This document shows, piece by piece, positions 1 to 51,207 of a stretch of DNA of 51,207 nucleotides (positions within the stretch are counted from its first letter, which is position 1; the number at the start of each line of letters is the position of its first letter). The notes under the pieces are model-generated. The model did not search any database. It saw only the letters and a list, made by a program, of their open reading frames with translations, and was not told the DNA's origin. The stretch covers positions 1 through 51,207 of the forward strand of contig NZ_FOLC01000030.1 in NCBI RefSeq assembly GCF_900112135.1. Reading direction: 5' to 3'. Source of the stretch: Collimonas sp. OK412 (lineage in GTDB: Bacteria; Pseudomonadota; Gammaproteobacteria; Burkholderiales; Burkholderiaceae_D). A program made the position numbers and the translations under genes.

Positions 1-251
1 TATTGCTTGATGGCCGTGGTATTGGCCAGGTGCAGAGAATAACCAGCCTCGATGAGACTGTCGACAAGCCAGTACCAGTTATAGGTCGATTCCACAACAA
101 CGCCAGAGAGCTCTGACCGATACGGTTCCAAGGCCGCACAAATCTCGTCCAGATTATTCGGTAATCGCCTGGAATACACGACTTTGTCCGTGTCATCGGA
201 AATGACAATAAAATTGTTGTTCGAATGGAGGTCTATGCCGCAAAATAACAT
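1..251 (-). CDS. IS110/IS1111-family transposase, N-terminal part (runs off the window)
   Basis: From an ATG at 251 the minus-strand frame stays open to the window edge (83 residues). It begins MLFCGIDLHSNNN and contains VVVESTYNWYWLVDSL, which I recognise as the RuvC-like DEDD domain of IS110/IS1111 recombinases; the Asp of GIDLH is the first acidic active-site residue. An AAGGAG ribosome binding site lies 6 nt before the ATG. This family inserts by sequence-specific recombination, without conventional terminal inverted repeats, and in characterised members is directed by an element-encoded bridge RNA. The rest of the protein, including the C-terminal Transposase_20 domain, is outside the window, so I cannot say whether it is intact. 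Confidence 0.9.
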   Translation of the reverse strand, partial: MLFCGIDLHSNNNFIVISDDTDKVVYSRRLPNNLDEICAALEPYRSELSGVVVESTYNWYWLVDSLIEAGYSLHLANTTAIKQ

Positions 252-332
252 GCCGTTCTCCTTGATAAAGTTGGGTTCGCACCGTTACTTTATCGCTTGG
301 CGTTTGCCAAGGGGAGGACGGCTAGATGATTA
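1..332 (-). mobile_element. IS110/IS1111-like element, transposase-proximal (left) end
   Basis: Non-coding end of the element upstream of the transposase ATG. It holds a small hairpin (CTTGGC-GTTT-GCCAAG, 296-311) and AGGACGGCTAG at 315-325, whose complement CTAGCCGTCCT resembles TTAGCCGCCCCT at 50869-50880 near the other window edge. Seven bases separate it from the REP-like sequence beginning TCAGAGT at 333, which I take as the element boundary. Inverted repeats set a few bases inside each end are typical of the IS1111 subgroup. The boundary is inferred by aligning 333-395 with the complete REP-like hairpin at 40601-40665. Confidence 0.7.
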
Positions 333-395
333 TCAGAGTTTTTTTCGCGTCCTTTGCGAAAATTACTCTGACCCCATTTAACGGACTACGGAGCG
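333..395. repeat. REP-like palindrome interrupted by the IS element
   Basis: Reads TCAGAGT, then a spacer containing CGCGTCCTTTGCG, then ACTCTGACCCC (364-374) and ACGGACTACGGAGC. It lines up with the right two thirds of the intact hairpin at 40601-40665, whose flank reads GCGGGCCACGGAGC. The outer left arm (AACTGGGG) is missing here and is replaced by IS sequence. Same family as the copies at 18518, 40601, 40742 and 50852. Confidence 0.7.
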
Positions 396-451
396 CGGTG
401 CGCGCGCAACAACCATCCTGTCGTCGATCACCGCCAATTGCCCGCACAATG

Positions 452-488
452 AAAAAAGCCCACGACGGATAACCATCGCAGGCTTTTT
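452..488 (-). terminator. Rho-independent terminator of groES-groEL
   Basis: On the minus strand a stem AAAAAGCC / GGCTTTTT closes a 20-base loop that can pair further inside, and the 3' arm runs into a T tract. It begins 54 bases past the groEL stop codon. Confidence 0.75.
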
Positions 489-541
489 CAAAACATGAGA
501 ACAGATGTTTTGTCAGGGCCGGAATATCCCGGCCGCGTCAA

Positions 542-2269
<1,728 letters not shown>

Positions 2270-2298
2270 TCAATCAGGGAATTCCGGTTTAACCGAAA

Positions 2299-2592
2299 TT
2301 ACTTGCCTTCGACTACGGCAAACAGATCTTCTTCGCGCATAACCAGCAGTTCCTGGCCGTCGATCTTGACAGCTTGACCGGAGTATTTGCCGAACAGAAC
2401 GCGATCGCCAACCTTGACTGCCAGCGCACGGACGTTGCCGTTTTCCAGAATCTTGCCGTTGCCGACGGCCAGGACTTCACCTTGATCCGGCTTTTCAGCA
2501 GCAGCTTCCGGCAGCACGATACCCGATGCGGTTTTAGTTTCTTGGTCGAGACGCTTGACGATGACGCGATCGTGCAAAGGACGAAGATTCAT
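2299..2592 (-). CDS. groES: Co-chaperonin GroES (Hsp10)
   Basis: 97 residues from [18 protein letters not shown], the canonical GroES start. A longer frame reaching to 2613 would add seven residues, but AAGGAG sits 7 nt before the ATG at 2592, so I use that start. The heptameric lid caps the GroEL cavity through its mobile loop (here [12 protein letters not shown], residues about 20-31) and closes the folding chamber. It is the first gene of the operon. The 120 bases upstream carry the CIRCE palindrome. Confidence 0.98.
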
Positions 2593-2709
2593 ATGTGACT
2601 CCTTAAGATTCAACAGGTTATTTGTATTTGCAGCAATATCGCAGCAAAGTGAACTGACCGCTCTGCATTGCCTTGTTATTGCATGCGAGTGACTAGGTCG
2701 AGGAGATTG

Positions 2710-2736
2710 TTAGCACTCTCTCCTAACGAGTGCTAA
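2710..2736 (-). promoter_or_regulatory. CIRCE operator (HrcA binding site)
   Basis: Perfect TTAGCACTC - 9 nt - GAGTGCTAA, identical to the CIRCE consensus bound by the heat-shock repressor HrcA. It lies between the promoter-like motif at 2738-2765 and groES, so bound HrcA would block the start of transcription. hrcA itself is not in the window. Confidence 0.95.
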
Positions 2737-2737
2737 G

Positions 2738-2765
2738 TATAGGGACGCTCTGTCGATTTTTCAAG
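2738..2765 (-). promoter_or_regulatory. Sigma-32-like heat-shock promoter of groES-groEL
   Basis: On the minus strand CTTGAAA (complement of 2759-2765) is followed after 14 bases by CCCTATA (complement of 2738-2744), close to the sigma-32 consensus CTTGAAA-N11-16-CCCCATnT. The -10 abuts the CIRCE element. Dual sigma-32/HrcA control is inferred from sequence. Confidence 0.7.
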
Positions 2766-3040
2766 CCCGCATTCGGGTTCGCCGGATAATCTGTCGGAAT
2801 TCACTCAAGTTTGGATATTGTTCATCTGATCCTGAATTTCCCCATGGCTAGCCCTTGAACAACGTCCTTCTATCTAGGTGCGGCAGCTAGCAACACTAAA
2901 CATCCACGAAAATATTTGAGTAGCCGCACCGGACAAATCCTGGATCAATATTGTTTTTTTATAACTATTGATGTTTAATTGCCACCACGGATTTCTTTCC
3001 TGTTCATTGAAAATAATTTTGCGATTGTGATTTCGAGCTC
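2766..3040. other. Intergenic region between groES promoter and APH gene
   Basis: AT-rich towards the right (2940-3010). No convincing ORF, RNA gene or terminator seen. It presumably contains the promoter for the gene that follows, but no clear -35/-10 pair could be picked. Confidence 0.4.
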
Positions 3041-3868
3041 ATGTTTAATAGGAGACGGCGATCAAAATCGACTAGATTTCTTGATCTGCGCATGAGCCTC
3101 GACCTGCCTTCCACCATTCGCCGCTTCATCGGCAATGCCGACTTGATAATCGACAAGATCGGAGAGTCTCCCTGTGCGGTGCACGAGTTCCGGCGCGGCG
3201 GCGAGCGCTTCTTCCTGAAGTCTTCGCCGACGGCCTATGCCAATACCACCTACAGCGTGCGTCGCGAAGCACAGGTGCTTGATTGGCTGTCTGGACGCCT
3301 GCACGTTCCAGAGGTGGTTGCCACTGCCGAGCGCGACGGCGAGGCGTTCATGATCACGCGGGCAGTACCGGGGCGGCCACTGGCTACCTGTATCGCTGCC
3401 GGGCTGCCTGTTTCGGCGCTGTTCGGTGAAGCGCTGCGCAATCTCCAGCAAGTGTCCGTGTCCAATTGTCCATTCGATGCCAGTGTGGCAATGCGTCTGC
3501 GAGAACTGGACATCTTGTTAGCGAAGAACCTGATCGATCCCGACCACGACCTTGATGCCTGGCCGGGACTGGGCACGCCAGCCAAACTGGTCGCCCATCT
3601 GCATGCCCACGTACCGCATCAGGATCCAGTGTTCTCGCACGGTGACCTGTGCGGCAACAACGTTTTCGTTGATGTACGCGAACGGCTGTTCTTCATCGAT
3701 CTTGGCCGCGGTGGCATTGCCGATCGCTGGCTGGACATAGCCTTCGTCTACCGCGAGCTGCGCGACCGGGTCGCCGAAGCCAAGGCCGAGACGATCATGG
3801 CCGCGCTGGGTGAGCCCGACCAGCCGGACAAACGCCGTTATTTCGAGCAGTTGGACGAGCTGTTCTAA
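3041..3868 (+). CDS. APH(3')-like aminoglycoside O-phosphotransferase
   Basis: Aminoglycoside phosphotransferase/kinase fold. Counted from the internal ATG at 3092, the catalytic-loop motif SHGDLCGNNVFVD sits at about residues 182-194 (HGDxxxxN) and the metal-binding motif IDLGRGGIADRWLDIA follows at about 202. The protein ends FEQLDELF, matching the usual APH(3') C-terminus LLDEFF. Such enzymes transfer phosphate from ATP to the 3'-hydroxyl of kanamycin/neomycin-type drugs. The actual substrate is not shown, and a housekeeping small-molecule kinase role is possible. Start is uncertain: 275 residues from 3041, or 258 from MSLDLPSTIRRF at 3092, which matches family length better; neither has a strong ribosome binding site. 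It stands alone, with no mobile element beside it. Confidence 0.8.
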   Translation: MFNRRRRSKSTRFLDLRMSLDLPSTIRRFIGNADLIIDKIGESPCAVHEFRRGGERFFLKSSPTAYANTTYSVRREAQVLDWLSGRLHVPEVVATAERDGEAFMITRAVPGRPLATCIAAGLPVSALFGEALRNLQQVSVSNCPFDASVAMRLRELDILLAKNLIDPDHDLDAWPGLGTPAKLVAHLHAHVPHQDPVFSHGDLCGNNVFVDVRERLFFIDLGRGGIADRWLDIAFVYRELRDRVAEAKAETIMAALGEPDQPDKRRYFEQLDELF

Positions 3869-4339
3869 TTCTCCAGTCTTCATGATCGGTTAATGGTCGT
3901 GCAAAAAAATCGGGCATCATGCATGGCGCTGCCCCGAAGCACCTGCCTTCCACCGAATTCCCGGCAGCCGTCGGCGCCTGGTTCCACGCGGCGAAAGTGG
4001 TATGGCACTTACTAAACAGGGTGGAAGCAAGTTATTATTGCTGCGCAGAAATTTGACGACGTATCTGTAGTAGATAAATTGATATTTTTTTGCTGTTATT
4101 TCTTGCGATTCGGTCCGATTGCATTTCATCCCGTGTTTTAGTCGATTGATTCCCTCGATTCTGCAGCTTGTCGCAATCGCATACCCGGCAGCAATTTTCC
4201 TCTTTACAGTGTCGATACACACTGTACATTGGAGAGTTACAGCAAATAATCACAGACAGCGCCATACCCAGTAAAGCAGCTAAAACAATTAAAAATCCCG
4301 CATTTGGGAGCCCCTCAAAAAATCATGTAAGGGAAAAGG
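3869..4339. other. Intergenic region upstream of the RND efflux operon
   Basis: About 470 bp with no gene I can support. A weak sigma-70-like pair, TTGACG at 4053 and TAAATT at 4075 with a 16-bp spacer, could drive the operon. No regulator is adjacent: the APH gene, not a TetR or LysR gene, is the upstream neighbour. Minus-strand open frames here have no ribosome binding site or recognisable protein. Confidence 0.4.
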
Positions 4340-5824
4340 ATGCGTTTATTCAAGATGCTCGGCAGCGTACCCCTGCTGTCGGTGATCGCCGGTTGCGTTG
4401 TTGGGCCTACCTACCAGGTGCCCACGCCAGCTACCTCATCACAAGCGGTGCTGCCGCAATTTCAAAGCGCTTTGCCGAAGCCGGCGGAAGCCGATGGCGC
4501 TACTGACCTGACGCGCTGGTGGTCGCAATTCGACGATCCGCTGGTAGCGGAACTGGTCGCCACGGCCGAGGCCAGCAATCCCAGCGTGGCGCAGGCGCTG
4601 GCGCGCATCACCCAGGCACGCGCCACGGCGGGTTCTGCCGGCAGCGCGCTCTATCCTTCGGTGGCCGCCGACGCCAGCAGCACACGCAGCAAATCCCTCT
4701 CGGGCCTGACCTCAAACCTGGGCAGCGTCGCCACCGTCGCCACCAGCAGCACCGCTACCCTCGACGCCAGCTGGGAGCTTGACCTGTTCGGCGGCAAGCG
4801 CAAGACCGCGGAAGCCGCCAACGCGCGCGTGTTCGCCCGCAACGCCGACTGGTATGGCGCCAAGGTGTCGCTGGCGGCGGAAGTCGGCAGCACCCTGGTG
4901 AACTACCGTGCCTGCGTGGCCACCGCGGCGATGCTGACGCAGGACCTGAAGTCGCGCGAGCAGACCGCCCAGCTTACGGCGCTCAAAGTCAAGGCTGGAT
5001 TCACCGCGCCGGCAGACGGCGCGCTGATCAACGGCTCCACCGCGGACGCCCGGCAAAAACTGGTGGTGCAGCGTACCGAGTGCGACCTTGATGTCAAGGC
5101 GCTGGTGGCGCTGACCGACATTCCCGAACCCGCCTTGCGCACCAAGCTGGCTGTCAATGAGCGCCTGCCGACGCCGCGCGGTTTTGTGGTCGAGAGCGTG
5201 CCGGCGCAGGCTTTGTCGCAGCGGCCTGACATCGCTGTCGCCGAGCGCGAGCTGGCAGCGGCCAGCGCCGAGATCAATGTCGCCCAGGCCAATCGCTATC
5301 CGAGCATTTCGCTGCTGGGCAGCATCGGCATCGGCGGCTTGCGCTTCGACGGCGGCAGTTCCCGGTCCGATACCTGGTCGTTCGGTCCTTCGCTCAAGTT
5401 GCCGCTATTCGATGCCGGACTGCGCAGGGCGCAGGTAGACCTGGCGCGCGGCCGTTACGACGAGGCGTATGCCGGCTACCAGTCGCAGGTGCGCAGCGCG
5501 GCGCGCGAAATCGAAGAAGCGCTGGTGCGCCTGGATGCGGCGGCGCGGCGTGAAGACGATGCGGCGCTGGCGGCGCGCGAGTATGAAAGCTACTTCCACG
5601 CCAACGACGACAAATTCAAGGCCGGCAGCGGCAGCCTGTTTGAACTGGAAGATGCGCGCCGCACCTTCCTGGCTGCGCAACAGACCCAGATCAGCGTGCA
5701 GCGCGATCACGTGGCGGCCTGGATTGCCCTGTACAAGGCTTTGGGCGGCGGCTGGCGCAACCAGGCGGAGCAGGTGGCCTTGCCGGCCGCGCCTGCCGCA
5801 GCGTCAAACTCCGAACGTTCTTAA
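4340..5824 (+). CDS. Outer membrane efflux lipoprotein (NodT/OprM type)
   Basis: 494 residues. The signal peptide ends in lipobox VIAG|C (Cys19), so the mature protein is probably lipid-anchored and exported to the outer membrane. It has the duplicated outer membrane efflux protein repeats, with ARITQARATAGSAGSALYPSV in the first half and AEINVAQANRYPSISLLGSIG in the second, plus long Ala-rich coiled-coil helices. The trimer forms the TolC-like exit duct of a tripartite pump. It is first in an operon with the adaptor (24 bp downstream) and RND pump. In most RND operons the outer membrane gene comes last, so this order is less common. It reads into 5849 without a terminator. Confidence 0.93.
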   Translation: MRLFKMLGSVPLLSVIAGCVVGPTYQVPTPATSSQAVLPQFQSALPKPAEADGATDLTRWWSQFDDPLVAELVATAEASNPSVAQALARITQARATAGSAGSALYPSVAADASSTRSKSLSGLTSNLGSVATVATSSTATLDASWELDLFGGKRKTAEAANARVFARNADWYGAKVSLAAEVGSTLVNYRACVATAAMLTQDLKSREQTAQLTALKVKAGFTAPADGALINGSTADARQKLVVQRTECDLDVKALVALTDIPEPALRTKLAVNERLPTPRGFVVESVPAQALSQRPDIAVAERELAAASAEINVAQANRYPSISLLGSIGIGGLRFDGGSSRSDTWSFGPSLKLPLFDAGLRRAQVDLARGRYDEAYAGYQSQVRSAAREIEEALVRLDAAARREDDAALAAREYESYFHANDDKFKAGSGSLFELEDARRTFLAAQQTQISVQRDHVAAWIALYKALGGGWRNQAEQVALPAAPAAASNSERS

Positions 5825-5848
5825 TATAGAAATGTAAAGAAGAGAGTC

Positions 5849-6991
5849 ATGAAAAAGCCATCTTTGAAACTGACAGCAATCGCGGCGCTGGTCGTCGTCA
5901 TCGGTTCTGCCGCGGTCTGGGCCACTACAGGAAAAAGCGGCAAACCTGCCGACAAAGAAACAAGCAAGCCTAAAGCTTCGCTGACCATCACTACCACCAA
6001 GGCGCAAAGCGCCGACTGGCCGCTGACCTTGTCGGCCAACGGCAGCGTCGCCGCCTGGCAGGAGGCAGTGGTCGGCAGCGAACTGGGTGGCTTGCAGCTG
6101 GCAGAGGTAAGGGTCAATGTCGGCGATATCGTCAAGCGCGGCCAGGTGCTGGCGCGTTTCAGCAACGACAGCGTAGAGGCCCAGGTGGCCCAGCAGAAGG
6201 CTGCCGTGGAAGAAGCGCGCGCGGCCTTGTCGGAAGCAGACGCCAATGCCGAACGGGCGCGCTCGCTGGTCAACAGCGGCGCCTTGAGCGGCCAGCAGAC
6301 TACCCAGTACGAAGTCGCCGAGCGCAGCGCCAAGGCGCGCCTGCAGTCCGCCCAGGCCAGCCTGGAAATGCAGCAGATCCGGCTGCGCCAGACCCAGGTG
6401 CTGGCGCCTGACGACGGCGTGATTTCTTCACGTACCGCAACGGTTGGTTCGGTGGCGTCGCAAGGACAGGAACTGTTCAAGCTGATCCGCCAGAACCGCC
6501 TCGAATGGCGCGGCGAAGTGAACGCCACCGACCTGCTGCAGATCAAGGTCGGCCAGGCGGTCAAGCTGCGCGTCACGAACGGCGTGGTGGTGGACGGCAA
6601 GGTGCGCATGGTGGCGCCGACAGTCGATCCGCTCACGCGCAACGGCCTGGTGTATGTCGACCTGCCGGCGCCGGGCAACGTCCATGCGGGCATGTTCGGC
6701 ACCGGCCAGTTTGCGCTGGGTTACGCCACGGCGCTGACCTTGCCGCAGAGCGCGGTGGTGATGCGCGACGGCTATAGCTACGTTTACCAGCTGGGCAAAG
6801 ATGACAAAGTGACTCAGACCAAGGTCACCATAGGGCGCCGCATCGGCGACCGCATCGAGGTTGCCCAGGGCGCGAACGGGATCACGGCGGCGATGACGCT
6901 GGTGGAAAAGGGCGCGGGCTTCCTGGCCGACGGCGACACCGTGCGGGTAGCGCCGGAAACCAAGCCGGCGGCACCGCTGGCGATGAAATAA
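5849..6991 (+). CDS. RND efflux periplasmic adaptor (HlyD/MFP family)
   Basis: 380 residues with an N-terminal membrane anchor or signal segment (about residues 8-26, LTAIAALVVVIGSAAVWA). It then has the membrane-fusion protein layout: a lipoyl half near GSVAAWQEAVVGSELGG, an alpha-helical hairpin (about 110-185, including VEEARAALSEADANAERAR), the second lipoyl half (VLAPDDGVISSRTATVGSV), a beta-barrel and a membrane-proximal domain. It bridges the RND pump and the outer membrane duct. GAAGAGAG precedes the start. The stop is 13 bp before the pump gene, so the two are almost certainly cotranscribed. Confidence 0.94.
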   Translation: MKKPSLKLTAIAALVVVIGSAAVWATTGKSGKPADKETSKPKASLTITTTKAQSADWPLTLSANGSVAAWQEAVVGSELGGLQLAEVRVNVGDIVKRGQVLARFSNDSVEAQVAQQKAAVEEARAALSEADANAERARSLVNSGALSGQQTTQYEVAERSAKARLQSAQASLEMQQIRLRQTQVLAPDDGVISSRTATVGSVASQGQELFKLIRQNRLEWRGEVNATDLLQIKVGQAVKLRVTNGVVVDGKVRMVAPTVDPLTRNGLVYVDLPAPGNVHAGMFGTGQFALGYATALTLPQSAVVMRDGYSYVYQLGKDDKVTQTKVTIGRRIGDRIEVAQGANGITAAMTLVEKGAGFLADGDTVRVAPETKPAAPLAMK

Positions 6992-7004
6992 GCGAGGACC
7001 GGCC

Positions 7005-10000
7005 ATGAATTTTTCCGCGCTATCAATCAAGCATCCGGTTCCCGCGATCCTGCTGTTCATCATGCTCACCGTCATGGGGCTGATGAGCTTCAAGGACATG
7101 CTGGTGCAGGATTCGCCCGATATCGATTTTCCCTTCATTTCGGTGACCACCAGCCTGCCGGGCGCTTCTCCTTCGCAGCTGGAAACCGAGGTGGCGCGCA
7201 AGATTGAAAATTCGGTCGCCACCGTCACCGACATCCGGCATATCTACACCACCATCAACGACGGGGTAGTCAATACCCAGATCGAATTCCGCCTGGAAAA
7301 GGATATCCAGGAAGCGATGGACGATGTGCACGACGCGGTCAACCGCGTGCGCAGCGATTTGCCCACCGACGTCCGCGATCCGGTTTACGGCAAGGCGAGC
7401 ACCTCGGGCCGGCCGATCATCACCTACACCGTCAAGTCCGACCAGCTGGATGAAGAAGCGCTGTCCTGGTTTGTCGACAACGATGTTTCCAAGGCCTTGC
7501 TGTCGGTCCCCGGGGTCGGCAAGATCGACCGCGTCGGCGGCGTCAACCGCGAAGTGCTGGTGGAACTGGACCCAGTACGGATGGCGGCCCTGAACGTATC
7601 GGCGGCGCAGATTTCGCGGCAGCTGCAGCGCGTGCAGCAGGAGGCGCCGGGCGGCAAGGCCGACATCAGCGGCGCGCGGCAATCGGTGCGCACCATCGGC
7701 ACGGTCGGCAACGTGGCGGAAGTCGCCGCCTTGCAGATGGCTTTGCCGGACGGCCATGTGATCCGCCTGGACCAGGTCGCCAAGGTAACCGACGGCATCG
7801 GCGAGCGCACCGCGCTGACGCTGCTCGACGGCAAGCCGGTGGTCGGCTTTGAAATCACGCGCAGCAAGGGCGCCAGTGAAATCACGGTTTCCGACGCGGT
7901 GCAGAAAGCCGTCGCGACGCTGAACCAGAAGGCGAGCCACGTCAAGATCGAGGAAGCGTTCAACAACGTCGATGCGGTCAAGGAGAACTACGCAGGTTCG
8001 ATGTCGCTGCTGTATGAGGGCGCGCTGCTGGCGGTGCTGGTGGTCTGGTTCTTCCTGCGCGACTGGCGGGCGACGCTGGTGGCGGCGGCGGCGCTGCCGC
8101 TGTCGATCATCCCGACCTTCATGGTGATGAAATTCCTCGGTTTTACCCTCAACGGCGTGACCTTGCTGTCGCTGGCGCTGGTGATCGGGATCCTGGTGGA
8201 CGATGCGATTGTCGAAATTGAAAACATCGTGCGCCACCTGCGCATGGGCAAGACGCCGTACCAGGCCGCGCTGGAAGCCGCCGACGAAATCGGCCTGGCG
8301 GTGGTGGCCACGACCTTTACCTTGGTCGCGGTATTCCTGCCGACGGCGTTCATGAGCGGCATCGTCGGCAAATACTTCAAGCAGTTCGGCTGGACCGCGG
8401 CGATCGCGGTGACCACTTCGCTGGTGGTGGCGCGTTTGCTGACGCCGATGATGTCGGCCTACCTGCTCAAGCCGCTGATGCACAAGGAAAAAGAAAGCCG
8501 CATGATGACGACCTATATGGCGGTCGCTTCGTGGTGCATGCACCACCGGCTCAAGACCATGGGCATGGCGGCGGTGTTCTTTATCCTGTCGCTGGCCATG
8601 ATCCCGTTCCTGCCGACCGGCTTCATCCCGCCCAGCGACCGCGGCCAGACCCAGGTCACGCTGGAACTGCCGCCTGGCAGCATCCTGGCGGAAACCCGCG
8701 CCAGCTCTGAACAGGCGCGCCGTTTGCTGATGACCAACAAGAATGTGGCCCAGGTCTACAGCGCCATCGGCGGCGACGAGGCGCGCCGTTCGACCTTGAC
8801 CGTGCTGCTCAAGGATCCGCCGGAGCGCAAGCAGAAGCAGACCGAAGTCGATAGCGAATTGCGCAAGCTGCTGACACAGTTGCCTGGCTTGCGGTTTACC
8901 GTGGGCGGCGGCGGCAACGGCGAAGAATTGCAGCTGCTGCTGTCAGGCGACGATCCACAGGCGCTGGGCGCCGTGACGCGCGCCATCGAACGCGAAATCC
9001 GCACCATTCCCGACCTCGGCAACATTACGTCCAGCATCAGCCTGGTGCGGCCGGAAATCATTGTTACGCCTAACTTCGCCAAGGCTGCGGATCTCGGCGT
9101 CACCGCTTCGGCTATCGGCGATACCTTGCGCATCGCCACCTCCGGCGATTACGACCAGTCGGTCGCCAAGCTGAACCTGCCGGAGCGGCAGATTCCGATC
9201 CGCGTGCGTTTGCCGGAAGATGCGCGGCATGACATGAGCGTGCTGGAGCGCCTGGCGGTGCAAGGCAAGAACGGCAATGTGCCGTTGAGCTCGGTGGCCG
9301 ACATCCGCTTCGACAGCGGCCCGGCGCGCATCGACCGCCTCGACCGCAACCGGCGCGTGATCATCCACGTCGAGCTGAACGGCCATGAAATCGGCGAGGT
9401 GATGTCGAAGATCAACGAGCTGCCGAACCTGAAGAACCTGCCGCCCAACGTCAAGCGCGGCGAGCTGGGCGACGCCGAAATCATGAAGGAACTGTTCTCC
9501 GGCTTTGCGCTGGCGATGCTGACCGGCGTGCTGTGCGTGTACATGGTGCTGGTGCTGCTGTTCAAGGGCTTCCTGCAGCCGGTGACGATCCTGGCGGCGC
9601 TGCCGTTGTCGATTGGCGGCGCGTTCGCGGCCTTGCTGATCACGCATAATTCGTTCTCGATGCCGTCGCTGATCGGTTTGCTGATGCTGATGGGGATCGC
9701 GGTCAAGAATTCGATCCTGCTGGTGGAGTACGCCATCGTGGCGCGCCGCGACCATGGCATGAGCCGTTTCGAAGCGCTGATGGATGCCTGCCACAAGCGG
9801 GCCCAGCCGATCGTCATGACCACCATCGCCATGGGCGCCGGCATGCTGCCGATCGCCCTCGGGCTGGGTGCGGATTCCAGTTTCCGCGGACCGATGGCGA
9901 TCGCCGTCATCGGCGGCCTGGTGACATCGACTTTCCTGAGCCTGCTGGTGATTCCGGTGGTGTTCACCTATGTCGACGACCTGCTGGTCTGGGCCGGCCG

Positions 10001-10073
10001 CAAGTTCCGGCGCAAGCCGGGAGAGAGCATGGTGCATATGGTGGCCAGCAAGCTGCACATTACCGAAACCTGA
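7005..10073 (+). CDS. RND-family inner membrane efflux pump (AcrB-like)
   Basis: 1022 residues, 12-TM resistance-nodulation-division permease that exports hydrophobic or amphipathic compounds using the proton gradient. The proton-relay residues are present: Asp399-Asp400 in VIGILVDDAIVEIENI (AcrB D407/D408) and Lys901 in LLMLMGIAVKNSILLVEYA (AcrB K940). Two large periplasmic porter regions follow TM1 and TM7. The N-terminus SALSIKHPVPAILLFIM places it in a HAE1-like branch different from AcrB/MexB itself. Substrate cannot be deduced. Last gene of the operon, GAGG ribosome binding site, followed directly by a terminator. Confidence 0.95.
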   Translation: MNFSALSIKHPVPAILLFIMLTVMGLMSFKDMLVQDSPDIDFPFISVTTSLPGASPSQLETEVARKIENSVATVTDIRHIYTTINDGVVNTQIEFRLEKDIQEAMDDVHDAVNRVRSDLPTDVRDPVYGKASTSGRPIITYTVKSDQLDEEALSWFVDNDVSKALLSVPGVGKIDRVGGVNREVLVELDPVRMAALNVSAAQISRQLQRVQQEAPGGKADISGARQSVRTIGTVGNVAEVAALQMALPDGHVIRLDQVAKVTDGIGERTALTLLDGKPVVGFEITRSKGASEITVSDAVQKAVATLNQKASHVKIEEAFNNVDAVKENYAGSMSLLYEGALLAVLVVWFFLRDWRATLVAAAALPLSIIPTFMVMKFLGFTLNGVTLLSLALVIGILVDDAIVEIENIVRHLRMGKTPYQAALEAADEIGLAVVATTFTLVAVFLPTAFMSGIVGKYFKQFGWTAAIAVTTSLVVARLLTPMMSAYLLKPLMHKEKESRMMTTYMAVASWCMHHRLKTMGMAAVFFILSLAMIPFLPTGFIPPSDRGQTQVTLELPPGSILAETRASSEQARRLLMTNKNVAQVYSAIGGDEARRSTLTVLLKDPPERKQKQTEVDSELRKLLTQLPGLRFTVGGGGNGEELQLLLSGDDPQALGAVTRAIEREIRTIPDLGNITSSISLVRPEIIVTPNFAKAADLGVTASAIGDTLRIATSGDYDQSVAKLNLPERQIPIRVRLPEDARHDMSVLERLAVQGKNGNVPLSSVADIRFDSGPARIDRLDRNRRVIIHVELNGHEIGEVMSKINELPNLKNLPPNVKRGELGDAEIMKELFSGFALAMLTGVLCVYMVLVLLFKGFLQPVTILAALPLSIGGAFAALLITHNSFSMPSLIGLLMLMGIAVKNSILLVEYAIVARRDHGMSRFEALMDACHKRAQPIVMTTIAMGAGMLPIALGLGADSSFRGPMAIAVIGGLVTSTFLSLLVIPVVFTYVDDLLVWAGRKFRRKPGESMVHMVASKLHITET

Positions 10074-10091
10074 TCGAAACATGATCCAGAA

Positions 10092-10113
10092 AACGCCCGC
10101 AAGGGCGTTTTTT
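10092..10113 (+). terminator. Rho-independent terminator of the RND operon
   Basis: AACGCCC-GCAA-GGGCGTT followed by TTTT, starting 19 bases after the pump stop codon. Confidence 0.9.
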
Positions 10114-10145
10114 CATTGCGGCGTGTTTTTGCGGCGTCTGCAGCT

Positions 10146-11036
10146 TTATTCAGCGGCAGCCAGATTGCCGGCGAGCTCGGCGAAAGCGCTGGCCGCAGCG
10201 CTTTGATAACTGTCCTTGCGCCACAAAAGCGAGACCGTGCGGTGCGGCAAGGCAGGGTTCAGCGGGACTTCCCGCAGCCCGGGATGTTCGCGTGCAATCG
10301 CATCCGGCAAGATGGTGGCGACGCCACCGCGGCGGACGATTTCCACGATTGCGCTAATGGTATTGGCTTCGATGGCGATGTTGGGCGAGATACCCTGCTG
10401 CTGCAGGTAAGCGTCGACAAAAGTGCGGGTGGCGAAGTCGCTGCTGAGCAGCGCCAGCGATTGCCGGCCAAGCTCGCCGGCTGCCAGCGCCGCAGCAGCC
10501 GGGCGCTTGGCCAGCGGGTGCGTCAGTCCGACCATCACGCATAGCTTTTCCACGAACAGGGGCCGGCTGCTGATTTCCTGCGAGCGGACCTGGCTGAAGG
10601 CCAGCCCCAGGTCAACCTGGTCCGCCGCCAGCGCCGTTTCAATGGCATCCAGGGTCTTTTCAATCACCTGCAGCGCGATGCCGGGGTAGCTGGCGTTGAA
10701 GCGCGCGATCAACGGTCCTGCCAGATAAGAAGTCAGGCTGGGCGTCATGGCCAGCCGCAGCGTGCCGCGCGACAGGTCGCGCACGTCGTGGATCGCCCGC
10801 TGGCCGGCTTCCAGCTCGCGCAGCGCCCGGCGGGCGTAGGCGACATAAGCTTCACCGGCATCGGTGGCGCGCACCACTCTGCCGCTGCGGTCCAGGAGCT
10901 GCACTCCCAACGTCTCTTCCAGCTGCCGTATCTGCTGCGACAAAGTCGGCTGCGAAACATACAAGGCTTCCGCCGCCCTGGTGAAGTTTCCCTGTTCGAC
11001 GACGGCGAGCAGGTAGCGGATATGGCGTAATAGCAT
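10146..11036 (-). CDS. cynR: LysR-type regulator of the cyanate operon, CynR
   Basis: 296 residues. The N-terminal winged HTH (MLLRHIRYLLAVVEQGNFTR, then VSQPTLSQQIRQLEETLGV) and the co-inducer domain (IHDVRDLSRGTLRLAMTP, EANTISAIVEIVRRGG) closely follow E. coli CynR in my memory of that sequence. CynR activates cynTS in response to cyanate and represses itself. It is divergent from cynT across a 113-bp control region, the same arrangement as in E. coli. Its 3' end faces the RND operon terminator. Confidence 0.93.
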   Translation of the reverse strand: MLLRHIRYLLAVVEQGNFTRAAEALYVSQPTLSQQIRQLEETLGVQLLDRSGRVVRATDAGEAYVAYARRALRELEAGQRAIHDVRDLSRGTLRLAMTPSLTSYLAGPLIARFNASYPGIALQVIEKTLDAIETALAADQVDLGLAFSQVRSQEISSRPLFVEKLCVMVGLTHPLAKRPAAAALAAGELGRQSLALLSSDFATRTFVDAYLQQQGISPNIAIEANTISAIVEIVRRGGVATILPDAIAREHPGLREVPLNPALPHRTVSLLWRKDSYQSAAASAFAELAGNLAAAE

Positions 11037-11149
11037 GTTTGATAACTATAGGAAATTCTTATTGAGATTATTGTATATCGGTCTTGGACCAAATAGTTCG
11101 ACGCCTTCATCATGGCGCCATTACTTCAACAGCTACAAGGAGAAACGCC
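11037..11149 (+). promoter_or_regulatory. cynR-cynT divergent control region
   Basis: 113 bp between the two start codons. Contains ATAA-N13-TTAT (11042-11062), a plausible LysR-type inverted repeat, within AT-rich DNA close to cynR. The cynT ribosome binding site AAGGAG is at its right end. The operator assignment is inferred from position and symmetry only. Confidence 0.45.
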
Positions 11150-11812
11150 ATGAAGTCCATCGTCGATGGGGTCTTGAAATTCCAGAAGCACACCTTCCCG
11201 GGCCTGTCCGGGCTGTTCAAGGAACTGGCCACCGCCCAGAACCCGAGTGCATTATTCATCACCTGTTCCGACAGCCGCGTCGTGCCGGAATTGCTGACCC
11301 AGCAGGATCCGGGCGACATTTTCGTGATCCGCAATGCCGGCAACATCGTTCCATCCTATAGCTCGGCGCCGGGAGGCGTCACCGCCACGGTTGAATATGC
11401 GGTCGCCGTACTGGGCGTGAGCGACATCGTGGTCTGCGGCCATTCCGATTGCGGCGCCATGACGGCTATCTCCAGTTGCAAATGCCTGGATCACTTGCCC
11501 GCGGTGGCTGGCTGGCTGCGCCATGCCGATTCCGCCAAAGCGGTGAATGCAGCCCGTATCCATGCCTCGCCTGCGGCCCGGCTGAGCTCGATGGTGCGTG
11601 AAAACGTCATCGCCCAGCTAGTCAACATCAAGACTCATCCTTCGGTCGCGCTGGCGCTGGAGCAGGGCAGCCTGAACCTGCATGGGTGGGTGTACGACAT
11701 TGAAACAGGCTCGATCGTGGCGCTGGACGGCGCAAGCAATCAATTCGTCTCGCTCGCCGAATTTCCCCAAACCGTCGCTACGCCTGCCAAGCGCAGCGTG
11801 CTCGCTGCTTAA
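11150..11812 (+). CDS. cynT: Beta-class carbonic anhydrase of the cyanate operon, CynT
   Basis: 220 residues from [18 protein letters not shown]. The frame extends upstream to 11084, but AAGGAG lies 8 nt before this ATG and the family begins here. Zinc ligands are Cys39 and Asp41 (CSDSR) and His98 and Cys101 (GHSDCGAM). It hydrates CO2 to bicarbonate, replenishing the bicarbonate that cyanase consumes and preventing CO2 loss. First gene of cynTS, 52 bp before cynS. The closest resemblance I recall is E. coli CynT rather than the housekeeping Can type, and the cynR/cynS context agrees. Confidence 0.95.
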
Positions 11813-11864
11813 CGCTTAACCATTGGCGGTTCTTCATCCGTTCTCTCACTGAAAAGGAAACATC

Positions 11865-12335
11865 ATGCAACAAGCAAACGTATATCAAGACAACCGCGTC
11901 GCCCTCACTTCTCGCGTCATCGCCGCCAAGGCCCTCAAGGATTTGTCCTGGAAACAGCTGGCCGAAGGCAGCGGCCTGAGCGTGGCCTATGTCACGGCAG
12001 CGCTGCTGGGCCAGCATGCCTTGCCGAAGGCCGCCGCCGAAATGGTTTGCCGGCGCCTCGGCCTGGAGCCGGAAGCCGCGGCGGAGCTGCAGACGATCCC
12101 GTTGCGCGGCAGCATCCCGGGCAGCATTCCTACCGATCCGACCATTTACCGTTTCTACGAAATGCTGCAAATCTACGGCACCACCTTGAAGATGCTGGTG
12201 CATGAAGAACTGGGCGACGGCATCATCAGCGCCATCAACTTCAAGCTGGACCTGAAACGGGTAGAAGACCCTGAAGGCGGTTCGCGTGCGGTGATTACCC
12301 TGGACGGAAAATTCCTGCCGAATAAACCGTACTGA
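11865..12335 (+). CDS. cynS: Cyanate hydratase (cyanase), CynS
   Basis: 156 residues, the family's normal size. An N-terminal HTH-like helical domain (about 10-80) is followed by the decamer-forming catalytic domain. The catalytic triad falls at the same numbers as in E. coli: Arg96 and Glu99 in YRFYEML, and Ser122 in GIISAINF. It converts cyanate and bicarbonate to ammonia and two CO2, detoxifying cyanate and yielding nitrogen. AAAGGAAA precedes the start. No cyanate transporter gene (cynX, cynABD) follows. Confidence 0.98.
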
Positions 12336-12348
12336 CCGGGCTGCGTCG

Positions 12349-12380
12349 CCGTGTGTTTTCCTTAAAGCGAAAACACACGG
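12349..12380 (+). terminator. Hairpin after cynS, possible terminator
   Basis: Perfect 12-bp inverted repeat, CCGTGTGTTTTC and its complement, with an 8-base loop, 14 bases past the cynS stop. No T tract follows, so it may be a weak or Rho-dependent terminator or an mRNA 3' stabiliser. Confidence 0.5.
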
Positions 12381-12490
12381 GAATCCGCAGTTGCAATATG
12401 CTATCGATTAAGAAACGGCGAGGCTGCTCCAATGCGGCCTCGTTTTTGCAATTTCGTCTTGCATCGACACCGGATTCAAAAAGGACAAGC

Positions 12491-13144
12491 ATGAATAATT
12501 TTCGCCGCCTGGTTTTCCATACCCACCCGCGCCTGATGATTGCATTGATCGTTGGCCTCGCGGTATGGCTGGTCCAGCCCACGAGCTCGCACCTGACGCG
12601 CCTGCTGATCGGCTGGAACGCCGGCGTCTGGACTTACCTGGCGATGCTCTGGTGGATGATGGCCAGGGCCAGCTCGGGGCAGGTGAAAAGGCGCGCCGCC
12701 ATCGAGGACGAGAACGATACCGTGATACTGGTCCTGATCTGCGTCGCCGCTGTCAGCAGCATCGGCGCGGTGGTGCTGGGGCTGGCGCACACCCAGGATT
12801 TCCTGCCGGGCCCGAAAGAGCTGCGCTACATGTTTACCGGCATGACGGTGCTGGGCTCCTGGTTCCTGGTGGGCACCATCTTCGCGCTGCATTACGCGCG
12901 CCTGTTTTATGCCTGCGCGGGCGACAAGCTGCCGCTGCGTTTTCCTGACGATGAAAAAAATCCCGACTATTGGGATTTCCTGTATTTCTCTTTCACGATG
13001 GCGGTCGCGGTCCAGACTTCCGACGTCAGCATCATGACGCGCTCCATGCGCAAGATCGTGCTGATGCAGTCGGTGCTGACGTTCCTGTTCAATTCGGCCA
13101 TCCTGGGCCTGTCGATCAACATCGCGGCAGGCCTGGTCGGATAA
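12491..13144 (+). CDS. DUF1345 family membrane protein
   Basis: 217 residues from [19 protein letters not shown], chosen because AAGGACAAG precedes this ATG; the frame is open further upstream but without a start signal. Five or so hydrophobic segments are visible (about 17-33, 42-58, 80-100, 118-135, 190-212). The stretch [22 protein letters not shown] is characteristic of DUF1345. Inner membrane protein of unknown function. It follows cynS by 155 bp with a hairpin between, so cotranscription with cyanate genes is possible but not indicated. Confidence 0.85.
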
Positions 13145-13170
13145 ACATCGCGCCAATGCCGGGACGAAAA

Positions 13171-13197
13171 AAAAGCCAATCGCGATGATTGGCTTTT
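13171..13197. terminator. Bidirectional terminator between DUF1345 gene and mgtA
   Basis: Stem AAAAGCCAAT / ATTGGCTTTT with a 7-base loop, with an A tract on the left and T tract on the right. It can end transcription of the plus-strand DUF1345 gene and of the convergent mgtA. Confidence 0.85.
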
Positions 13198-13249
13198 CTT
13201 TTTGCGGGGGCCGGGACGATGACCTGTCCCGTTCCCTTGGCGCCGCGGT

Positions 13250-16012
13250 TTATTGCCAGCCGTAGCGGCGGGCGTACCAGCCTTTCATTGCCTGCGTCAG
13301 CACCGCGTAAGCCACCAGGATCAGCAGCAGCCACGGGAAGTAGGTCAGCGGCAAAGCTTGCAGCTTGAAGTAATGGGCCAGCGGCGACATCGGCAGCAGG
13401 ATGCCGACCAGCATGATGATCAGGGTCATGCTCATCAAGGCCCACGAAGCGCGGCTCTGGAAGAACGGTATCTTGCGGGTGCGGATCATGTGCACGATCA
13501 AGGTCTGCGACAGCAAGCCCTCGATGAACCAGCCGGACTGGAACAGGGTCTGGTGTTCCGGCGTGTTGGCGCCGAAGATGTACCACATCAAGGCAAATGT
13601 CGTGATGTCGAAAATCGAGCTGATCGGACCGAAGAACACCATGAAGCGGCCGATTTCGGCGGCGTTCCAGCGTTGCGGTTTCTCCAGGAATTCCTTGTCG
13701 ACGTTATCGAAAGGAATCGTGATCTGCGAGATGTCGTACAGCAGGTTCTGCACCAGCAGGTGCAACGGCAGCATCGGCAGGAACGGCAGGAAGGCGCTGG
13801 CGACCAGCACCGAGAATACATTGCCGAAGTTGGAGCTGGCGGTCATCTTGATGTACTTCAGCATGTTGGCGAAGGTCTTGCGGCCTTCCAGCACGCCTTC
13901 TTCCAGCACCATCAGGCTCTTTTCCAGCAAGATGATATCGGCCGCTTCCTTGGCGATATCGACCGCGGTGTCGACCGAGATGCCGATGTCGGCTGCGCGC
14001 AATGCCGGCGCATCGTTGATGCCGTCGCCCATGAAGCCGACCACGTGGCCCTTGTCATGCAGCACGCGCACGATGCGTTCCTTGTGGGTCGGGCTGAGCT
14101 TGGCGAAGACGGTGGTGGTGTCGACCGCGACGGCGAGCTCGGCGTCGCTCATTTTCTCGACGTCGTTGCCGAGCAGCATGCCGTCCACGGCCAGGCCGAC
14201 CTGGCGGCAGATCTTGGCGGTCACCAGTTCGTTGTCGCCGGTCAGGATCTTGACCGTGATGCCGTGTTCCCGCAGCGCGTCCAGCGCCGGCTTGGTGGAT
14301 TCCTTCGGCGGGTCGAGGAAGGCGATATAGCCGATCAGGACCAGGTCGCTTTCATCGGCGACGCCGTACACTTCCTTGGTCGGCGGCAGGTCTTTGGCGG
14401 CGACCGCCACCACGCGCAAGCCTTCGGCGTTCAGGCTGGAGGTAGTCTCGTAGATTTCCTGCAGCAGTTCCTTGGTGAACGGCACCACCTGGCCGTTGTG
14501 GCGGGCGTGGGTGCAGACCGAGACGATTTCTTCGACGGCGCCTTTGCAGATCAGTTCATGATGGTCTTCGCGTTCGCTGACCACCACCGACATGCGGCGG
14601 CGCTGGAAGTCGAACGGGATTTCATCGACCTTGCGGTAGGCCGAGGCCAGCGCCATTTCGCGCTGCAGCTCGGCGTGTTCGAGGACGGCGACGTCCAGCA
14701 GGTTTTTCAGGCCGGTCTGGTAATGGCTGTTGAGGTAGGCGTATTCCAGCACCAGGTCGTCCTGCTCGCCGAGGATGTCGGTATGGCGTTCCAGGAAAAT
14801 CTTGTCCTGGGTCAGGGTGCCGGTCTTGTCGGTGCACAGGACGTCCATGGCGCCGAAGTTCTGGATCGCGTCCAGGCGCTTGACGATCACCTTCTTGCGC
14901 GACAGCGCGACCGCGCCCTTGGCCAGGGTCGAGGTAACAATCATCGGCAGCATTTCCGGCGTCAGGCCGACCGCGATCGACATCGCAAACAGGAACGCTT
15001 CGACCCAGTCGCCCTTGGTGTAGCCGTTCAGCAGGAACACCACCGGCGTCATCACCATCATGAAGCGGATCAGCAGCCAGCTGACCTTGTTGACGCCGGA
15101 CTGGAACGCGGTAGGCGTGCGGTCGGATGCGGTGACGCGCTCGGCCAGGGCGCCGAAGTAAGTGCGGTTGCCGGTGGTGACCACGATCGCGGTGGCGGAA
15201 CCGCTGACCACGTTGGTGCCCATGAAGCACAGGTTGTCCAGTTCCAGCGGGTTGCTGGTGGCGGCGCCGCGGTGGGTGACGAATTTTTCCACCGGCAGCG
15301 ATTCGCCGGTCATGGCGGCCTGGCTGATGAACAGGTCCTTGGCGGTCAGCAGGCGCAGGTCGGCCGGGATCATGTCGCCGGCGGACAGCTGGACGATGTC
15401 GCCCGGCACCAGCTTCTTGATCGGCAGTTCGATGCGGCGCGCGCCCTTCGGATGCAAGGTGACGTCGAAGTAGCGCAGGGCTTCCTCGGCGATGTCTTCG
15501 GCCAGGTCGTGGCGCAGCACCGTGGCGGTGTTGCTGACCATGGCCTTGAGCTTGTCGGCGGCGGTATTGGAGCGCGACTCCTGGATGAAGCGCATCAAGG
15601 TCGACAGCACCACCATCGAACCGATGACGATGGTGGCTTTCATGTCTTCGGTGAGGTAGGAAACGGCGGCCAGCACGGTCAGCAGCAGGTTGAACGGGTT
15701 TTTGTAGCATTGCCACAGGTGCGTCCATTTCGAGATCGGCTTTTCGTGCTCGACCTCATTCGGGCCGGCGCTGGCGCGGATATCGTCCGCCTCGGCTTCG
15801 GTCAGGCCGTCGGCGCGGCTGTGCAGAGTCTTGAACAGTTCGCTGATATCGACATGGGCGGCAGAAGACAGGTTTTCCGCCAGCGAGGGCGGCACATCCT
15901 TGGTGACCGGGGTGCTGCGGAACATGTCCGCGCCAAGGCGGCGGAAGTGGCGGTCCATGCCGTGGGTGCGGACAAAGCTAACGAATGTTTCTTTGAGGAT
16001 GTTCAGATTCAT
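13250..16012 (-). CDS. mgtA: Magnesium-translocating P-type ATPase (MgtA/MgtB type)
   Basis: 920 residues. P3B ATPase that imports Mg2+ across the inner membrane. In order: cytoplasmic N-terminus, TGES actuator motif (235-238), phosphorylated Asp395 in CTDKTGTLTQDK, the N-domain, hinge motif GDGINDAP (662-669), and C-terminal membrane helices containing LLVQNLLYDISQ and ending near KGWYARRYGWQ. The internal stretch NLCFMGTNVVSGSATAIVV is typical of MgtA rather than of Ca2+ or K+ pumps. The start at 16012 is preceded by AGAAGAAG. Monocistronic. Upstream lie unusual direct repeats (16092-16136) that may bind a Mg2+-responsive regulator. No MgtC or PhoPQ gene is nearby. Confidence 0.95.
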   Translation of the reverse strand: MNLNILKETFVSFVRTHGMDRHFRRLGADMFRSTPVTKDVPPSLAENLSSAAHVDISELFKTLHSRADGLTEAEADDIRASAGPNEVEHEKPISKWTHLWQCYKNPFNLLLTVLAAVSYLTEDMKATIVIGSMVVLSTLMRFIQESRSNTAADKLKAMVSNTATVLRHDLAEDIAEEALRYFDVTLHPKGARRIELPIKKLVPGDIVQLSAGDMIPADLRLLTAKDLFISQAAMTGESLPVEKFVTHRGAATSNPLELDNLCFMGTNVVSGSATAIVVTTGNRTYFGALAERVTASDRTPTAFQSGVNKVSWLLIRFMMVMTPVVFLLNGYTKGDWVEAFLFAMSIAVGLTPEMLPMIVTSTLAKGAVALSRKKVIVKRLDAIQNFGAMDVLCTDKTGTLTQDKIFLERHTDILGEQDDLVLEYAYLNSHYQTGLKNLLDVAVLEHAELQREMALASAYRKVDEIPFDFQRRRMSVVVSEREDHHELICKGAVEEIVSVCTHARHNGQVVPFTKELLQEIYETTSSLNAEGLRVVAVAAKDLPPTKEVYGVADESDLVLIGYIAFLDPPKESTKPALDALREHGITVKILTGDNELVTAKICRQVGLAVDGMLLGNDVEKMSDAELAVAVDTTTVFAKLSPTHKERIVRVLHDKGHVVGFMGDGINDAPALRAADIGISVDTAVDIAKEAADIILLEKSLMVLEEGVLEGRKTFANMLKYIKMTASSNFGNVFSVLVASAFLPFLPMLPLHLLVQNLLYDISQITIPFDNVDKEFLEKPQRWNAAEIGRFMVFFGPISSIFDITTFALMWYIFGANTPEHQTLFQSGWFIEGLLSQTLIVHMIRTRKIPFFQSRASWALMSMTLIIMLVGILLPMSPLAHYFKLQALPLTYFPWLLLILVAYAVLTQAMKGWYARRYGWQ

Positions 16013-16091
16013 GGTCTTCTTCTTTTTTCATGCAATGCGGTCGGCTGTCGTCGATCAGTGTGTCGCTTGTTGCGTGCTGTTGCGTGCTTTT

Positions 16092-16136
16092 AGCTTTATC
16101 GCCTTTAACTTTATCGCCTTAACTTTGTGTTAACGA
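16092..16136 (-). promoter_or_regulatory. Direct repeats upstream of mgtA
   Basis: Two copies of CTTTATCGCCTT(T)AAC (from 16094 and 16109) and a degenerate third (ACTTTGTGTTAAC) in tandem, with a period of about 15 bp. A separate 10-bp tandem, GTTGCGTGCT, lies just to the left. The repeats sit 80-125 bp before the mgtA start, a suitable position for an activator site, but the period is not the 11 bp of PhoP boxes. Role inferred from position. Confidence 0.45.
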
Positions 16137-16140
16137 CTGG

Positions 16141-16714
16141 CAACCCATCCGGATGACAGCCTGTCGGCAAAAAGAAAAAAGTTCTAGAACGGCACCAGAC
16201 TGTAAATTCGATCGGTGACATCTTGATGACAATCTCGGATCTATCTCAAGCGCTGGATGCAAGTGTTCGATGGCCGCGACAACGGCGCTAGCCATGGTCA
16301 GGGCCAGATTCAGCCAGGCGCGCTGCCGGTGCGGCGGCGCAACGCTGGATGAAACAAGATCAGGTGGTGGAATACTGCGCGCCCGGGAAAGGATTCCAGG
16401 CGCTGGGATACCATCATCCGCCGGTGGCGAGATGACGGCAGGGGAAATCCTGCGTTATCTTGCCGAGGCGGAGCCAGAACGGGTCTGGCTACAACTGTCA
16501 CTCGAACAAGTGCCCATTAAAGGGACTCCATAAAATTTAGACTGGTGGATAGTAGCCGCGCGGCGGATGGCGGTCAAGAAAATTGTGCAGGACAGCACAA
16601 GTTCGATTGCATCCTGTTTCAGCTATGCCCGGCCTGTTGTCAATCAATTATTCGACCTTGTCATTGAGCATGAGAAAACTATACTGAAATTACAAGTAGA
16701 CAAAGGAGATGACC
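16141..16714. other. Region between mgtA promoter and a small membrane gene
   Basis: About 570 bp. A plus-strand frame at 16270-16533 encodes 87 residues ending GEILRYLAEAEPERVWLQLSLEQVPIKGTP, and another frame reads AQRWMKQDQVVEYCAPGKGF before a stop. The two together look more like a decayed or frameshifted gene than a working one, but I do not recognise the parent. 16600-16700 is AT-rich and probably holds the promoter of the gene at 16715. Confidence 0.3.
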
Positions 16715-16897
16715 ATGGTCAACCTGGTGATGAACAACCTGCTGTTTTTCATACCGGCAGCCATCGCCGGCGTGGTGTTGTGCGGCGAAGTGCCGGTTGC
16801 ATCCAGGTTTGCCCGCGGCAGCCTGCGCGCCATCGGCGCTGTGTGCGGCGCGCTGCTGGCTTTGATTATCCTGGAAGCCATACCGGCATTGCTCTGA
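16715..16897 (+). CDS. Small membrane protein, unknown function
   Basis: 60 residues from MVNLVMNNLLFFIPAAIAG. An ideal AAAGGAG lies 6 nt before this ATG; the ATG six bases upstream would abut the ribosome binding site and is unlikely. Two hydrophobic helices (about 7-24 and 38-57) are joined by a basic loop ASRFARGSLR, suggesting a hairpin inner membrane protein. I do not recognise a family. It stands alone 175 bp before dacB in the same direction, and could be either an independent small protein or part of a short transcript with dacB. Confidence 0.55.
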   Translation: MVNLVMNNLLFFIPAAIAGVVLCGEVPVASRFARGSLRAIGAVCGALLALIILEAIPALL

Positions 16898-17072
16898 GGC
16901 CGCAGCCTGGCAGTACACATCGGGATCGCCGGTGGCATCCCGCAGCGGCTCCATTTTCTGATTTTTCCAACCCTTGCCGGCGCTATTCGGCTGCCGGCTG
17001 CAGTTCCTTCCTTTGCATCGTGTGAACGCGTGGGATAATCCTGCGCAAACCTTCTTTTTCACCGGTGCCGAC

Positions 17073-18500
17073 TTGAATAAACTCCACGCGATCAGTGTCC
17101 TCCTGTTGTCTTCCTTCCTGCTGCCCGGCGTCCAGGCGCAAGAATCCGCCGCGGCGCCGCCGCCGTCGTTCGGCAAGGCTTTGCAGCTTGCCGGGATCCC
17201 GGCCCAGAATGTAGGCGTCTATGTGCAAGAGGTCGACGGCGCCGGCAAGGTGCTGGCCTCGGCCAACGCCGGCACGCCGTTCAATCCGGCCTCGACCATG
17301 AAACTGGTGACCACCGACGCCGCGCTGGAGTTGCTGGGGCCGACCTATCGCTGGAAAACCCAGGCGTATACCAACGGCAGCCAGGTTGGCAATGTGCTGC
17401 AGGGCGACCTGATCTTCAAGGGCAACGGCGATCCCAAGCTGGTGCTGGAAAATTTCTGGCTGTTCCTGCGCCAGATCCGCGCCAAGGGCATCCGCGACAT
17501 CCGCGGCAATATCGTCCTGGACCGCAGCACGTTTGACGAGAATGCCTACGATCCCTCCGAATTCGACGGCGATCCGATGAAACCGTATAACGTCGGCCCG
17601 GATGCCTTGCTGCTCAATTACAAGGCGCTGACATTCCAGTTCGTGCCGAATCCGGAAACGCGCCAGGTCAATGTGCTGATCGATCCGCCGATGAGCGGCT
17701 ACCCGGTCACGCCGCCGCGCCTGGGCAGCGGCAGTTGCGACGACTGGCAGGGCAAGCTGCAGGCCGCGGTGGACGCCGACGGCGCCAGTTTCAACGGCGC
17801 GCTGCCAGCGTCCTGCGGTGAAAAGACCTGGTACGTCAATCCCTACAAGATGAGCAGCACCCAGTACTTCGGGGCAGTGTTCCGGCAAATGTGGGGCGAC
17901 CTCGGCGGCACGTTCAGCGGCGTCGTGAAAAACGGCCTGGCGCCGGCCGGCAGCACCCTGGTCAGCGAATGGAGTTCGGTGACGCTGCCGGAAGTGATAC
18001 GCGACATCAACAAGTACAGCAACAACGTGATGGCGCGGCAAGTGCTGCTGACCATCGCCGCCGATATCCTGAAAGTGCCGGCCACGCCCGAGCGCGGCGC
18101 GCGCGCCATCCAGAGCTGGCTCGGCAACAAGGGCATCGACGCCAGCGGCCTGGTGATCGAAAACGGTTCGGGACTGTCGCGCAACGAAAGGGTCTCGGCC
18201 CGAACCATGGGCCGCATGATGGCCGCAGCCTTCCAGTCACCGGTCATGCCGGAATTCGTCTCCTCGATGCCGCTGGTAGGCTACGACGGCACCATGCGCA
18301 AACGCCTGAAAAACCAGAGCGTCGCCGGCCAGGCCCACGTCAAGACCGGCACCCTGAACGATGTCAGGGCCATCGCCGGCTACGTGCTGGCCGCCTCCGG
18401 CAAGTACTACGCGGTAGTGTGCCTGATCAACCACCCCAACGCCCCCCGCGGACAAGCCGCACAAGACGGCCTGCTGCAATGGGTCTACGAAAACGGCTAA
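17073..18500 (+). CDS. dacB: D-alanyl-D-alanine carboxypeptidase/endopeptidase PBP4
   Basis: 475 residues from a TTG at 17073, which gives a clean signal peptide (NKLHAISVLLLSSFLLPGVQA|QE). The frame also opens at ATG 16974 (508 residues), but those extra residues do not look like a signal sequence; the start therefore remains uncertain. All three penicillin-binding motifs are present: STMK (Ser at base 17292), SNN in INKYSNNVMARQ, and KTG in HVKTGTLNDVRA. The large insert between the first two motifs is typical of PBP4 (family S13). It trims peptidoglycan cross-links in the periplasm. The REP-like hairpin immediately downstream may double as terminator. Confidence 0.95.
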   Translation: MNKLHAISVLLLSSFLLPGVQAQESAAAPPPSFGKALQLAGIPAQNVGVYVQEVDGAGKVLASANAGTPFNPASTMKLVTTDAALELLGPTYRWKTQAYTNGSQVGNVLQGDLIFKGNGDPKLVLENFWLFLRQIRAKGIRDIRGNIVLDRSTFDENAYDPSEFDGDPMKPYNVGPDALLLNYKALTFQFVPNPETRQVNVLIDPPMSGYPVTPPRLGSGSCDDWQGKLQAAVDADGASFNGALPASCGEKTWYVNPYKMSSTQYFGAVFRQMWGDLGGTFSGVVKNGLAPAGSTLVSEWSSVTLPEVIRDINKYSNNVMARQVLLTIAADILKVPATPERGARAIQSWLGNKGIDASGLVIENGSGLSRNERVSARTMGRMMAAAFQSPVMPEFVSSMPLVGYDGTMRKRLKNQSVAGQAHVKTGTLNDVRAIAGYVLAASGKYYAVVCLINHPNAPRGQAAQDGLLQWVYENG

Positions 18501-18517
18501 AGCCGCAGCCCAAAACA

Positions 18518-18592
18518 AATCGACTCTGACCCTAAATAATCAATTAGGGTCAGAGTCGATTTAATTGGAGTAATTAGGGTCAGAGTCGAATT
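18518..18592. repeat. REP-like hairpin plus extra half-copy after dacB
   Basis: AAATCGACTCTGACCCTAA (18518-18536) and its exact complement (18544-18562) form a 19-bp stem. A third arm, TTAGGGTCAGAGTCGAATT, follows at 18574-18592. The shared core GGGTCAGAGT relates it to the copies at 40601 and 40742, though the flanks differ (TTA instead of AACTG). It lies between convergent genes, where it could act as a terminator. Confidence 0.8.
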
Positions 18593-18603
18593 AATTGAAG
18601 CGG

Positions 18604-19107
18604 TTACAGTACCAGCGGCTTGTCCGACAGCTCGTTTTTCTTGCGGCCTTCGTCGGGGAAGTGCTGGGTCAGCAAGCCGTTCATTTGTTCCAGCGCCGCC
18701 AGCGTGCTGTCGTGGAATGCGCCGTTGGCGAATTCCTTGGTCATGGTCTTGCACACGGCTTGCCAGTCGGCAGGCTTGGTGGCGCGGCCGATGGCGCGGT
18801 CGACGATGATTTCGACCTTGTGGTCGGCCAGGTTGACGTAGAGCAGCACACCGACGTTTTCTTCCGTGTCCCAGATCCGGTAATGCGAGAACAGTTCATG
18901 GGCGCGGTTGCGTGAAGTCACGCCGTTGAGCACGGCGGGCAGGCTGAGCGATCCTTCGACAATCATTTTGACTTCGGCTCGGTGCGTGACTTCGCCGTCG
19001 GCGATTTTCTGCTGGATAGCCTTGAGCGTGTTTGCCGGAAACGCCCGTCGCGCGTTGCGCCGGGTAGTCAGCAAATGACGCCAGATGCGTTGCAGGGTAT
19101 GTGCCAT
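18604..19107 (-). CDS. TPM domain protein (second of pair)
   Basis: 167 residues. The ATG at 19107 overlaps the upstream stop codon as TGATG, with GGGAG just before it, so translation is probably coupled. The protein contains a TPM fold (about 45-150; EENVGVLLYVNLADHKVEIIVDRAIG is the recognisable stretch) but lacks a signal peptide or obvious membrane helix, unlike its neighbour. TPM domains occur in membrane-associated proteins such as YgcG and in photosystem II repair factors. The biochemical role here is unknown. Third gene of the lemA operon. The pairing of a membrane TPM protein with a soluble one beside LemA is common in proteobacteria. Confidence 0.85.
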   Translation of the reverse strand: MAHTLQRIWRHLLTTRRNARRAFPANTLKAIQQKIADGEVTHRAEVKMIVEGSLSLPAVLNGVTSRNRAHELFSHYRIWDTEENVGVLLYVNLADHKVEIIVDRAIGRATKPADWQAVCKTMTKEFANGAFHDSTLAALEQMNGLLTQHFPDEGRKKNELSDKPLVL

Positions 19108-19967
19108 CACCAGTCTCCCGAGGCGCCGCCGCCGTCAAAGCCGCCACCGCCGCCGGAAAAGCCGCCGCCGCCACCGCCGCCAAATCCGCCTCCACCTCCA
19201 AAACCGCCGCCGCCACGCCCACCCTGGCTTAGGATGCTGCCGATGATGACGCCGGCGGCGTTGCCCCAGACATTGCTGTTGAGCGAACGGCCGGAACCGG
19301 CGCTGCCGCCGCGCGCGCGGGAAATGATGGTGATCAGGATGAAGAAGCCGAAGAACAGCAGCGGCGCCAGGGCGCCCAGCCAGTCGGAGGAGGGCTCTTG
19401 GGCCGGCCCGGATTTATGGCTGGGCGGCGCAAAATTTTCCTGGTCCAGCAGCGGCATGATGGCCGAGATGCCGGCGTTCAAGCCGCCGTAATAGTCGTTC
19501 TTGGAAAAATACGGGGCGATGATGTCCTGCAGCACGCGCTTGGACTGGGCATCGGTCAGCGTGCCCTGGACGCCGCGTCCGGTCAGTATCATCATGCGCC
19601 GCAAGGCTTTCGGATTGTCTTTCGCCACCAGCAGGATGACGCCGTCGTCGATCCCTTTGCGCCCCAGCTTCCAGGCATCGGCCACCCGCACGGCATAGTC
19701 CTCGATGCCTTCCGGTTCGGTTTTGCTGAGCAGCAAGATGGCGATCTGGCTGCCGGTGCGCGTTTCGTATTCGCTCAAGGTGCTGTCGAGTGCATCGCGC
19801 TGCGCCGGCTGCAGCATGCCGGCCAGGTCGGTGACATGCGCTTGCAGGGGCGGCACCGCCACCTGCGTCTGCGCCGCGGCGGGCGTTGCCGATAATCCGG
19901 CCAGCACCAGCCACAAGGCCAGCGCCGGCAGCCAGGCGCGGATTGCCGGAATTGCCTTAAGCGACAT
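19107..19967 (-). CDS. TPM domain membrane protein (YgcG-like) with Gly-rich tail
   Basis: 286 residues. A signal peptide (about 1-32, ending AAA|QT), a periplasmic TPM domain (about 40-170; TGSQIAILLLSKTEPEGIEDYA), one transmembrane helix (about 200-218, LGALAPLLFFGFFILITII), then a C-terminal tail from about 235 made almost entirely of Gly and Ser with occasional Phe. Such tails are a hallmark of YgcG-type proteins. It starts inside the lemA stop codon (TAATG), so the three genes form a tightly coupled operon. Function in envelope maintenance is suggested by family context only. Confidence 0.9.
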   Translation of the reverse strand: MSLKAIPAIRAWLPALALWLVLAGLSATPAAAQTQVAVPPLQAHVTDLAGMLQPAQRDALDSTLSEYETRTGSQIAILLLSKTEPEGIEDYAVRVADAWKLGRKGIDDGVILLVAKDNPKALRRMMILTGRGVQGTLTDAQSKRVLQDIIAPYFSKNDYYGGLNAGISAIMPLLDQENFAPPSHKSGPAQEPSSDWLGALAPLLFFGFFILITIISRARGGSAGSGRSLNSNVWGNAAGVIIGSILSQGGRGGGGFGGGGGFGGGGGGGFSGGGGGFDGGGASGDW

Positions 19968-20566
19968 TATTTTTTGCCGCCGAAATCGACATCGGGTGAG
20001 GTCGAGATCGCTTTTTCGTTATCCACGGTGAACGATGGCTTGACCTTGTAGCTCATCGCCATCGCAGTCAGGTTGGTCGGGAAACTGCGCGCCAGCACGT
20101 TGTAGTCCTGGACGGCGACGATGTAGCGGTTGCGCGCCACCTTGATGCGGTTTTCTATGCCTTCCAGCTGCGACTGGGCGTCGCGGTACAAGCCGTCGGC
20201 TTTCAGCTGCGGATAATTCTCGGACACCGCCATCAGGCGCGACAAGGCCGAAGACAGCTGGCCCTGGACTTGCTGGAATTTCTCGAAGGCGGCAGGATCG
20301 TTCAGCACTTCCGGCGTGATCTGGAAGCTGGTCGCCGCGGAGCGGGCCTTGGTCACGGCTTCAAAGGTTGCTTCTTCATGGGTGGCGTAAGCCTTGACGA
20401 TCTGGGCGATCTTCGGCACCAGGTCGGCGCGTCCCTGGTACTGGTTGACGACTTCGCCCCAGGCAGCCTTGACGGCTTCATCCTTGGTCTGGAAATCGTT
20501 GTAGCCGCAGGCGCTGAGCAGCGAGGCGAAGGTAACAATTGCCAGCCATTTGGAGAAAGTTTTCAT
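19967..20566 (-). CDS. lemA: LemA family lipoprotein
   Basis: 199 residues from MKTFSKWLAIVTFASLLSAC; the 14 upstream in-frame residues have no ribosome binding site. The lipobox LLSA|C predicts a lipid-anchored protein facing the periplasm. The rest is the LemA helical bundle, with AAWGEVVNQYQGRADLVPKI near the start, ENRIKVARNRYIVAVQDYN and the usual ending YNVLARSFPTN. LemA proteins are widespread, of uncertain role, and usually sit with TPM-domain genes, as here. First gene of the operon, divergent from pyrF with 141 bp between them. Confidence 0.93.
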   Translation of the reverse strand: MKTFSKWLAIVTFASLLSACGYNDFQTKDEAVKAAWGEVVNQYQGRADLVPKIAQIVKAYATHEEATFEAVTKARSAATSFQITPEVLNDPAAFEKFQQVQGQLSSALSRLMAVSENYPQLKADGLYRDAQSQLEGIENRIKVARNRYIVAVQDYNVLARSFPTNLTAMAMSYKVKPSFTVDNEKAISTSPDVDFGGKK

Positions 20567-20707
20567 GGATATCCCTGATAAAAGAAACAATGTCATGCAC
20601 GTTAGCAAACTATCGATAGCCGCTCAAGTGTTAAATAGCGACTTCTCCGCTTATTCCCGGCTAAATTGGAATTACAATGCGGGGGTTTGCATTATTAAGG
20701 CTTCACC

Positions 20708-21535
20708 GTGACTTTTATTGAAAAATTATCCGCCGCCTGGAGCGCCAACAATTCCCTGCTGTGCGTCGGGCTGGATCCGGATGTTGCCAGATTCCCATCG
20801 CATCTGCAGCAGCAACCGGACGCGATCTTTGCCTTTTGCAAGGCAATCATCGACGCCACCGCCGCCACTGCCTGCGCTTTCAAACCGCAAATCGCCTATT
20901 TCTCGGCAATACGCGCGGAAGACCAGCTGGAAGCGATCTGCGAGTACCTGCGCAAGAACTACCCGCACATCCCGATCGTGATGGACGCCAAGCGCGGCGA
21001 CATCGGCGCCACGGCAGAGCAATATGCGCGTGAAGCCTTCGAGCGCTACGGCGCCGACGCCGTCACCGTCAGCCCGTACATGGGCTTCGATTCAGTCGCG
21101 CCGTACCTGGAATGGAAAGACCGCGGCGCCATCGTCCTGTGCCGTACCTCCAACGCCGGCGGTTCCGACCTGCAATTCCTGAAGGTCGATGGCGTGCCGC
21201 TGTACCAGCATGTGGCGCGCCTGGTGGCCGACAAGTGGAATACCAACGGCCAGTGCGCCCTGGTAGTGGGAGCAACCTTTCCGCAGGAGCTGGCGCAAGT
21301 GCGCAGCATCATCGGCGACATGCCGCTGCTGGTGCCGGGCGTAGGCGCCCAAGGCGGCGATATCGAGGCAACCGTGAAAGCCGGCAAAACGGCAAACGGC
21401 ATGGGCATGATGATCAACTCGTCGCGCGCCATCCTCTACGCCAAACCGGACCAGGCCGCCGGCGAAGACTTCGCCCAGGCCGCGCGCCGCGTGGCCGAGG
21501 AAACCCGCGACGCTATCAATCGCTTTCGTACTTGA
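20708..21535 (+). CDS. pyrF: Orotidine 5'-phosphate decarboxylase
   Basis: 275 residues from a GTG at 20708. Last step of de novo UMP synthesis: decarboxylation of OMP. The active-site motif [17 protein letters not shown] is intact, with catalytic Lys95 between the paired Asp residues. Length and the [21 protein letters not shown] segments place it in the longer type-2 PyrF group found in betaproteobacteria, mycobacteria and myxobacteria. AAGG precedes the start weakly. Monocistronic and convergent with pncC, with only 22 bp between the stop codons. Confidence 0.97.
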
Positions 21536-21557
21536 TTGTGTTTGATCGTAGTTGAGT

Positions 21558-22067
21558 TTATTTCAAGAAGCGCAACAAGCCTTGCAACGCATGGATCACG
21601 GTTTGTTCGCGCACCGCGCGACGGTCGCCCGCGAACACCAGGCGCTCGGTGTGGGTGCGATGGCCGACTGACCAGCCGAAGCAGACCGTGCCGACCGGCT
21701 TGCCCGGCACCGCGCCGCCCGGGCCGGCGATGCCGGTGGTGGAGACGGTGACGTCGGCATTGCTGTTGGCCAGCGCCCCTTCGGCCATGGCGGCGGCAAT
21801 TTCTTCGCTCACCGTGCCATGCTGGGCAATCTCGGCTTCAGGAATATCCAGCAGTTCTGTCTTGGATGCGTTAGAGTAAGTGACGAAGCCGCAGTCGAAC
21901 CATTCCGAAGAACCGGCGATTTCCGTGATCGCTTGCGATACGCCGCCGCCGGTGCAGGATTCGGCGGTCGACAGGAACCAGTTCTTGGCTTGCAGGGCGC
22001 GGCCGACTTGGGCCGCCAGGTCGACGATTTGCTCGGTGTTGTCTTCAACTACAGTGCTGGTGTTCAT
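21558..22067 (-). CDS. pncC: Nicotinamide-nucleotide amidohydrolase PncC (CinA C-terminal family)
   Basis: 169 residues. Stand-alone CinA C-terminal domain that deamidates NMN to nicotinate mononucleotide in pyridine nucleotide salvage. The conserved parts are present: LSTAESCTGGGVSQAIT near 32-48, SNASKTELLDI, and TTGIAGPGGAVPGKPVGTVCFGW near 110-132. Strong CAGGAG ribosome binding site. It follows pgpA by 80 bp in the same direction, forming a probable thiL-pgpA-pncC operon, a gene order usual in Burkholderiales. Confidence 0.95.
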   Translation of the reverse strand: MNTSTVVEDNTEQIVDLAAQVGRALQAKNWFLSTAESCTGGGVSQAITEIAGSSEWFDCGFVTYSNASKTELLDIPEAEIAQHGTVSEEIAAAMAEGALANSNADVTVSTTGIAGPGGAVPGKPVGTVCFGWSVGHRTHTERLVFAGDRRAVREQTVIHALQGLLRFLK

Positions 22068-22147
22068 GTCTCAACTCCTGTTTGCTGTTCTGCCGGCTGG
22101 GTCAGTACATACTGCCACTTGTTACGGGCAGATGCAATCGATCCATC

Positions 22148-22666
22148 CTAGATCACCCGCCATAGAGCCAGCGCCAGCAACGTATAAAACGCCGCCACGA
22201 TGTCATCCCACATGACGCCGAAGCCGCCCTTGAAATGGCGGTCGAAATAGGCAATCGGCGGCGGTTTCACCATATCGAAAAAACGGAACACGATGAAGGC
22301 GCCGAACTGCGCCGGCAGGGTGGCCGGGGTAACCAGCACCAGCACCAGCCAGAATGCGATGATTTCGTCCCACACCATGCTGCCATGGTCCGGTGCGCCC
22401 AGGTGGCGGCCGGTGCTCTGGCAGGTCCAGATGCCGACGATGAAACCGGCGGCGATGATCACCAGCCAGTTCAGCGGCGTAAAAATTTCCGGCCAGCGGG
22501 TGGTCATCACCACATACGACAGCCAGCCGAACAAGGTGCCGAACGTGCCCGGCATGATGGGCGAGAGTCCGCTGCCAAAACCCTGGGCAATGAAATGCGC
22601 CGGATGCGACAGCATGAAACGGGCGCTGGCCTTGATCGGTTGAGGCGGGGGAGTTGTTTCTGTCAT
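22148..22666 (-). CDS. pgpA: Phosphatidylglycerophosphatase A
   Basis: 172 residues. Inner membrane enzyme that dephosphorylates phosphatidylglycerol phosphate to phosphatidylglycerol. Family features include GFGSGLSPIMPGTFGTLFGW (about 31-50), the acidic DHGSMVWDEIIAFW and the C-terminal FDMVKPPPIAYFDRHFKGGFGVMWDDIVAA with its conserved Asp and Lys residues. Four hydrophobic segments. The ATG overlaps the thiL stop codon (ATGA), so the two are translationally coupled. Confidence 0.96.
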   Translation of the reverse strand: MTETTPPPQPIKASARFMLSHPAHFIAQGFGSGLSPIMPGTFGTLFGWLSYVVMTTRWPEIFTPLNWLVIIAAGFIVGIWTCQSTGRHLGAPDHGSMVWDEIIAFWLVLVLVTPATLPAQFGAFIVFRFFDMVKPPPIAYFDRHFKGGFGVMWDDIVAAFYTLLALALWRVI

Positions 22667-23658
22667 GTTGAGCGAAAGTGGTCGAAGGAAGCCAGTTGCA
22701 GGTTAAGCGGGTTATTGCCGGCGTCGTGCAGGCGCAAGCCTGGCTCGGCGTCGATGCTGCCGATGCGGGTGACGGCGGTGGCGGCAGCCTGGGCCGCGGC
22801 CAGCACGGCGCCGCGCTGGCCGGCGGCGGCGGTGAAGCACAATTCGTAGTCGTCGCCGCCGGCCAGCGTGAAATGGCGGCGGATCGCCTGGTTTTGCCGG
22901 CTCAGCACCGGACCGGCCGGCAGGCTGTCGACCGCCAGCGTGGCGCCGACCGCCGAGCGCGCCAGGATATGGCCGAGATCGCCGGCCAGGCCGTCGGAAA
23001 TATCGATCGCCGCATGGGCGATGCCGCGCAGGGCCTGGCCTAGCGCGACCCTTGGCGTCGGCTGGTGCATGCGCGCCGCCGCCAGTTTGAAACTGTCGCT
23101 GCCCGGAATCAGGTCAGCGCTCAGCTCGGCGCCGAGTTCCTGCCGGTAGACCGCCAGCGCCAGGCGGGCGTCGCCCAGCGTGCCGGAGACCCAGATGTCG
23201 TCGCCGGCCTGGGCGGCGTCGCGGCGCAAGGCTTGTCCGGGGACGGTTTCGCCAAATACCGTGATGCAGATATTCAAAGGGCCTTTGGTGGTGTCGCCGC
23301 CGATCAGTTCGCATTGATGCAGGTCAGCCAGCGCCAGCAGCCCGCCTGAAAACGCCGCCAGCCATTCCTCATGCACCGCGGGCAGCGCCAGCGCCAACGT
23401 AAACGCCAGCGGCCGCGCGCCCATCGCTGCCAGGTCGGACAGGTTGACTGCCAGGCATTTGTGGCCGAGCGTGAACGGATCGGCATCGGGGAAAAAGTGG
23501 CGTCCTTCCACCAGCATGTCGGTAGAGATGGCCAGCTGCTTGCCGGCGCCGGGCGCCAGCAGCGCGCAATCGTCGCCGACGCCGAGCGCAATCTGGTCAA
23601 GATGGCTGCGCGGCGCGCGAGTGAAGTAGCGGGAGATCAGGTCGAATTCGGACAACAT
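22663..23658 (-). CDS. thiL: Thiamine-monophosphate kinase
   Basis: 331 residues. Phosphorylates thiamine monophosphate to thiamine pyrophosphate with ATP. The PurM/AIR-synthase fold is clear: FDLISRYF at the N-terminus, VGDDCALL, STDMLVEGRHF with the metal-binding Asp, LAVNLSDLAAMGA, and DISDGLAGDLGH. First gene of the thiL-pgpA-pncC cluster. The start is the ATG at 23658, without a strong ribosome binding site. Immediately upstream (28 bp) is the MITE-like palindrome, which separates thiL from any upstream promoter that it once shared. Confidence 0.96.
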   Translation of the reverse strand: MLSEFDLISRYFTRAPRSHLDQIALGVGDDCALLAPGAGKQLAISTDMLVEGRHFFPDADPFTLGHKCLAVNLSDLAAMGARPLAFTLALALPAVHEEWLAAFSGGLLALADLHQCELIGGDTTKGPLNICITVFGETVPGQALRRDAAQAGDDIWVSGTLGDARLALAVYRQELGAELSADLIPGSDSFKLAAARMHQPTPRVALGQALRGIAHAAIDISDGLAGDLGHILARSAVGATLAVDSLPAGPVLSRQNQAIRRHFTLAGGDDYELCFTAAAGQRGAVLAAAQAAATAVTRIGSIDAEPGLRLHDAGNNPLNLQLASFDHFRST

Positions 23659-23685
23659 AGGCAGATTGTACCGAATGGCAGGCCG

Positions 23686-23849
23686 CTAGTGGACTGTAAC
23701 AGTCAAATCAAGAGCGCTTGTCACGTATCCGACGCGCATGGCGGCGTTGCACATGCTCGCAATAGTCTCGCTATTGCTCCGCTGTGCACCTTGCCCTGCA
23801 CGTCGGATACGCGCCCTTCACTCTCGATTTGACTGTTACAGCCCACTAG
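23686..23849. mobile_element. MITE-like 164-bp imperfect palindrome
   Basis: Begins CTAGTGGACTGTAACAGTCA and ends with the near complement ending TGTTACAGCCCACTAG. The arms continue to match inwards through CGTATCCGACG, GTGCA and GCAATAG to the centre near 23767, so the whole unit folds into one long hairpin. No ORF inside. CTAG at both tips could be a 4-bp target duplication of the type made by some IS5-family elements, or part of the terminal repeat. Non-autonomous element; the parent transposase is not in the window. Confidence 0.7.
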
Positions 23850-23904
23850 ACGGGCATTTCGGTCATTTTGCTGAAATTGCTTACCGGCCCTGGCCGGGCT
23901 TGCT

Positions 23905-24459
23905 TCAAAACCCCGCGCCGCAGGAAGTGGTGCGCGAAATCGCGCCTTTCTGCATGATGTCTTCACCCTTGGTATTGCCGACCGAGATCTGGGTGACGCA
24001 ATAGGTGCCGTTCGGTCCGGTCACCTTGGTGACGCGCTGGCCGTTCGGCAGCGTGATGTCTTCCATGGTGGTGTCCTTCGGCGAGCTTGGCGGCGGCGGG
24101 GCCGGAGGGGCAAGGCCCATTTCCAGTTTCTGCTGCATGGTCGGCTCGGCCGCCTTGGCGTCCTTGGGTGGCGCATCCTTGCGCAGTTCGCGGTCTATCT
24201 TGCCGATATCGCGTTTTGCGGCATCGACCATGCCCTCGGCCGACGGCCGGCTGGACGTAGCCGGCACCTGCGGCGCCGTCACGCCGGGAGCGACTGGCTT
24301 GTAATGGGTTTCCTCAACCGTTATCGTCCCGGGCGGCAGCGGCGGCGTTTGTTCTCCCGCCTGCGCCAAGGATAGATGGGCCAGGGCCAGCAGCGCCGCC
24401 GAGGCGGCAAAGCTGGCAAACCGGTTGTCGATGCGGGAAAAAAATCGGGTTATCAACAT
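23905..24459 (-). CDS. Secreted proline-rich protein of unknown function
   Basis: 184 residues. A basic N-terminus and hydrophobic stretch (FASFAASAALLALAHLSLAQAG, about 14-35) form a signal peptide. A disordered Pro/Ala/Lys-rich middle (about 36-130) follows, then a compact C-terminal part ITLPNGQRVTKVTGPNGTYC...ISRTTSCGAGF with two Cys that could pair in the periplasm. AGGAAG precedes the ATG. It follows trmB by 27 bp, so both are probably on one transcript. I do not recognise a named family; proteins like this appear as conserved hypotheticals in Burkholderiales. Confidence 0.75.
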   Translation of the reverse strand: MLITRFFSRIDNRFASFAASAALLALAHLSLAQAGEQTPPLPPGTITVEETHYKPVAPGVTAPQVPATSSRPSAEGMVDAAKRDIGKIDRELRKDAPPKDAKAAEPTMQQKLEMGLAPPAPPPPSSPKDTTMEDITLPNGQRVTKVTGPNGTYCVTQISVGNTKGEDIMQKGAISRTTSCGAGF

Positions 24460-24486
24460 GTTGCAGGCTTCCTATGGCAATGCAGG

Positions 24487-25194
24487 TCAAACGCGCGTGA
24501 ACACCAGGTCCCAGACGCCATGTCCAAGACGCAAGCCGCGGTTCTCGAACTTGGTCACCGGCCGGTACTCCGGCCGTTCCGCGTAAGTCTCGGCGGTATT
24601 CTTCAGCAGCGGCTCGGCGCTCAATACTTCCAGCATCTGTTCAGCATACTCCTGCCAGTCGGTCGCGCAATGCAGGTAGCCGCCCGGCGCGATGCGCGAG
24701 GCCAGCAGGCTGACCAGCGGCCCCTGGATCAGGCGGCGCTTGTTGTGCCGCGCCTTGTGCCAGGGATCGGGAAAAAACACATGCGCCCCGGCCAGCGAGC
24801 CGGGAGCGATCATGTTGGTCAGCACTTCCACCGCATCATGCTGGACCAGGAGCAAATTGCCCAGCTGCTGCTCGCCGATCAGCTTCAGCAGGCTGCCGAC
24901 GCCGGGCGTATGGACTTCGACCCCAAGGAAATTCTTTTCCGGCATGCCGGCGGCAATCTTGGCCGAGGTTTCACCCATGCCGAAGCCGATTTCCAGGATG
25001 GTCGGCGCATTGCGCCCGAAAACCTGGCCGAGGTCGACCACGGCCTTGTCGTAAGGCACGCAAAAACGCGGCCCCAATTCTTCGATGGCCCGCGCCTGCG
25101 CCGTCGACAAGCGCCCGGCGCGCGTGACAAAACTGCGGATCCGGTGTTCGGTCGGATCGTAAAAAAGGGGTTTGCCGGATTTGTTTTCTGACAT
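24487..25194 (-). CDS. trmB: tRNA (guanine-N7)-methyltransferase TrmB
   Basis: 235 residues from [14 protein letters not shown]. Methylates G46 in the tRNA variable loop using S-adenosylmethionine. The Rossmann SAM motif [16 protein letters not shown], the central [18 protein letters not shown] signature and the C-terminal TKFENRG...WDLVFTR are typical. The frame is open upstream to 25290, with another ATG at 25236; none of these starts has a good ribosome binding site, so the start is chosen by family length. It lies 138 bp downstream of tRNA-Gly(CCC). Confidence 0.94.
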
Positions 25195-25332
25195 GCTTGA
25201 TAGACGGTTAGGGTGAGGCGGGCGCTCAATTGCCATGCAACTGCCATGGACCATGGCGTCATTGTAACGCCAGGCAATCGATCGCCTCAAAAATACAAAT
25301 GGCGCCCGGAGATGCTGGCGCCAACGCTGGTC

Positions 25333-25406
25333 TGGAGCGGGTAGAGGGGATCGAACCCTCGTCTAAAGCTTGGGAAGCTTTCGTTCTACCATTGAACTAC
25401 ACCCGC
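25333..25406 (-). tRNA. tRNA-Gly (anticodon CCC)
   Basis: 74 nt including an encoded CCA. Acceptor stem GCGGGTG pairs with TACCCGC. The D arm contains AGTTCAATGGTAGAA, the anticodon arm is AAAGC-TTCCCAA-GCTTT with CCC at 34-36, and the T arm GAGGG-TTCGATC-CCCTC is canonical. Reads GGG codons. The first 40 or so bases are duplicated exactly at 27065-27106, which marks this as an integration site. Confidence 0.97.
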
Positions 25407-25408
25407 GA
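25367..25408. repeat. Direct repeat, left copy (att-like, in tRNA-Gly)
   Basis: 42 bases identical to 27065-27106, running from the anticodon stem to two bases beyond the tRNA 5' end. Sequence on both sides differs, so the repeat edges are sharp. Confidence 0.9.
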
Positions 25409-27064
25409 AGCCCATATTCTAAGCCATTTCTTCTTTGAATTTCTGACAATTTCGCTCCGCAAAATTGCGGATTGCTCTGTAAATCGACTCTATAGGTCTC
25501 ACAACATTGTCTTTGTTAAGAAGACTTCGATTTCTATCATTGAAAGCTATCCCGCGAAATCGTCTTTCACACCAATCATGTTTTCATTAGCATTAATAGT
25601 AGTTAGCTCTACGCGCTTTGCATCAAGCGCATTACCAAATCTCAATTGTTTGCTCAAAAACATTCCCGTTTTCTGAGTGACTAGCCTTCACATGAATTCG
25701 CGATGGGACAAAGCTTGTACCTTTGTATTCTGGTTGCACATTCAAATTATTAATGAGCCCATCTTTTAATGATTTGGCTAAGGAGCTCGTGACTTGATGC
25801 TTGATTTCAACCGCGCCGGCTGGGACATACACGGTGTTTGGGAGAACATCTTGACCTCCAAACTCAGCCGGGAAAAGTAAGATTTTGACTAGTTTCCCCT
25901 CTGCTGCCAAATTCATCATCGCGTCACGCGAGTTGATATCAGAAAAGTCCAAAGCTGGATCAATCGCCGAGGTTTGTTTAGCATTGGGAGAGGTGATCTC
26001 AGTGGAGGTAACGACCGAATTTCGATTCAGAATACTGAACTGCCCGATTTCGGCAGCACTAAGAGCATTCAGTAATGCATCACGGCCGTTTTGCATTGAC
26101 CATTGCATTTCATCGTCGGTTATCACCGTGGCAACGAGAAGTTCCAGCGCGCCATTGGGAAGGTCCGCAGTGGCGGCTAGGGGAGCTTTGGCCTTTGAGA
26201 TTAATATATTGACTGAAGATCGATCTCCAACTTGAATTTTTTCAATCGTAAGCCCTTGATATTTTTCTACCCTACCAAGAAGATCTGCATCGCGCAGTAG
26301 CTCGGCCTTTACAGCCCACTGGAGTAACCAAAGAGGCCATTCGGCTTTCTCCTTCGTCACTACCATGATTTCGTATCCGTAACCTGGTCTATCAGAAGCT
26401 GGCCGAATATTATCTTTTTTGTTGAGTGTGCTTTGTGTTCGCACGATGCGTTTACCGTCGCTTTCCGTTTTCAGGTCGGTAACGGTAATGTCTGTTGGCA
26501 TGTCAGGATTGGATAGGCCAAATGTCGTATAAACCATAGCGCCATCTCCAAACTTATTTGCGGGAATCGCAAATAGGCCACCACCTGGCCAAACGCCAAA
26601 TAGATCTCCGAGTTTTAGAATGTCTTGCGGTAATTCACCAAAATTTTCTTCAAAAATTTTTACTCTAGCGTCGTATACTTGCTGCCATAAAATACTGGCA
26701 GATTCGTCGACAGATTTGACATCCGCCGATATTTTTTCTTCCGCTGTCGTGCGCTCAGACAAATCTGCTTGTTTACCAAACAAGCGACTAAAGATGCCCA
26801 TCCGATTTTCCTTGGGTTAGAGCTTCAAAAAAATTATTGAAAAACTTAGATTCAAGTTCTGAGGGACGGAATATAAGTCACTCGGGACTCTTGTGAACGA
26901 CGCTTTCCGTTTGTTGCCATGCAGCTATTATAAAGGCGATGCCAAAGCTGCTCCGCAAAAATATTTGGATAGACGCAATTATGGGGATGCACGGGGATAG
27001 AATTTTGTCTTTTTGCGGAGCGGAAATCGGCTGTAAAGCCGCACCACACATGGAAAACTAGATG
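25409..27064. mobile_element. Small AT-rich integrated element at tRNA-Gly
   Basis: 1656 bp bounded by the 42-bp repeats. Visibly richer in A and T than the flanks, and carrying one gene, the SUFU-domain protein. No integrase, excisionase or replication gene is present, so it is either a remnant of a larger island or a satellite mobilised in trans. 25409-25631 and 26802-27064 have no supported gene. Confidence 0.65.
25632..26801 (-). CDS. Suppressor-of-fused (SUFU) domain protein, possible immunity protein
   Basis: 389 residues. From about 40 to 265 it matches bacterial SUFU-domain proteins: FGELPQDILKLGDLFGVWPGGGLF, YTTFGLSNPDMPT, RPGYGYEIMVVTKE, WPLWLLQWAVKAELL and ELLVATVITDDEMQWSMQNGRDALL. 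The C-terminal 120 residues are an added domain I do not recognise. No signal peptide, so cytoplasmic. Bacterial SUFU proteins have been linked to polymorphic-toxin immunity by comparative genomics, but no toxin is adjacent here. AAGGAAA precedes the ATG. The base composition is unlike its neighbours, and it is the only gene of the tRNA-Gly element. Confidence 0.8.
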   Translation of the reverse strand: MGIFSRLFGKQADLSERTTAEEKISADVKSVDESASILWQQVYDARVKIFEENFGELPQDILKLGDLFGVWPGGGLFAIPANKFGDGAMVYTTFGLSNPDMPTDITVTDLKTESDGKRIVRTQSTLNKKDNIRPASDRPGYGYEIMVVTKEKAEWPLWLLQWAVKAELLRDADLLGRVEKYQGLTIEKIQVGDRSSVNILISKAKAPLAATADLPNGALELLVATVITDDEMQWSMQNGRDALLNALSAAEIGQFSILNRNSVVTSTEITSPNAKQTSAIDPALDFSDINSRDAMMNLAAEGKLVKILLFPAEFGGQDVLPNTVYVPAGAVEIKHQVTSSLAKSLKDGLINNLNVQPEYKGTSFVPSRIHVKASHSENGNVFEQTIEIW

Positions 27065-27106
27065 AGCTTGGGAAGCTTTCGTTCTACCATTGAACTACAC
27101 CCGCGA
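27065..27106 (-). pseudogene. 5' half of tRNA-Gly(CCC), right copy of direct repeat
   Basis: Exact copy of the tRNA-Gly 5' half ending in the 3' side of the anticodon stem; the variable, T and 3' acceptor parts are absent. On the minus strand it is preceded by a promoter-like TTGCAA (27138-27143), 18 bp, TAAAAT (27114-27119), which is better than anything seen upstream of the intact copy. This suggests that this end is the original 5' flank. Confidence 0.8.
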
Positions 27107-27235
27107 TACCCGCATTTTACGCGGGATTTGACGGGGTTTGCAAACTTGAAAGATGTTTGATGGGATGGGGAATGTGATGGCCGACCATCCCTTCGCATAA
27201 ACGGAGATCGGCATGGGCTATTTGCGTCATGGTAC

Positions 27236-28117
27236 TCAAACACGCTGAGAGAGCGTCGTCACGAAGAAATCAGTTACCAGCCGCACACGGGCAGGTACAA
27301 ACCTACGCTTTGGCCAGACGAGGCTGACGTCTCTGGCTTCATTCAGAAACCGGTCGAGTACAGTAATGATGTCTGGATGCTGGAGTTCGTCGACCAACGA
27401 CGCCCGGGAAAACATGCCAATGCCCACACCGGCAAGCACCCCGGAAAGAATCGTTTCCATACTATTGGATGAAAGATTGCCGCTCACTGGCACGGTGAAT
27501 TCTCCTTTTGGGCCGACAAAAGCCCAATTCGTCATCTCGTTGTAGACAAGACAATTGTGATTGACAAGATCGTCCGGGACAGTGGGCGCCCCGTGCCGAT
27601 CAAAATAACGGCGAGACCCGACACATGCCAATGAAGTGCCCGTCACTCGTTTGACCACAGCATCCGGATCGTGCACCGGACCGACTCTAACCGCCAAATC
27701 AATCCCGTCCGCAAGCAAATCCCGGACGCTGTCCGAAAGACCAAGGTCCAACTTGATCTTCGGATGAAGTGACAACAATTGTGGGATGAGCGGAAGGACA
27801 TGAAGCCGGCCGAATGTGGAGGGTGCCGCGATCCTGACGAGACCGGAGACCTCCAGGGTGCTGCTGGTTAGCTCTCCGTCGGCTTCGTTCACCTCCTCAA
27901 GAAGCGGCTTGATACGGTCATAGTATTTCCGCCCTTGCTCGGTCAGCGTCACGCTGCGCGTGCTCCTATTGAATAGCAGCACACCGAGCCGCTTTTCCAA
28001 TGCACTGATGGATTTGCTCATTCCAGATTGTGAATCGTGAAGCCGGCGCGCGGCAGCGGAAAAACCACCCGCTTCTACGACCGTGATAAAAGCGGTCAAC
28101 TCATGAAATCGATCCAT
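27236..28117 (-). CDS. LysR-family transcriptional regulator
   Basis: 293 residues. N-terminal winged HTH (MDRFHELTAFITVVEAGGFS, HDSQSGMSKSISALEKRLGV, FNRSTRSVTLTEQGRKYYDR) and a substrate-binding domain of the CrgA/DmlR-like kind (GLVRIAAPSTFGRLHVLPLI, DLAVRVGPVHDPDAVVKRV). GAGGAAA ribosome binding site. It is divergent from an SDR gene, with a palindrome of T-N11-A type between them (28201-28219). The usual inference is that it controls that SDR and itself. Effector unknown. Confidence 0.93.
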   Translation of the reverse strand: MDRFHELTAFITVVEAGGFSAAARRLHDSQSGMSKSISALEKRLGVLLFNRSTRSVTLTEQGRKYYDRIKPLLEEVNEADGELTSSTLEVSGLVRIAAPSTFGRLHVLPLIPQLLSLHPKIKLDLGLSDSVRDLLADGIDLAVRVGPVHDPDAVVKRVTGTSLACVGSRRYFDRHGAPTVPDDLVNHNCLVYNEMTNWAFVGPKGEFTVPVSGNLSSNSMETILSGVLAGVGIGMFSRASLVDELQHPDIITVLDRFLNEARDVSLVWPKRRFVPARVRLVTDFFVTTLSQRV

Positions 28118-28200
28118 TGCGTTTCCTCGGCGAGCTCAGTGCGGCTCGCATGAACCCTGTCAGAAATCAGCTGCGCAACCTCCGCAACAGGCACATCGAC

Positions 28201-28219
28201 CTATTCTTTTTAAGAATAG
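28201..28219. promoter_or_regulatory. Palindromic LysR-type operator candidate
   Basis: CTATTCTT-TTT-AAGAATAG, a perfect 8-bp inverted repeat containing TTCTTTTTAAGAA, which fits the T-N11-A rule for LysR boxes. It lies 84 bp upstream of the lysR start. The rest of 28118-28471 has a short plus-strand open frame (28249-28461) without start signals, which I do not accept as a gene. Confidence 0.6.
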
Positions 28220-28471
28220 TACTATGAAATATTTGCTCATTATCAATCTTGATCAATCAAATTAGTATGGATGCGTTCCTGATCGACCGGCCGGATAGTG
28301 GCAATAGCGAACATGGCGACACGTTTGAACGAAACAGGGCGTCACAGCGGCCCAGAGCCATTTCGCAACTTGAAACCTTGGTGGACGGAACGACGCTGAT
28401 CGAGTTTTGGCCGCTATGTAACGGCGATTCTTCGGTCTATAACGAAACTACTGACCAATAGGACTAGAGCT

Positions 28472-29245
28472 ATGAGCACAGCAACGAATGTTCGAGAACA
28501 ACCGTCACCGCCCTTACTGAGCCTTTCAGGAAAAAAGGTGGTGGTGGTCGGCGGAAAAACGGGAATCGGCCTTGGAATTGCGCGCGCGGCGTATGCAGCG
28601 GGTGCGTCCGTGACGGTCGCTAGTCGGCGTATCACCTCGGTGGAGGAACGCCCAGATCTGGCTAATTTCGAACAAGTGACCTTGGATATTTGCGATGAGG
28701 CAGCAGTGAGAGAGGCCTTTGACGGCATAGGACCATTCGACCATCTCGCCGTCACGGCAGGGCCCGACCTGGGGACCTGGGGGACTTTCATGGACGACGA
28801 TATGCGCGGCGTTCGAAGCTATATCGAAAATAAGTTCTTGGGCAGTTGGGCCTGTGCGCGTTATGCAGCGCCCCACCTGAGAGCCGGCGGCTCGATTACC
28901 TTCCTTACAGGTGGCACGGGAGCGCGACCAAAAGTCGGCTTCAGCGCTGTCACTTCGGCGTTTGTCGCAGTGGAGTCCTTATCGGGCTCACTCGCACTCG
29001 AACTGGCGCCTACCCGTGTAAACACGATACGTCCAGGCTATGTCGACACAGACTTGTGGCGCGTTATGTCCGATAACGAGCGCGAGGCCTTGAGAGCAAA
29101 AGTACGTGAGACCTTTCCGGCGCGACACGCGGGCACGGCGGATGATATTGGACACGCCGCGCTGTTCCTGATGACCAACCCCTATGTAACCGGCACCGTC
29201 ATCGAGGTATCCGGTGGTGAGAACCTGGTTCCGAGCGTTTTCTAA
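28472..29245 (+). CDS. Atypical short-chain dehydrogenase/reductase (SDR)
   Basis: 257 residues. Rossmann fold with the dinucleotide motif VVGGKTGIGLGIARAA in place of TGxxxGIG, DHLAVTAGPDLGTWG near the usual NNAG, and the late RVNTIRPGYVDTDLW and VTGTVIEVSGGE. The catalytic YxxxK is not visible: the position reads GFSAVTSAFVAVESL, with Phe and Thr where Tyr and Lys are expected. Related SDRs with this change are known to me as a recurrent group, so it is probably ancestral rather than a recent mutation, but classical oxidoreductase chemistry is doubtful. Probably controlled by the divergent LysR gene. Confidence 0.88.
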   Translation: MSTATNVREQPSPPLLSLSGKKVVVVGGKTGIGLGIARAAYAAGASVTVASRRITSVEERPDLANFEQVTLDICDEAAVREAFDGIGPFDHLAVTAGPDLGTWGTFMDDDMRGVRSYIENKFLGSWACARYAAPHLRAGGSITFLTGGTGARPKVGFSAVTSAFVAVESLSGSLALELAPTRVNTIRPGYVDTDLWRVMSDNEREALRAKVRETFPARHAGTADDIGHAALFLMTNPYVTGTVIEVSGGENLVPSVF

Positions 29246-29528
29246 CGAGCGCCACGGCTTCTTTAGCTCCGGTAAACGAAGATCTGCGGCCCTATCGATA
29301 GCGGACAGGGCCGCTTTGCGGATAACAGTAGACGTTCGCTCGGACAATTCGACGGACCGCTTTGGTCGAAGAGACGACATCTGCGTTAGCACTCGAACGA
29401 CCGCATTTGTGAGCGGAGCGATCGCTGGAATGTCTGCTGCCCGTAGCTGTTTAGTTTAGGGTTTGTGAATGCCAATAATCTTACAATCGATACCATTACA
29501 ATGACTGATGCTGGCTTCATTCTTGCAT

Positions 29529-29939
29529 CTATCCAATTTCCTGCTGCAACTGTTCCACCAGCTCTTCAACCAAATATCTACGGTGTGGCGGCAACTCCTG
29601 AATCTTTGCCGCGAGATTGATCAGTTCTGAGGGCGGCTTTTTCACATTTTTCGCGGCCACATCTTTTGCCGCAGATGCTGGTTTCAATGGCGCAGGTCCA
29701 TAGTGCAGCCAATGCTGATCCACATTCAGCCATTTCGCTATTGTCGCCAGCTTGTCGTTGGTTGGGATTGCCCGTCCTGTCAGCCACTTGTGCGCTGTCT
29801 GCGGCGAGATCGCATTGCCTTGGTGCCGAAGATTGAATCGGAGCGCGAGTTCAGTCGCACCCTGGACCGATTCGGGGCTACGTCGTAATGCAAATTCAAG
29901 ACGTTTCGTGAACGCCGCTTTCTCTGTGGTGGTAGGCAT
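29529..29939 (-). CDS. XRE-type (phage repressor-like) DNA-binding protein
   Basis: 136 residues. The HTH region is about 8-70: FTKRLEFALRRSPESVQGAT, then AISPQTAHKWLTGRAIPTNDKLATIAKWLNV, the pattern of Cro/CI-like HTH proteins in which the recognition helix follows SPQTAHKW. A Lys/Pro-rich linker and a short C-terminal helix rich in Glu and Gln (PPHRRYLVEELVEQLQQEIG) may mediate dimerisation. No protease-like domain. Forty bases upstream of its start lies a perfect 32-bp palindrome, very likely its own operator. It is divergent from the small gene at 30130. Confidence 0.88.
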   Translation of the reverse strand: MPTTTEKAAFTKRLEFALRRSPESVQGATELALRFNLRHQGNAISPQTAHKWLTGRAIPTNDKLATIAKWLNVDQHWLHYGPAPLKPASAAKDVAAKNVKKPPSELINLAAKIQELPPHRRYLVEELVEQLQQEIG

Positions 29940-29975
29940 GATCGCATTCTGCGATATCTCTTATAGCACGGCGTC

Positions 29976-30007
29976 AACCATTTAAGATAATATTATCTTA
30001 AATGGTT
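29976..30007. promoter_or_regulatory. Perfect 32-bp palindrome, operator candidate for the XRE regulator
   Basis: The half-site AACCATTTAAGATAAT is followed directly by its exact complement. A further partial half-site (TAATATCTTGA) sits a few bases to the right. It lies between the start codons of the XRE gene and the gene at 30130, so one bound dimer pair could control both. No T tract and no G/C stem, so it is not a terminator. Confidence 0.75.
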
Positions 30008-30129
30008 TAATAATATCTTGAGTTGAGCGGCAGTGTCCTCGGGGAATGGCTCTTCATGAATGTGACCAAAGGGTGGGAAAGAGCCACGTAGTTTTAGACA
30101 AAACTTAGCGCATTATCAAGGAGCATCCT

Positions 30130-30477
30130 ATGACCAGTATAAGCAGCCCATCCATTCAACATCCCTCGAAAGCCAAACATCAACCATTTTCGTGGCTAGT
30201 CGAAGATTTACACATGAACACACCGGCTCAATTCATGGCAATCACGTTGGATATCAGTCGAGGCATTCAAACCTGCCTATCACTGATTTACGCCAGTGAT
30301 CTCGCGCGTGAGCAGCGCGACGATGCATCTCCACCGCCGCTGAACGTAGCCGACACCGAAAGCCTGACGCGCATGGCGATGGCCGCCGCACGTATGCTGT
30401 CGGAGCGCGCGCAGGGCCATATCGATGTGCTTAACGACATGCATGCGAGCAAAGGGGATTGCGAGCTCAGTGGGTGA
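30130..30477 (+). CDS. Small hypothetical protein divergent from the XRE regulator
   Basis: 115 residues. An AAGGAG lies 6-7 nt before the ATG, so it is very probably translated. Predicted mostly helical and soluble, with no signal peptide. The pattern (N-terminal Ser/Pro-rich segment, then AQFMAITLDISRGIQTCLSLIYASDLA, then ESLTRMAMAAARMLSERAQGHIDVLND) resembles small two-helix hypotheticals common in Pseudomonas and Burkholderia, but I cannot name a family. A decayed stretch at 36815-36860 matches its last 15 codons, indicating that this gene once had a second copy beside the paralogous NTF2-like gene. Confidence 0.65.
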   Translation: MTSISSPSIQHPSKAKHQPFSWLVEDLHMNTPAQFMAITLDISRGIQTCLSLIYASDLAREQRDDASPPPLNVADTESLTRMAMAAARMLSERAQGHIDVLNDMHASKGDCELSG

Positions 30478-30596
30478 TGCAGTACAAATTCATCTTGTTT
30501 TTCTTGTGGCGCAATAGGTGGGGCAGTGCATGACCCCAGCCATCGAAAGTCTAGGTTGAAATAGCGTCTGCTTCATCGCCATGGCTTATTTCACTG
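30470..30596. repeat. Duplicated 127-bp segment, copy A
   Basis: From GTGATGCAGTACAAATT to ATGGCTTATTTCACTG it aligns almost gap-free with 37264-37391, at roughly 85 percent identity by eye. It includes an imperfect inverted repeat GGGGCAGTGCATGACCCC. Its right tip preserves the last codons (TVK-stop on the minus strand) of the NTF2-like gene whose intact copy ends at 37382. 30597-30720 holds nothing I recognise. Confidence 0.75.
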
Positions 30597-30720
30597 TCCA
30601 TCCACGTGGTGGCAGGTGAAAAATCTACACCATTACGGAGTGGGACCGAAGTGATGCGATCAGACATGAGCTTCATGCTGATGCGCATCAATTTCATATG
30701 AGGATTTCTCGTAGCGACAA

Positions 30721-31026
30721 TCAGCGATTTGTTGAAGATGTCTGAAAGAAATTGCCAAGGATGCCTACAAATTTCACATGCCGAGTCCCCAGGTTCGAAT
30801 CGTAAGTGCTAAACAGAACATAGTTATTCCTCACCGTGCTGCTGGCTATGAAGCTGCTAGCCACCCCGCCAAATAGCGTTCCCAGTGTCCGCGTCACGTC
30901 ATCCCGTTTGTCGGCTTCCTGGGTGATTATTTGATGAATGTGTTGTTCATAGCTGTCCAGCTTGGGGTTTGTGAACGCCAGCAGCCCTACAATCGATAGC
31001 ACTATGATGGTTGGGGATAGTTTCAT
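30721..31026 (-). CDS. DUF4359-like small secreted/membrane protein
   Basis: 101 residues. A hydrophobic N-terminus (LSPTIIVLSIVGLLAFT) is followed by NPKLDSYEQHIHQII, the arrangement of DUF4359 proteins, and a second mildly hydrophobic stretch (TLFGGVASSFIASS). It ends with VKFVGILGNFF. Probably an inner-membrane-anchored protein with a periplasmic domain. GAGAAG precedes the ATG. It lies 36 bp after the SRPBCC gene in the same direction and may be cotranscribed. Function unknown. Confidence 0.65.
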   Translation of the reverse strand: MKLSPTIIVLSIVGLLAFTNPKLDSYEQHIHQIITQEADKRDDVTRTLGTLFGGVASSFIASSTVRNNYVLFSTYDSNLGTRHVKFVGILGNFFQTSSTNR

Positions 31027-31062
31027 TCTTCTCGGTCAAAAAATATAAATTCAATGTGGCTT

Positions 31063-31563
31063 CTAGAGGGACATCTGTTTTTCTTCAAGCACGGCCTTGA
31101 TATTTCGAAGTGCCTGGGCTGACTGGCGGACCAGTATCCAGCGCGTGAAGGTCGAGTCCAGCAATCGCCACGGCCAGCGCTTTGAGCGGAATTCCAGGGT
31201 GCGATGGAAGCGGCAGCCGCTGTTTGTGGGCATGATCGTGTAGGTGATGTGCGCTGCGCCATTCTTGGTGTCGGTGGCAATTTCCCAGGACCGGGGCGGC
31301 GAGCAGGCAGTTACCGTCCACAGCGCCTGGTCGCGGCGGCCTGCAACCGCGATCAGTTCCAGCATGGTCTCGCCGGTAACTAATGGACGATTCGGGACAT
31401 CGCGCACTTCCACCGTGGCCGGATGCCAGGTGCGCCAGAGCGCCGGCGTGGTCACGTAATCGAAGACTTCCTGGTGCGGCCGGTTGATGTCGATCTCTGT
31501 GTCAATTCTGATGCAATGCAGAGAGAAGGTTTGCCATTCGTTTTCGGCGTTATGCGCGTACAT
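31063..31563 (-). CDS. SRPBCC family protein (polyketide cyclase/START-like)
   Basis: 166 residues with a GGAGG ribosome binding site. The start of the fold is clear: IDTEIDINRPHQEVFDYVTTPALWRTWHPATVEV, the helix-grip domain that binds hydrophobic ligands. The C-terminus (FRSKRWPWRLLDSTFTRWILVRQSAQALRNIKAVLEE) supplies the long closing helix. Cytoplasmic. Ligand unknown. It begins 27 bp after the antibiotic-biosynthesis-monooxygenase gene; the pairing of these two small alpha+beta barrels suggests a shared role with an aromatic or polyketide-like compound, but this is speculation. Confidence 0.85.
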   Translation of the reverse strand: MYAHNAENEWQTFSLHCIRIDTEIDINRPHQEVFDYVTTPALWRTWHPATVEVRDVPNRPLVTGETMLELIAVAGRRDQALWTVTACSPPRSWEIATDTKNGAAHITYTIMPTNSGCRFHRTLEFRSKRWPWRLLDSTFTRWILVRQSAQALRNIKAVLEEKQMSL

Positions 31564-31590
31564 CGCTGATACCTCCGGTATTGTATTTTC

Positions 31591-31878
31591 TCAGGCGAGT
31601 TGCGTGTAGCGATGGATGACGGGCGGCTGCGCCAGCAACGGAGTCGCTTTGGCGATTGCCGCGGCAACATGGGGTGTAGCCATATGCGCGTCGGCCGCTG
31701 CCTGCTCTGCCCAGTGCTCGATGGTCACAAATTCGAGCGGATTTTCTTCATCCTGAAACAGCTCGTAACTCTGGCATCCCGCCTCGTTGCGGCTGGGGCC
31801 AACCAGATCCTGCAATATGTTTTTCATTGACGATTCCGCGCCTGATTGCGATGAAATCCGGGCCATGATCTTGATCAT
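31591..31878 (-). CDS. Antibiotic biosynthesis monooxygenase (ABM/YgiN-like) protein
   Basis: 95 residues from MIKIMARISSQSGAESSMKN, with GGGAGGAAA just upstream; the longer open frame to 32016 has no start signal. The ABM fold is recognisable from NILQDLVGPSRNEAGCQSYELFQDEENPLEFVTIEHWA and ADAHMATPHVAAAI. Relatives are dimeric ferredoxin-like proteins such as quinol monooxygenase YgiN. First of three co-directional genes (ABM, SRPBCC, DUF4359). Confidence 0.9.
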   Translation of the reverse strand: MIKIMARISSQSGAESSMKNILQDLVGPSRNEAGCQSYELFQDEENPLEFVTIEHWAEQAAADAHMATPHVAAAIAKATPLLAQPPVIHRYTQLA

Positions 31879-32070
31879 TTTATTTTCCTCCCGTTGCGGC
31901 AGATGAGAGTGGGGCTGGCAACGCCTGAAATCCGAGGACAATTGCTCGTGTCTGCCGCCAGCTCCTGTGAAGATAATGATACGCCCGTTAATACTAAAGA
32001 ACTGAGGAATCGTCAAAAGCCAGCTCAGTTAGTTCTTGATAGGCCAATCCTTGCAGTTTCCCAACATTTT

Positions 32071-32580
32071 TCACCTCACGGCATACAGTTCGCTGACAAT
32101 TTTCCAGCGCCCCTGGACTTTCAGCAACTGCAGGATTTTCCAGCCTTGGGTACTCTCGCCGGATTCGACGAGCGTCGTTTCAAAGTCTAAAGACACCTGG
32201 GCCAGATCGCCGTTTTGTTCAATCCTGATATTCGAAATTTTTTGACTATATTTTTTACCGCTCTCGAAGACCGCCTTCCGAAATCCTGCATAACCTTGCA
32301 AACTTTGCGAAATGGGCTTGAATGACGGACTTAATTTTTCCCCAAGGCCGAAGAAAGGTATTTTCTCGTCCAACAGCTGGGATTCGAAAAGCGCGCGGTC
32401 TCCAGTCGTCACGCTCTTGGCATAGTTATCCAAAACTTCCTGGATCTGTCGTTGGCTCTCTTTACTCGGAATATGGTCGGTTTTTCCGTTCAATGATGGA
32501 AGTTCTTCGCCCAGCGCAATCGACAAATATGCGTTCCAGTTATCGGCTTTGCTAAAGACTGAGGCGGCCAAATCACGCAA
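32071..32580 (-). pseudogene. NTF2-like secreted protein paralog, 5' end replaced by IS21 remnant
   Basis: From EELPSLNGK onward it is about 95 percent identical to the product of 37382-37903, including GDRALFESQLLDEKIPFFGLG, SLQGYAGFRKAVFESGKKYS and GRWKIVSELY. The first 24 residues, MRDLAASVFSKADNWNAYLS and so on, are the antisense of an IS21 istA fragment. They replace the signal peptide found in the other copy. Without signal peptide and native promoter it is probably non-functional, though the frame is open. The fold looks like the SnoaL/DUF4440 (NTF2-like) group. Confidence 0.75.
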
Positions 32581-32734
32581 GCAACGGCGTACATTGAAGC
32601 TGATCCATGAAGACCTGAAGAGATTGGGTTTTGAGGGGTCTTATGACAGGGTGGCTGAGTTCGCGAGGGTATGGCGAGCGGGTCAAACTGACAGGGTCAA
32701 CTCAGCAAGAAAACGAACACGGAGTGTCCTATAA
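32511..32734 (+). mobile_element. IS21-family istA fragment
   Basis: Reading AFQLSALLKTEAAKSRKQRR, then TLKLIHEDLKRLGFEGSYDRVAEFARVWRAGQ, this is the N-terminal region of an IS21 transposase (IstA of the IS1326-like group). Only about 65 codons remain; the DDE core and istB are missing. Homology to the paralogous locus at 37803 stops at about 32510, which marks the junction. Confidence 0.8.
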
Positions 32735-32820
32735 AAGGCACGCGCTATCGGTTGAAAATCACCGATCCAGCGCATCGGCAATTGCCTCTCTAAACAATCT
32801 TCGAATTCTAAGCAAAAAAC

Positions 32821-33606
32821 CTAACTCTGCCGGACCTTCTGAGCGTCATCGATGATGTAACGTTCGCTCCATGCTGCAATCACGTTTGCTGCGTACAAAG
32901 CATCGCTTTTCCGGGTCAGGAGATGATCTGCATCATCTAGGGATACGAAGCTTTTCGGATGTTTCGCAACGCTGAAAATATGACTCGCATTCTGCATCGC
33001 GACTGTCTCATCTTGCGGCGAGTGCATTACTAGCAACGCGCCGTCAAACTCCGAAACCTTGTGCAGCAATCGATGTTTCTCTGCATCGATAAGAAACTGC
33101 CGCTTGATTCTGAATGGGCGCCCGCTGAGCTTTACTACGGCTTCGCCATTAGTTTGAATCTCGTCGATATACCCACGGAACTGTTTCTTGACATGTGCTG
33201 GGTCGCTTGGTGCGCCGATCGTGACGACACCGCGCACCTCCGGTATCTTTGAAGCGGCGGCAAGTACTGCCGCGCCGCCCAGGCTGTGCCCGATCAGCAT
33301 GGACGGCGCCCGATATGTCTGCCGCAAATAATCTGCCGCTGCGGTCAGATCAGCCAGGTTTGAGGAAAAATTGGTATTGGCAAATTCCCCCTCACTTGCA
33401 CCCAGGCCGGTAAAGTCGAAGCGCAACACAGCTATGCCGCGGGTCGCGAGCGCCTGTCCAATCCGACTGGCTGCGAGAATGTCTTTACCGCCTGTGAAGC
33501 AATGCGCGAACAGAGCGTAGGCACGTGTTTCCCCCTCCGGCATATCGAGGCGAGCGGCAAGTTTTTGCCTTTCCGTCCCTAAGAACTCGAAACGTTCCGT
33601 TGGCAT
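32821..33606 (-). CDS. Alpha/beta hydrolase
   Basis: 261 residues from MPTERFEFLGTERQKLAARL, with GGAG 8 nt upstream. The nucleophile elbow is LIGHSLGGAAV with Ser108; the oxyanion region is FAHCFTGGKD; the acid and base are probably in MHSPQDETV (Asp) and DDADHLL (His). The sequence is that of the hydrolase half of the bifunctional alpha/beta hydrolase-OsmC proteins, but no OsmC domain follows, so it is the short form. Cytoplasmic serine hydrolase of unknown substrate. Monocistronic, 83 bp after the dehydrogenase gene. Confidence 0.88.
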   Translation of the reverse strand: MPTERFEFLGTERQKLAARLDMPEGETRAYALFAHCFTGGKDILAASRIGQALATRGIAVLRFDFTGLGASEGEFANTNFSSNLADLTAAADYLRQTYRAPSMLIGHSLGGAAVLAAASKIPEVRGVVTIGAPSDPAHVKKQFRGYIDEIQTNGEAVVKLSGRPFRIKRQFLIDAEKHRLLHKVSEFDGALLVMHSPQDETVAMQNASHIFSVAKHPKSFVSLDDADHLLTRKSDALYAANVIAAWSERYIIDDAQKVRQS

Positions 33607-33703
33607 TTTTGTTCTCCGCACATATTAAAAATGAAAACCATGATCGTGCCAACTTGGGGAAGCATATTCCGCCGCTGCACAGTTCGGTGAATCACAAGTC
33701 AGA

Positions 33704-34735
33704 TCACCCAAGCCGACGCACGATGGCATCGGTAAATTCTTGGGTCGACGCCTTGCCCTTGAGATCACCAGTGGCAATGTGATCCTTGTTAATGGTGTCG
33801 TTGATCACGGTGCGCAGTCGCAGCGCCAGGTCATCGTGGCCGACATGGTCCAGCATCTGCCCCGCAGCCAGCAGCAGGGAAATCGGGTTGGCGATGCCCT
33901 TGCCGGCAATGTCCGGCGCCGAGCCATGCACTGCTTCGAAGATCGCGACGTCATCGCCGATATTCGCGCCGGGCGCCATGCCCAGTCCGCCCACCAGGCC
34001 TGCCAGTTGATCCGACAGGATGTCGCCGAACAGATTGGTGCATAAGAGCATGTCGAACTGCCATGGATTAAGCACCAGCTGCATGGCGCAGGCGTCGACG
34101 ATCATGTCGTTCATCTGCACTTTACCTTCATACTCGCGCGCTACTTCCCGTGCGGCTTCCAGAAAAATGCCGGTCAGCGCCTTGAGGATGTTGGCCTTGT
34201 GGACTACGGTGATTTTCTTGCGGCCGTTCTTTACTGCGTACTCAAATGCAAAGCGCGCGATCTTCTTGCAAGCTTCACGGGTATTGATGCCGGTGGAGAC
34301 CGCAACCGCGCGCGGATCGTCGCCGACCGGGATGTAGTATTCGTGCGCCACATAGAAGCCGCCGATGTTTTCACGGATCAGGACGACGTCGATGTCTTCA
34401 AAGCGGCCTGGAACAATCGTTCTTGCCGGCCGCACATTGGCATATAGCTGGAATTCTTCGCGCAGGCGCACGTTGGAGGAACGGAAGCCGCCGCCGACAG
34501 GCGTGGTCAGCGGGCCCTTGAGGGCAAGCTTGTTTTCGCGGATGCTGGACAGGGTTGCTGCCGGCAGCGGGTCGCCGCAGCTGTTGACGCCGGCCATGCC
34601 TGCTTGCTGTATATCCCAAGAGAACGGGGATCCCAAAGCAGCCAATACCTGGACTGTTGCATCGACCACTTCAGGGCCAATGCCGTCGCCGGGGATCAGC
34701 GTCGCTGGAATTTGGGTAGTTATTGCGTTTTTCAT
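33704..34735 (-). CDS. NAD-type isocitrate/isopropylmalate family dehydrogenase
   Basis: 343 residues. Beta-decarboxylating dehydrogenase fold: IPATLIPGDGIGPEVV at the N-terminus, SSNVRLREEFQLYANVRPAR with the substrate Arg residues, KITVVHKANILK, metal-binding Asp in MNDMIVDACAMQLV and NLFGDILSDQLAG, and the cofactor loop EAVHGSAPDIAGKGIANP. The Asp and Ile following HGSAP suggest NAD rather than NADP. The substrate could be isocitrate, a malate/tartrate analogue or isopropylmalate. Sitting 62 bp downstream of a citrate/malate-type transporter points to a role in using an imported hydroxy-acid. Confidence 0.88.
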   Translation of the reverse strand: MKNAITTQIPATLIPGDGIGPEVVDATVQVLAALGSPFSWDIQQAGMAGVNSCGDPLPAATLSSIRENKLALKGPLTTPVGGGFRSSNVRLREEFQLYANVRPARTIVPGRFEDIDVVLIRENIGGFYVAHEYYIPVGDDPRAVAVSTGINTREACKKIARFAFEYAVKNGRKKITVVHKANILKALTGIFLEAAREVAREYEGKVQMNDMIVDACAMQLVLNPWQFDMLLCTNLFGDILSDQLAGLVGGLGMAPGANIGDDVAIFEAVHGSAPDIAGKGIANPISLLLAAGQMLDHVGHDDLALRLRTVINDTINKDHIATGDLKGKASTQEFTDAIVRRLG

Positions 34736-34797
34736 GAGATATTTTTTAAAAAATCTTTAATCGAATAGATTGATTGATCAGTGTATTTGTCAGGAAA

Positions 34798-36147
34798 TTA
34801 TTTCAACTGGGACATGGCAATCAAGGTGAGCGTTACGGTAATCGCGCCGCCAATGCGTGTCGCAATCTGCGCAAATGGCATCATTTGCATGCGATTCGCG
34901 GCCGTCAGGATAGCGACGTCGCCGGTGCCGCCCTGGCCGCTGTGGCAGGCATTTACAATTGCCGTTTCAATCGGATACATGTTCAGCCAGCGCCCGACCA
35001 TGAAGCCCGTCGCCATCAACGTCGCGACGGTCGAAACGATGGTGACGAGATTGAGCACGTTGAAGGCGGACACCAGTTTGTCCCAAGGCGTCATGGATAC
35101 GCCGATGGCGAACAGCAAGGGATAAGTTACAGCTGTCGAAAAGAACTTGTAGACGACGACAGAGCCTTGTTGCAATTGCGGCGATACTGCGCGTGACAGC
35201 TTGAAAATCACGGCAATGAACAGCATGGCGACCGGCGCCGGAAAGTCGAACAGCTTGTAGCACATCAATCCAAACATATACAGCGAGATCGCCGTGATGC
35301 CTGCGGCCGCAATATTGCCGACATCCGTATGGCCAGCGACTGCTTCCGCCGCCGGTTGCATTTCGTCATGTTCGCCCGGTTGCAGCCGGCCCTCGCCAGT
35401 CAGGTGGGGGTATTTCTTGCCCACAAAATTCAATGCCCCGGCCAGCATGATTGCGGTCAGGCTGCCGAGCATTACAGGAGGCAAGACCAGCGCAAAGACG
35501 TCGCCTTGAGCCTGGTGCAATATTCCGGAGTAACCAATGGATAAGGGAATGGCGCCTTCGCCCACGCCGCCGGCCATGATAGGAACGACGATGTAGAAAA
35601 AGGTATGGTAAGTACCCAAGCCCAGCAAAGTGCCGACGGCCGTGCCGACAATAGCCGCTGCGACAGAACCGGCGGCAAGCGGCACGAAAATCTTGATGAA
35701 ACCCTTGATGAGAACCGCTCTATCCATACTCAGGATGCTGCCGACAATGATCGAAGCAATGAACAAATAGAGAAAATTGGTCGACTTGGTGAAATCCACG
35801 ACGTTCTTTAAAACCATGGCAGGCAAAAGATGCTTGAATGCCAGGTAAGAAGGAATGAAGGTCGCAAAAATCGCTGCGGCGCCTATGTTGCGCATGACAG
35901 GAAGCCGCTTGCCCAATTCCGCGCAAGAAAAGCCCCCCACCGCCAGCAATGCGATCGATACCGATATATCGGACGGCACTTTGCCGGTGGCGACAAATCC
36001 CGCAACCAATGCCAGCAACAACAAGTACACCGGCAACGGTATGATGCCGATACGCATTTCCATCAATTTCCACCAGCCATACGGCCAGAATTTTCCGGAT
36101 ATCTGTTCCGTGATCGGCATGAGCTGTTCAGCAGGGATAGGTTTCAT
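34798..36147 (-). CDS. 2-hydroxycarboxylate transporter family symporter (CitS/CimH type)
   Basis: 449 residues from MKPIPAEQLMPITEQISG with AAAGGAG upstream. About 11 hydrophobic helices. The two pore-loop GGxG motifs that define this family are present: IMAGGVGEGAIPLSIGYS and CHSGQGGTGDVAILTA. Relatives carry citrate, malate or lactate in symport with Na+ or H+. It probably shares a transcript with the isocitrate/isopropylmalate-type dehydrogenase that follows. No CitAB-like two-component genes or citrate lyase genes are nearby, so fermentation of citrate is not indicated; aerobic uptake is more likely. Confidence 0.93.
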   Translation of the reverse strand: MKPIPAEQLMPITEQISGKFWPYGWWKLMEMRIGIIPLPVYLLLLALVAGFVATGKVPSDISVSIALLAVGGFSCAELGKRLPVMRNIGAAAIFATFIPSYLAFKHLLPAMVLKNVVDFTKSTNFLYLFIASIIVGSILSMDRAVLIKGFIKIFVPLAAGSVAAAIVGTAVGTLLGLGTYHTFFYIVVPIMAGGVGEGAIPLSIGYSGILHQAQGDVFALVLPPVMLGSLTAIMLAGALNFVGKKYPHLTGEGRLQPGEHDEMQPAAEAVAGHTDVGNIAAAGITAISLYMFGLMCYKLFDFPAPVAMLFIAVIFKLSRAVSPQLQQGSVVVYKFFSTAVTYPLLFAIGVSMTPWDKLVSAFNVLNLVTIVSTVATLMATGFMVGRWLNMYPIETAIVNACHSGQGGTGDVAILTAANRMQMMPFAQIATRIGGAITVTLTLIAMSQLK

Positions 36148-37263
36148 TTCGTTCTCCTTTGATTCTATTTTTAAATTTAACGCCCGTGCCACGTGAAGCG
36201 CAGTGCTGAATCTCACGACGAGCGCTTGCGATCATGGTTTTCCGGCCAAGTTGCAATGCTGGCAGGTACGCCATCCATCCAGCATCTGTATTGCGGGTAG
36301 TGTTCATTCACGAGCGTGCAACATGCAGATTGGAGGCCGAGCCCGGATCGCCGGGCGCCTTGATCGAATCGTCGATCGTGCGGATTTCGATCCACGTTGT
36401 TTCATCAGGTCCCGCTATCCTTCTTTGCAATCACGAAACTGTTTTGTCAGCGTTGCCGGCAAATGCATCATTTCGACAATTCCGTAATCATGAAGGCTAT
36501 TTTTTGATGGGTCGACAGCCGTGCCCTGAGCCAATGCTGTCAGGACGATATGCGCAGGCATCGCTGCGCCGCAGTCGAATTCATCGATCGGCAAGAAAAA
36601 TCAGGCATTAATTTTTGTCTCCATCATTTGAGGATCGCGATCTGCGGCCTACACGTAGCGGCGGCGATCCTCTTCAATTATTTATTAATGTTGACGCATT
36701 CTAGAACGGCGTAACTTTCATCCAGCTTTCCAATTTTGCGTTATTTAATTTGCCGTGCGACATGAAAATCAAGGCTCTGGCGGGTTTTTCAGGCAGTTGC
36801 GCCATGGCTGCAACGCGCGCGACCATGGCGATATGCTTATCGACATGCATGCGAGTTGAGAGAAATGCAAACTCAGTGTGCGAGGGGCCTGTCGCAACCA
36901 CCAGAAAATAATCGGTCGGCGTGTACGCGTGACTGGATGGTTGCCATAACAGAAAAGGAAGGCCACGCGGTGCGCGTAGGGTGTGGGAGCTACCAGTGGC
37001 ACTTTGCACCGGATTCGTTTTTGATCGTCCGTCTATTCATCACAATAGAAATAATGGAATTACTGCCACCGCAAGACGTCGACGACGCGATGAACCGGGT
37101 TTCCGCTCTTCCGTACCCATGGTGTCCTGCTGGATCCTTGGCGCGTTGTGCACCAAATCTAGGCAGCATGAGCAGTCTCCTCACCAGCATTGGCCGAAAA
37201 GACATATAAACTATTTGAAATGATGCTTACGTAATTCGTTGCAGTGAGGGTGGAGGATTTTGT
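36148..37263. other. Long stretch without a supported gene, with a decayed gene remnant
   Basis: About 1.1 kb. 36148-36600 should contain the promoter of the transporter operon, but I see no clear -35/-10. GAGGATCGC (36630-36638) and GCGATCCTC (36664-36672) form a long-loop hairpin followed by AT-rich DNA. 36815-36860 reads HGDMLIDMHAS-stop on the plus strand, matching the C-terminus HIDVLNDMHAS of the gene at 30130, with further DNA similarity to about 36880. The minus-strand open frame over 36701-37009 has no ribosome binding site or known family. 36880-37263 shows nothing recognisable. Confidence 0.45.
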
Positions 37264-37391
37264 GTGAGTGATGCAGTACAAATTTATCTTGTCTTTCTTG
37301 TGGCGCAATAAGTAGGGTCAGTTCATGACCCCCTGCCATCGACGGCCCAGGTTGAAATAGCACCCGGTTCATCACCATGGCTCATCTCACG
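37264..37391. repeat. Duplicated segment, copy B
   Basis: Counterpart of 30470-30596. It contains GGGTCAGTTCATGACCCC and runs into the 3' end of the NTF2-like gene, whose stop codon is at 37382. Confidence 0.75.
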
Positions 37392-37903
37392 GTGTACAGT
37401 TCGCTGACAATTTTCCAGCGCCCCTGAACCTTCAGCAACTGCAGGATTTTCCAGCCTTGCGCACTCTCGCCGGATTCGACGAGAGTCGTTTCAAAGTCTA
37501 AAGACACCTGGGCCAGATCGCCGTCTTGTTCAATCCTGATATTCGAAATTTTTTGACTGTATTTTTTACCGCTCTCGAAGACCGCCTTCCGAAATCCGGC
37601 ATAACCTTGCAAACTCTGCGAGATGGGCTTGAATGACGGACTTATTTTTTCTCCGAGTCCGAAGAAAGGTATTTTCTCGTCCAGCAGCTGGGATTCGAAA
37701 AGCGCGCGGTCTCCAGTCGTCACGCTCTTGGCATAGTTATCCAAAACTTCCTGGATTTGTTTTCGGCTATCTTCGTTCGGCATATGACCGGTTTTTCCGT
37801 TCAACGACGGCAGTTCTTCCGCCATTGCCGGGTGGCCAAGCGGTGAAAGTGCGAAGAGGGCGATGACAAGTGCGTAGCGGCTGAATGTGGTCATGGCTGA
37901 CAT
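37382..37903 (-). CDS. Secreted NTF2-like (SnoaL/DUF4440 group) protein
   Basis: About 173 residues from MSAMTTFSRYALVIALFALS; other in-frame ATGs at 37894 and 37927 are possible, and no start has a strong ribosome binding site. A signal peptide ends PAMA|EELP. The mature part begins with a linker, then a helix IQEVLDNYAKSVTTGDRALF, a middle stretch rich in Phe and Gly, and strands NIRIEQDGDLAQVSLDFETTL and GRWKIVSELYTVR, the shape of an NTF2-like cone. Periplasmic or secreted; ligand unknown. This is the intact member of the duplicated pair; the other copy (32071-32580) has lost its signal peptide. Confidence 0.75.
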   Translation of the reverse strand: MSAMTTFSRYALVIALFALSPLGHPAMAEELPSLNGKTGHMPNEDSRKQIQEVLDNYAKSVTTGDRALFESQLLDEKIPFFGLGEKISPSFKPISQSLQGYAGFRKAVFESGKKYSQKISNIRIEQDGDLAQVSLDFETTLVESGESAQGWKILQLLKVQGRWKIVSELYTVR

Positions 37904-38034
37904 GGTTGGGAGCGGGATTATTTGCATGGGGCGAATCTTGATCCGCTTGCAGAATATCCCGGATTTCGTCATCGCACACGGGAGACCGCCAAATGCGCGC
38001 CGTTTGAATTTTCCAGGCGCGCATTTGTTACGCC

Positions 38035-38913
38035 TTAAGTGGCGCTGATAGTCGCCACGCTGTCCAATTCCTTGACTGCATCGTCCGGCAGCGCCAGTTC
38101 GGCCGCGGCCAGGTTCTCGTGCAAGTGGGCGATAGACGAGGTGCCCGGGATCAGCAGGATGTTGGGCGAGCGCCGCAGCAGCCAGGCCAGCGCGACCTGC
38201 ATGGGCGTGGCGCCGAGGCGCGCTGCGACGCCGGACAAGGTCGACGATTGCAGCGGGTTGAAGCCGCCGAGCGGAAAGAAGGGCACGTAGGCGATGCCGT
38301 CCCGTGCCAGCGCGTCGATCAGGGCGTCATCTTCCCGATGCGCGACGTTATAGTGGTTTTGCACACAGACGATCTCGCAGATCTTGCGTCCTTCCGTGAC
38401 CTGCGCCGGGGTGACGTTGCTCAGCCCGATGTGACGCACCAGCCCTTGCCGCTGAAGTTCGGCCACAACCGTGAGCGGCTCTTCGATCGATCCTTCGACC
38501 GGTCCGTGGATGCCGAGCATGCTGCGCAGGTTGACCACATCGAGCACATCCAGGCCCAGGTTGCGCAGGTTGTCGTGGACCGCCTGGGTCAATTCTTCGC
38601 GCGACATGGCGGGAATCCACGATCCGTCGTCGCCGCGCCGGGCGCTGATCTTGGTGACGATGGTGAGATCGTCCCGGTAAGGATGCAGCGCCTCGCGGAT
38701 CAGCTGGTTGGTGATGTGCGGGCCGTAGAAGTCGCTGGTGTCGATGTGGTTGACCCCGCGCGCGACGGCTTCGCGCAACACGGCCAGTGCCGCCCCGCGA
38801 TCCTTGGGTGGGCCGAACACGCCTGGCCCTGCGAGTTGCATGGCGCCGTAGCCGACGCGCTTTACGCTGCGGTGGCCAAGTGCGAATGTGCCGAATTGTT
38901 CGATGCTGGACAT
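38035..38913 (-). CDS. Aldo/keto reductase
   Basis: 292 residues. (beta/alpha)8 NADPH-dependent oxidoreductase of the stand-alone bacterial AKR group. GVNHIDTSDFYGPHITNQLI carries the catalytic Asp and Tyr, VTKISARRG the Lys, and VRHIGLSNVTPAQVTEG and ILLIPGTSSIAHLHENLAAA form the cofactor site. The fourth active-site residue, usually His in a YLLHxPD-like strand, reads LDVVNLRSM here, a change common in this subgroup. Divergent from a LysR gene 113 bp away, its likely regulator. Substrate unknown. Confidence 0.94.
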   Translation of the reverse strand: MSSIEQFGTFALGHRSVKRVGYGAMQLAGPGVFGPPKDRGAALAVLREAVARGVNHIDTSDFYGPHITNQLIREALHPYRDDLTIVTKISARRGDDGSWIPAMSREELTQAVHDNLRNLGLDVLDVVNLRSMLGIHGPVEGSIEEPLTVVAELQRQGLVRHIGLSNVTPAQVTEGRKICEIVCVQNHYNVAHREDDALIDALARDGIAYVPFFPLGGFNPLQSSTLSGVAARLGATPMQVALAWLLRRSPNILLIPGTSSIAHLHENLAAAELALPDDAVKELDSVATISAT

Positions 38914-39026
38914 GATTACCTTCTTTTAAATGAAAGACGACCCATGGTAGGCGTCTTCCGCCTTCATGATAATTGGGTACAATCGGTACGGGTTGTGCGG
39001 ATTGGCGAACAGTGGAGGTGCCGGCA

Positions 39027-39935
39027 ATGAAGGTCAATCTGGAAGATCTGAATGCTTTCGTGGCAGTGGCGCGCGCCAAGGGCTTCCGCGAAGGCGCGCG
39101 TGCCAGCGGCAGCAGCGCGTCTGCGCTGAGCGAAGCGGTGCGCCGCCTGGAGGCGCAGCTCGGTGTGCGGCTGTTCAACCGCACCACGCGCAGCGTGGTG
39201 CCGACCGAAGCGGGCGAGGGTTTGCTGGCGCGGCTCAGCCCGGCCTTGAGCGAGATGGAGGCTGCGCTCGACGTGGTGAACGGCTTTCGCGACCGGCCTG
39301 CCGGCACATTGCGCCTTAACGTGCCGGTCAGCGCAGCGCGGCTGGTGCTGGGCAGCATCGTGCCGCCATTTCTCGCCGCCTATCCCGATATCCAGCTGGA
39401 GATATTCACCGAAGACAGCTTTGTCGACGTGATCGCGGCCGGCTGCGACGCCGGCATCCGTTACGACGAGCGGCTGGAACAGGACATGATCGCGGTGCCG
39501 ATCGGGCCGCGTGTCCAGCGCTTTGCCGCCGCCGCTTCTCCTGCCTACCTTGACCGGCGTGGCCGGCCAGAGCATCCGCGCGAACTGCTCGGCCATGCCT
39601 GCCTGCGCGGCCGCTTTTCCAGCGGCTCAATGCCGCCGTGGGAATTCGAGCGGAACGGCGAGACGGTGCGGGTAGAGCCGACGGGACCGTTGATCGTGCA
39701 AGCGGGCGGGGGCGCCGATCTCGCCGTCGAGGTGGCGATCGCAGGCAGCGGCATCGTCTATCTCTTTGAAGACTGGCTGCGCCCACATCTTGACAGCGGC
39801 GCGCTCGAGCCCGTGCTCGAACCATGGTGGCCGCATTTTTCCGGGCCGTTCCTCTATTATCCCGGGCGCCGCCTGGTGCCGGCGCCTTTGCGCGCGTTCA
39901 TCGATTTCATCAAGGCGCCTGCCGGCCATCCTTGA
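39027..39935 (+). CDS. LysR-family transcriptional regulator
   Basis: 302 residues from MKVNLEDLNAFVAVARAKGF, with GGAGG 8 nt before the ATG; the frame extends upstream to 38973 without a start signal. Winged HTH (SGSSASALSEAVRRLEAQLG, FNRTTRSVVPTEAGEGLLAR) and effector domain (GTLRLNVPVSAARLVLGSIV, AGCDAGIRYDERLEQDMIAV), of the group that often controls a divergent aldo/keto reductase. Its last 26 bases overlap the convergent GNAT gene. Confidence 0.94.
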   Translation: MKVNLEDLNAFVAVARAKGFREGARASGSSASALSEAVRRLEAQLGVRLFNRTTRSVVPTEAGEGLLARLSPALSEMEAALDVVNGFRDRPAGTLRLNVPVSAARLVLGSIVPPFLAAYPDIQLEIFTEDSFVDVIAAGCDAGIRYDERLEQDMIAVPIGPRVQRFAAAASPAYLDRRGRPEHPRELLGHACLRGRFSSGSMPPWEFERNGETVRVEPTGPLIVQAGGGADLAVEVAIAGSGIVYLFEDWLRPHLDSGALEPVLEPWWPHFSGPFLYYPGRRLVPAPLRAFIDFIKAPAGHP

Positions 39936-40422
39936 CGCCGACCGCCAGCGATTTATGGAACAGGACGCGATGCTGTCCTGCGCCGGCATAATCGAGCGCA
40001 ACCGGGACGCCGTCGATTTCACCGGATCCGGGAAGAAGCGTAAATCCGAGTTTGCGATGGAATGTGATCGAGCCGGTATTGACCACGGAGGTGATGCTTC
40101 GCACCTCCGTGCAGCCCTTGGCGCCGACCACATTGAAAAAATGTTCGTACAGCATGCGGGCCAGGCCGCCAGTGCGCGCAGCAGGGCTTACGCCAACGAA
40201 ATGGATGTAGGCGACTTTGGGATCGGCCTGCGATACGAAGCCGATCAGGAACGCCTGGACGGCGTCCGACGGTCCTATGGCATAACTGGTCGCGTTCAGG
40301 TGGTCGAAAAATATGCGGTGGACCAATGCCCGGACAGGACGGCCGCCCCACCAGTCATCGACTGCGGAGGAGACGAACGCGTAGTCCTGGGATTCAAGTG
40401 TGCGGATAGTGGGGGCATTCAT
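39910..40422 (-). CDS. GNAT family N-acetyltransferase
   Basis: 170 residues. Acetyl-CoA-dependent transferase fold: the central strand and P-loop-like acetyl-CoA site is VAYIHFVGVSPAARTGGLARMLYEHFF (about 70-96; the usual Q/RxxGxG/A reads ARTGGLA), followed by EVRSITSVVNTGSITFHRKLGF, the conserved NxxAxxFYxKxGF-like segment. Acceptor unknown. It overlaps the 3' end of the convergent LysR gene by 26 bp. Confidence 0.9.
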   Translation of the reverse strand: MNAPTIRTLESQDYAFVSSAVDDWWGGRPVRALVHRIFFDHLNATSYAIGPSDAVQAFLIGFVSQADPKVAYIHFVGVSPAARTGGLARMLYEHFFNVVGAKGCTEVRSITSVVNTGSITFHRKLGFTLLPGSGEIDGVPVALDYAGAGQHRVLFHKSLAVGVKDGRQAP

Positions 40423-40559
40423 CGGTCATGATTTCCATTTGTTGAGCAACTTTTATTTTACCCGTGGATAGCACAATCCTCGATGACCGCAACGGGACGG
40501 CTGCGCAGGCGGACAGCTTGCATCGAAACGCGAAACTGCTCCCGTCCCATATATAACCC

Positions 40560-40613
40560 AATGCCCTTGCCCGGTTTTTCTGTGCGATTAATAAACGCAG
40601 CTAACTGGGGTCA
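40560..40613 (+). repeat. 54-bp flank shared with 50811-50864
   Basis: From AATGCCCTTGCCCGG to CTAACTGGGGTCA it differs at only a few positions from 50811-50864 (TGCGATTAATAAACGCAG here, TGTGATTAACAAACGTAG there). It shows that the REP-like unit includes a left flank of about 40 bp in at least two copies. Confidence 0.85.
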
Positions 40614-40665
40614 GAGTGAACTTTCTGCGCGCCTTTTGCAGAAACTTCACTCTGACCCCAGTTAG
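40601..40665. repeat. REP-like hairpin, copy 1 of the 40.6 kb pair
   Basis: CTAACTGGGGTCAGAGTGAA and its exact complement at the right end, with the arms continuing inwards (CTTTCTGC / GCAGAAAC). About 27 of 28 arm positions pair around a loop GCGCCTTTT. No open frame. Confidence 0.9.
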
Positions 40666-40741
40666 CGGGCCACGGAGCATCTGCCTCATCGTTGAAAAAG
40701 AACAAAACCGCGCTGTGCGCTCTGTCTTTCTCCGAATCCGT

Positions 40742-40805
40742 CATGTGGGGTCAGAGTCAAGTTTCGCGATGAGGCGCTGCGAAAGTTGACTCTGACCCCA
40801 GATGA
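40742..40805. repeat. REP-like hairpin, copy 2 of the 40.6 kb pair
   Basis: Arms CAT.TGGGGTCAGAGTCAA and TTGACTCTGACCCCA.ATG with inner arms GTTTCGC / GCGAAAG and a short loop. The core matches copy 1, but the flanks differ (CATGTG against CTAAC). 40430-40600 and 40806-40848 contain no supported gene. Confidence 0.9.
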
Positions 40806-40848
40806 CTCTTGCCGTGGCGATGTCGTGAATTATGAAGCTCTCAATAAT

Positions 40849-41097
40849 TCAGAATCCATGGCTCCAGGCGCGGCTGGCTCGTTTCATCGCTGGAACAATA
40901 TGGTAGCCGCCACGCCGGTAATAACGGTACAAATGCACGAATGTTTTCATGTCAATTCTTGGTGAGTGGAAATAAAAGTCGGTCGGTTTTGTAGCGTGAC
41001 ATTCCACGTTATAGGCTTGATTCCGGCCATGATCCGTGCGGCCGCGCACATAGCGCCGGCAAGCGGGCGGACGGCATTGAAATGCCTGTTTCATGCA
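40849..41097 (-). CDS. Doubtful small ORF, unknown
   Basis: 82 residues from MKQAFQCRPPACRRYVRGRT, ending ASRAWSHGF, with AGGA shortly before the ATG. Rich in Arg, Tyr and His; no signal peptide or membrane segment; no family recognised. It lies in an otherwise empty stretch between REP-like hairpins and the collagen-like gene. Could equally be non-coding. Confidence 0.2.
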   Translation of the reverse strand, partial: CMKQAFQCRPPACRRYVRGRTDHGRNQAYNVECHATKPTDFYFHSPRIDMKTFVHLYRYYRRGGYHIVPAMKRASRAWSHGF

Positions 41098-41251
41098 TCC
41101 TGAAAAAAACCGTGATCCGTGCGCCAACACACAGAGAAGCCTGGCGCTTTCGCTTAATCTGCGAACAGACGAATCTCAGAGCCAATTTTTATAAAGGGAT
41201 TCGAATAGCGCATTACCGTGCGTTTTTTCTCTTGCTACCTAAAGGATCGAT

Positions 41252-41578
41252 ATGAAACATGCATTGCTATTGACGACGCTGGTCGTCACGTTTGGCCTTG
41301 CCGCTTGTGACAAGCCTGCAAGCAGTAGCCCTACGCCATCCGTGGTGGTGGTTCCCGGCCCGGCGGGAGCGCCTGGTGCGACCGGAGCGACCGGTTCCGA
41401 GGGCGTGGCTGGCGCGACAGGTGCGACTGGCGCCGGGGTGGCTGTTCCTGGCCCGGCTGGCGCTACAGGCGCCACTGGGGCGACGGGAAGTGATGGCGCT
41501 GCTGGCGCTGATGGCAGCAAAGGCGATACCGGAAAAACCGGCGGCGAAACGATCGTCGTCGTGCCTGCCCAGAAGTAA
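41252..41578 (+). CDS. Collagen-like lipoprotein
   Basis: 108 residues with AAAGGA before the ATG. The signal peptide ends in lipobox FGLAA|C (Cys19). A short linker ([14 protein letters not shown]) is followed by a collagen-like region of about 20 Gly-X-Y triplets, mostly GAT, GPA and GSx, interrupted once by VAVP, and a charged tail [19 protein letters not shown]. Thr-rich GAT triplets are usual in bacterial collagens, which lack hydroxyproline. A surface- or outer-membrane-anchored trimeric fibre is expected. The product is short compared with most bacterial collagens. Convergent with the REC-PAS gene, 25 bp between stops. Confidence 0.85.
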
Positions 41579-41603
41579 GGTCTTTACTCCGGCTGCGTCG
41601 GGA

Positions 41604-42443
41604 CTATTTTTCCTGGTCGCGACGCATGCGCTCGGTGACATCCATGCCGATTCCGCGGTAGCCGATGAAAAGGCTGGCTGAATCGAACATCGGTTCGCCG
41701 CTGACCTGAAGGTATTGCAGGGTGCCGTCGGCGTTGCTGCGGCTGTAGATGAAGTCGAGGAAGGGGCGGCGGTTTGCAATGTTGTCCTCCAGCTGCGCCC
41801 GCTCGGCCTCATTCCAGTGTGCGGTCGGTGCGATGTTGACAGCGCCGCCGGCGCTGTCGGCATCGATCCCGAGCATGTCAAAAACCGGGCCCGAGACCTT
41901 GGTGAATTTCCCTTGCTGATCCTGTTCCCAGTACCAGTCTGAAGACAGCTCCGTCAAACTCTTGAAGCGGGCTTCGCTCTCGCGCAGTTCAGCCGTGCGT
42001 TCCAGCACCGTCTGTTCCAGCACCTTGTTGTAGTGCTCCAGTTTCTGGTACAGCAGCCGCACTTCCAGCATGTTGTGGATGCGCGTCTGCACTTCAACCA
42101 GGTCGAACGGCTTGCTGACGAAATCCTTGGCGCCTGCCTGCAACGCGCGCAGCTTGTGGGCCGGCTGCGCCGTGATGACCAGCACCGGCAGATATCCCGC
42201 CGTTTCGATTTCCTTCAATCCTTCCATGACCTGGAATCCATCCATTTCCGGCATTTGCAGATCGAGCAGGATCAGGTCGTAGCGATGCGTCAGGTGCAAG
42301 GAAACCACGGCGCGCGGATCCATCGTCGATGTGATGTGTGCGTAACCGGCATTGCGCAGCATTTGCTCCAGCAGCATGACATTGGCTTTCTGGTCATCCA
42401 CGATCAGGATGCTGGCTTTTAGAATTTCAGTTGCTTCAAGCAT
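41604..42443 (-). CDS. Response regulator receiver-PAS protein without output domain
   Basis: 279 residues from MLEATEILKASILIVDDQKA, with AGGAAC before this ATG; a GTG nine codons upstream is less likely. The receiver domain (about 8-125) has phosphoacceptor Asp61 in LILLDLQMPEMDG and the conserved Lys in FVSKPFD. A coiled-coil linker (about 130-165) leads to a PAS/PAC domain (about 165-275) ending GIGMDVTERMRRD. The protein stops where a kinase or GGDEF domain would usually begin, so it has no recognisable output. It is third in a cluster with the hybrid kinase, 60 bp upstream, and may relay signals by protein contact. Confidence 0.88.
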   Translation of the reverse strand: MLEATEILKASILIVDDQKANVMLLEQMLRNAGYAHITSTMDPRAVVSLHLTHRYDLILLDLQMPEMDGFQVMEGLKEIETAGYLPVLVITAQPAHKLRALQAGAKDFVSKPFDLVEVQTRIHNMLEVRLLYQKLEHYNKVLEQTVLERTAELRESEARFKSLTELSSDWYWEQDQQGKFTKVSGPVFDMLGIDADSAGGAVNIAPTAHWNEAERAQLEDNIANRRPFLDFIYSRSNADGTLQYLQVSGEPMFDSASLFIGYRGIGMDVTERMRRDQEK

Positions 42444-42503
42444 TGCGTTGTTCCTAAAAAAGTCGTTCACTTGCCAGCAAGCCAGGCGGTATTGCGTCGT
42501 TAT

Positions 42504-44588
42504 CTATACGCCGCTCGGCAAGCCATTTTTTTCTGCATGGCGCAACGCGACGTCTAGGGCGTCCATGAATTCGACGACCTCGATCGGTTTTGTCAGGTAA
42601 CGGAAGAAGCCGGCATCGATGCCCTTCTGGATATCGCGCGGGACGGCATTGGCTGACAGCGCCATGATCGGGATGTGGGCCGTTGCCGAATCTTCGTTCA
42701 GGACTTTCAGGACGCCGTAGCCGCTGATGCCGGGCAGGTTGATATCCATCAGGATCACGTCCGGCTGGTGCGCACGCGCCATCTGGATCCCCAGGTGGCC
42801 GTTGATGGCGGTCAGCAGCGTCAAATCGCCGCGCCGGGCAATCAATTGCTCGACCAGGACCAGGTTGGCCGGATTGTCCTCGACATAGAGCAGCGTGCGC
42901 CGGGACTGCAACGGGTCTGCCGCGGCATCTCCTGGTTTATCCGCGGCGACCTCGTGCATGTCGTCAAACGCCAGTTCCGGCGCGTTTGCCGCCGGCAGTT
43001 CCACCCAGAATACGCTGCCGCTGCCGACACTGCTTTCGACGCCGATGACGCCGCCCATCAGCTCGACCAGCTGCTTGGTCACCACCAGGCCGATGCCGGT
43101 GCCTTCTTCGATGCTGCTCTCTTGCCCGAGACGGTTGAATGGCTGGAATAGCTGCGCCAGCTGTTCCGGCGTCAGGCCGGCCCCGGTATCTGTCACGCTT
43201 ACGCGGACCCGGTCGCTGCCGTGCATCGCGCATTTGACAACGACGGTGCCTCCAACCCGGTTATATTTGATCGCGTTCGACAGCAGGTTGACCATCACTT
43301 GCTTGACCCTGGTGCGGTCGGCATGCACATAAAAAAGATCGTCCAGCACGGGGAAGGTCAGCTGCACCCCGCGCTTTTGCGCCTGCGGCTCGATCATTGC
43401 CTGGCAATCCTGTATCGCTTCGGTGAGCGACATCGATTCTTGCGACAAGGTTACCTTGCCCGATTCGATCATCGCCAGGTCGAGGATCTCGTTGATCAAG
43501 CGCAGCAGATACCATCCGGCTTGCAAAATCTGGTCGATCGACAGTTTCTGCGCCGACGACGGCGGCGGCGTATCGGACGCCATCAGCTGCGCGAATCCGA
43601 GAACGGCGTTGAGCGGAGTGCGCAGCTCATGGCTCATGCTGGACAGGAAATCCGATTTCGCCAGGTTGGCTTTTTCCGCGGCCGCCTTCGCATTTTCCAG
43701 TTCGATATTGTTTTCTTGCAGTTTGTGCTCGAACTGCTTGCGGTCGGTGACGTCGCGGGCCGCCGCGAACACGCCTTGCAGCTGGTTGTCGCGGTTATGG
43801 AAGGTCGTCGCGTTGTACGAGACTACCGTCTCGGTGCCGTCGCTGGCGTGGGCGGTCAGCTCATAGTTGGTCACCTTGCCTTCGCGCAGCACCCGTGTGA
43901 TGGCGGCCTCGGCGCGCTCTGGATCGGTAAAGTAATTCTTGAACGGCGCGCCGATCAATTCATCGCGCGTGCAGCCGGTCAGGGCTTCCATCTGCTGGTT
44001 GACGTCGCTGATGATGCCGCGCGGATCGGTGGTCATCAATGCGTCGATGTTCGATTCGATCAGTGAACGCGTGTAGAACTGCTGGTCGCGCAGGCGCTGG
44101 TCGAGCAATGCCTGCTCCGCTTCGACCCGTTTGCGCGCCGTGTTGTCGGTGCCGATCAGGAGGTAGCCGATGACCTTGTCTTGCGCGTCGCGCAATGCAG
44201 TGACCGACACCATCGCCGGGAAGCGGCTGCCATCCTTGCGGATATAGGTCAGCTCATAGATATCTTCAATGCCGCGCGAGGCCTTGAACACCAGCGCTTC
44301 GAAGCCCGGAGTGATCTTGGTGTCCAGCTCGAGGCTGAGGGATGCGGCCCGCGCGATCAGTTCCTGCGCGTCCGAAATCCCGGCCGGCGTGATCTTGTCG
44401 ACCACATCCTCGGCCTTGTAGCCGAGCATGCGTTCGGCGCCGACGTTGAAAATCTGGATCACGCCTTGGGCGTCGGTGGCGATGCAGGAAAAATTGGCGC
44501 TGTTGAAAATGGCGTTTTGCAGCGCGCCGGCTTTCAGCAGCGGTTGCCGTACGGCTTGCGATGCATGTTCGGCAGAGGTGTTTTCCAT
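42504..44588 (-). CDS. Hybrid sensor histidine kinase (PAS-PAS-HisKA-HATPase-REC)
   Basis: 694 residues from MENTSAEHASQAVRQ; an ATG three codons upstream (44597) is an alternative. No transmembrane segment, so cytoplasmic. PAS 1 (about 20-150, FSCIATDAQGVIQIFNVGAE) and PAS 2 (about 175-300, NIDALMTTDPRGIISDVNQQ) are followed by HisKA with His320 in SHELRTPLNAV. The ATPase domain contains NLLSNAIKYN, TDTGAGL and GTGIGL, and a C-terminal receiver has Asp615 in ILMDINLPG. A phosphorelay sensor; ligand unknown. The Crp/Fnr gene lies 123 bp upstream and the REC-PAS gene 60 bp downstream, all co-directional. Confidence 0.93.
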   Translation of the reverse strand: MENTSAEHASQAVRQPLLKAGALQNAIFNSANFSCIATDAQGVIQIFNVGAERMLGYKAEDVVDKITPAGISDAQELIARAASLSLELDTKITPGFEALVFKASRGIEDIYELTYIRKDGSRFPAMVSVTALRDAQDKVIGYLLIGTDNTARKRVEAEQALLDQRLRDQQFYTRSLIESNIDALMTTDPRGIISDVNQQMEALTGCTRDELIGAPFKNYFTDPERAEAAITRVLREGKVTNYELTAHASDGTETVVSYNATTFHNRDNQLQGVFAAARDVTDRKQFEHKLQENNIELENAKAAAEKANLAKSDFLSSMSHELRTPLNAVLGFAQLMASDTPPPSSAQKLSIDQILQAGWYLLRLINEILDLAMIESGKVTLSQESMSLTEAIQDCQAMIEPQAQKRGVQLTFPVLDDLFYVHADRTRVKQVMVNLLSNAIKYNRVGGTVVVKCAMHGSDRVRVSVTDTGAGLTPEQLAQLFQPFNRLGQESSIEEGTGIGLVVTKQLVELMGGVIGVESSVGSGSVFWVELPAANAPELAFDDMHEVAADKPGDAAADPLQSRRTLLYVEDNPANLVLVEQLIARRGDLTLLTAINGHLGIQMARAHQPDVILMDINLPGISGYGVLKVLNEDSATAHIPIMALSANAVPRDIQKGIDAGFFRYLTKPIEVVEFMDALDVALRHAEKNGLPSGV

Positions 44589-44711
44589 GGCGGGCATAAA
44601 TCCAGATGTGATTGGCAGACAACTGAGCGCTAGCCTCGGCTCAAACAAGGTGGTTGCGAATCTGTAATGCTGCAAGTACTTGGCTGCTCGGGCCGGCGCG
44701 GCTGGCGCCGG

Positions 44712-45437
44712 TTAGCCTTGCCGCTGGCGCACATCGGACAGCAGGCGCGCAAATTCTTTCTTGACGACGTCATAACATTCGCAGACGTTGTTGTTCAGGC
44801 CGGCCCGGTCCAGCACCGTGATATGGCCGCGCCGATAACGTATGAAACCGAGGTTCTGCAGTTTTCCGGCGGCTTCGGTGACCCCTTCGCGCCGCACGCC
44901 CAGCATGTTGGCGATCAATTCCTGGGTCATCGTCAATTCGTTCGAGGGCAGGCGGTCCAGCGTCAGCAGCAGCCAGCGGCACAATTGCTGCTCCAGCGAA
45001 TGATGGCGGTTGCACACGGCGGTCTGGCTCATTTGCGTGATCAGGGCCTGGGTGTAGCGCAGCAGCAGGCGCATTACAGGCCCGGCGCGATTGAATTCTT
45101 CCATCAATATCTGCGACTTGAGCCGGTAGCCGTGGCCGCCGGTCTGCACCACTGCGCGGCTGGGCGTGGTATTGCCGCCCATGAAAAGAGAAATCCCCAA
45201 TATGCCTTCATTGCCGACCCCGGCAATTTCGGAAGAGCCGCCGTTTTCCAGCACGTAGAGCAGCGAGACGATCGATGTGGTGGGAAAGTAGACATGCTGC
45301 AGCTTGCCGCCGGAATCGTAGAGCAGGTCGCCGAGCCGCATCGGGATCAGTTCCAGGTGCGGCGCCAGGCGGTCGAATTCAGCGTCGAGCAGCGCTGCCA
45401 GCAGGTGGTTCTGGTTTGGGTCGGGTGCGCTGAACAT
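44712..45437 (-). CDS. Crp/Fnr-family transcriptional regulator
   Basis: 241 residues from MFSAPDPNQNHLLAALLDAE, with AGGAAGAAGG upstream. Cyclic-nucleotide-binding-like beta-barrel (about 20-140) and C-terminal winged HTH (about 165-215, MTQELIANMLGVRREGVTEA). No Cys cluster as in Fnr and no clear cAMP-binding RxS motif, so the signal is unknown. This variant, with the VYFPTTSIVSLLYVLENG stretch and GVTEAAGKLQ helix, is common in alpha- and betaproteobacteria near two-component genes. It heads the signalling cluster. Confidence 0.92.
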   Translation of the reverse strand: MFSAPDPNQNHLLAALLDAEFDRLAPHLELIPMRLGDLLYDSGGKLQHVYFPTTSIVSLLYVLENGGSSEIAGVGNEGILGISLFMGGNTTPSRAVVQTGGHGYRLKSQILMEEFNRAGPVMRLLLRYTQALITQMSQTAVCNRHHSLEQQLCRWLLLTLDRLPSNELTMTQELIANMLGVRREGVTEAAGKLQNLGFIRYRRGHITVLDRAGLNNNVCECYDVVKKEFARLLSDVRQRQG

Positions 45438-45801
45438 GGCCTTCTTCCTGCTCCCGGTCTTTAGCCAGCTGATTGTCAAAGCGGAGTCGAAAGAATGGCC
45501 GCGTTAGCCAAGGTAACATACCTGATCCGTCCATTCGGACTGATTGTGTTTAGACGTAGCCGAATCAGCGTTATTGTCCGTAAGGGGGTGGAATGCTGCC
45601 AAAAAACAACGTTGGCGGCAGTTTGAACCGGATTTGGAAAAAATGGCGAATGAACAGTGTGACGGGAAATGCGATATGCGGCGTTTGCCGCTCAGGTCGA
45701 ACGGATCATTTGATTGATCAGGTGTGATCGACACGATGGAGGGCAGGCTGCGCTGCCCCCCATCTGTCAATGATGCGCAGACTGCTTGATTTTCACCGGT
45801 G
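45438..45801. other. Intergenic region with a hairpin
   Basis: 364 bp. A stem of about 11 bp (GATGGAGGGCAG at 45735 with its complement ending at 45764) around GCTGCGC could end transcription of the lipoprotein gene on the minus strand, although no T tract follows. The rest, near the Crp/Fnr start, should hold that gene's promoter. No ORF supported. Confidence 0.4.
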
Positions 45802-46566
45802 CTATGGCGTGACGGTAAGGGTCAGGCCAAGGCCGTTTTGCGAGCCATCCGGAAGCATTCCAAGAATTGTCGTGCTATTCCCGCTCGTGCCCAAACTGAC
45901 CGATCCTTGCCAGGTAGTCGATGTGGTTGACGTCGGCGTGACTTTGGGTTCTCCGGGATTGTTCGGGTAGTTCCATTGGATAGGCAAATTGGAGTCCATT
46001 TCAAGGGTCTGCCCAGCCCGAATCGTATAAAACCCCGGTTTCGTTGCCTTCAAGGGTTGTGGCTGGATAACGCCATTGATCTTGATTGTCGCAGTCAACT
46101 GAGGCGTGACGGTAATCACATAAGGCAAGGTCGCGCCGGTTAATGGATATTGCGCACTGCAAGCTTGGTCCTTGCATAACATCAGGGTGAGTGTTCCTTT
46201 GTATACGCCAGGGCTGAGCGTGACGTCAGGCACCAGGGTGGCGGTAAAGTTTGTGCTCGAATTCCGCACCACGACGGTGCTGCCGGTGAGGAACACCGCC
46301 TTGTCTTCGGCAACAACAGGGTAGGCGGTGCCAGACGGTAAGGTACTTAATGTAGCCGTGATGCTAATCGTCGGGTCTGCAGCTTGCGTCGTCGCATATT
46401 GTTTCTGGTTTTGAAAAAAACTGACCGACGCGGTGCTCATGTTATATGTCACGGCAGTTGCTGCATTGCCGGCAGGAGCGCTTTTGTCGCCGCTGCCGCC
46501 TCCGCCGCAGGCCGCCAGCATGACGGAGAAAAAAACAGCAATACATGTTCGAATGTTAAGGCGCAT
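45802..46566 (-). CDS. Lipoprotein of unknown function
   Basis: 254 residues from MRLNIRTCIAVFFSVMLAAC, with GGGAAG upstream; the open frame to 46704 lacks a start signal. Lipobox MLAA|C followed by a flexible GGGGSGDKSAPAG linker. The mature part is Ser/Thr/Pro-rich and predicted all beta, with Ig-like strands (YNMSTASVSFFQNQKQYATT, PGVYKGTLTLMLCKDQACS, ending LGLTLTVTP). The Cys pair in CKDQAC may form a disulfide. It resembles the beta-sandwich lipoproteins common in Oxalobacteraceae, but I cannot name a family. Monocistronic. Confidence 0.8.
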   Translation of the reverse strand: MRLNIRTCIAVFFSVMLAACGGGGSGDKSAPAGNAATAVTYNMSTASVSFFQNQKQYATTQAADPTISITATLSTLPSGTAYPVVAEDKAVFLTGSTVVVRNSSTNFTATLVPDVTLSPGVYKGTLTLMLCKDQACSAQYPLTGATLPYVITVTPQLTATIKINGVIQPQPLKATKPGFYTIRAGQTLEMDSNLPIQWNYPNNPGEPKVTPTSTTSTTWQGSVSLGTSGNSTTILGMLPDGSQNGLGLTLTVTP

Positions 46567-47005
46567 TTTATTAACTTCCCTGAGTAATATTATTTTATTG
46601 GTGCGTCTGGATGGAAATGGTGAATAGAGGCTGCTTTGGTCTTGATACCCTGGTCTCCTTAAAATATTGAAACGGGAACGCAGCGCCACGTCTTGCAATG
46701 GCACACTTTATTTTCTATTTATCAAGGAAAGCATGCGGCAGCTGCTGCCACCCGGACCAAAAAGCACGGGATCATCTGCCCCTTTTTTGAATTTTTTAGT
46801 TTTTAATCAGGTCGTTTAGGGCAGAAGGAGTGTCAGTTTTCCTTCAACTTCAGCCCGCCGCATCGTAGCAGAGAAAATTTCTTGATTGGAATATTGTCGA
46901 GTCAATATTTTAAGTTGTGTTTAATTTCATACATCAAGATTTGATGAATCGGAGCCGATACAAGTCAATACGAGTCAATACAAATAAGCGAAGAAAAAAC
47001 AAAAA
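46567..47005. other. Intergenic region, AT-rich
   Basis: About 440 bp, AT-rich between 46780 and 47000, with the promoter of the lipoprotein gene presumably in its left part. TACAAGTCAATACGAGTCAATACAAAT near 46960 is a short tandem of (TAC)(A/G)AGTCAA. No ORF, RNA gene or strong operator seen. Confidence 0.4.
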
Positions 47006-47027
47006 GGCAGCGCCCGCAGGCGCTGCC
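47006..47027 (-). terminator. Rho-independent terminator of the NCS2 permease gene
   Basis: GGCAGCGCC-CGCA-GGCGCTGCC; on the minus strand it is followed by TTTTTGTTTTTT. It lies 60 bases past the permease stop. Confidence 0.9.
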
Positions 47028-47086
47028 ATGAATCGACTGTCCTAGGAGATCCAGACAGCCGAGATTACTCGGATGGATGTACTGTC

Positions 47087-48469
47087 TTAAATCGCCCAGC
47101 CGCCTGCATAGAAGACGGCCAATGCGACGGCGATGGCGACGGTGCCGAAGTTCAGCTTGCGGAACTCGCCGGAGACAACCCGGCCGATCACCAGCGTGCA
47201 GAAACCAAGCATGATGCCGGTCACGATATTGCATGTGAGGACGATGAACACTGCGCACAGCAAGCCGGCCAGCGCGTCGACCGTATCGTCCATGTGCATG
47301 CGGCTGACGCTGCCCAGCATCAGCAAGCCGACGTACATCAGCGCCGGTGCGGTTGCGTAGGACGGCACCAGGCCGGCCAGCGGCGAAAAGAAGATGACCG
47401 CCAGGAACAGCAGGCCGACCACGACCGCAGTCAGGCCGGTGCGGGCGCCGGCGGCGGTGCCTACCGTCGATTCAATGTAAGCAGCAGCAGGCGCGCCGCC
47501 GACCAGGCCGGCGAAAATCGAGCTGAGCGAATCGGCCGTCAACGCTTTGCCGCCGTTGTTGATATAACCTTTTTCGTTGACCTGTCCGGCCTGTCCGGCC
47601 ACCGCGCGGATCGTGCCGGTGGCGTCGAACACCGCGGTCATCACCAGCGCCAGCACACTCGGCAACACGGCCATGCTGAGTGCGCCCTTGATGTCCATCG
47701 CGCCGATCAGCGAAGCATGGCCGGGAGCGCTCAGCGCCGGCATCGCAAATATGCCGGTGAACTTGACGGCAGGATCGAAGATCAGGCCGATGATCGACAG
47801 GACCACGACGACCAGCAGGATGCCACCCGGAACGCGGCGCCGCTCAAGGCCGAAAATGGCGGCCAGGCCGACGATGCTCATCACTACCGGAAACGCGGTA
47901 ATGTGGCCGAGCGCAACCGGCAGGCCGGGGCCGGCGTTTTTCACCACCAGGCCGACGTCGTTGGAGGCGATCAGCAGCAGGAACAAGCCGATGCCGACGC
48001 CGGTGCCGTGCGCCACGCCGGACGGCAGGTTTTGCAGGATCCAGGAGCGCACGCCGGTGACGGAGATGGCGGTGAACACAAGGCCCATCAGGAACACCGC
48101 GCCGAGGGCGACCGCAGGCGACAGGCCTTTGCCGAGCACCAGGCCGAAGGCGGTGAAAGCGGTCAGCGAAATCGCGCATCCCACGGCGATCGGCAAACGC
48201 GCCCACAAGCCCATCAGCAGGGAACCGAAAGCGGTAGTCAGGCAGACCGCGACAAACACCGCGCTGACATCGAAGCCGGCCTTGCCCAGCATGCCGGGCA
48301 CGACAAACACCGAATAGACCATGGCCAGGAAAGTGGTGATGCCGGCGACCACCTCGCGGCGCTGGGTGCTGCCGCGCGCGGTGATCTGGAAGTACTGGTC
48401 GATTTTTCCTTCGGCGACGGCGATAGGTTCTCCCAGACCCGCGGAGGGTTGGAGTTGTTGTTCCATCAT
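47087..48469 (-). CDS. NCS2-family purine permease (guanine/hypoxanthine, AzgA/GhxP type)
   Basis: 460 residues. Inner membrane proton symporter with about 14 helices. The N-terminal [20 protein letters not shown], the central [58 protein letters not shown], and the C-terminus [18 protein letters not shown] follow the E. coli GhxP/GhxQ (YjcD/YgfQ) sequences closely as I remember them, rather than the adenine carriers AdeP/AdeQ. GGAG precedes two adjacent ATGs. Monocistronic. No purine-degradation genes are adjacent. Confidence 0.93.
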
Positions 48470-48771
48470 GATCGAGCTGCTCCTTATATGTCCTTGAAGC
48501 GGCCGTCACTCGACCGTCATCAGGGTGTCTCGTGTTATGTTTTTGAATAGCCAGCAACCGAATGCCGAACCCTGGCTGCTGGGCTGCTCGTCATGTGAAA
48601 GGAAAATGAGCTCGGCGAAGACAGCTTAGGGTATGGACGGCAGCGAACCCATCATGGGAGCTTAATAGCCGCCATTTGCATTTCCATATGCGGGGAATGG
48701 GCGGCGCAGCCGCGGCGCTGCTTGCGGGAAACGTACTGGAACAAGGCGGACAGGGCGCGCCGGCGCACTGT
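48470..48771. other. Intergenic region upstream of the permease
   Basis: 302 bp with no supported gene. No purine riboswitch-like fold or clear operator seen. An open plus-strand frame here overlaps the opposite-strand gene at 48772 and has no start signal. Confidence 0.4.
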
Positions 48772-49023
48772 TTATTCGTGAAAGGTGTAGGTCAGGTCAT
48801 GCCAGTTGTGCGACGTTTTTGCGCCTTTGCTCTTGCTCGCGAAACGCATGCCCATGATTTCCCGCTGCGCATGCGCATCGCGCTCCGGGTCGCCGCAGCT
48901 TTTCCTGATCGTGACATTGGTGACGTGGCCGCCGGTGTCCAGGTAGACGCGCACCTGCACCTTGTCTGTCGAGGCCGGCGCGGATTTCACCGTGCCCGCT
49001 AGCAGTTTGTCGATGAGGCTCAT
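48772..49023 (-). CDS. Small conserved-looking protein, weakly TonB C-terminus-like
   Basis: 83 residues, no signal peptide. VQVRVYLDTGGHVTNVTIRKSCGDPERDAHAQREIMGMRF has the strand-loop-helix rhythm of TonB C-terminal or secretin-type domains (VxVxxxxxGxVxxxxxxxSSG...D.A), but without the membrane anchor and Pro-rich spacer of TonB. The protein ends NWHDLTYTFHE. I would not name it beyond this. Start at 49023 has a weak ribosome binding site. Confidence 0.6.
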   Translation of the reverse strand: MSLIDKLLAGTVKSAPASTDKVQVRVYLDTGGHVTNVTIRKSCGDPERDAHAQREIMGMRFASKSKGAKTSHNWHDLTYTFHE

Positions 49024-49170
49024 GGGTTCTTGTCTGGAATGGTTGGTCGAGGCGTCGCAGGGAAATTATACGGTGCCGGCGGCTGTTGTTGAATGCCGGC
49101 GATTGACATTGATTCCCAGTGGCAATATTTAAGATAGCATGTGGCATTCCCAGCCATCGAGGATGCCGCC

Positions 49171-49599
49171 ATGCGCCTTCAACTGATCTGCAGCCTGGCC
49201 TGCGCCGTAACGCTTTCCGCTTGCGCTGCTTTCCCTGACGGCGGCAGCGCCGGTGTATGCCGGCAGGTGCACGGCAGCACGCAGCTGCAGGCCGAGCTGC
49301 TGTTCGGGCGCGACATCCAGGGGCGAGGGCAGGTCACCGATGCGGAGCGAAGCGCCTTCATGGCGGAGGTCGTGACGCCGCGTTTCCCGGACGGCCTGAC
49401 CACCTGGGACACGCACGGCCAATGGCGCGATGCGGCCACCGGCCAGACTATCCGCGAGGATAGCTTCGTGATCCGCATCGTCGCCCCGGAAACGCCGGAT
49501 ACGCTGGAGCGGCTGGCGCAGATACGCAGCGCTTATACCAGCCGGTTCCATCAGGATGCGGTGGGTTTGCTGGTGTCGCGCCTGTGCGCATCGTTCTGA
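49171..49599 (+). CDS. DUF3574 family lipoprotein
   Basis: 142 residues from MRLQLICSLACAVTLSAC, whose lipobox TLSA|C gives a lipid-anchored periplasmic protein; the frame is open to 49141. The mature part carries the DUF3574 pattern: QAELLFGRDIQGRGQVTDAE (about 48-67), FMAEVVTPRFPDGLTTWDTHGQWRD, then IREDSFVIRIVAPETPDTLERLAQIRSAY. Two further Cys (in GVCRQV and RLCASF) could be disulfide-bonded. Function unknown. Stands alone between two minus-strand genes. Confidence 0.85.
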   Translation: MRLQLICSLACAVTLSACAAFPDGGSAGVCRQVHGSTQLQAELLFGRDIQGRGQVTDAERSAFMAEVVTPRFPDGLTTWDTHGQWRDAATGQTIREDSFVIRIVAPETPDTLERLAQIRSAYTSRFHQDAVGLLVSRLCASF

Positions 49600-49624
49600 G
49601 TCCCTGCCGGCCTGCCGGTTTTGC

Positions 49625-50677
49625 TCAGACCTGCCAGGCGCCGTTGCGGTAGACCAGTTCGTCATCCAGGTAGACCGCCTCGGTCACGGCAAAAACATCG
49701 ATGTGATAGCGGGCGCTGGTGCGCTTGATGTTGGGTTTGCTGTAGACGCCATGCTTGGCGCCCAGCGACAGGTGGATGCCGCACATGCGCTCGTAGGTGC
49801 CGATGTCGCTCACCATCCGCTCCCGCGAAAACGCGCGGTTCATGCCGAAACCCAGTTCCCGCAGCCACACTTCGCCTTCGTCGGCACGGATATTGGCCAG
49901 CACCTGGTCGAAATCGGGCGTGGAATCGAGTACGTCGCTGACCCGGCCCTTGCTGATGACCAGCGTGATGGGATGCTCCGGCCGGTTGACCCGGAACGCG
50001 GTATCGCCGAAAACAAAAATACGCACGCGCCCGTTCACGGCTTCCAGGTCTTGCGCTTCGGTGAACACTTCGCCGATGGGGAACTGGCCGCCGACGTTGT
50101 TCATCTCGCTGTAGTCGCCGATGTTCAGCTTGGCGGGTTCGAACGGCGAGGCAAACACCAGGCGTTCGCCGCCGCTGTCGACCACGCCCATGCCGGCCTT
50201 GTCGATGCGGGCCTTCAATGCATAGCCGACGCCGCGATAGTAGCCCGGGTCGTAGGCCAGCGATTCGATATAGTGGAGCGCCTGTGCGCCCGGCATGCGC
50301 GACAGGTGCGGATGTTCAATTACCTTGAGCCTGCGCTTGAATAGCTCGACGCGGATGCGGAACGCCTCAAGGCGGAAATTGGTGGACTGGACCAGGATCA
50401 CCAGGTCGTTGGCCTCGAGCGTCGCAAAGGCAGCGAGCACGGCCTCCGGCGCGACGGCGTCAAAGTCGATGAAGGTGGCCGCCGGCAGGCAGCGCCGGTA
50501 GGCTTCGGTGAGCGCGACGGCGAGCGCACAGCGTGTGTCCGACACCACCACGGCGGCGCGCGGCGGCGCGTACCGGATGGCCAGGGAAAGGATGTCGCGC
50601 AGGTGCTTTTGCGCAGCATCGATCGCCTCCTTGGCTATCGTGCCGGCGGCTGCTGCGTTCGCTGTTGAAGTGGTCAT
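49625..50677 (-). CDS. M29-like aminopeptidase (AmpS/PepS type)
   Basis: 350 residues from the ATG at 50677. It shows the layout of thermophilic-type M29 metallo-aminopeptidases: an N-terminal Rossmann-like part (AAVVVSDTRCALAVALTEAYR), NNVGGQFPIGEVFTEAQDLE with the first metal-binding Glu, VWLRELGFGMNRAF with the second Glu (ELGxGxN), GIHLSLGAKHGVYS (His) and YHIDVFAVTEAVYLDDELVYRNG (HxD). All expected metal ligands therefore seem to be present. Sequence divergence from AmpS is large, so peptidase activity is likely but not certain. Monocistronic. Confidence 0.75.
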   Translation of the reverse strand: MTTSTANAAAAGTIAKEAIDAAQKHLRDILSLAIRYAPPRAAVVVSDTRCALAVALTEAYRRCLPAATFIDFDAVAPEAVLAAFATLEANDLVILVQSTNFRLEAFRIRVELFKRRLKVIEHPHLSRMPGAQALHYIESLAYDPGYYRGVGYALKARIDKAGMGVVDSGGERLVFASPFEPAKLNIGDYSEMNNVGGQFPIGEVFTEAQDLEAVNGRVRIFVFGDTAFRVNRPEHPITLVISKGRVSDVLDSTPDFDQVLANIRADEGEVWLRELGFGMNRAFSRERMVSDIGTYERMCGIHLSLGAKHGVYSKPNIKRTSARYHIDVFAVTEAVYLDDELVYRNGAWQV

Positions 50678-50810
50678 CAATTTATCGTATGGGAAAATGC
50701 CGGCCGCAAGACGGGATCCTGCCGGACCGACATTTTAATCGACAACCGGGATGGCGGCCGGTTATGGGGGCAGCCTGGCGGGGGTTATTAAGAGTTTCAT
50801 GAAACATGAC

Positions 50811-50864
50811 AATGCCCTTGCCCGGGTTTTCTGTGTGATTAACAAACGTAGCTAACTGGGGTCA
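50811..50864. repeat. REP-like left flank and arm, truncated by IS
   Basis: Near copy of 40560-40613 ending CTAACTGGGGTCA at 50864. The complementary right arm is missing: sequence changes abruptly to CCCATTAGCCGCCCC. Confidence 0.85.
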
Positions 50865-51207
50865 CCCATTAGCCGCCCCTTGTAAAGGGTACGAATTTAA
50901 TACTCGCGATGTTCTGCGATAGGTCGATTCAATCGTGCCATCGCTGTGACGTCCGGTCGCTGAATTCGTGCCCTTTGCTTCGTAGTGTGGTTGCGTGAAT
51001 CGCACCAGTCACCCATATGGATCAAGTGGATGCGTTGTTGCATTGCTCCACCCTGGCAGCGCAGCTGCCCCAGAAGCATCTCGGTACCGTCTTGCGTCCA
51101 AATGATGGGCAGATCTATGGCTCCCGCGTAGCGGCTCCAACCCTTGGTGGCTCGCAATCCGGACGACTCATTTCGTAACCGCGTACAACGATGGCAAACG
51201 ACACAGT
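50865..51207 (-). mobile_element. Probable opposite (right) end of an IS110/IS1111-like element
   Basis: Starts inside the REP-like arm at the same point where the left-edge IS stops. TTAGCCGCCCCT at 50869-50880 is related to CTAGCCGTCCTC (complement of 314-325) and lies 4 bases from the junction, against 7 at the other end, as in IS1111-type elements with inverted repeats set in from the ends. A minus-strand frame (50897 to beyond the window) reads LPIIWTQDGTEMLLGQLRCQ but resembles no transposase domain I know; it may be the non-coding segment in which this subgroup keeps its guide RNA. The transposase itself would lie further right. Confidence 0.55.

Follow-up and report, generated by a model that had tools for sequence, protein, structure and literature searches.

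What kind of event leaves a bacterial tRNA gene with a second copy of its 5' half, and not of its 3' half, a short distance upstream? The question is raised by the tRNA-Gly(CCC) locus of the soil bacterium Collimonas sp. OK412, which was analysed within a stretch of 51,207 nucleotides (hereafter the window). In the passages of a review that bear on this point (PMC8371274), rebuilt bacterial tRNA genes are said to retain their original promoter with very few exceptions, and restoration of the 5' half is called typical of archaeal pTN3-like integrases and seldom met in bacteria, with Williams 2002 cited for the rare bacterial cases. Being so described there, 5'-half restoration is treated here as a known but rare kind.

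A small insert bracketed by a duplicated tRNA 5' half

ARAGORN and Rfam each find one tRNA in the window, in both cases Gly(CCC) on the minus strand, and part of it recurs upstream:

25333..25406, minus strand: intact tRNA-Gly(CCC) (ARAGORN; Rfam gives 25336-25406)
25367..25408, minus strand: element-side copy of the 42-bp repeat (attR side)
27065..27106, minus strand: orphan 5' half of tRNA-Gly(CCC) (attL side), with 0/40 mismatches against the intact copy

The initial annotation had described an exact 42-bp direct repeat around the insert, and the two 42-mers are indeed identical; they lie 1,698 bp apart start to start, with 1,656 bp separating them. Since the repeat covers the first 40 nt of the tRNA, plus two leader bases, it is also right that the 5' half and not the 3' half is repeated. 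Orphan and intact copy share 90% identity across 58 nt, and in the aligned elements discussed below this identity stops at or near the anticodon stem-loop, AAAGC-TTCCCAA-GCTTT, the presumed crossover core. The repeat is beyond chance, as it equals the 5' part of a tRNA and extra 5' halves are found in four of the 12 other congeners with an intact tRNA. A displaced fragment in direct orientation and the intact tRNA bracket the insert, as in tRNA-targeted elements; the 3'-half duplication with a retained host promoter that marks classic islands is absent. The working tRNA-Gly(CCC) is taken to combine an element-supplied 5' half with the original 3' half. The GGG codon is readable by wobble, and loss of tRNA-Gly(CCC) may be tolerable because tRNA-Gly(TCC) is also encoded in the strain's own genome.

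With a GC content of 0.441 against 0.582 for the whole window, and one long gene, the insert is the AT-rich, single-gene segment that had been noted. Its gene and the flanking features are:

24487..25290, minus strand: trmB-like methyltransferase gene, the conserved flank behind the tRNA 3' end
25632..26801, minus strand: cargo gene with a SUFU domain (PF05076), 389 aa, 32.4 bits against a cut-off of 25
27226..29284, no strand assigned: LysR/SDR gene pair beyond the insert, sharing 97.6% identity with cargo of the 5'-half element in congener G005

SUFU domains are described in part of PMC3482391 as immunity proteins of polymorphic toxins, and the protein in the insert is possibly one of these; it has no match in PADLOC and none in 14 congeners. 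Searches by tblastn (E<=0.1) with six integrases of the family described below (family 1) and with a second integrase (integrase 2) find no integrase in the window, in agreement with the earlier remark that the insert has none, and a search of the insert for an integrase remnant also found nothing. A C-terminus-like reading just upstream of the right end was dropped, as its frames disagree between the window and G013. The strain's own genome has two weak partial matches to a family-1 integrase and no intact one. Because the insert holds neither an integrase nor a remnant, its membership in an element family rests on its ends, and we call it a relic of, and not a member of, the tRNA-targeted tyrosine-integrase elements.

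The LysR/SDR block stands beside the leader of the orphan half in the window and inside a 5'-half element at the same tRNA in G005 (L047, 16679-18737). Its 97.6% identity between the two exceeds that of the tRNA-trmB backbone, about 87%, and in this difference an apparent exchange of cargo at the tRNA site is visible. Farther out, a DUF4359 gene (30741-31031, about 290 bp) recurs at 83-88% in the loci of five congeners (G003, twice, G005, G006, G013 and G014). The window also has a closely similar gene pair at 32071-32580 and 37382-37972, which we take to be NTF2-like; another version lies near the tRNA in G012.

Ends of the insert and their arm-like sites

Both ends of the insert carry short repeats that resemble the arm sites of tyrosine integrases:

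25409..25465, minus strand: right end, the S-type leader that now stands before the tRNA (GCTTAGAAT, -10-like)
25454..25463, minus strand: arm-like site TTTGCGGAGC of the right end, 57 nt before tRNA position 1
26950..26959, minus strand: arm-like site TTTGCGGAGC of the left end, at +106 after the core
27012..27021, plus strand: inverted arm-like site (on the tRNA strand it reads CTCCGCAAA), at +45 after the core
26950..27064, minus strand: left end type LE1, following the orphan 5' half (inner limit approximate)

The exact 10-mer TTTGCGGAGC has three copies in 51 kb, all within the insert; with up to one mismatch there are six in the window against 7.3 expected, and it is to this level that the chance estimate applies. 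A scan allowing one mismatch covered six LE1-like left ends (window, G005, G014 and the integrase-bearing G248, G237 and G179; that of G122 was left out), and each has the inverted CTCCGCAAA at +44/45 and the direct TTTGCGGAG at +104 to +106. Right ends have an arm-like site at -57 to -55 and/or -76/-75 in 10 of 10 cases (one mismatch allowed; TTTGTGGAG in G122), the window having one such site compared with two in G248, G237, G179 and G122. The window insert hence has arm-like repeats at set distances on both sides of the core, in register with those of G248, G237 and G179, and these TTTGCGGAG sites are putative integrase-binding sites. Both ends recur as a whole: LE1 with its 5' half is 91% identical in G014 (108 nt) and 89% in G005 (97 nt), and the S right end is nearly identical in G013 and similar to that of a Noviherbaspirillum malthae prophage.

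LE1-type ends also occur at other chromosomal loci of five congeners with no tRNA 5' half attached (L086, L087, L088, L089, L090, L091 and L093), most with the core AAGCTTCCCAAGC or a variant; their neighbours are what we take to be a tmRNA-like 3' end, a CDI-like region and a VgrG-like gene. These may be secondary-site integrations or remnants, and the reading of LE1 inserts as 5'-half elements leaves them unexplained.

Three leaders before one tRNA gene in Collimonas

Genus counts refer to 13 of 15 genomes, G001 and G004 being left out as no intact tRNA was found at the locus. In these 13 tRNA-Gly(CCC) is intact and followed by trmB, with one intact CCC gene per locus. Extra 5' halves are present in five: G000 (the window), G005, G007, G011 and G014, on a different contig from the intact tRNA in G011 and G014. 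In the other eight a whole-genome search (E<=0.01) finds none, and a scan of about 19 kb (6 kb in G002) that tolerated as many as 16 mismatches in 42 finds none either, save one 16-mismatch match in G006 at the noise limit.

Three leaders, with no evident similarity among them, precede the intact tRNA: H in seven genomes (G003, G006, G007, G008, G010, G011, G014), Q in four (G002, G005, G009, G012) and S in two (the window and G013, Collimonas humicola). A leader identity of 100% for G012 is an end-gap artefact and was left out. On a tree of the 870 bp behind the core, a marker that may itself have recombined, the leader types need six changes, and well-supported branches alone need at least four for H and at least four for Q. 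The labels do not cluster on this tree, since shuffled labels need no more changes (mean 5.4). In G002, G009, G012 and G013 the former leader seems to be gone, because a Q or S leader precedes an unbroken tRNA and there is no orphan. To judge from these comparisons, similar swaps of 5' half and promoter seem to have happened repeatedly in related bacteria.

Comparison with genomes lacking the insert had been proposed as a way to find the empty site. The expected layout, an H leader, a whole tRNA and trmB, does exist in relatives, and in G003 the leader is 90% and both tRNA halves are 100% identical to the window; genes farther upstream differ, however, and an exact pre-insertion sister strain was not among them.

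A second family of 5'-half inserts and the leader of the orphan half

Two kinds of left end follow orphan halves in the genus, LE1 (window, G005, G014) and LE2 (G007, G011), the latter also found in other genera. There LE2 and a right end resembling the H leader, both with GCCATCACA-like repeats, flank inserts of a second family (family 2). LE2 matches occur in 13 of 294 genomes and 7 of 44 genera (E<=1e-9). Start to start, the LE2 inserts measure 2.82 kb in G007, 1.09 kb in G241, 1.42 kb in G175, 2.85 kb in G239, 2.78 kb in G300 and 1.45 kb in G158, the small LE1 inserts 1.70 kb (window) and 2.54 kb (G005), and an insert in G187 about 22 kb. No integrase was found inside the small LE2 inserts by tblastn with seven integrases; the sole matches (L184) fall beyond the intact tRNA. 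Family-2 cargo includes a NERD-domain protein (G239) and a reverse transcriptase (G187), and G108 has PDC-S06 and PDC-S11 candidates, its two ends being on different contigs. PADLOC gave no match for eight of the ten cargo proteins scanned, the SUFU protein included. The tRNA-Gly(CCC) site may host defence cassettes. Cargo near family-2 ends at L222 (860-3034, 3673-4713, 5301-7301) and L182 (14323-15816) comprises PDC-S06, PDC-S11, a HATPase protein and a reverse transcriptase. That integrase 2 (389 aa) is the family-2 enzyme is only suggested: it lies inside the G187 insert, and in G011 a 73% homologue precedes the same tRNA; viral contigs yielded none.

The leader of the window's orphan half belongs to type H:

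27099..27214, minus strand: leader type H before the orphan half, with TTGCAA-18-TAAAAT at 27143-27114

The orphan half had been credited with a better promoter than the working gene. The TTGCAA-18-TAAAAT motif is present; "better" holds by consensus alone, and the leader is not simply native, as it resembles the right end of the second, older family. Against a profile built without any genus rows the window's orphan leader scores E 1.2e-17 as a whole and 1.8e-4 in its promoter-distal part. With the promoter part omitted, a profile of ten right ends from other genera matches all nine genus H leaders (E 5.8e-13 to 0.0019) and none of six Q or S leaders or five control leaders; with the promoter part included the five controls score too (E 4.7e-9 to 0.097). 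These matches weaken the idea that H is the native promoter, and they make it probable that two insertions on the 5' side, one after the other, are recorded in the window. A search for an LE2 partner farther upstream in the window found none (best E 0.22). As for the new S leader, a promoter scan found no site in it, but both G013 and the N. malthae prophage conserve its GGCTTARAATAWGGGCTT stretch, and the leader may act as a promoter.

Relatives that carry an integrase

The initial annotation suggested looking elsewhere for integrases that use this site, and candidates were found. In N. malthae CC-AFH3 (G248) a 372-aa PF00589 integrase and an intact tRNA-Gly(CCC) share a strand and lie about 90 nt apart, in the order integrase, two arm sites, leader, tRNA, with an orphan 5' half 40.7 kb off and TerL, portal and capsid genes of a prophage between orphan half and tRNA. 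G237 has the same layout at tRNA-Gly(CCC) over 40.5 kb, with the same junction in IMG/VR contig 2516493029, and G179 has it in tRNA-Arg(TCT) over 41.8 kb. In G122 a 4.6-kb contig has both ends inside a tRNA-Arg 5' half and an integrase piece of 177 aa. A pattern of an S-like leader plus tRNA start has two exact matches in genome contigs, N. malthae and C. humicola, in a search from which the window's own record may be left out. At two places inserts flank a single tRNA-Gly(CCC) on both sides, of the 5'-half kind upstream and of the 3'-half kind downstream (L179-L181 in G237; L182-L183 in G187).

Pieces of one PF00589 recombinase lie near the tRNA in five congeners, directly before the right end in G005 and G012 and upstream by about 2.6 kb in G003, 3 kb in G002 and 6.3 kb in G009, and 59 of 294 family genomes have a match to the recombinase (E<=1e-20). 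An integrase tree was made from 33 loci, leaving out fragmentary or weak loci (L100-L104, L106-L112) and places without a locus. Six are of 5' type, four at Gly (L094, L095, L120, L126) and two at Arg (L128, L129); the integrase piece of L094 is about 3 kb from the right end and its label comes from the Q end there. Thirteen are of the classic 3' type, with the tRNA within 1.3 kb on the opposite strand, nine have an orphan 3' half beside the integrase, and five (L096, L125, L127, L143, L145) have no topology label. Since ARAGORN does not call a tRNA at the nine orphan-3'-half loci, at L129 or at L130, these were judged by visual inspection. L094, L095, L120, L126 and L128 form one clade (95/94) among the 3' types, and L129 falls outside it with weak support. 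The 5'-type lineage appears to use the symmetric anticodon stem-loop in the opposite sense, and would therefore have to carry promoter and 5' half. The G248 integrase has matches in 95 free-phage records, none of which reaches 60% identity; two viral contigs were found, one of which stops at the integrase stop codon with no junction visible.

Origin of the insert

We consider it very probable that the insert is a relic of a 5'-half-restoring tyrosine-integrase element, given the repeat, the ends, the arm-like sites in register, the integrase-bearing relatives and the leader replacement in the genus. Such an element, a prophage in its intact relatives, would have integrated into tRNA-Gly(CCC) by a crossover that a tyrosine recombinase made in the anticodon stem-loop, at an exact strand-exchange point that we infer. 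In contrast to almost every other tRNA-targeting element, it would have carried promoter and 5' half at the right end, where the integrase lies, so that these came to be joined to the host 3' half in what is now the working tRNA, and the host's former leader and 5' half would have been left as the orphan at the far end. The integrase would then have been lost by internal deletion, leaving a stranded remnant. The earlier proposal that the element supplied a new 5' half, and with it a leader, accords with the leader comparison and with integrase-bearing relatives of the same architecture.

The insert might instead be a non-autonomous mini-element, a satellite-like cassette that would have integrated as a unit of about 1.7 kb with an integrase acting in trans. 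Small two-ended inserts of 1.09-2.85 kb do recur at tRNA-Gly(CCC) with both LE1 and LE2, those with LE2 yield no integrase to tblastn with seven queries, and left ends are kept though the tRNA does not need them. Yet the integrase pieces in G005, G012 and G002 are what internal deletion would leave, no small cargo is common to two genomes (a statement about the SUFU protein, searched in 14 congeners), and the strain's own genome has only two weak partial matches to a family-1 integrase, so we hold this origin to be possible though unlikely.

Improbable, in our view, is entry of the SUFU segment by homologous recombination between older tRNA halves or element ends: the LysR/SDR identity with the LE1/Q element of G005, well above the backbone, shows that cargo is exchanged at this site, but the two ends of the insert, LE1 and S, form a pair whose arms are in register. 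Lastly, an ancestral tandem tRNA-Gly pair of which one copy lost its 3' half would account for a repeat and an intact gene in tandem on one strand, and is rejected, since orphans in the genus precede two recurrent ends with arm-like motifs and not decayed 3' halves, 13 congeners have one intact CCC gene at the locus, integrase-bearing versions exist, and relatives with an ancestral pair, named at the outset as the refuting case, were not seen among the genus genomes.

Beyond the relic itself, we put forward one joint proposal, and only tentatively. In this bacterial family tRNA-Gly(CCC) might serve as a dock on whose 5' side small inserts with two unrelated types of end, most of them lacking an integrase, are taken up; each would bring a fresh promoter together with a 5' half, push older inserts outward and leave 5'-half scars. 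They would be moved in trans by prophage or resident integrases, the tRNA promoter would thus be swapped repeatedly, and the route would be that an ordinary 3'-half integrase family uses the symmetric anticodon stem-loop the other way round.

Relation to known elements

Compared with Islander-type islands and prophages, as set out in part of PMC4383910, the likeness is that a split tRNA is regenerated by an element fragment while the displaced fragment marks the far end, and that elements related to the window insert encode a PF00589 integrase. The difference is that the window-type element restores promoter and 5' half, not the 3' half, and that the window copy has no integrase and, with its 1.7 kb, falls short of the 2-kb minimum of Islander. 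Finders of this kind would miss such inserts, because by the account given there an integrase and at least 2 kb are demanded. pTN3-like archaeal integrases likewise restore a 5' half and cut the working gene off from its original promoter, according to sections of PMC8371274 and PMC5495485; their integration splits the integrase gene, whereas in G248 and G237, which are bacterial prophages, the integrase gene is unbroken and stops just short of the tRNA leader. In tRNA-dependent lysogeny (PMC10865867, in part) a tRNA gene is also disrupted and the phage must compensate, promoter included, but there a whole phage tRNA gene does so, whereas the window has one tRNA, a hybrid rebuilt at the junction. 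Also related are the classic 3'-half members at tRNA-Gly(CCC) (L124, L131, L134, L135), which share the integrase family and the target and have similar TTTGYGGA-like arms; in these, by contrast, the tRNA is on the opposite strand to the integrase, the 3' half is restored and the host leader kept. Integron gene cassettes are marked by attC sites and IntI; the ends of the window insert are tRNA halves with arms.

Contrary to the promoter-keeping rule stand the N. malthae prophage, three further elements with an integrase (one at Gly and two at Arg) and the relics in the genus. With 5'-type integrases nested in a family of 3'-half restorers, the way in which an element reverses its polarity on a tRNA becomes testable, as does whether mobile elements rewire tRNA expression. 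Our literature search, to which the older survey Williams 2002 did not belong, recognised no study of bacterial 5'-half or promoter replacement, no bacterial integrase family with both polarities and no repeated leader replacement in a genus; we claim no priority for bacterial 5'-half and promoter replacement.

Further 5'-half fragments

Some fragments fit neither end type. In G016 (L053) a pair of 5'-half fragments (56 nt, 93%), inverted relative to each other and separated by about 2.2 kb, has a third kind of sequence downstream, and G246 has a degenerate orphan 5' half. Separately, in G141 (L218) tandem 5'-half-like stretches at 372 and 1272, 900 bp apart and the first degenerate, are perhaps a short array of successive inserts.
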